This document shows positions 1 to 29,097 of a stretch of DNA of 29,097 nt, in pieces. Source of the DNA: Phycisphaerales bacterium UBA1845 (GTDB lineage Bacteria; Planctomycetota; Phycisphaerae; UBA1845); contig DDIR01000049.1 of NCBI GenBank assembly GCA_002338715.1, positions 92,218 through 121,314 on the forward strand, given 5' to 3'. The stretch's first letter is position 1, and each line of letters begins with the position of its first letter. The notes below the pieces were generated by a model. It saw nothing but the letters and a program-made list of their open reading frames with translations, did no database searches and had not been told where the DNA came from. The position numbers were made by a program, and so were the translations under genes.

Positions 1-546
1 GGCGGGGGCGAAGTGGCGGCGCTTTTGGGCGAGCGTCTTTCCTGGCCAGTCTTCGATCGCAATATCCTCCAGGTGATGGCTGAAGACGACAACGTCCGCC
101 GAAACCTCTACGAGTCGATGGACGAAAACGATCGGAATTGGGTTCACGAGTTCGCCCAGTCGTTGTTCGCCAATGAGCTTCCGCTGAACGACTACTTCAG
201 CCGCCTGAGCAAGACGATGTTGACGGTGGTCCGACAAGGGCCAGCCGTCATCCTCGGGCGTGGGGGCAGTCTGATTTTGCCGAGCGACTGTGGTTTGCGC
301 GTGCGGATCATTGCACCGCTCGAGTACCGCGTCACACGCCTGACTTCCAAGAGTGAAGTCAGTACCAGCCGAGCGACTGCGATCCTGCGCGAGACGGATG
401 AGAAGCGGGATCAGTTCGTCCGCTCGCATTTCAACGTCGATCCACAAGACCAGTATCAATACGACTTGATCATCAACATGGAGCGCACTTCGCCTGGTGC
501 GGCTGCGGACATCATCGCGACGGCATCGCGTGCGAGATTCAAATGA
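1..546 (+). CDS. Cytidylate kinase-like family protein (5' end outside window)
   Basis: The reading frame is open to base 1 (in-frame residues GGGEVAALLGERL), so the true start lies upstream and the first Val codon at 13 is internal. The sequence resembles the cytidylate kinase-like family (P-loop NMP-kinase fold, Pfam Cytidylate_kin2 type): a glycine-rich start, then SWPVFDRNIL, the central AVILGRGGSLIL strand, LRVRIIAPLEYRV and a lid-like Arg-rich stretch near TDEKRDQFVRSHF. Family members start with a degenerate P-loop that would sit just before the window. About 181 codons are visible of a usual length near 200. Its TGA overlaps the ATG of the next gene (ATGA), so it is probably co-translated with the hydrogenase maturation genes. 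Real substrates of this family are poorly known; a nucleotide kinase role is family inference only. Confidence 0.8.
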   Translation, partial: GGGEVAALLGERLSWPVFDRNILQVMAEDDNVRRNLYESMDENDRNWVHEFAQSLFANELPLNDYFSRLSKTMLTVVRQGPAVILGRGGSLILPSDCGLRVRIIAPLEYRVTRLTSKSEVSTSRATAILRETDEKRDQFVRSHFNVDPQDQYQYDLIINMERTSPGAAADIIATASRARFK

Positions 547-1778
547 TCGTGCACCGTGAACCATCGAATGGTTCGCGCAACAACCCTGGTGTTCCGTTCC
601 ACCCATCGCCACAAATCGATCTGCCATTTTCTATCCACACGCCGACGATCGCATTTGGCGGTGACACCAAGTGCTGCGTGTATGTGTTGCAGGATACGCG
701 AGCGAATCTTGTCGGCTGTTTTGAAAACCTCGAAGACGTTTCGAACTACCGTCAATTTGCCCGGACTTCACGCGAAATTTGCGATTCGCTCGCGGGTCGC
801 GCAATTTGCCTCGCCCATGATCTGCACCCTTCGTTCTTCACGACTGCACGCGCCCGCGGTCTCACATCGGGACTGGCCAATGCCGGCGGGCAGATCAGTT
901 GCCATGCCGTGCAACATCACCACGCCCACGTGATTTCGTGTGCAATCGAAAATGGCATCACCGAACCGATCGTGGGCATCGCGTGCGACGGTAACGGTTA
1001 TGGCGCCGATGGGCACAATTGGGGTTGCGAAGTCTTGATCGCGGACCCCAGCCACTTTGTGCGGTTCGGACACCTGCAATACTTCCCGCTTCCCGGTGGC
1101 GATGCTGCCGCGGTAGAACCCTGGCGGTGTGCACTGAGTCTGTTGTGGCAGGCGTTTGATGGCAAGTTTCCGCCGCACATCGAGCGGATATTCGCCGCGG
1201 TCGCCCGTCCAAAATTTGACGCCGTCAAGGGATTGATCGTGCATCGGGTGGCGTGCCCGTTGACGTCAAGTCTTGGGCGCTTGTTTGATGCCGTTTCGTT
1301 CTTGTGCGGGCTATGCGAGCAGAACTGTCGTGACGGTCACGCGGCTCAATTGCTGGAATCGGTGGCCGAGCCCGATTGTGAACCCTATCCATTTTTTGAA
1401 TTGACCGATGCCACGCGGCGTGCGATCGATCCATTGCCGCTGGTTCGGGCAGTGTGCTGCGATCTGACGGAGCACGTTGGCATTTCGGTGATCGCAGGCC
1501 GGTTTCACGCGTCAATCGCGGATGCGCTGGCGACGGTCGGAATTGCGGCGGCTGAAACGCTCAATACCGACACAGTCGTGTTGACCGGTGGATGTTTCAT
1601 GAATCGCCTGCTGACCGAACGGGTGCGAGCCGCGCTTGAGCGCGCGGGGATGAACGTGTTTGAACACCATCAGGTGCCGTGCGGCGATGGTGGTTTGGGG
1701 TTGGGGCAAGGGGTCATTGCAGCCACCCAATTGGCGGAGATTGCAGCGGGCGGCGGCGCTAGAACGCGAAGGTTGTAG
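543..1778 (+). CDS. hypF: Shortened HypF: Kae1-like carbamoyltransferase domain only
   Basis: HypF makes thiocarboxamide on HypE Cys from carbamoyl phosphate, the source of the hydrogenase cyanide ligands. This 411-residue protein aligns by eye only with the C-terminal Kae1-like half of HypF (whole family about 750 residues). Visible motifs are IAFGGDTKCCVYVL at the domain start, the metal-binding HHHAH (125-129), DGNGYGADGHNWGCE (about 149-163), GGCFMN near 350 and GDGGLGLGQG near the end. The acylphosphatase domain, the two zinc fingers and the YrdC-like domain that forms carbamoyl-adenylate are absent, and the DNA before it is another gene, so this is not a local frameshift. Start ATG 543 overlaps the preceding stop by four bases. 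hypC follows after 20 bases. The missing activities may be supplied by another protein elsewhere; this is inference. Confidence 0.85.
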   Translation: MIVHREPSNGSRNNPGVPFHPSPQIDLPFSIHTPTIAFGGDTKCCVYVLQDTRANLVGCFENLEDVSNYRQFARTSREICDSLAGRAICLAHDLHPSFFTTARARGLTSGLANAGGQISCHAVQHHHAHVISCAIENGITEPIVGIACDGNGYGADGHNWGCEVLIADPSHFVRFGHLQYFPLPGGDAAAVEPWRCALSLLWQAFDGKFPPHIERIFAAVARPKFDAVKGLIVHRVACPLTSSLGRLFDAVSFLCGLCEQNCRDGHAAQLLESVAEPDCEPYPFFELTDATRRAIDPLPLVRAVCCDLTEHVGISVIAGRFHASIADALATVGIAAAETLNTDTVVLTGGCFMNRLLTERVRAALERAGMNVFEHHQVPCGDGGLGLGQGVIAATQLAEIAAGGGARTRRL

Positions 1779-1798
1779 TCAATCAAAGGGGAATTCCA

Positions 1799-2068
1799 AT
1801 GTGTCTGGCTGTTCCGGGCAAACTCATCGACGTCACCAATTCTCCCGATATGGCCGACGGTTTGGCCAGCGGTACGGTTGATTTTCAAGGGACGCGAATC
1901 AAGGCGAATCTGATTTTCACGCCGGAAGCCCGCGAAGGCGATTGGGTTCTCGTGCATGCCGGATTCGCGATTCAGAAATTGACGGAAGCGGAGGCGCTGG
2001 AAACCTGGAAGTACCTCGATGTCGGCGAAATCGAGGAAGAACTGCCCGCTGCCGAACCATTTCGCTAA
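1799..2068 (+). CDS. hypC: [NiFe]-hydrogenase assembly chaperone HypC
   Basis: 89 residues, the normal size for HypC/HybG/HupF. It begins with the diagnostic MCLAVPGKL; Cys2 (N-terminal after Met removal) is the residue that contacts HypD and the Fe(CN)2CO unit and then the large-subunit precursor. The middle contains the conserved GDWVLVHAGFAIQKL segment that ends the OB-like fold, followed by a helical tail (EALETWKYLDVGE). An AGGGGA ribosome site precedes the ATG. It lies between hypF and hypD in the usual hypC-hypD-hypE order, and hypD starts 14 bases after its stop. Confidence 0.97.
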   Translation: MCLAVPGKLIDVTNSPDMADGLASGTVDFQGTRIKANLIFTPEAREGDWVLVHAGFAIQKLTEAEALETWKYLDVGEIEEELPAAEPFR

Positions 2069-2082
2069 CACAGGGGTGCGAA

Positions 2083-3189
2083 ATGAATACCGATCAACCA
2101 AAGGATCTGGTCAGAACGCTCCACCATGTGTGTGAATCGCTGGAGCCGATGGCGTTCATGGAAGTCTGCGGGACGCATACGGTTTCGTTTCAGCGCAGCG
2201 GCGTCAAATCGCTCTTGCCATCCAACGTCAAATTGATCAGCGGACCGGGATGCCCGGTTTGTGTGTCGTCGCAAGGGTACATCGACGCAGCATGTGCGAT
2301 TGCGTCATCACCCGCGATCACGATCTGCACCTATGGCGACATGCTGCGCGTGCCCGGACGCAGCGGCAGCCTGCAGGAGCAAAGGGCAGTGGGCGCGGAT
2401 GTGCGGGTCGTGTATTCACCGCTCGATGCGGTTCGCCTGGCTGAAGCACACCCGGAACGAACGGTTGTGTTCATCGCGGTCGGATTTGAAACGACGGTCG
2501 GTGGCCACGCAGCCGCCGTGTTGGAAGCCCAGCAGCGTGGTCTCGATAATTTCTGTTTGCTCGCGTCACAGAAACTCGTCGTCCCGGCGATGTTGGCGCT
2601 TCTGGAAGAGGGCGAAGTGCGCATCGATGGGTTCCTTTGCCCTGGGCATGTCAGCGTGATCATCGGCCCCAATGCATATGTTCCGGTGGTGCGCGATCAC
2701 CGTAAACCCTGCGTCATCGCGGGTTTCGAACCCGAGCAGATGTTGCGCGGAATCATCCAACTTGTGAGGCAGGTCGCACAACGATCGCCGCGCATCGAGA
2801 ACATCTATCCAGCCGCCGTCAAACCTGATGGAAACCCGAAAGCTGTCGCGGTAATCAACGAAGTCTTCGAGCCATCCGACTCGGTTTGGCGGGCGATGGG
2901 CACCATTCCGCTGAGTGGTTTGGCGCTTCGATCGAAGTATCGCCGTTTTGACGCGCTAAAACGATTCGACGTTGAGATCGGACCCGACTACGACCCGCCC
3001 GGATGCAGTTGCGGGCAGGTGCTTCAAGGGAAAGTTGAACCCCGCGATTGCCCGTTATTCGGCACCGAATGCACGCCGATGAAGCCGATCGGTCCGTGCA
3101 TGGTGGGGAGCGAGGGCTCTTGTGCGGCTGCCTTTAAATATGGAGGCAACGGCACACCGCGTGCATGTGCTCTTTCCGACGGGAGTTAA
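2083..3189 (+). CDS. hypD: Hydrogenase formation protein HypD
   Basis: HypD is the iron-sulphur scaffold on which Fe(CN)2CO is built together with HypC. The 368-residue product has the family's conserved cysteines: FMEVCGTHT near the N-terminus, the GPGCPVC motif, and the C-terminal iron-sulphur region GCSCGQVLQG, followed by the DCPLF, ECTP, GPCMVG and GSCAAAF stretches. The frame is open further upstream to 1942, but ATG 2083 is chosen because it follows the hypC stop and has AGGGG eight bases before it; an earlier start would run inside hypC. hypE begins three bases after the stop. Length and motifs are normal. Confidence 0.96.
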   Translation: MNTDQPKDLVRTLHHVCESLEPMAFMEVCGTHTVSFQRSGVKSLLPSNVKLISGPGCPVCVSSQGYIDAACAIASSPAITICTYGDMLRVPGRSGSLQEQRAVGADVRVVYSPLDAVRLAEAHPERTVVFIAVGFETTVGGHAAAVLEAQQRGLDNFCLLASQKLVVPAMLALLEEGEVRIDGFLCPGHVSVIIGPNAYVPVVRDHRKPCVIAGFEPEQMLRGIIQLVRQVAQRSPRIENIYPAAVKPDGNPKAVAVINEVFEPSDSVWRAMGTIPLSGLALRSKYRRFDALKRFDVEIGPDYDPPGCSCGQVLQGKVEPRDCPLFGTECTPMKPIGPCMVGSEGSCAAAFKYGGNGTPRACALSDGS

Positions 3190-3192
3190 GCC

Positions 3193-4230
3193 ATGCGCAC
3201 GAAGCTTGCCGGGAAGATCGAGGCGGGCGAAAAAATTTCCATCGCCCATGGTGGCGGCGGCGAAATGATGCACCGCCTCATCGAGGGCCACATCCTTCCG
3301 CGGTTGGGCAACCGATTCCTCAACGCGCTCAACGACAGTGCAATCTTTGAACCCACCAACAAACGGATCGCATTCACAACCGATGCCTTCGTCGTACAAC
3401 CTCTGGAGTTCCCCGGTGGCGACATCGGACGACTGGCGATGTGTGGCACCATCAATGACCTCGCCGTTATGGGTGCCACTCCCACTGCCTTGAGTCTTGC
3501 CCTCGTGGTTGAGGAAGGTCTTCCACTGAGCGTGCTTGACCGGATTCTCGATTCCATTGCCGAGACCGCAGCCACCGCCAATGTCGTCGTTGCTACCGGG
3601 GACACGAAGGTTATCGAGCGGCGCAGCGGCGACGGATTGATGATCACGACGGCTGGCATCGGGCATCTTCGCGACGGTGTCAACATGGACCTCGGGCGCG
3701 TCAATGCCGGCGATGTGGTGATCGTGTCCGGTCGAATTGCAGAGCATGGCCTCGCGGTGTTGTCGGTTCGCGAAGGCCTTTCATTTGAAACTCAAATCGT
3801 CAGCGACGCGGCCCCCCTCAACGACCTCGTCGCGACCATTCTTGACAGCGGCGCAGACGTCAAGTTCATGCGTGATCCAACCAGAGGGGGGCTGGCTGGT
3901 GTTCTCGCCGATGCGGCAGACGTGTCCAACCTCAGCATCGAGGTACGGGAAGATTCGATCCCGGTATCGTCAGCCGTCCGGCACACTGCGGAAGTCTTCG
4001 GTCTCGATCCACTCACCGTGGCCAACGAAGGGAAACTTGTCGCGATCTGCTCGGCGAAGGATGCCGATCGGGTGCTCAATGCCTGCCGGGCGCACCCACT
4101 CGGAAAACACGCCGCATTGATCGGACATTTCGTGGATGAACAGCCCCAACTCGTCGAACTGATCACGTTGGCGGGTGGGCGGCGCGTCATCCAACGCCCT
4201 TACGGAGAAGAGCTTCCGCGCATCTGTTGA
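3193..4230 (+). CDS. hypE: Hydrogenase expression/formation protein HypE
   Basis: HypE accepts the carbamoyl group on its C-terminal Cys and dehydrates it with ATP to thiocyanate, which goes to the HypCD iron. The 345 residues have the PurM/AIR-synthase-like layout: the N-terminal HGGGGEMMHRLIEG glycine-rich loop, TTDAFVVQPLEFPGGDIGRLA, the CGTINDLAVMGA segment, VVATGDTKVIER, and the MRDPTRGGLAGVLADAA motif of the second domain. The protein ends in PRIC, the exact carbamoylation tail, which shows it is full length. GGGAG in the hypD stop region serves as ribosome site. A 24-base gap separates it from hydB. Confidence 0.97.
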   Translation: MRTKLAGKIEAGEKISIAHGGGGEMMHRLIEGHILPRLGNRFLNALNDSAIFEPTNKRIAFTTDAFVVQPLEFPGGDIGRLAMCGTINDLAVMGATPTALSLALVVEEGLPLSVLDRILDSIAETAATANVVVATGDTKVIERRSGDGLMITTAGIGHLRDGVNMDLGRVNAGDVVIVSGRIAEHGLAVLSVREGLSFETQIVSDAAPLNDLVATILDSGADVKFMRDPTRGGLAGVLADAADVSNLSIEVREDSIPVSSAVRHTAEVFGLDPLTVANEGKLVAICSAKDADRVLNACRAHPLGKHAALIGHFVDEQPQLVELITLAGGRRVIQRPYGEELPRIC

Positions 4231-4254
4231 GCCAATGTTAACGGAGCAGGTTCA

Positions 4255-5409
4255 ATGAAAAACAAGGTCTTGTATACCATCAACAAAAGTGAGCTGGACA
4301 AGCTCATCGGTATACTCCAACGAGATGGTTACCGGGTAGTCGGCCCCACCGTTCGCGACGGGGCCATCACGTACGAGGAAATCGAATCGGTCCGGCAGCT
4401 TCCGATCGGCTGGACCGATTCGCAGTCCCCCGGACGTTATCGCCTGAACAGGCGCAATGATGATCATCTGTTCGGGTATGTCGTCGGTCCCCATTCACTC
4501 AAGAAGTTTTTCTTTCCACCCAAGCAACGGTTGTTCGGCATCAAACGAGACGGTGAATCCGGGTATATCTTTGAGGCCCACCAGCCCGACCCGCCGCGTT
4601 ATGCCTTCCTTGGTGTTCGGGCGTGCGACCTCGCCGCCGTCGGTGTGCAGGATCGCGTCTTCAAGCAAACGATGGCCGAACCCTATTACGCCAAAGCCCG
4701 CAACGATGCGCTGTTTATCGCGGTCAACTGCACCGAGCCTGGCGGGACGTGTTTCTGCGGATCGATGGGAACGGGGCCGCGTTGCAGCGAAGGCTTTGAC
4801 CTCGCCCTGACCGAACTTCGCACCACATTTACCGTCGAAGTCGGGACGAACAAGGGTCGCCAACTGATCGAAGCACTGGAGCATGAGACGACCGACGCCA
4901 ACACCAGCCATCTCGTCGATTTGCTGATGGACAACGCGGCAGAACACATGGGTCGAACGCTGGATACGGAGGATCTTCCGGACATTCTGCTGAAAAACCT
5001 TTCGCACGATCACTGGAACGAGGTGGCCAAGCGGTGCATGTCGTGCTCGAACTGCACGTTTGCGTGCCCGACGTGTTTTTGCAGCAACGTCGAAGACTCG
5101 ACCGATCTTTCCGGCAACCACGCCGAGCGGTGGCGCACGTGGGGTTCATGTTTCACGTTGGAATTCTCCTATCACACCGGTGGATATTCGCGTTCGACGC
5201 CGGCTGCCCGCTATCGCCAATGGTTGACGCACAAGTTGGCCAACTGGCATGAGCAGTTTGGAACGTCGGGATGCGTGGGGTGTGGGCGGTGTATCACCTG
5301 GTGTCCGGTTGGAATCGACATAACCAAAGAGGCAACAACGATCGCCAATGACGTGAAACGTTCAAGGGCGAATCAGGAGGCCAAGCGCCTTGAGGAGGTG
5401 GGATCATGA
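4255..5409 (+). CDS. hydB: Group 3b hydrogenase beta subunit, 4Fe-4S electron-transfer protein (HydB/AsrA-like)
   Basis: Homologous to the beta subunit of Pyrococcus-type sulfhydrogenase and to anaerobic sulfite reductase AsrA; it carries electrons between the hydrogenase module and the flavoprotein. 384 residues. Visible features: an N-terminal domain with GPHSLKKFFFPP, YAFLGVRACDLAA and GGTCFCGSMGTGP, then a [4Fe-4S] site starting at about residue 261 (CMSCSNCTFACPTC) and a second at about 339 (CVGCGRCITWCP). GGAG lies before the ATG. Its TGA overlaps the next ATG (ATGA at 5406-5409). The order hydB-hydG-hydD-hydA is the same as in Pyrococcus furiosus hydrogenase operons. The substrate could also include polysulfide, as reported for archaeal homologues; not decidable here. 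Confidence 0.92.
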   Translation: MKNKVLYTINKSELDKLIGILQRDGYRVVGPTVRDGAITYEEIESVRQLPIGWTDSQSPGRYRLNRRNDDHLFGYVVGPHSLKKFFFPPKQRLFGIKRDGESGYIFEAHQPDPPRYAFLGVRACDLAAVGVQDRVFKQTMAEPYYAKARNDALFIAVNCTEPGGTCFCGSMGTGPRCSEGFDLALTELRTTFTVEVGTNKGRQLIEALEHETTDANTSHLVDLLMDNAAEHMGRTLDTEDLPDILLKNLSHDHWNEVAKRCMSCSNCTFACPTCFCSNVEDSTDLSGNHAERWRTWGSCFTLEFSYHTGGYSRSTPAARYRQWLTHKLANWHEQFGTSGCVGCGRCITWCPVGIDITKEATTIANDVKRSRANQEAKRLEEVGS

Positions 5410-6281
5410 TCAGCACACTTGATCAAAGGCCCAGTATCGTTTGCGGAGAGGCCAATCCGATGGCGCCAGCATGGACGCGCATCGTCGCGTGTCAGCAGGA
5501 GTCATCCAACACCGCCTCATATACCCTTCAATTTCTTGACCCCGAGCAGAAGAAAAACTACCGATTTCAGCCGGGGCAATTCAACATGGTCTATCTGTTC
5601 GGCGTCGGCGAAGCTGCGATTTCCATCAGCTCCGACCCGGACAAATGCGACTCGCTGGTCCATACGATTCGCCACGTCGGTAGCGTCACGTTCGCGATGA
5701 ATCGACTGGGCATTGGTCAATGCGTTGGATTGCGGGGACCGTTCGGTAGCAGTTGGCCGCTCCAGGAATGCCGCGGGCGCGACATTCTGCTCGTTGCGGG
5801 CGGTATCGGTATCGCGCCGCTGCGCCCGGCGATTTATCAGCTCTTAAAAAATCGCGACGACTATGGCCGCCTCATTCTTCTTTACGGCATTCGTTCGCCC
5901 CAGGACATGATCTTCAAAGAAGAGGTCGAAGGGTGGATGGACCGCCGCGACTTCCAGGTGCTGATCACCGTTGACTATCCGAGTGACGAATGGACCGGAC
6001 CGGTCGGCGTTGTGACCAAACTGTTGCGTCGCGTGCGCGTCGATTCGTCACGGACGAGCGTGTTTGTTTGCGGTCCGCGCGTGATGAACCGGGCGGCTGC
6101 CCACTCCTTCCTTTCGCACTATGTGCCCGAAGATGAAATCTTCATTTCGCTGGAGCGGAACATGCGCTGCGGCGTTGGTCAGTGCGGACACTGTCAATAC
6201 GGCCCCAAGTTTGTGTGCAAGGACGGGCCCGTATTCTCGTATGCATCGGTGCGAAACCTGTTCGGAAAAGACGAGGTGTAG
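5406..6281 (+). CDS. hydG: Group 3b hydrogenase gamma subunit, FAD/NAD(P)-binding (HydG/AsrB-like)
   Basis: Ferredoxin-NADP reductase-like subunit that exchanges hydride with NAD(P)H. 291 residues: FAD domain with FQPGQFNMVYLFG and ISISSDPD (about 55-80), GLRGPFGSSWPL, the NAD(P)-binding loop VAGGIGIAPLRPA (about 129-141), FVCGPRVM, and a C-terminal [2Fe-2S]-type cluster site CGVGQCGHCQYGPKFVC (about 254-270). A GGAGG site (within 5391-5400) lies in the end of hydB, and the next gene starts one base after its stop. Nicotinamide specificity (NADP or NAD) cannot be read from the sequence by eye. Assignment rests on motifs plus position between hydB and hydD. Confidence 0.92.
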   Translation: MISTLDQRPSIVCGEANPMAPAWTRIVACQQESSNTASYTLQFLDPEQKKNYRFQPGQFNMVYLFGVGEAAISISSDPDKCDSLVHTIRHVGSVTFAMNRLGIGQCVGLRGPFGSSWPLQECRGRDILLVAGGIGIAPLRPAIYQLLKNRDDYGRLILLYGIRSPQDMIFKEEVEGWMDRRDFQVLITVDYPSDEWTGPVGVVTKLLRRVRVDSSRTSVFVCGPRVMNRAAAHSFLSHYVPEDEIFISLERNMRCGVGQCGHCQYGPKFVCKDGPVFSYASVRNLFGKDEV

Positions 6282-6282
6282 C

Positions 6283-7077
6283 ATGGCTGAAAACAAAAAA
6301 CCCAAGTTGGCAGTCTACAAGTTCAGTTCGTGCGACGGATGCCAACTTTCCATTCTCGACCTTGAAGACGAACTCTTGGCGCTGACCGGCGCGGTCGAAA
6401 TCTCATTCTTTCTGGAAGCGCGGCGCAAAGTGCAGCCCGGTCCCTATGACATCGGTCTGGTTGAAGGATCGATTTCCACGCCGGAAGAAGCCGAGCGCAT
6501 CGTTCAGGTGCGCAAGGAGTGTCGTCACCTCGTGACGATCGGTGCGTGCGCGACATCGGGCGGTATACAGGCGCTCAAAAACTGGGCGGACGTTGAGGAA
6601 TACAAACGCATCGTCTACGCATCCCCGCGTTACATCAGCACCCTCGATACGGCCAGTCCCGTCGCGGCGTACGTGCTCGTTGATTTTGAACTTCGCGGCT
6701 GCCCGGTGAACAAATACCAGTTGGTCGAAGTGATCACGGCTCTGATCGCAGGACGTCGGCCGCAGATTCCGACGTCGCCGGTCTGCCTTGAGTGCAAGCG
6801 GGCGGGCAACATCTGCGTGATGGTCGCGGAGGGCACGCCTTGTCTCGGACCGATCACGCAGGCCGGTTGCGGGGCGCTGTGCCCGACGTATGGCCGCGGA
6901 TGCTATGCATGCTTTGGACCGGCTGAGTCAGCCGCGGCAGAAGCACTCTGTGTCCACTGCGAAAAATCGGGAACATCCAAGCCGGCGATTGTTCGAATGT
7001 TGCGCAGCTTCAACGGATACCTCGAACCCTTCAAGCAAGTAGGTGACAAATATGAGCGTCAAACCGTCAACAATTGA
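6283..7077 (+). CDS. hydD: Group 3b [NiFe]-hydrogenase small (delta) subunit
   Basis: Carries the iron-sulphur chain from the active site. 264 residues with no Tat signal, as expected for a cytoplasmic group 3 enzyme. Motifs: [15 protein letters not shown] near the N-terminus (proximal cluster CxxC), [31 protein letters not shown], and the Cys-rich C-terminal half with [18 protein letters not shown] and [20 protein letters not shown], enough cysteines for three cubane clusters. ATG 6283 with GAGGTG before it is chosen; the same frame is open upstream but that is within hydG. The gene overlaps hydA by 26 bases. Confidence 0.95.
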
Positions 7078-8362
7078 GCGAACCATCCATGTCGAGAACC
7101 TCGCCCGTGTTGAAGGTGAGGGAGCTCTCTACATCAAAGCCGTCGGCGACGAGATCACCGACGTCCAACTGAATATCTTTGAACCGCCCCGATTCTACGA
7201 GGCGTTTCTGCGCGGGCGAGGTTATCGCGAAGTACCCGACATCACCGCCCGCATCTGCGGCATCTGTCCGGTGGCGTACCAGATGAGTTCGTGCCACGCA
7301 TTGGAACAGGCGCATGGCGTCACCGTTGGAGAACCATTGCGCACGTTGCGGCGCTTGCTTTACTGCGGCGAATGGATCGAGTCGCACGTGCTGCACATGT
7401 TCATGCTGCACCTGCCCGATTTTCTCGGGTACGAAAGCGTGGTGACGATGGCGGCTGACCACAAGGACGTGGTGGCCAAGGCGCTCGCGCTTAAGAAGGC
7501 GGGCAACGACATCGTCAACTTCATCGGCGGGCGCGAAGTGCACCCGATCAACGTGCGGGTCGGTGGGTTCTACCGTTTGCCGTCGCAAGCCAAAGCCAAG
7601 GCGCTTCGTGAAACGCTGCTCAAGAATCGGGAGTTCGCTGTCGAGACGATCCGATTCATGGCTGGCCTGGACTTCCCTGACTTCGAGCAGAACTACGAAT
7701 TCGTCGCGATGAAACATCCGAACGAATATCCGTATTGCGAAGGGCGTATCGTCTCCAGCTCGGGGATTAACATCCCGGTCGAAGCGTTTCTCAATGAGTT
7801 TGAAGAGATACACGTGAAGCACTCCACGGCGCTTCATGGCCGACTCAAGGACGGTCGAACGTATCTCGTTGGCCCGCTGGCGCGCGTGAACCTCAACTTC
7901 GACCAACTGCCCGATTCTGTGAAGGAAATCGCCAAGGAAATCGGATTCGAGGTGCCGTGTCGCAACAACTTCAAGAGCATCATCGCCCGGGCGCTGGAGA
8001 CGCTCTTCGCCGTCGACCATGCGATCGAGATTCTCGAAAAGTACGATGACACGCCAGCGCCTTACATCCAGATCGCCGACAAAGCCGGCATCGGGCACGG
8101 GTGCAGCGAAGCGCCGCGCGGGATTCTCTACCATCGCTATGAAGTCGACGCCGCCGGTCTCATCAAGAACGCAGTCATCACACCGCCCACCGCGCAGAAT
8201 CAACCGCAGATTGAAGACGACCTGCGGCACTTCTTCCCGAGCGTTATGGAAAAGCCCGAGGAGGAGGCCACGTTGCGGTGCGAGCAGTTGATTCGTAATT
8301 ACGATCCGTGCATCTCGTGTTCGACGCACTTTCTCAAGCTCAAGGTGGATCGGACGACATGA
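7052..8362 (+). CDS. hydA: Group 3b [NiFe]-hydrogenase large (alpha) subunit
   Basis: Holds the Ni-Fe(CN)2CO site. 436 residues. The N-terminal RVEGEG is followed by the L1 site [10 protein letters not shown] (Cys69 and Cys72), and the C-terminal L2 site is DPCISCSTH (Cys420, Cys423, His426): all four nickel-ligand cysteines are present. A tail of only ten residues follows His426, beginning FLKL, similar to the very short VVKL tail described for the Pyrococcus soluble hydrogenase; the protease encoded next would remove it. ATG 7052 is preferred over GTG 7043 because AGGTGA (7041-7046) sits five bases before it. Four-base ATGA overlap with the protease gene. The group 3b assignment comes from subunits and gene order. 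Confidence 0.96.
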
Positions 8363-8883
8363 ATTCGGATTTACTCATTCTAGGGATCGGGAACGAAATG
8401 CGCGGCGACGATGCCGCGGGAATCATTCTCGCAAGGAACCTGGCGGGCAGATTTTCAGGTGCTGCCCGCCTGGAGTCCAACCCGTATATGTTGTGGAACC
8501 TGTTGCAAAGCGGTATCGCGCAGTCGCATTTGGCGCTGATCGATGCAGCCGTCGCTTACAACGGGTTCGAAGTGGGGCAGTGGCGCTGCTTCGATTACCC
8601 CGATCAGATGGGCATGATCGAGGGCACGGTGCTGCGCAACACGCACAGTGTGGACGTGACGTCGATGCTGCGACTTGGCGAGACGCTGCATATTCTGCCG
8701 CCGAATGTGCGGATTTACGCGGTGGCTGCGTCTGAATTTGAACCGGGACCACACGTGTCGCCTGCGCTCGCGTCGCATCTTGGCGGTATTGAAGAGGCGA
8801 TTGGCTACGATCTGGAGTGTTGGCTGGAGGCTGAAACGTGCATGAATTCTCCGTCGCACGATCCATTTGCAACATCGCGATAG
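8359..8883 (+). CDS. Hydrogenase maturation endopeptidase (peptidase family M52)
   Basis: 174-residue protease of the HybD/HycI type that trims the large-subunit tail once nickel is in place. The N-terminus [13 protein letters not shown] is the family signature; Glu13, Asp62 (ALIDAAVA) and His96 (NTHSVD) line up with the three nickel-sensing ligands known in HybD (Glu16, Asp62, His93). ATG 8359 overlaps the hydA stop; an AAGGTGG site lies in the hydA end. The frame is also open upstream but only inside hydA. The C-terminal tail, about 20 residues rich in Ser and Pro, lies where the sequence also codes for the start of hypA (46-base overlap). Confidence 0.94.
8826..8830 (+). promoter_or_regulatory. 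Ribosome binding site that fixes the GTG start of hypA
   Basis: A perfect GGAGG inside the protease gene is followed by seven bases and then GTG 8838. This decides for the GTG start, which places His directly after the initiator Met, as HypA requires for nickel binding. Confidence 0.75.
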
Positions 8884-9200
8884 AGGAAGCGCATCGCCAC
8901 AACGTGGATCGCGTGACGGGTATCTGTATCGAAATTGGTGTGATGCGACAGATTGTGCCGGAGTTGTTGCGGACGGCGTTCGAGATTGCTGCGAAGGGGA
9001 CGATCATGCAGGGCGCGAAACTGGAAATACACGACGTACCGGTCACGATCAAATGTCACGACTGCGGACAGTTCGCTGCCAGCGCGACGTTGCAGGTGCA
9101 GTGCGTGCATTGCGGTTCGACGAATATTGAAATCAACGGTGGCAATGAGTTGTTGGTCAGCTCCATTCGGGTGGCTGAGGAGGTTGGACATGAACATTGA
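8838..9200 (+). CDS. hypA: Hydrogenase nickel insertion protein HypA
   Basis: 120 residues, slightly longer than typical HypA (about 113-118). It begins (GTG start) [10 protein letters not shown], giving the His2 and Glu3 of the nickel site. The zinc site is built by Cys73/Cys76 (CHDC) and Cys89/Cys92 (CVHC). HypA passes nickel, with HypB, to the large-subunit precursor. It overlaps the protease gene by 46 bases and hypB by 11, so its expression is closely tied to both. The C-terminal tail (EEVGHEH) ends in His-Glu-His, of unknown meaning. Confidence 0.95.
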   Translation: MHEFSVARSICNIAIEEAHRHNVDRVTGICIEIGVMRQIVPELLRTAFEIAAKGTIMQGAKLEIHDVPVTIKCHDCGQFAASATLQVQCVHCGSTNIEINGGNELLVSSIRVAEEVGHEH

Positions 9201-9840
9201 AGTGCTTCGCGACGTGCAGGAATCGATCATGGCCGATGCCAATGAGATCCGCGCATCGCTTGATCAACGTGGGATTCGCATGTTCAACCTGATGGGCGGT
9301 GACGGCTGCGGCAAGACCCGCATGCTCGAACGACTGCTTCCGACGATCGCGGACCGGGTTCGCTGTGCGGTTTTGGAAGGTGACATCACCACGACCCTGG
9401 ACGCCGAACGTATCGCCAAAGCCAACGTTCCCGTCATCCAGTTGCAAACCGACGGCTGCTGTCATCTGGAACCGTCGCTCATTCGCAAGGGGCTCGACAA
9501 ACTCCCGCTCGATGACCTTGACGTTATCATCGTCGAAAACGTCGGCAATCTTGTATGCCCAGCCGAGTTCGACATTGGCGAGCATCACCGGATCGGCATG
9601 CTCAGTGTGACCGAGGGGCACGATAAACCGCTGAAATACCCGCTACTATTCGGCCAAGCCGACGCGATCGTCATTTCCAAGATGGATCTGCTGGAATACA
9701 CGAATTTCGACCTGGACCAGTGCACGCGCAACATTCGCACGGTGAATAAGAAAGCGCCGATTTTTGAAGACAGCGCGGAGTGGCATTTCGATCCGTCGTT
9801 TCTGGATTGGTTGGCGGTGAAGCACGCGACCTGCACATAA
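9190..9840 (+). CDS. hypB: Hydrogenase nickel incorporation GTPase HypB
   Basis: SIMIBI-class GTPase supplying nickel together with HypA. 216 residues. P-loop GGDGCGKT (36-43), switch region LEGDITTTLDAERI, DVIIVENVGNLVCP, SVTEGHDKPLKYP and the base-recognition segment ISKMDLL (SKxD in place of NKxD). The His-rich nickel store and N-terminal CCGCP motif of E. coli-type HypB are both absent: the G domain starts after about 30 residues. Start ATG 9190 has GGAGG (9179-9183) six bases before it; the open frame upstream is inside hypA. It is the last gene of the hydrogenase operon. Confidence 0.95.
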   Translation: MNIEVLRDVQESIMADANEIRASLDQRGIRMFNLMGGDGCGKTRMLERLLPTIADRVRCAVLEGDITTTLDAERIAKANVPVIQLQTDGCCHLEPSLIRKGLDKLPLDDLDVIIVENVGNLVCPAEFDIGEHHRIGMLSVTEGHDKPLKYPLLFGQADAIVISKMDLLEYTNFDLDQCTRNIRTVNKKAPIFEDSAEWHFDPSFLDWLAVKHATCT

Positions 9841-9874
9841 AGAAGTTGCTGTCGGATTGCGCAACATCTCAAAC

Positions 9875-9936
9875 GTAGGGTGGGCCGTGCCCACCGCCGT
9901 TCTTTGAAATGAAATGGTGGGCATGGCCCACCCTAC
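9875..9936. repeat. Long inverted repeat between convergent operons, probable two-way terminator and dispersed palindrome
   Basis: Two 21-base arms (9875-9895 and 9916-9936) are complementary with one mismatch and separated by a 20-base spacer. The arms begin/end with GTAGGGTGGGC / GCCCACCCTAC. Each arm is itself nearly palindromic (GTGGGC..GCCCAC), so a cruciform or strong RNA hairpin is possible. It lies between the end of hypB (plus) and the gamma-subunit gene (minus), a position suited to a bidirectional terminator, though there is no clear T-run. The right arm supplies the TAG stop (9933-9935) of the minus-strand gene. I recall similar GTAGGGTGGGC units as dispersed repeats in planctomycetes and some other bacteria; this needs a genome search. 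Confidence 0.8.
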
Positions 9937-10493
9937 GGGGTTGCGGTTTCCCTGGCGTCGATCGCGTTCATTCCGGCTGCGAACGCCTTCAGGTTTGCGT
10001 CGATGACATTCTGACCTTTGGATTCAAACGCGTGGGCGATGGCTTTCTCAATTGAATCCGGTTTGAGTTTCTGGCGAACGCTCTGCAGCGCGCCCAGCAT
10101 GACCACGTTGGCGCTTCGATTGGTCCCGCATTCGCTCTCAGCGATGTCATTCGCTTCAACGTAATACGTATTCACATCATTGCGCGACGTCTTGATCGGG
10201 ACGATCGATTTGTTGATCAGCAGCGTGCCGCCGGGGCGTACCTTGGACTCAAACTTTTGGAGCGACGGCTGATTCATCGCGACGACGGTGTCGTACTTCT
10301 CCGATACGGGTGAACCGATTTCGTCATCGCTGAGCACGACGATGCAGTTGGCCGTCCCGCCGCGCATCTCCGGTCCGTACGAGGGGAGCCAGGTGGCGCT
10401 GGTGCCTTCTTCCATGGCGGCTTGGGCGAGAAGCTTTCCCATCATCAGGACGCCTTGCCCACCAAACCCCGCGAGAATCGTTTCTTCCAACAT
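9933..10493 (-). CDS. 2-oxoacid:ferredoxin oxidoreductase, gamma subunit
   Basis: 186-residue gamma (KorC/VorC-type) subunit. The N-terminus LAGFGGQGVLMMGKLLAQAA is the family signature, followed by WLPSYGPEMRGGTANCIVVLSD, a stretch contacting the TPP/CoA site in related enzymes, and the ANVVMLGAL segment. ATG 10493 is chosen because GGGAG stands eight bases upstream; the frame is open to another ATG at 10526 without a ribosome site, which would add 11 residues. It follows the beta gene by 39 bases and is the last gene of a ferredoxin-alpha-beta-gamma operon. Its stop codon is contributed by the inverted repeat at 9875-9936, so the last residues (ETATP) may have been altered when the repeat arrived. 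Confidence 0.9.
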   Translation of the reverse strand: MLEETILAGFGGQGVLMMGKLLAQAAMEEGTSATWLPSYGPEMRGGTANCIVVLSDDEIGSPVSEKYDTVVAMNQPSLQKFESKVRPGGTLLINKSIVPIKTSRNDVNTYYVEANDIAESECGTNRSANVVMLGALQSVRQKLKPDSIEKAIAHAFESKGQNVIDANLKAFAAGMNAIDARETATP

Positions 10494-10532
10494 GTTCAGC
10501 GCTCCCAAATGCTGCCGAGGCAACATGACTGT

Positions 10533-11366
10533 CTAGGCTTTGACCGGACCCGCAAGTTTGTCCACGAACTCGCCTGGAGGAAATTCTTTCACGACATCTT
10601 CTTCGATGTGATGCAGGGCGTCTCCAGGACTCATGCCCCATTGCACCGGGCATGGCGAAAGCACTTCCACGAGACCGAGTCCGACATCTTCCGTTTGTGC
10701 GCGGATGGCTTTTCGCATGTACTTGCGACACGTGTTGATGTTCTTGGGCGAGGTCAGCGCGACCCTGGCGAGATAGGCGACGCCCTCAAGACTCGAAAGC
10801 AACTCGCAAACCTTGATCGGATGACCGGTTGTCCTCGGATCGCGACCCTGAACCGACGTGGTTGTCCTTTGTCCGATCAGCGACGTCGGAGCCATCTGCC
10901 CACCGGTCATGCCGAAGATGCCGTTGTTGACGAAGAACACGGTGATCCGTTCGCCGCGGGCGGCTGCATGAATGATCTCGCCCATGCCGATGGACGCGAG
11001 ATCGCCGTCGCCTTGATAGGTGAAAACGAATCGATCGGGTAGGGCGCGCTTCACGCCGGTTGCGACGGCTGGGGCGCGTCCGTGACTGGCTTCGATCATG
11101 TCGGTCTCGAAGTATTCGTACGCGAAGACAGCGCAACCAACCGGGCAGATTCCGACGGTATTATCCATGAATCCGAACTCGTCGATCATCTCGGCGATCA
11201 ATCGGTGGTATGTTCCGTGCGAACACCCCGGGCAGTAGTGAAAGGGCTTGTCGCTTAGGGATTTGGGGCGCTCGAAGACGCATTTCAAATCGACGAGGTC
11301 TTCTGATGCGACCGCGCCGCCGTTTTGTTTGTTCATGCCATCCTGACTGTTCATGGCTGTTGTCAT
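10533..11366 (-). CDS. 2-oxoacid:ferredoxin oxidoreductase, beta subunit (TPP-binding)
   Basis: 277 residues. It binds thiamine pyrophosphate and one [4Fe-4S] cluster. Visible: FHYCPGCSHGTYH (first cluster Cys pair), GICPVGCAVFAYEYF, the TPP motif GDGDLASIGMGEI with NNGIFGMTGGQMAPTS closing it, and LSPCPVQWG with the final cluster Cys. About 35 N-terminal residues before the core are poorly conserved and rich in Gln, Asn and Gly, so a later start cannot be excluded. ATG 11366 overlaps the alpha stop as ATGA and has GGAGG seven bases upstream. The enzyme decarboxylates a 2-oxoacid to acyl-CoA while reducing ferredoxin. Substrate (branched-chain oxoacid or 2-oxoglutarate) is not settled by sequence. 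Confidence 0.93.
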   Translation of the reverse strand: MTTAMNSQDGMNKQNGGAVASEDLVDLKCVFERPKSLSDKPFHYCPGCSHGTYHRLIAEMIDEFGFMDNTVGICPVGCAVFAYEYFETDMIEASHGRAPAVATGVKRALPDRFVFTYQGDGDLASIGMGEIIHAAARGERITVFFVNNGIFGMTGGQMAPTSLIGQRTTTSVQGRDPRTTGHPIKVCELLSSLEGVAYLARVALTSPKNINTCRKYMRKAIRAQTEDVGLGLVEVLSPCPVQWGMSPGDALHHIEEDVVKEFPPGEFVDKLAGPVKA

Positions 11367-12421
11367 CGGGCGGCCTCCACGATTTTTTCACACACTTCAG
11401 CCGGGCTTGGAATCACGCCGCCCATTTCGCCGTAGAAATCGACGGGAACTTTTCCGTTTACGGCCAGTCGAACATCCTCGACCATCTGACCGGCGCTGAG
11501 TTCGACCACGAGGATGCGTTTTTTGTTCGTGGCGCACTCTGCGATTTGCTTGCTCGGGAAGGGGAACAGCGTGATCGGTCGAAGCAGACCGGCTTTGATC
11601 CCTTGCTTGCGGGCTAACTTGCAACCGCTAAGCGCCAGCCGCGCGGAGATGCCATAGGCGACGACGAGAATTTCAGCATCGTCGACATCGCGGGTGTCCC
11701 AGCGCGTCTCGCATTCCATCGCCTTGTACTTGGCCTGGAGTTTGAGGTTGTGGTCGCGCAATCCGTATGGATCGATGACCAGCGAGTTGACGACGTTCTT
11801 GTGCGCCCGACCGTTTCGACCGTTGGTCGCCCAGGGTTTCTCGGGTACGTTTGGCGGTGGGGCGTCGTCGGAGATTTCTGCCGGTTCCATCATCGCGCCC
11901 AGCACACCGTCGGCGAGCAACATCGCGGGGCAGCGGTAGCGGTCGGCGAGTTCAAACGCCAGCGCCGGGAACTCGTACATTTCCTGCACGTTCCAGGGGG
12001 CGAGGACGATGCTGTGGTAGTCGCCATGCCCGCCGCCTTTGCACGCCTGGAAATAGTCACCCTGCGATGGGGTGATGCTGCCAAGTCCGGGACCGCCGCG
12101 CATCACGTTGACGATCAGGCAGGGCAGTTCGGCGCACGCGATGTAGCTGAGGCCTTCCATCATCAAACTGACGCCGGGACTGCTGCTCGAAGTCATTGCC
12201 CGTTTGCCGGCGGCTGCGGCGCCATAGACCATGTTGATCGAGGCGACTTCGCTTTCGGCTTGGACGAAGACGCGGCCTCTTTTGGGCAATTCGTAGGACA
12301 GGACTTCGGGCACTTCGTTTTGAGGCGTGATCGGATAACCGAAGAAGCAATCGCAGCCGCCTGCAATTGCTCCCATCGCCAACGCTTCGTTACCCTTGGT
12401 TAACTGCATCTTGGCGGGCAC
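11363..12421 (-). CDS. vorB: 2-oxoacid:ferredoxin oxidoreductase, alpha subunit (VorB-like)
   Basis: 352 residues with the pyrimidine-binding (POR_N) domain first and the transketolase C-like domain last. Distinct segments: KGNEALAMGAIAGGCDCFFG, YPITPQNEVPEVL, QAESEVASINMVYGAAAAGK, MTSSSSPGVSLMMEGLSYIA and GGPGLGSITPSQGDYFQ, then GGGHGDYHSIVLAP. This set is what I know from proteins annotated VorB (3-methyl-2-oxobutanoate dehydrogenase), so a branched-chain 2-oxoacid substrate is likelier than pyruvate; 2-oxoglutarate remains possible. GTG 12421 is chosen because GGAGG lies seven bases before it; ATG 12409, four codons later, is the alternative. It overlaps the ferredoxin gene by 32 bases and the beta gene by four. 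Confidence 0.9.
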   Translation of the reverse strand: MPAKMQLTKGNEALAMGAIAGGCDCFFGYPITPQNEVPEVLSYELPKRGRVFVQAESEVASINMVYGAAAAGKRAMTSSSSPGVSLMMEGLSYIACAELPCLIVNVMRGGPGLGSITPSQGDYFQACKGGGHGDYHSIVLAPWNVQEMYEFPALAFELADRYRCPAMLLADGVLGAMMEPAEISDDAPPPNVPEKPWATNGRNGRAHKNVVNSLVIDPYGLRDHNLKLQAKYKAMECETRWDTRDVDDAEILVVAYGISARLALSGCKLARKQGIKAGLLRPITLFPFPSKQIAECATNKKRILVVELSAGQMVEDVRLAVNGKVPVDFYGEMGGVIPSPAEVCEKIVEAAR

Positions 12422-12632
12422 GTTTCTGCCTCCGATAAATCTCGATTCCCGTTTCAGGGCACATTTGGGCGCACATCGCGCAACCGTTACAGAGTTCTGG
12501 GTGGGCCAATACGGCAGGGTGATACCCCGCGGCATTGCGTTCTTCCGACATCTCCAGGGCATGCTTGGGACAGAATTGAACGCAAAGCTCGCACCCCTTA
12601 CACCGGTCAGCATGAATCTGACATAGATCCAT
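12390..12632 (-). CDS. Ferredoxin-type delta subunit, two [4Fe-4S] clusters
   Basis: 80 residues with two cluster motifs, CKGCELCVQFCP and CNGCAMCAQMCP, in the layout of KorD/VorD/PorD delta subunits that link the oxidoreductase core to free ferredoxin. A basic tail follows (RRQKRARQ). ATG 12632 has GGGAG six bases upstream; the frame reaches a further ATG at 12668, but that would lie upstream of the transcription start predicted from the sigma-54 promoter (about 12665), which supports the shorter form. It is the first gene of the operon. Confidence 0.92.
   Translation of the reverse strand: MDLCQIHADRCKGCELCVQFCPKHALEMSEERNAAGYHPAVLAHPELCNGCAMCAQMCPETGIEIYRRQKRARQDAVNQG
12429..12433 (-). 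promoter_or_regulatory. Ribosome binding site that decides a GTG start for vorB
   Basis: GGAGG on the minus strand, seven bases before GTG 12421 and 19 before ATG 12409. The spacing favours the GTG. Confidence 0.65.
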
Positions 12633-12675
12633 CACATTCTCCCGTAAGCGAACGACACTGTTGCGCAATACTCAG

Positions 12676-12691
12676 TGCAATTAGCGTGCCA
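12676..12691 (-). promoter_or_regulatory. Sigma-54 (RpoN) -24/-12 promoter of the 2-oxoacid oxidoreductase operon
   Basis: The minus strand reads TGGCACGCTAATTGCA, an exact match to the sigma-54 consensus TGGCACG-N4-TTGCA with the required 12-base distance between the GG and GC dinucleotides. The predicted transcription start is near 12665, about 33 bases before the ferredoxin ATG. Transcription would then need an AAA+ enhancer-binding protein. No activator gene is in the window. The 237-base gap 12633-12869 otherwise holds only the small dyads listed separately. Confidence 0.8.
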
Positions 12692-12710
12692 GTTTCAACC
12701 ATGCGCTATA

Positions 12711-12720
12711 GTCATATGAC
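12711..12720. other. Ten-base perfect palindrome upstream of the sigma-54 promoter
   Basis: GTCATATGAC is self-complementary and sits about 46 to 55 bases upstream of the predicted start site. It could be a regulator or bending-protein site; ten-base palindromes also occur by chance. Confidence 0.25.
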
Positions 12721-12735
12721 CAACCCCAGCACCGG

Positions 12736-12751
12736 GGAAACGACTGTTTCC
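12736..12751. other. 16-base dyad, candidate activator site or hairpin terminator
   Basis: GGAAAC-GACT-GTTTCC forms a perfect six-base-pair inverted repeat. Its centre is about 79 bases upstream of the predicted sigma-54 start, a usual distance for an enhancer-binding-protein dimer. It also lies 119 bases past the end of the PLP-enzyme gene on the same strand, where it could be part of a terminator, but no T-run follows. Confidence 0.35.
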
Positions 12752-12869
12752 GTGCCAATAACCACACGGCTTGAGGCATTTAGCGCAGATGTGCGAATTT
12801 TGGCCGATTGAATGGCGACTGTAATCGCGCGTTCATTTTGCTTGATCGCGCGTGGCGTACTTGCCGTGA

Positions 12870-14180
12870 TCAAATGCGGTCGAGTGCCAGCTTCAAATCG
12901 TTGATGATGTCGTCGCGGTCTTCGAGGCCGATGCTGATGCGACAGCCGCCCGGTACGACGCCGCGTTCGCGTTTTTCGGCATCGGGCAGGGACGAGTGCG
13001 TCATGTTGTACGGGCATTCGATCAGCGTTTTGATCTGACCGAGCGAGACGGCCAACGTGATGCAGTAAGAGTGCTGGGCGATCCAGTCGATCAGCTTGGC
13101 GGCTGGCTTGCCGGTACTGTCCTCGTCCTTTACGTCGAAGTAAACCATCGATCCCGGAGCAAACCGATTTCGATAGTCGCGCATTTGCTTCTGTGCAAGC
13201 TGATATTGCGGGAACGATTCCAATCCCGGGTACAAAACGCGTTCAACCTTGGGGTGATCGTTCAGGAAGGTCGCCACCCGCATCGCGCTGCTTTGATAGT
13301 TGACCATCCGCGTCGCCAGCGAGGGCAGACCGTAGACCAGCGTTGGCCATGCCGAACGCGGCGCCAGCGAACCGCCGAAATCCTTGCGATAAAAAACGAG
13401 CGGATCGTGCAACCATTTGGGCCCGATCACGGCGCCGCCAATGTCCGTGCCGAATCCACCGATCGCCTTGGTCAGGCTGCAACAGACGATGTCGGCGCCG
13501 TGTTCAATTGGCCGCTGGCAGAAAGGAGTCGCAAACGTGTTGTCGACAACCACGCGTACCTTGCAATCGTCCGGTCGATTCGCGTTGACTTCGTCGGCGA
13601 TCTTCCGCATTTCGGCGATGTCGATGAGGGTCAGATCGGGATTGACCGGCGTTTCGAAATAGAGCACGCGCGTTTGTGGGTTGATGGCAGCCCGGACAGC
13701 CGAGGGGTCGGTCATGTCCACCAGGCTCGCCTCCATGCGCAAACGGGGCAACCAATTGGTGATCAGTGAATAGGTGCAGCCGTACAGCACCTTGTGGGCG
13801 ACGAGGTGATCGCCCGAGCGCATGAGCGTGCCGAGCGTCGCGGAGATGGCGGCCATCCCTGACGCGAACGCGAGCGCCATGTCACCGCCTTCCGCCGTGG
13901 CGAGGTTGTCTTCCAACATGCCGCGGTTGGGGTCGTCGAGTCGATCGTAGACGTAGATCGGGACGCGGCGGGTGTCCCCTTCGGGCGTGTGGGCGAAATC
14001 CAAAAAGCCCTGCGCGCCGCGTTCGACAGAGTCCAATCGAAAAGCAGCGCTGCAGGATTGTGGAGGAACAACGTGGTGCGAAAAGTCCCATCGTTCGGTG
14101 GGACTGTGACCGTGAATTAATCTTGTGCGAATCTCGTGTTCAGATTCCGGGCATTCCGGCGAAGGATGATTCTCCGACAT
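12870..14180 (-). CDS. Cys/Met metabolism PLP-dependent enzyme
   Basis: 436 residues of the gamma-family of PLP enzymes (cystathionine gamma-synthase, cystathionine lyases, O-acetylhomoserine sulfhydrylase, methionine gamma-lyase). Key parts: YDRLDDPNRGMLEDNLATAE near 78-97 (the YxR..NPT-like segment of the cofactor phosphate site), FASGMAAISATL (105-116), VVDNTFATPF (211-220, Asp213 for the pyridine nitrogen) and CCSLTKAIGG with the Schiff-base Lys238. The extra N-terminal about 40 residues and a few insertions make it longer than the usual 380-400. GGAGGT lies five bases before the ATG. The exact reaction cannot be chosen by eye; it stands between two ferredoxin-oxidoreductase operons, perhaps supplying 2-oxobutyrate-type oxoacids, which is inference. 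Confidence 0.88.
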   Translation of the reverse strand: MSENHPSPECPESEHEIRTRLIHGHSPTERWDFSHHVVPPQSCSAAFRLDSVERGAQGFLDFAHTPEGDTRRVPIYVYDRLDDPNRGMLEDNLATAEGGDMALAFASGMAAISATLGTLMRSGDHLVAHKVLYGCTYSLITNWLPRLRMEASLVDMTDPSAVRAAINPQTRVLYFETPVNPDLTLIDIAEMRKIADEVNANRPDDCKVRVVVDNTFATPFCQRPIEHGADIVCCSLTKAIGGFGTDIGGAVIGPKWLHDPLVFYRKDFGGSLAPRSAWPTLVYGLPSLATRMVNYQSSAMRVATFLNDHPKVERVLYPGLESFPQYQLAQKQMRDYRNRFAPGSMVYFDVKDEDSTGKPAAKLIDWIAQHSYCITLAVSLGQIKTLIECPYNMTHSSLPDAEKRERGVVPGGCRISIGLEDRDDIINDLKLALDRI

Positions 14181-14240
14181 GCCACACCTCCAGTTTTTTG
14201 GGTCATCAATTCAAGTGTGACGTCCAATCTGGCGTTTGCT

Positions 14241-14262
14241 CGGGAGGACCGCAACCCTCCCG
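14241..14262. repeat. Seven-base-pair hairpin with 8-base loop, terminator or dispersed element
   Basis: CGGGAGG (14241-14247) pairs exactly with CCTCCCG (14256-14262). It lies in the 104-base gap between the end of the dihydroorotate dehydrogenase-like gene and the start of the PLP-enzyme gene, both minus strand, so it may end the nifJ transcript. There is no T-run. A shorter dyad, AGAGC-TT-GCTCT at 14275-14286, overlaps the stop codon. The rest of the gap holds the PLP-gene ribosome site and no clear promoter. Confidence 0.5.
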
Positions 14263-14284
14263 CTACAATTGAATAGAGCTTGCT

Positions 14285-15283
14285 CTAAACAAACGGTCGA
14301 AAGGTGTTGAGCTCGCGCATGTAGTTACCCCTTTCGAACGCAGCCGGGTTTGGGCAGGTGACCTGATTCATGCTGCCCTGCAGTTGTCTGACGCTGTGAT
14401 ACTCGTGATCCTCCATCCATTCGCGCATGCCTTCGAGAATGAACTGGATTGAATGAATGCCATTACGAAGCAGCGTCGCGCAGAGCATCGTCGCATCAGC
14501 GCCGGCCATCATCATCTTGAGGACGTCGAACGACGTATACACGCCGGTTGTCGCGGCGAGTGATGCATCAAGATGGGCGTCGAGGATGGCGATCCAACGA
14601 AGCGGCAGACGCATTTCGTGCGGTGCGCTGAAGCGAAGGTCCGAGACGATTTCCAGTTCTTCGAGATCGATGTCGGGCTGATAGAAGCGATTGAATAGGA
14701 CGAGTCCATCGGCGCCAGCGTCTTCAAGCTGTTCGGCGAAGTGGGCGAGTGCGCTGAAGTAGGGACCGAGTTTGAGCGAGACCGGAATGGTGACCGCTTT
14801 CTTCACGGCTTCGAGAATTTCGATGTGGCGGTTTTCGATGTCCCGCCCAGAAGTTTCGGCGTCGGCAGCGATGAGGTAGATGTTGAGTTCGATCGCGTTC
14901 GCGCCGGCTTCCTGCATCATGCGGGCGTGCTCGACCCATCCACCGACCGACGTGCCGTTGAGGCTGCCGATTACGGGAATATCAACCGATTGTTTCACCT
15001 TGGCGAGGTGCTCGATGTATTCCTCCGGACCGCGCGGGAAGCCGACATGGTGGGGCATGTACGACAGCGCTTCCGCGAAGCTGTCCGTTCCGTAATCCAT
15101 GTAATGATCGTGGACGACGGCTTCGTTTTCGATCTGCTCCTGGAACAGCGAGTACATCACAATCGCAGATGCGCCCGCGTCTTCCAGTTCCTTGCATGTG
15201 TCCAGGCTTCTGCTTAAGGGCGATGCGCCGGCCACCAGCGGGTTCTTCAGTTCCAATCCGAGGTACGTTGTTGAAAGGTCCAT
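14285..15283 (-). CDS. Dihydroorotate dehydrogenase-like TIM-barrel protein
   Basis: 332 residues. The start MDLSTTYLGLELKNPLVAGASPLSRS, the GAGADG-type strand ends, VSLKLGPYF and the C-terminal TTGVYTSFDVLKMMMAGAD phosphate-binding region resemble class 1 dihydroorotate dehydrogenase, so an FMN-binding barrel is likely. The place where PyrD carries its catalytic N-x-S-C-P-N loop reads ELNIYLIAADAE instead, so it is unlikely to be a true pyrimidine enzyme. It begins 21 bases after nifJ with GAGGAAA before the ATG and is almost certainly in the nifJ operon. From memory, such proteins often sit beside nifJ in other bacteria; their reaction is unknown to me. Confidence 0.88.
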   Translation of the reverse strand: MDLSTTYLGLELKNPLVAGASPLSRSLDTCKELEDAGASAIVMYSLFQEQIENEAVVHDHYMDYGTDSFAEALSYMPHHVGFPRGPEEYIEHLAKVKQSVDIPVIGSLNGTSVGGWVEHARMMQEAGANAIELNIYLIAADAETSGRDIENRHIEILEAVKKAVTIPVSLKLGPYFSALAHFAEQLEDAGADGLVLFNRFYQPDIDLEELEIVSDLRFSAPHEMRLPLRWIAILDAHLDASLAATTGVYTSFDVLKMMMAGADATMLCATLLRNGIHSIQFILEGMREWMEDHEYHSVRQLQGSMNQVTCPNPAAFERGNYMRELNTFRPFV

Positions 15284-15304
15284 GGCGACTTTCCTCTGGT
15301 CACG

Positions 15305-18300
15305 TTAGTTGGCGGACGCGGTTTCCTTGTTATCCGTTGACGGTTCAGCCGGTGCTTCTGGTTTGGGCTTGCTGACTCCGGCGATTTCTTCGTAGAACGC
15401 TCGTTGTTCGGCGATCTGCTGCTGCTGTTCGCGGCGTAGCGACGTTGCCCGGTCGGCATCGGTGCGCTCCAACACGGCGAAGCGGTTTTCCAGTCGCGTG
15501 AATTCACCGAGTGGCATGCGGGCGGCTGGCGAGTCGAGTTGCAGCGGTCGCTGCGATTCGGCGACGCGTCGTGGATCGTAGCGGAACAGCGGCCAATACC
15601 CGCTCTTCACCGCGGCTTGCTGATTGTTCATCGCGGTGGTCATGTTGATGCCGTGTGCGATGCAGTGGCTGTATGCGATGATCAGCGACGGTCCGTCGTA
15701 CGATTCGGCTTCGATAAATGCCTTGACGCACTGATTGTCGTTGGCGCCCATCGCGACTTTTGCGACGTAGACGTTGCCATAGCTCATCGCCATCAAGCCC
15801 AGGTCTTTCTTGCCCGATGGCTTGCCGGCGGCTGCAAACTTGGCGACCGCACCGCGCGGGGTGGCTTTGGAGCATTGCCCGCCCGTGTTGGAATACACTT
15901 CGGTATCGAGCACAAGGACGTTGACATTCGCGCCCGACGCAAGGACATGGTCCAGACCGCCAAAGCCGATGTCGTACGCCCATCCGTCACCGCCGACGAT
16001 CCACACGCTACGCTTGACCAACGTGTCGATGACGCTGAGCAGGTTCTTCGCCGCAACGCTTTCGTCGCTGTCGAGTGCAACCTTGACCTTGGCGACCCGT
16101 TCACGCTGGGCGATGATGCCGGCTTCGTTGGATTGATCGGCTGAGAGGATTGCTTCGACAAGATCGCCACCGATCTGACCGGACAAGTGTTGCAAGAGTT
16201 CTGCCGCAAATTCCTTTTGCTTGTCGATGGCAACACGGAAGCCCAGTCCGAACTCGGCGTTGTCTTCAAAGAGTGAGTTCGACCAAGCCGGTCCGCGTCC
16301 GTCGCGATTCGTCGTCCACGGCGTTGTCGGCAGGTTACCACCATAAATCGATGAGCAACCCGTGGCATTGGCGATGACAGATCGATCGCCGAAGAGTTGG
16401 CTCATCAGTTTGACGTATGGCGTTTCACCGCAGCCGGCACACGCGCCGGAGTATTCGAAGAGCGGTTCGAGGAATTGCGAACCCTTGACGCTATCGATCT
16501 TGAGTGCGGTGCGATCGAACTCGGGGATGTCGAGGAAGAAGTCGAAGCTGTCGCGTTCCGGTTCGAGGTGCTCTTCGAGCGGTTTCATGTTGATGGCTTT
16601 GAACTTGGGTTGTTCTTTGTTCTTCGCCGGGCAGATGTCCACGCAGATGCCGCAACCGGTGCAGTCCTGCGGTGCGACCTGGATTGTGAACTTGAGGTCT
16701 TTGTATTCCTTGCCCTTACCGGCGGCAGATTTGAACTGCGCTGGAGCTCCCGCGAGACATTCTTCCGAGTAGGCCTTCATGCGAATCGACGCGTGCGGGC
16801 AGACCATCGCGCACTTGCCGCACTGGATGCAGACGTCGGCGTCCCAGATCGGAATCTCGTTGGCGATGCTGCGTTTTTCCCACTTGGCCGTCGCGGTCGG
16901 GAACGTGCCATCGACCGGCATGGCGCTGACCGGAAGTCGATCGCCTTCGTTGGCGATGATCTTCGCGGTGAGCGATTTAACAAAGGTGGGTGCCCGATCG
17001 CTTACGACGGCTGGTCGTTCGACGGAACTGCTGACGCGATCGGGCACGGGGATTTCGTGGAGGTTCTCCAGGGCGCTATCGACGGCGAGGAAGTTCATCT
17101 TGACGACCTTATCGCCTTTACCGCCATATGATTTCATGATTGCAGTTTTGATGTGGGTGATGGCTTCGTCGCGCGGAAGCACGCCAGAGATCGCAAAGAA
17201 GCATGACTGCATGAGCGTATTGATGCGTCCGCCCAGACCGATCTTGCGACCGACCGCGTAGGCATCGATGGCATAGAGCTTGAGCTTCTTGTCGATGATC
17301 GATTGCTGCACTTCTTTCGGAAGACGATCCCACACTTCATCCGGTTCAGCGCCAATGTTGAGCAGCAGCGTGGCGCCCGGTTCGACGATGTCGAGGATGT
17401 CGTACTTCTTGAGGAACTGTTCGTGGTGGACGGCTGCAAAGTTCGCTCGGCTGATCAGGTACGACGATTGAATCGGTCGCGGTCCGAAACGCAGGTGCGA
17501 CGTCGTGACCGAGCCCGCCTTTTTCGAGTCGTAGACGAAATAGCCCTGGGCGAAGTTGTCGGTTTCCTCGCCGATGATCTTGATCGAGTTCTTGTTCGCG
17601 CCGACGGTACCGTCCGAACCGAGGCCGTAGAATACCGCTCGCACGACATCCTTGGGTTCGGTTGAGAAATCCGTGTCGTAGTCGATCGACGTGTGGGTGA
17701 CGTCATCCACGATGCCGACGGTGAAGTGGTTCTTCGGCTGATCCTTGGTCAGCTCGTCATAGATGCCTTTGACCATTGCGGGCGAAAATTCTTTTGATGA
17801 GAGGCCATAGCGACCGCCGACAACCATCGGGCGTTTCGCGAAGCCGTTGCGTCCGGCATCGAAATGTTCGGACATCGCCGTGACGACGTCTTGGTAGAGC
17901 GGTTCACCGAGTGCGCCGGGTTCCTTGGTGCGATCAAGCACCGCGACTTTGACCGCACTCTTGGGTAGCGCTTTAATCAGCGCCTCGCCATCAAGCGGGC
18001 GATACAAACGCACTTTGAGCAGTCCGATTTTTTCGCCCTGGGCGACGAGGTGATTCACGGTTTCGTGCGCGGCTTCCGCACCCGAACCCATCATCACGAT
18101 CACGCGCTCGGCTTTGGGATCACCGACATAATCGAACAGGTGGTAAGACCGGCCGGTGATCTCTGCGAATCGGTCCATGACCTGCTGCACGGTCTGCGGG
18201 CACGTCGCATAGAACGAGTTGCATGCCTCGCGGGCCTGGAAGAACACGTCGGGATTTTGCGCCGAACCACGAAGCACCGGATGATCGGGCGACAAGCCGC

Positions 18301-18904
18301 GAGCGCGATGATCGAGCACGCTTTGATTGTTGATGAGTTGACGCAACTGATCGTCGGTTAGGGCTTCGATCTTCGACACTTCGTGCGACGTACGGAAACC
18401 GTCGAAGAAGTGGATGAACGGAATGCGCGATTCGAGCGTCGCAGCGTGGGCGATGGCGGCCATGTCGGTGACTTCCTGCACCGATCCCGAAGCGAGCAGC
18501 GCCCAACCGGTGGATCGGGTGGCCATCACGTCGCTGTGATCCCCAAAGATGGAAAGTGCGTGGGCGGCGATGGAACGAGCACTGACATGGAAGACGGCTG
18601 GCGTGAGTTCGCCCGCGATCTTGAACATGTTGGGGATCATCAGCAGGAGGCCCTGCGACGCGGTGAACGTCGTGGTGAGCGCACCGATCTGCACCGAACC
18701 GTGAAGGGCACCAGCCGCTCCGCCTTCGCTTTGCATTTCGACGACACGCGGCGTCGTGCCCCACAGGTTCTTCATGCCCTGGGCTGCCCAGGCATCGGAA
18801 AGTTCGCCCATGCCGGAGCTTGGCGTAATCGGGTAGATCGCGATGACCTCACTGGCCCGATAGGCAACGCGTGCAGCGGCTTCATTTCCGTCGATGGTGA
18901 TCAT
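15305..18904 (-). CDS. nifJ: Pyruvate:ferredoxin (flavodoxin) oxidoreductase, single chain
   Basis: 1199 residues, the full length of single-chain PFOR. Pyruvate + CoA gives acetyl-CoA + CO2 with reduction of ferredoxin or flavodoxin. Order of domains: pyrimidine-binding POR_N (IYPITPSSGMGELSDAW near 23-40), transketolase C-like region, gamma-like domain (GLGSDGTVGANKNSIK), a ferredoxin domain with two [4Fe-4S] sites near 691 (CIQCGKCAMVCP) and 746 (CTGCGICVDICP), then the TPP domain (CAGCGETPYVK near 820, GCSSIYGGNLP, GDGWAYDIGFGGLDH). The C-terminus carries a Pro/Glu/Ala-rich extension of about 25 residues. GAGGG lies seven bases before the ATG. Cytoplasmic. Confidence 0.98.
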   Translation of the reverse strand: MITIDGNEAAARVAYRASEVIAIYPITPSSGMGELSDAWAAQGMKNLWGTTPRVVEMQSEGGAAGALHGSVQIGALTTTFTASQGLLLMIPNMFKIAGELTPAVFHVSARSIAAHALSIFGDHSDVMATRSTGWALLASGSVQEVTDMAAIAHAATLESRIPFIHFFDGFRTSHEVSKIEALTDDQLRQLINNQSVLDHRARGLSPDHPVLRGSAQNPDVFFQAREACNSFYATCPQTVQQVMDRFAEITGRSYHLFDYVGDPKAERVIVMMGSGAEAAHETVNHLVAQGEKIGLLKVRLYRPLDGEALIKALPKSAVKVAVLDRTKEPGALGEPLYQDVVTAMSEHFDAGRNGFAKRPMVVGGRYGLSSKEFSPAMVKGIYDELTKDQPKNHFTVGIVDDVTHTSIDYDTDFSTEPKDVVRAVFYGLGSDGTVGANKNSIKIIGEETDNFAQGYFVYDSKKAGSVTTSHLRFGPRPIQSSYLISRANFAAVHHEQFLKKYDILDIVEPGATLLLNIGAEPDEVWDRLPKEVQQSIIDKKLKLYAIDAYAVGRKIGLGGRINTLMQSCFFAISGVLPRDEAITHIKTAIMKSYGGKGDKVVKMNFLAVDSALENLHEIPVPDRVSSSVERPAVVSDRAPTFVKSLTAKIIANEGDRLPVSAMPVDGTFPTATAKWEKRSIANEIPIWDADVCIQCGKCAMVCPHASIRMKAYSEECLAGAPAQFKSAAGKGKEYKDLKFTIQVAPQDCTGCGICVDICPAKNKEQPKFKAINMKPLEEHLEPERDSFDFFLDIPEFDRTALKIDSVKGSQFLEPLFEYSGACAGCGETPYVKLMSQLFGDRSVIANATGCSSIYGGNLPTTPWTTNRDGRGPAWSNSLFEDNAEFGLGFRVAIDKQKEFAAELLQHLSGQIGGDLVEAILSADQSNEAGIIAQRERVAKVKVALDSDESVAAKNLLSVIDTLVKRSVWIVGGDGWAYDIGFGGLDHVLASGANVNVLVLDTEVYSNTGGQCSKATPRGAVAKFAAAGKPSGKKDLGLMAMSYGNVYVAKVAMGANDNQCVKAFIEAESYDGPSLIIAYSHCIAHGINMTTAMNNQQAAVKSGYWPLFRYDPRRVAESQRPLQLDSPAARMPLGEFTRLENRFAVLERTDADRATSLRREQQQQIAEQRAFYEEIAGVSKPKPEAPAEPSTDNKETASAN

Positions 18905-18963
18905 TGGACAGCCCTCGTGAATCAGATAGAGAAATATTGTGACCTCGCCTTCGAGGGGCTAAT

Positions 18964-18979
18964 AGCATGTGGCATGCCA
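18964..18979 (-). promoter_or_regulatory. Sigma-54-like promoter of nifJ
   Basis: The minus strand reads TGGCATGCCACATGCT. The GG and GC pairs are present at the exact 12-base distance; two of the better-conserved bases differ from TGGCAC-N5-TTGCA/T. The start would be near 18953, about 49 bases before the ATG. The same positional match in front of both oxidoreductase operons argues for shared nitrogen- or metabolism-linked RpoN control. Nothing else coding is seen in the 274-base gap 18905-19178. Confidence 0.6.
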
Positions 18980-18980
18980 C
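18969..18980. promoter_or_regulatory. 12-base perfect palindrome overlapping the nifJ -24 element
   Basis: GTGGCATGCCAC is self-complementary over all 12 bases and overlaps the -24 element. If bound by a dimeric protein it would block RpoN polymerase. It may equally be a by-product of the promoter sequence. Confidence 0.35.
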
Positions 18981-19057
18981 CTATCGGAGTGAAGTGGCGC
19001 ACGATTCGGCGCGTGATTGCGAAGACGCGACAAGTGCTGATTGGGACGGAAGTGGAG

Positions 19058-19075
19058 GGGTTTGCGAGCAAACCC
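19058..19075. terminator. Eight-base-pair hairpin after the cytochrome operon
   Basis: GGGTTTGC-GA-GCAAACCC is a perfect inverted repeat about 104 bases beyond the end of the 20-haem cytochrome gene (minus strand). It may stop the long cytochrome transcript before nifJ, though no T-run follows. Its centre is also about 113 bases upstream of the predicted nifJ start, so an activator site is the alternative. Confidence 0.4.
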
Positions 19076-19178
19076 GTAAAGTATTACTCACACGTGGGGG
19101 TTTGATGCGTGCATGGGTCAATTCGCGCGACTTGCCCCACCGGTTGGGGCATTTGGCCATGAGGGGGAAAATCGGCGT

Positions 19179-21428
19179 TTATTGAGGCGCTGCCCGCAAT
19201 TCATGGTAGTTGAGGAACCGATAACTGCCCTCATAGCCGTGGCACGAACTGCAGAGGTTCGGGGCGACGTATGACCGCAGCAGGAGCTTTTGGGCCCGGC
19301 GCTCGGCTTCGCTTGGCGGACGATCATCGTTCGCGTGGTCGGTCAGGTTTCGCCCGTGCGGTTCGTGGCAGGTGAGGCAATCGATTTGACCATTGGGATC
19401 GTCCCCTTTGTGGGCAAGCGGGAGGATCGAGGTCGCACCTTCCAGGTTTGGTTCTCGCAAGAAAACCTGCGGGTGGGGCAGCAGGTTCACCGGTTCGGAA
19501 ATTCCGCCTGGACCGTGGCAGCCGAGGCAGCGCGACGCCGTTTCGGTGTTGGCGTTTGCAAAATACGGTCCAACCCACATGCCGTTGACGACTTCGTCGG
19601 CGTGGGTGGCGTGACAAGGTCCGCAGGTTGACGGATGCGTGCCCGCCAGCGCGACGACCTTCTGGTTTTCCATGAACGACTGGGCGTGCAAACCTTCGTG
19701 GATCGGTGAGGTCTGCGGATGGCATTCGAAACAAAGCGACGTGGTGTCGCCGCCGGTTTGGTTGCGCAACAGCGCCGGCGTGACGTCGGAGTTCGCATGC
19801 GGATCGTGGCAACTGGCGCAAGACATTTGACCGTTGGGGTCGCGCTCGCAGGTTTTGGTAAAGAACGGAAGCGAAGTTGAGTGCGTCGTGCCAGCGGCTG
19901 TTGAGATTTTGGTAAGCGGATGACGCAGCGTCTGCGGAAGGTGCTCGCCGGCCAACCCGTCCTGCTGATGGCATCCGAGGCAGAAATCTTCCGGCGTGGT
20001 GGGCGGCGTGTCGGTGGCGGTCCACATCAGCGGACCCTTGCCTTCGTGAATTCCGTGACACGTGCCGCACGTTCCGGTTTCTTTTGAAGTCCGACCCGCG
20101 GCATTGACCAAGTCGGATCGATTTGAGAATTCATGAGCGCCGGCCAGCGTCATGGACTGCGCCTGGTGACACGATGCGCACACCTGATCGGGCTTACCGC
20201 GCAGGAAATGATCATTGGCGGTTTCGTGCGGGTTGTGACAGGTCAGGCAGGCCATCGAGTCGGCATCGATGTGTCCCTGGGCGGCGAAGAGACGCATGTT
20301 TTCCATCTGCGGCGTTGCGCCGGGGATGTTGATCGGATGCCCGTGGGCGAGTCCGCCGGCGCTTTCCGCGCATTCACCTTTTTTGTGGCAGCTTGTGCAA
20401 CTGCCGGTGATGTCATAAGCCGAGGCTTCGAACGCGCGGGCGGGTTCGTGGGCGCCGTGACATGCGCTGCACGGTCCGCTGTCGGTTGCGGTCATGCCGC
20501 GGGCGTTTTGCTCCGACTCGGCGCTGGTGCGCAGATCGTGACGACTATCGAAGATGCGATCGAAACCCGCATGGCAATCGAGACAAACGGCGCTGTCGGC
20601 CAGCGTATTTTGCAAGAGCTTTTTGTCGCTCGAATCCTTGTGCATGGCGTGGCAGGAGATGCAGATCAGCGTTTCGCCGGGACCGGTCTGCGTTTCCCAA
20701 CGTGCGAGCGTCTCTCTTTGATGGTCTGTTTTGATCTTCACGTTGCGCGGATGCGTGTGCGCGAGATTGTCCTTCCACGCGTCGGGCGTCAAGACTTCGT
20801 GACAGCGCAGGCAGAGGCCTTCGTCGCTCGGCGACGTGACCAGCAATCGATCGGACTTGCCGCCGTGCGGTGTGTGGCAACTTTGACAGGTGACTTCGTT
20901 GTCGTTCGGTCCGTCGTGGGCCCACTTTGGCCTGGTGCTGTCCGGAATCGTGTAATCGATCTGTTTGAGCGGGTGGTGATTGTCTCCAACCGCAGAGGTA
21001 TGACACATCGTACACAGTTGACTCTGCTCGTTGGGCACGCGCGTGAAGATGGTCGTGGCGATCGTTTCACCCGGACCGGCATGGGCGGAGTGACACGTTC
21101 GACAGTTGAGCGTCCCATCGATCAGCGGCAGCGATTCGGGGATGGTCATCGAGTCGGGTGGCGTGGTTCCGGTTCGATGTCCGTGCTCCAACCACACGCG
21201 ACGACGCGAATCGCCAACCCCGCCGTCATGGCAACCCAGGCAGGTCGCTTCCGTCGAAACGGACGGCTGACCTGGCTTGTCGATCAGCAGAATCGCATTG
21301 GGATCTTCAAACGACGACACCCATTCAAGGTGGCACGTGGCGCACTGGCGGGGGCTTCGTGGGCCGGTCTGCGCGAGCGCGACAGCGGTGACGGCGAAGA
21401 CGCTTAGGATTGCAGCGATTCGAATCAT
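19179..21428 (-). CDS. Secreted 20-haem c-type cytochrome
   Basis: 749 residues with an N-terminal signal peptide (about 1-19, ending AVALA|QTG) and 20 CXXCH haem sites spread evenly from Cys29 (CATCH) to the C-terminal CSSCH. Several sites read CHxPH or CHxxH (CHTPH, CHNPH, CHDPH, CHEPH, CHSAH), the pattern of the doubled-CXXCH/cytochrome c3-like families in which the extra His ligates a neighbouring haem. No CXXCK or other catalytic haem site is present, so electron transfer rather than nitrite or hydroxylamine chemistry is expected. No membrane helix beyond the signal is seen; the site is periplasmic or extracellular. It is the last gene of the operon and overlaps the NHL gene as ATGA; GAGGGA precedes the start. 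Confidence 0.92.
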   Translation of the reverse strand: MIRIAAILSVFAVTAVALAQTGPRSPRQCATCHLEWVSSFEDPNAILLIDKPGQPSVSTEATCLGCHDGGVGDSRRRVWLEHGHRTGTTPPDSMTIPESLPLIDGTLNCRTCHSAHAGPGETIATTIFTRVPNEQSQLCTMCHTSAVGDNHHPLKQIDYTIPDSTRPKWAHDGPNDNEVTCQSCHTPHGGKSDRLLVTSPSDEGLCLRCHEVLTPDAWKDNLAHTHPRNVKIKTDHQRETLARWETQTGPGETLICISCHAMHKDSSDKKLLQNTLADSAVCLDCHAGFDRIFDSRHDLRTSAESEQNARGMTATDSGPCSACHGAHEPARAFEASAYDITGSCTSCHKKGECAESAGGLAHGHPINIPGATPQMENMRLFAAQGHIDADSMACLTCHNPHETANDHFLRGKPDQVCASCHQAQSMTLAGAHEFSNRSDLVNAAGRTSKETGTCGTCHGIHEGKGPLMWTATDTPPTTPEDFCLGCHQQDGLAGEHLPQTLRHPLTKISTAAGTTHSTSLPFFTKTCERDPNGQMSCASCHDPHANSDVTPALLRNQTGGDTTSLCFECHPQTSPIHEGLHAQSFMENQKVVALAGTHPSTCGPCHATHADEVVNGMWVGPYFANANTETASRCLGCHGPGGISEPVNLLPHPQVFLREPNLEGATSILPLAHKGDDPNGQIDCLTCHEPHGRNLTDHANDDRPPSEAERRAQKLLLRSYVAPNLCSSCHGYEGSYRFLNYHELRAAPQ

Positions 21429-22369
21429 GGGTTCCCTCGAAACGTTGCATTCAATTCAACCACGGCGACGCGACCCGGTTTGGCCTCCACGACGAGCAGT
21501 CGCCCGCGTGCGTCAAAGCAAAGGCCCATCGGATGTTCGAAGCGGAGGATCTTTCCATTGTCATCGGTCAAGACGCCGAGCGTATCGCCCAACGGCGCGA
21601 AGACCTGCACGGTGCCGAGCGATGAGTCGCTCAGGTAGATGCGATCCTTCGCGTCGGTTGCGATGCCTTTGGGGCGAAACGATTGTCCGAGTTCCACACC
21701 CCAACTTGAAATCGATTGACTCCAGCGGTTCTTCGCGTCGAAGCGTTGGATGCGTGCGCCGATCGCTTCGGAAATCACGAACGATCCATCGCTGCACGGG
21801 GCCGCGAGGAAGGGCCATTCGAGTTGCCCAAGTCCGCGCCCACGAACGCCGGATGTTGAAAAGGTCCCGTTGGTGTTGTCCCTGACGAGCACGCGATGGT
21901 TGTCGTTGTCGATGATGAGGGCGCGTTTTCCGTCGGCGCTGAGGGCGATCCCGGTGACATCGACGGGGGCATTCGCTTGCGGCAGGTCGATTACCTTCAC
22001 CGTCTTAAAACCATTAGATGTCACCAGCACGCGATGATGCCCATTGTCTGCAATCCAAAGTCGATCGCCCGAATCGAAGCACAACCCGATGGGGTTGCTG
22101 AGTGTTTCATCGCCCAGCGCCCGCGTTGCGCCATCGAATTGACCATCGCGATCAAAGCAGAGGATGCGATCGTTGACGCCGTCGGCGACGTAGATCTTGC
22201 CACCACGATCGACGGCGACATCGGTCGGGTACTGCATCGCATCGCCTTCGGGCGCGCTGACCGTTTGGACGATCTTGGCGGCGATGCGCTTCTCAGCCGG
22301 TATGTCGGCTGCGTACGCCGTCGCGTACATCATCGCCAGTATTGCACTTGCCCACCGCCATCTATTCAT
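21425..22369 (-). CDS. Exported six-bladed NHL-repeat beta-propeller
   Basis: 314 residues. Signal peptide 1-20 (MNRWRWASAILAMMYATAYA), then six NHL repeats, each with a P/G-x-x-x-D/C-GxL/IYVAD-type core: YPTDVAVDRGGKIYVAD, SNPIGLCFDSGDRLWIAD, VTGIALSADGKRALIID, WPFLAAPCSDGSFVISE, FRPKGIATDAKDRIYLSD and FEHPMGLCFDARGRLLVVE. NHL propellers bind proteins or ligands and seldom have enzymatic activity; no haem site is present. ATG 22369 is chosen because it gives the signal peptide and overlaps the upstream cytochrome stop by eight bases; the open frame before it reads through the cytochrome gene. Likely a structural or docking partner of the cytochromes (inference from position). Confidence 0.88.
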   Translation of the reverse strand: MNRWRWASAILAMMYATAYAADIPAEKRIAAKIVQTVSAPEGDAMQYPTDVAVDRGGKIYVADGVNDRILCFDRDGQFDGATRALGDETLSNPIGLCFDSGDRLWIADNGHHRVLVTSNGFKTVKVIDLPQANAPVDVTGIALSADGKRALIIDNDNHRVLVRDNTNGTFSTSGVRGRGLGQLEWPFLAAPCSDGSFVISEAIGARIQRFDAKNRWSQSISSWGVELGQSFRPKGIATDAKDRIYLSDSSLGTVQVFAPLGDTLGVLTDDNGKILRFEHPMGLCFDARGRLLVVEAKPGRVAVVELNATFRGNP

Positions 22370-23393
22370 CGGTTGGCGACTCCAGAACGTTGGGCAGATG
22401 GAACGTCTTACCGTCGCGAATCTGTTGCACCATGTTGGCGATGGCGTTGTTTTGCAGCGGGCCGATGCGGTTTTCCGGGTAACCCAGCGCTGCAAAGTCG
22501 ATTCGCGTCGGTTCTGCATCGTGACACTGTTGGCACGCCCGCGGTTTGACGAGGACGTTCTTATGGATCTTGTCTTGAATTGCCCGGCGATTGGCTCCTC
22601 CGTCTTTCGGTGAGAAGTACGCTTCGATCAGCGGTTCTAATTCGTTCGTGGAGTAGCCGGTGTTGTTTTTCGGCGCGATGATTGCACCATAGTCACCCTT
22701 GGCCATCGAGGGCAGGACCGCCCGCAATCTTGCCAACGCATGTCGATGCATTGGGCTTGCCGGTTCGGACGTTTCCAATTGCAGCAAGAGATGCGGCAGA
22801 ACCGGATTGGGCGGAGCGGCTTCGATCGCCTCGCGCACGAGTTCGATCATTTTATCGCCGCCTTCTGGTAATTCCTCGCCCTGAAACTGCGAGACGAGCA
22901 GCAGCAGTGCGGGCGTTGATTGCGGTTCACCGCTGCTCACGTTCTTCCAGCCGATGCCCTCTTCCTTGGTGAGTGCGTTGCGGTGACACATGGCGCAGTC
23001 GAGAAAGGTGACGTGAAAGTTGGCGAGCGCCCGCGTGGCTTTGTCGGTTTCGTGCGGCAGAATCGTGTGGCAACCGCTCGTCAGGCATCCAGTTTGAAAT
23101 CGGCCAAATGAAAGCTCGCCGACACCGTGATAGTGATCGAGCGGCGCCGTATCGCCGTCATCGATCATTCTTGACGGATCGTTTCCGTCGAGTGTCGCGA
23201 GGTCGAGTTGCAGCGGTCGGTTGGTGAATCGATCGGGCGTCAGCTTGGGCGAGAACACCGAACGAAACAAAAACGCAAACGCGCAATACGAAATCCACGT
23301 CACGGCGATGAGCAGCCCCAGCGAGTAAAGCCGAATGACTAGGCCTTTGAAGGCACCGTGATGATGTGTTGAACTGTGCCCTTGGTTGGTCAC
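22362..23393 (-). CDS. Membrane-anchored triheme c-type cytochrome
   Basis: 343 residues. A short His-rich cytoplasmic N-terminus (SSTHHHGAF) is followed by one membrane helix (about 18-44) and a long periplasmic domain. Haem sites: CLTSGCH (a CX4CH form), CAMCH (22 residues later) and CQQCH near residue 285. The segment between the second and third sites (about 150 residues, helical, with PPNPVLPHLLLQLE) has no haem motif and is not recognised. GTG start overlaps the upstream stop as GTGA, with GGAG seven bases before it. It probably receives electrons from the cytochrome b/c fusion encoded just before it; that is inference. Confidence 0.85.
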   Translation of the reverse strand: MTNQGHSSTHHHGAFKGLVIRLYSLGLLIAVTWISYCAFAFLFRSVFSPKLTPDRFTNRPLQLDLATLDGNDPSRMIDDGDTAPLDHYHGVGELSFGRFQTGCLTSGCHTILPHETDKATRALANFHVTFLDCAMCHRNALTKEEGIGWKNVSSGEPQSTPALLLLVSQFQGEELPEGGDKMIELVREAIEAAPPNPVLPHLLLQLETSEPASPMHRHALARLRAVLPSMAKGDYGAIIAPKNNTGYSTNELEPLIEAYFSPKDGGANRRAIQDKIHKNVLVKPRACQQCHDAEPTRIDFAALGYPENRIGPLQNNAIANMVQQIRDGKTFHLPNVLESPTDE

Positions 23394-25303
23394 TTCGATT
23401 CTCCGTCACTGATGGCGAGGTCGCTGGCCGCTTGCTTGAGCATGCCGGCATGGGCGTCGGCCATCTCTGCTGCCGGCGTCTCACCCGTAAACATGGCTTT
23501 GTGCAGCGGGAACACGTGGGGCGAAAGCATGACCCCGATCATGTGGAACACGAACACGTGCAATATCGCAAGGTACGCTTCCAGCGTGTGGATCAGGTTG
23601 GAGACGGTGAGCATGCGTCCGCTGACGTAGTGACTCGTCCACGAATTGCCCCACATCAAAATGCCCGTCATGCCCAGGAGCGTGCATCCCCAGAACACGC
23701 CGAAGTATTCGAACTTTTCCTTCAAACCGAAGCGTCCGGGAGCGGGCCGCGTCTTTCGCAAGAAGAACAGGAAGCCCAGAAGGTGCAGCAGTTCCTTCAC
23801 GTCGGCTGGCGTGACCACCAGCGGAAGATCGAGCACCGCCCGCATCCAACTGACGTTGCGCCGGCGCTTGTCCTGAATCAAACAATACAGCACGTAGAGA
23901 ATGTGATAGACCGCACCGACAACCAGGATCAATCCGGAATAGCGATGAATCCGTCGGGCCATCGTCAGTCCGCCGAGGGTTTCGATCAGCCACTTCGCCC
24001 AGGGATCGCCCGCAAACTTGATCGGGAAACCCGTCAGGACGAGTGCGGTGAAACAGATGGCGAGGATCCAGTGCTGCACGCGCTGGTGGATACTGAAACG
24101 TGAAAGCTTCTGCGTGCCATCGGGGTTCTGCTTGATGCGGTTGTTCAGATCGATGTATTCGAAGTGGCGCAGGTTGTGACGCCCAAGCACCAACTGCAAC
24201 AGCTCCAGCAATTGCAGGACTGCCGACGGACCAAACGTGCACATGATCAGCACGACGAACATGCCCGCGATCATGAATTCAATGGACCAGATGGATTGCT
24301 TCGGGCTGGTTGTCGTCGCTGCAACACCGCCCGATGAATCAGAGCGATCATCCGATGACGCCGTCTCGTATCGACTTGGCGTGATTTCCATGTGGACCGC
24401 TGCGGCTGTCACCAGCGCACCCGCAGCCGGATGGCAGGCATCGCTGCGGCAGGTGTCGGGCAGTTTGCCTTCGTTCGCAGAAGATGCGACCGCATCGTGC
24501 GGTTTCATGGTATGGACGTTTTGCAGTTCACCCACATGGCAATCAAGACAGCCGGCGGTCTCTTCGTCACCAAGAAGCATCGCCTTGCCATGAAAACTCG
24601 CGAGGTAGCTCGCGACGGTATCGGGCATTTCAAACTCGCGCCGCACGGCTGAATTGCTATGGCACAGCGCGCAACTTCGGGCAAGCTGTTCATGGGTTCG
24701 GGCGGGGTGACTTCGCGAGACAACGTGCTTGAACGCGAAGGGCGTGTCCTGGGGAAGCCGCTCACCGTGACACACATCGCAACGACTCGTTGAGGCGTCT
24801 TCAAAGGCGAAGCGCTTCTTGTCGCGTCGGAAGGTCGGCTCATCGTGACAAAGCAGGCACGTGGACTGACCTTCACGCAGCGGCGATCCGAGTAACTCGT
24901 TGCTTTTCTTGAGCACCTCGGGCGTGTGGGCTGAGTGCTTGAGCATGTCGGCGATGCTGTCGTGGGCAAACTGCTGCGGCGGTCGATTGGGTGTCACAAG
25001 GTGGCACGCGTTGGTGCAGTCAACCGGCGTCACCGATTGGTGGGGGATGACAGCCACCTGGTCGCGCGGGTGGCAGTCGGTGCATTTCAGGCGGGCGTGC
25101 GGACCCAGTTCGCGATCGTAGTACATCGGATCGACGTGAAAGAGGCGAACGGACTCGCCGTTTTCATCGATTCGCCCCAGGCCCTGATAGCGGTGGCACA
25201 TCAGGCAGTTTTCGGGGTCGGCTGCCCGCGCCACCGCCTGTATGCCCAAGGCCCATGCCATCGCGCAAACCGCAATCCATCGTTGATACGTCTTACCGTT
25301 CAT
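23390..25303 (-). CDS. Octahaem cytochrome c fused to cytochrome b (CbcL-like quinone module)
   Basis: 637 residues in two parts. After a signal peptide (1-28, ending VARAA) a periplasmic domain from Cys33 to about 325 holds eight haem c sites: CLMCH, CTDCH, CTNACH (CX3CH), CLLCH, CDVCH, CALCH, CLDCH and CRSDACH (CX4CH). A Ser/Thr-rich linker leads to a membrane part with about five or six helices, including HQRVQHWILAICFTALVLTGF, RIHRYSGLILVVGAVYHILY and IHTLEAYLAILHVFVFH, whose histidines suit a dihaem cytochrome b of the FdnI/HydC type. Geobacter CbcL has this architecture and passes menaquinol electrons outward. ATG 25303 gives the signal peptide; an upstream GTG (25336) in frame is less likely. 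Quinol oxidation here is inferred. Confidence 0.88.
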   Translation of the reverse strand: MNGKTYQRWIAVCAMAWALGIQAVARAADPENCLMCHRYQGLGRIDENGESVRLFHVDPMYYDRELGPHARLKCTDCHPRDQVAVIPHQSVTPVDCTNACHLVTPNRPPQQFAHDSIADMLKHSAHTPEVLKKSNELLGSPLREGQSTCLLCHDEPTFRRDKKRFAFEDASTSRCDVCHGERLPQDTPFAFKHVVSRSHPARTHEQLARSCALCHSNSAVRREFEMPDTVASYLASFHGKAMLLGDEETAGCLDCHVGELQNVHTMKPHDAVASSANEGKLPDTCRSDACHPAAGALVTAAAVHMEITPSRYETASSDDRSDSSGGVAATTTSPKQSIWSIEFMIAGMFVVLIMCTFGPSAVLQLLELLQLVLGRHNLRHFEYIDLNNRIKQNPDGTQKLSRFSIHQRVQHWILAICFTALVLTGFPIKFAGDPWAKWLIETLGGLTMARRIHRYSGLILVVGAVYHILYVLYCLIQDKRRRNVSWMRAVLDLPLVVTPADVKELLHLLGFLFFLRKTRPAPGRFGLKEKFEYFGVFWGCTLLGMTGILMWGNSWTSHYVSGRMLTVSNLIHTLEAYLAILHVFVFHMIGVMLSPHVFPLHKAMFTGETPAAEMADAHAGMLKQAASDLAISDGESK

Positions 25304-26213
25304 GACATGCACCGCAAATGTTGTTGCCATACCCACGCATTTTCATCGGGTCGGTCAGGTCGAAGTCGGCCTGCGCACCGCGGGCCAGTGTACTGTTGGG
25401 CGCGAACCATCCTGCGCCGTGCGGATTGTGACAGGTGGAACACGTGATTGTCTGATTCTTCGTCAGAGGAAGATCTGTGACGCGTTGCCGCATCTGGGCA
25501 GGCATTTTCGTGCCATGGTGTCCCGGTTCGAAGAAATCGACGTGTTGCGTATGACACCCAAGACAGATCGACGTTTCATCGTCGATCAGATTCGGTTTGT
25601 TTGTTCGCTGCCCCGTTCGATCCATCGACACATTGCTGTTGTGGCAGTAGTAGCAGGCGTTCGTCCGCGGCTCGCCGGCATCATCAAGCATGATGTGCGG
25701 GTTGAATTTCTCGTGGCTGCTGTTGTCGACGTGGCAATTGGCACAGAATGCAACCGGGTCGTCGGTGATTCTTCCACGAAGAAATGCCGCATTGCGAGAA
25801 GGACGCGAGCGCGTTCGGTCGCAGGCCAACAACACATCGTGACACGTTAAACAACTGAGCATGCCATCCTGAGCCGGCCAACCTTCTGGCAGATGAATGT
25901 CCGGGCTGTCAAATGGACGGTTGGCTGGGTGCTTCTCGGATTCCGCCCGCACGCCATCATGACACGCGAGACAGTTGGCTGTGACGTCGCGATGGTTCGT
26001 CGCTTTCTGCGGTTGACCGGATGGGTGACACTGCGAACAACCGTTGGGCGACCAGTGGGGGTTGGGGGCTTTGCCGGTTGGCGTCGAGACGACCGTCGAA
26101 TCATCGGCGCGCAGAAACGCGATCGGATACACCGCACCCGCAAACAGAACGATGCCCGTTGCGATGGCGAGCGACTTTGCCGCACGCGGTTTCAATGTGC
26201 TATTCGTCCCCAT
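25293..26213 (-). CDS. Exported octahaem c-type cytochrome
   Basis: 306 residues with an N-terminal signal or anchor helix (about 12-36, SLAIATGIVLFAGAVYPIAF after KPRAAK) and eight CXXCH sites: CSQCH, CLACH, CLTCH, CANCH, CYYCH, CLGCH, CSTCH (CSTCHNPH) and CGACH, the last only two residues before the end. The spacing and scattered His residues suit a bis-His multihaem wire. ATG 26213 has AAGGA five bases upstream and overlaps the preceding NHL gene by 14 bases; the frame upstream lies within that gene. It overlaps the CbcL-like gene by 11 bases. No catalytic motif is seen. Confidence 0.88.
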   Translation of the reverse strand: MGTNSTLKPRAAKSLAIATGIVLFAGAVYPIAFLRADDSTVVSTPTGKAPNPHWSPNGCSQCHPSGQPQKATNHRDVTANCLACHDGVRAESEKHPANRPFDSPDIHLPEGWPAQDGMLSCLTCHDVLLACDRTRSRPSRNAAFLRGRITDDPVAFCANCHVDNSSHEKFNPHIMLDDAGEPRTNACYYCHNSNVSMDRTGQRTNKPNLIDDETSICLGCHTQHVDFFEPGHHGTKMPAQMRQRVTDLPLTKNQTITCSTCHNPHGAGWFAPNSTLARGAQADFDLTDPMKMRGYGNNICGACHER

Positions 26214-27342
26214 GGGATTCCTTGGTCGCAGTGTCTTTTGCATGCGGGGCAACGGATCGCCCAACCGCTTCGTCGACACCGATCAACACCAACTGCGGTG
26301 CGCCCAGCGAATCGGAAACGACAAGCCAGTCTGCCGCCTCCGGGTGGCGCGAAAAATTCGGATTACGCGTCATATCAATCGCGTCGCACGCACCCAACGA
26401 TGCAATTCCCATCGGCAGCGTCAATCCACCCCAGGCTCCGCGCCGTTCGTGAATCTCCACGACAAAATCGCCAGCCGCATCAAACACGAGGATCGACTGA
26501 CGGGCTGCATCGGTGACGCAGATTGATCCGCCGCGCGTCACGCAGACCTGCTTGGGGCGGACGAATTCACCGTTGCCGCGTCCCTTGCGACCGAGTGGCG
26601 ATTTCGGGCTGCCATCTGCCGCGAGTCGAAAGACCACGCCCGCCACCGCGTCGGCGACGAGCAGGGTGTTGTCAGCCGTCATCGCCAGTCCCGTCGGCGC
26701 AACCATTTTCGGGCTGGCGCTGGCGGCTGTCATTGGTGGAAGCCAATTGCCTTGATCGATGCTCCATCGGTGGACGGAGTGGCCGGCCAGGTCGCCTACA
26801 TACAGCGTTCCATTGTGGGCCAACACGCCGCCCGGTCGAAATTCTCCGCCGGGTGCGATCTGTCCAAGGTAACGTCCTTCAGGATCGTACGAGAGGACCA
26901 CCTTCAGCGTTGTGTCGGCCACATAGACATTGCCGATTTCGTCGGTCGTGATATCAACCGGGCATCGCGGGCGTCGCGACGGATCATCAATCCACGAGCG
27001 AACGCGCCCGGTTTGAAAATCGATCGCGATCACGTCGGGCCGCCCCTGGTCGCAAACCAGCAGTTCATCGCCAACGCGCACGATCCCCTGCGAATTGCGA
27101 AGGATCGGGGGAGGGGTGTCGGCTGGCCCGTATAGAAAGTCTTCGAGCGTCGACGACTTGCGATAGTTCGGCAGCGTCTGCGTCATGTCGCCCAACACGG
27201 TCAAAGCGGGCGCGCCGCTCGATCCAGTGAAGGTCTGCGGGACGAACCATTCGGGTGTTTGCGTCGACGGTGTGCATGCACCGCAGGCGAGCGCGCACGC
27301 TGCGCCGACGAACGCGACAAGTTTACTACCGAAATTCTTCAT
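26200..27342 (-). CDS. Second exported NHL-repeat beta-propeller, possible lipoprotein
   Basis: 380 residues. The N-terminus MKNFGSKLVAFVGAACALACGACTPSTQ is a signal sequence with several Cys at the cleavage region, so a lipoprotein is possible although no perfect L-A/S-G/A-C box is present. About six NHL repeats follow: QGIVRVGDELLVCDQG, CPVDITTDEIGNVYVAD, FRPGGVLAHNGTLYVGD, VAPTGLAMTADNTLLVAD, VRPKQVCVTRGGSICVTD and a degenerate last blade LPMGIASLG..WLVVSDS. It is not a copy of the other propeller gene. ATG 27342 was chosen for the signal peptide; a TTG five codons earlier is possible, and neither has a strong ribosome site. It lies 44 bases after the tetrahaem gene and overlaps the octahaem gene. 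Confidence 0.85.
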   Translation of the reverse strand: MKNFGSKLVAFVGAACALACGACTPSTQTPEWFVPQTFTGSSGAPALTVLGDMTQTLPNYRKSSTLEDFLYGPADTPPPILRNSQGIVRVGDELLVCDQGRPDVIAIDFQTGRVRSWIDDPSRRPRCPVDITTDEIGNVYVADTTLKVVLSYDPEGRYLGQIAPGGEFRPGGVLAHNGTLYVGDLAGHSVHRWSIDQGNWLPPMTAASASPKMVAPTGLAMTADNTLLVADAVAGVVFRLAADGSPKSPLGRKGRGNGEFVRPKQVCVTRGGSICVTDAARQSILVFDAAGDFVVEIHERRGAWGGLTLPMGIASLGACDAIDMTRNPNFSRHPEAADWLVVSDSLGAPQLVLIGVDEAVGRSVAPHAKDTATKESHGDE

Positions 27343-27386
27343 GAAACCGACATTCAAAACGACAACTTTCGAACTACTTCATTGAT

Positions 27387-28169
27387 TTACTTAACATGAC
27401 ACGTCAAACACAACGCGCTTCGGCGGTTGGATTTGACCAGCAACTTGTCGATCCCCGCGCTGTTGTGCGGATCGTGACACGATACGCATTCCATTCGACC
27501 TTCCGGCAGGCGAACCGTACCGTCAGCCGTCACAAATGATTCGGGTCGATATTCCCGATTGTTCGACGGATAAGGCACACCGATGGGATGATCGCGCCAG
27601 GCGAACCCTTCGGGCACCGAAAAGCCTTCGCGAACGCCCGCAAGCATTGCGTGGGCTGATCCAATCGTCGACGACGCCACCGTTCCATCGTGGCAACCGA
27701 GGCAGATCAGACTCGTCGGTCCGGGGGTGTAGCGGTCGGGTACGAATGTTTGCCGCTGTCCCTGGATGCGAAACAACTCGACGGCTGGCTCGACATCCTG
27801 ATCGATGGCGTCGCGATTTTCCGTATTGTTTTCATCGGTCGCGTCGGTGTTGTTGGTTGGTTTGCGGACGCGAACGGCTTGGACGTGCGGAATGTGGCAC
27901 GCGGAACATGCATCACCCGGTCGATGGGTCTCTTCGGAAAAATCATGGACGCTGCCGACCGTTCCGCTCATGTAGTTGGTTTGGGTGCGCGGAGTTTCGC
28001 TGCTATGAATTTGAGGGCTTTGGGTTTCGGTGTCTTGATCGTTGGCGTCGACCACCTTCATGTTGGAATCGGCCATGTCCGAATCGGCGCTCTTTGCCGG
28101 TTCGGATTGGCTGCCGTCCATCGCGAACAGCGCGACCAAACACATCGATAGCATTGCGAGACTTTTCAT
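27387..28169 (-). CDS. Exported tetrahaem c-type cytochrome
   Basis: 260 residues. Signal peptide about 1-22 (MKSLAMLSMCLVALFAMDGS..), then an acidic, Asp/Ser/Asn-rich stretch of about 45 residues, CSACHIPH, a second low-complexity Asn/Asp/Thr-rich insert (about 104-126), CLGCHDGT, CVSCHDPH and CLTCH two residues from the end. The CHIPH and CHDPH forms belong to the doubled-CXXCH type. The disordered acidic linkers may act as flexible tethers in the periplasm. It begins three bases after the stop of the preceding cytochrome gene, without a strong ribosome site. Confidence 0.87.
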   Translation of the reverse strand: MKSLAMLSMCLVALFAMDGSQSEPAKSADSDMADSNMKVVDANDQDTETQSPQIHSSETPRTQTNYMSGTVGSVHDFSEETHRPGDACSACHIPHVQAVRVRKPTNNTDATDENNTENRDAIDQDVEPAVELFRIQGQRQTFVPDRYTPGPTSLICLGCHDGTVASSTIGSAHAMLAGVREGFSVPEGFAWRDHPIGVPYPSNNREYRPESFVTADGTVRLPEGRMECVSCHDPHNSAGIDKLLVKSNRRSALCLTCHVK

Positions 28170-28172
28170 CGT

Positions 28173-29097
28173 TTAGCGTCCGTATTCAAATCGCACATGG
28201 GTCACACCGTGGCACACGAGGGTGCAACTTCCGCTGTATCGACCCAGGTCTTCGTATTCAACCCGAGCGCCCAACGCGCCGCTGGCCGGCCTGACGATCG
28301 AGCGATCAAAGTTGATCAGGTTGCTGTGGTTGCGACTGCTCGCCCGCATGCGGTTGATGCCGTGCGAATCGTGGCACGCCGAGCACGACGCCCGCCCTTG
28401 CGAGACGTGCACGTTGTGCAGCGGGAAGCTTTCGTCGCCGAGGATGCTGGCTCGATCGTGACATTGATAGCACAAGGCATACGCCCGCGGGCTTTCGGTA
28501 ACGTACTCATTCGTCGAATAGTTGGCTTTGAGCAGCGGGCGATAGATCGATCCGTGCGGTCCATTCACGCCGATCGCCGAACCCTGGCCTGACGTGTCGG
28601 AATTGTGGCAATCGGTGCAGCGCACCATCGACCCGACGCGCCACGGCGAAATCAAACTCACCACATCGTTGTTGTTGCGTGGGGCGATGACCGGGTGATA
28701 CGAGGGATTGCTCGGTTGGAACTGCATCCGCGTGTTCACTTCGGTCACGTCGCGCGAGATTGCGGGCCGGGCGTTGCGCGAACCGTTGTCAGCGTGACAC
28801 TTGAAGCACACTTCGTACTCGAAGCGGGAATTTTCGACGGGGCGGCCCGATCGATCGATACCCGACACGAAGCGCATCGTCGCGCTGATTTGCCCCAAGC
28901 CGGGACGATTGGACTGGCTGACGATCTGCGACTGGCTGGCGTGCGGATTGTGGCAGTCGGCGCATTCGACATGCTGCTGAGCGAGGCGCGGATCTTCGTC
29001 CGGATCGTGTCGGCCAATGAACCGCTGAACCGGATGGGCGCTGGGTTTGCGAATTTCCGAATCGATGTTCTTCGCCGCGATGCTGCCGTTGTGGCAG
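28173..29097 (-). CDS. Multihaem c-type cytochrome, N-terminal part outside window
   Basis: The frame is open from the window's right edge to the TAA near 28173, about 307 codons. TTG 28898, the first possible initiation codon in the visible part, is internal: the residues before it (..CHNGSIAAKNID.., AQQHVECADCHNPHASQ) continue the cytochrome pattern. Complete sites: CADCH, CFKCH, CTDCH, CYQCH, CSACH (CSACHDSH) and the CX3CH form CTLVCH close to the C-terminus; the edge cuts a further site after its CH. Signal peptide and earlier haems cannot be seen. It is the most upstream gene visible in the cytochrome operon, so the promoter lies beyond the window. Confidence 0.88.
   Translation of the reverse strand, partial: CHNGSIAAKNIDSEIRKPSAHPVQRFIGRHDPDEDPRLAQQHVECADCHNPHASQSQIVSQSNRPGLGQISATMRFVSGIDRSGRPVENSRFEYEVCFKCHADNGSRNARPAISRDVTEVNTRMQFQPSNPSYHPVIAPRNNNDVVSLISPWRVGSMVRCTDCHNSDTSGQGSAIGVNGPHGSIYRPLLKANYSTNEYVTESPRAYALCYQCHDRASILGDESFPLHNVHVSQGRASCSACHDSHGINRMRASSRNHSNLINFDRSIVRPASGALGARVEYEDLGRYSGSCTLVCHGVTHVRFEYGR

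Follow-up and report, generated by a model that had tools for sequence, protein, structure and literature searches.

Gene content of the window

The window, that is the whole stretch of 29,097 nucleotides analysed here (positions 92218-121314 of contig C7 in G000, the organism's own genome), ends in eight minus-strand open reading frames, A to H, which lie where the original prediction had placed them. Neighbouring frames overlap or are spaced by 29 bp or less, in agreement with the overlapping or nearly touching arrangement described before. The last gene of the operon, A (19179..21428), encodes an exported cytochrome c of 749 aa with 20 haems (20 CxxCH) and a match to PF09699. At two other loci (L054 and L055) its homologues sit at the end of the block as well. 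Elsewhere in the genome, PF09699 is found on contig C141 only.

The adjoining B (21425..22519) encodes an exported NHL beta-propeller (PF01436, 1.7e-25), whose true start, as read from the sequence, is probably about 50 codons into the frame. C (22362..23393) is an N-terminally anchored three-haem cytochrome with two CxxCH motifs, one Cx4CH motif and a hydrophobic stretch at residues 13-31, for which the Pfam scan gave no match. D (23390..25336) combines a cytochrome c domain of eight motifs with a cytochrome b561-type quinone module (PF01292, 4e-13, at 413-618). E (25293..26279) is an exported 8-haem cytochrome c with eight CxxCH motifs, and F (26200..27357) is again an exported NHL beta-propeller (PF01436, 6e-9), in which a lipobox-like ALAC at 22 is weak. 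The quinone module and the two propellers read from the letters alone were recovered by the family matches of D, B and F. G (27387..28169) is a tetrahaem cytochrome with four CxxCH motifs, placed in the OmcE nanowire family by profile matches. Of the 12-haem cytochrome H, the window holds the C-terminal part (28173..29096) with five CxxCH and one Cx3CH, and the remainder lies across an assembly gap and extends to position 122338 of C7.

The six cytochromes contain 45 CxxCH motifs inside the window (A 20, C 2, D 6, E 8, G 4 and H 5). Four wider motifs, one Cx4CH in C, one Cx3CH and one Cx4CH in D and one Cx3CH in H, complete the 49 haem c motifs counted previously. After shuffling the residues of these six proteins, each had 0.02 to 0.49 motifs on average and never more than 4, compared with 3 to 20 observed.

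The assembly gap and the genes upstream

At its edge, the window meets an assembly gap of 94 N within gene H. The flanks of the gap have 19 identical bases in common and read ...NCLNCHNGSI and CHNGSIAAKN..., and the part of H beyond the gap adds six CxxCH motifs. At locus L037 the homologue of H is a single open reading frame of 611 aa with 11 CxxCH and one Cx3CH, which is 98% identical to both pieces of H. Due to this single frame and the bases common to both flanks, gene H is probably uninterrupted, with little or no sequence missing in the gap.

Further upstream on the minus strand of C7 lie I (122245-123297), an NHL protein with PF01436 and the lipobox VGAC, and J (123294-125594), a protein of 766 aa predicted to form an outer-membrane barrel. 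They are followed by K (125604-126986) with eight motifs and the lipobox LVGC, L (127098-128465) with 7+1 motifs and weak lipobox candidates only, and M (128510-129649) with nine motifs, which is truncated by the end of the contig. The operon comprises at least 13 genes and runs to the contig end, its upstream part adding a third NHL protein, the barrel and three multihaem cytochromes. These thirteen genes hold 80 haem c motifs, with H counted from L037. A pyruvate:ferredoxin oxidoreductase gene adjoins the operon. Extending the contig thus showed that the operon does run on beyond the window, as had been stated, and that it includes a predicted outer-membrane protein, as had been thought possible. 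The remark that no porin is visible is correct inside the window and does not hold beyond it, as the barrel gene begins about 2 kb further on; it is missing from the window because the edge falls before it.

The model of J displays 30 long strands at a pLDDT of 84.6, and in a fold search the solved structure with the highest Z was MtrB. The other fold matches (Cir, LptD, ZnuD, OccK2, BtuB and more), with an rmsd of about 6 to 23, are generic barrels and were rejected as relatives. On sequence level, J has neither a Pfam match at E<=0.01 nor a PDB match up to E 1. Scanning the named genomes with the single barrel sequence gave one close relative, L037, with a barrel 97% identical.

Such a number of cytochromes could in principle also be subunits of a respiratory enzyme for a soluble substrate, of the nitrite, tetrathionate or hydroxylamine type. 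This would be in line with the partial matches of K, L and M to the C554 and octahaem families and with the 26.8 bits of H against the NrfB-like family PF22678, just below the cut-off of 27. However, CxxCK, already reported as absent from the eight window proteins and confirmed to be so, occurs in none of A to G, H (from L037), K, L and M. The NCBIfam models of NrfB, NrfH and octahaem reductase are matched with scores that stay well under the respective cut-offs, and PF02335 (Cytochrom_C552) reaches 19.7 at a cut-off of 24.1. To our knowledge, soluble-substrate respiratory enzymes include neither a dedicated barrel nor OmcE-type cytochromes, and we consider this explanation very improbable. 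The view of the set as a wire-like conduit rather than a known reductase is supported.

OmcE-type cytochromes, gene order and fusions

A relation to the OmcE nanowire, absent from the original prediction, emerged for G and for the N-terminal region of H. The first ~200 positions of a profile built from 16 H proteins matched 7tfs_A at 3.4e-45, and H of L037 as a single sequence matched 7tfs at 2.9e-26. This entry is the OmcE nanowire of Geobacter sulfurreducens (structure title; PMC12954529). The model of H has a pLDDT of 65.5, and its sole structural match below 0.001 is again 7tfs (2.3e-6, 34% identity, TM by target 0.61). For G, a profile of 20 sequences matched 9yuq_N, labeled "Putative multiheme cytochrome c," at 1.6e-32 and OmcE 7tfs at 3.1e-29, and the single sequence matched 9yuq_N at 2e-7 with no 7tfs match below 1e-3. 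The motifs CxxCHxPH, CxSCHDG, DHP, CxSCHxxH and LCLxCH are common to OmcE, G and the N-terminal ~200 residues of H. Judged by these sequence comparisons, G and the N-terminal ~200 residues of H, which hold its first four haems, are homologous to the OmcE nanowire subunit. In contrast to OmcE, H has eight additional haem motifs at its C-terminus, and G is divergent. A G filament is putative.

All twelve motifs of H are kept in 38 sequences, in which 26 histidines are invariant, 12 within the motifs and 14 others. This would be enough for bis-His ligation of twelve haems. Among 72,556 plasmid records, no match to H was found.

Matches to the barrel are present in 32 of 40 kin genomes. For H (E up to 1e-60), 392 genomes were sampled across the phylum, and 21 of them have a match; both counts include the own genome. 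D was found with both halves at E<=1e-70 in 12 of the 40 kin genomes, again including the own one, and many others match well in the b domain only. Both J and D are absent from G001 and G003, two genomes of the same genus.

The gene order was followed at 36 loci. Here, 23 were chosen by J (20 of the 46 listed barrel places, L057, L109 and L037, the last being the same contig match as in the same-genus genome G004) and 13 were chosen by H from the 28 listed matches of the phylum sample. In a profile search, J and H lie on the same strand with H downstream of J at 34 of these loci (21 of 23 J-chosen and 13 of 13 H-chosen; the exceptions are L031 and L023), with profiles that were built largely from the same 36 loci. 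L088, L099 and L109, which are in neither alignment, score 396-626 bits with the J profile and 704-804 bits with the H profile. An NHL gene directly follows J at 31 of the 34 loci with a barrel called by BLAST (all but L017, L090 and L099), and a match to the G profile is present at 27 of 36 loci, in L100 as a 6-motif protein. In G028, a genome of another family, the genes are arranged as M, L, J, I, H, G, F, E, an additional gene with 12 motifs, D, C, B and A; the one interruption is an ORF called on the opposite strand between L and J. The pair D-C is also found away from the barrel, beside M- or L-type cytochromes or A/B, and a 5-motif gene adjoins the barrel at some other loci. The original prediction had named two findings that would speak against it, upstream genes for a known multihaem reductase complex and an order conserved in no relative. 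Neither of them was seen.

Some of these genes are fused in one frame with both halves aligned. An E-type domain stands behind an NHL domain in L017, L021 and L022, the NHL part being nearest to I in two cases and to F in one, B is fused to A in L104 and L110, and D to C in L032 and L110. Since L017 and L104 belong to one genome and L022 and L110 to another, these fusions represent four genomes. The in-frame NHL-cytochrome fusions tie two of the three NHL proteins to an adjoining cytochrome. By the fusions, F seems to be the partner of E and B that of A, and I seems to be the partner of H by position only. An apparent I+H fusion in L090 and L099 was rejected, as the ~320 residues at its N-terminus give no match to the I profile or the Pfam NHL family and resemble an out-of-frame translation. 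The N-terminal part of A in L108, considered as an NHL fusion, failed in the same way.

The NHL genes beside the barrel and H, often with G nearby, would also fit a secretion or assembly platform, in which J, I, H and F would serve to export the OmcE-type G and to polymerise it, and J-H would form no trans-membrane wire. In Geobacter, the block GSU2500-2493 reportedly holds propellers and a prolyl isomerase. These eight genes have been described as a block for maturation and secretion of the OmcS nanowire (Shen 2025 as cited in PMC12977616), which by description resembles the present operon as a multi-gene block linked to a cytochrome nanowire. Nevertheless, H has 12 fully conserved haem sites, which would be costly for a chaperone, the operon also encodes a quinone module as well as other cytochromes, and the operon proteins scanned include no prolyl isomerase. 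Furthermore, a G match is absent at 9 of the 36 loci, 8 of which have H, although some of them are cut by a contig end and G025 has G on another contig. Taken together, we regard such a platform as unlikely.

Known conduits and the proposed electron route

The architecture of D, which we take to be CbcL-like, bears on the direction of electron flow. CbcL is a quinol oxidoreductase in the inner membrane of Geobacter, in which one chain joins a multihaem c domain and a HydC/FdnI-type b domain. D likewise combines a multihaem c and a b561-type domain in one chain, a likeness of architecture, and differs by its eight c motifs and by its pairing, sometimes its fusion, with the three-haem C. In its b domain, His 422, 464, 478, 583, 593 and 598 are invariant in nine sequences, and the match to FdnI (1kqf_C) at 9.6e-7 shows a resemblance to the gamma type of formate dehydrogenase. 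In that enzyme, the gamma subunit reduces quinone. By analogy, the CbcL-like architecture suggests an outward flow.

Among the described conduits, the undecahaem electron transfer conduit Uet (uetABCDEFGHIJ) of Ca. Tenderia electrophaga and some Gallionella is the one to which the core J-I-H-G-F can be likened part by part (PMC10734462). The available part of its description lists the undecahaem UetJ (doubled CXXCH, 11 and 12 motifs), the tetrahaem UetA, the barrel UetC, the NHL proteins UetHI, the prolyl isomerase UetB and the trihaem UetDEG (PMC10734462). UetJ probably corresponds to the undecahaem protein Tel_16545 of Ca. Tenderia electrophaga (PMC5371394). H resembles UetJ by its motifs and PF09699, G resembles UetA by motif number, J resembles UetC by fold, and I, F and B match PF01436 as counterparts of UetH and UetI. 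Among the operon proteins scanned, no counterpart of UetB or UetDEG was found, and the operon exceeds the contig end. Instead, the operon has the D-C quinone module together with E, A, B, K, L and M. Likened by description, the core works like Uet and by its gene content may belong to it. TPR genes adjoin the trihaem genes of Tenderia (PMC5371394), and of nine neighbouring proteins scanned here, three, encoded close to the core in L092, L094 and L098, are likewise of the TPR type.

The original description of the conduit as undescribed is therefore too strong, since a barrel, two NHL proteins, an 11/12-motif and a tetrahaem cytochrome are the content of Uet (PMC10734462) and porin-cytochrome sets of Planctomycetota have been reported earlier (PMC5566968; PMC10732223; PMC13264449). 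One of them is the PCC4 cluster (He 2017), which has a porin, periplasmic cytochromes of 4, 5 and 10 motifs and a b-type protein of five helices in the inner membrane, and whose subgroup II includes Planctomycetes (PMC5566968). The operon resembles PCC4 in its porin, its several multihaem cytochromes, among them G with four motifs, and its inner-membrane b-type protein. By description it is set apart by the 12-motif H in comparison to a decahaem cytochrome and by its NHL proteins, which the available part of the PCC4 description does not mention. A barrel and an exported multihaem cytochrome are likewise present in MtrCAB, MtoAB and PioAB, in line with MtrB as the top solved match of J. In contrast to MtrCAB and PioAB, PF11854 (MtrB_PioB) has no match in J or elsewhere in the own genome. 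The MtrA/DmsE decahaem model TIGR03508 (cut-off 192.2) gives 39.4 and 33.9 bits for the parts of H and 105.1 bits for A, which are all below the cut-off.

The likeness to Uet also raises electron uptake, in which the same machinery would run inward from Fe(II), a cathode or a syntrophic donor, with oxygen being reduced by the oxidases of the genome. Uet occurs in cathode-oxidising Tenderiales and Fe(II)-oxidising Gallionella, and uptake has been proposed for it (PMC10734462). The three COX1 homologues of the genome would allow uptake, too. The likeness of D to CbcL, a quinol-oxidising module, and the adjoining pyruvate:ferredoxin oxidoreductase gene speak for the opposite direction, but neither is decisive because D has a b domain of the type found in the gamma subunit of formate dehydrogenase. 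We consider an inward flow possible, though the less probable direction; it is compatible with the explanation given below and competes with it on direction only.

Our preferred reading, to which we assign a probability of roughly 0.7, is a quinone-to-surface extracellular electron transfer operon of a Phycisphaerae-type planctomycete, with a Uet-like core and OmcE-family cytochromes. We infer complex formation, the place of each cytochrome, the filament and the direction of flow from the gene content, the homologies, the predicted barrel, the conserved order and the fusions observed at these loci. Here, the inner-membrane module D-C, with its 8+3 c motifs and cytochrome b, would exchange electrons with the quinone pool, and E and perhaps A would relay them through the periplasm to the 12-haem H. 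H and the large barrel J would form the wire across the outer membrane. Outside, the OmcE-family G, perhaps in filament form, and the lipoprotein cytochrome K, possibly together with L, would exchange electrons with an insoluble partner in either direction. The NHL propellers would most likely serve in assembly or docking of the large cytochromes.

A more specific and rather doubtful version of this route is that H acts as a plug. Its N-terminal OmcE-type domain would be the first subunit of a G filament and its C-terminal eight haems would pass through the barrel J, so that the nanowire would be hard-wired to the periplasm by one covalent chain. The NHL propellers would then be assembly factors paired with individual cytochromes.

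The Uet-like core is spread over the phylum; porin-cytochrome sets are already known from Planctomycetota, thus the phylum itself is not new in this respect. What we find new is the set from inner membrane to surface in one operon, the OmcE-type domain inside a conduit cytochrome and the pairing of propellers with cytochromes. The passage of electrons between filaments of extracellular cytochromes and the inside of the cell is described as not well understood (PMC10553843). With a quinone module, a barrel, a cytochrome of a nanowire family and a fusion of a nanowire-type domain to eight further haems, the operon represents a concrete and testable design for the junction between filament and cell.

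Edges of the operon

A gap of 94 N is located at the right edge of the window (11515-11608 of L003, the locus spanning this edge). Since its flanks overlap by 19 identical bases, this gap is probably an assembly artefact within a single gene. A full-length pyruvate:ferredoxin oxidoreductase of 1199 aa is encoded 274 bases past gene A, the 20-haem cytochrome ending the operon, and on the same strand (window 15305-18904).

Relatives of G and of the barrel-NHL-H genes

In a search of PDB sequences, the OmcE-family tetrahaem cytochrome G was nearer to 9yuq_N (218 residues, 16 chains, labelled 'Putative multiheme cytochrome c') than to OmcE, the nanowire subunit of Geobacter sulfurreducens.

In genomes of the same family (L033, L034, L035 and L036), a paralogous second set of barrel, NHL protein and H-type cytochrome is present, ahead of which 5-haem, NHL, tetrahaem and 13-15-motif genes are found.

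Possible further quinone modules

In a same-genus genome, two genes adjoin the conduit (L032 14473-16131 and 16328-17956), encoding an ethylbenzene-dehydrogenase-type haem domain (PF09459) with one CxxCH and a NapC/NirT-type multihaem protein. These represent a possible alternative quinone entry point.

The genome of the window itself harbors a second multihaem locus of two minus-strand genes on another contig, C141 (L053 631-3246 and 3212-4702). Here, a cytochrome with 23 haem c motifs, distantly resembling A, neighbors a protein combining an NrfD-type membrane domain, its match barely above the cut-off, with a 6-motif c domain. This locus could be a second quinone module supplying the conduit of operon A-M.
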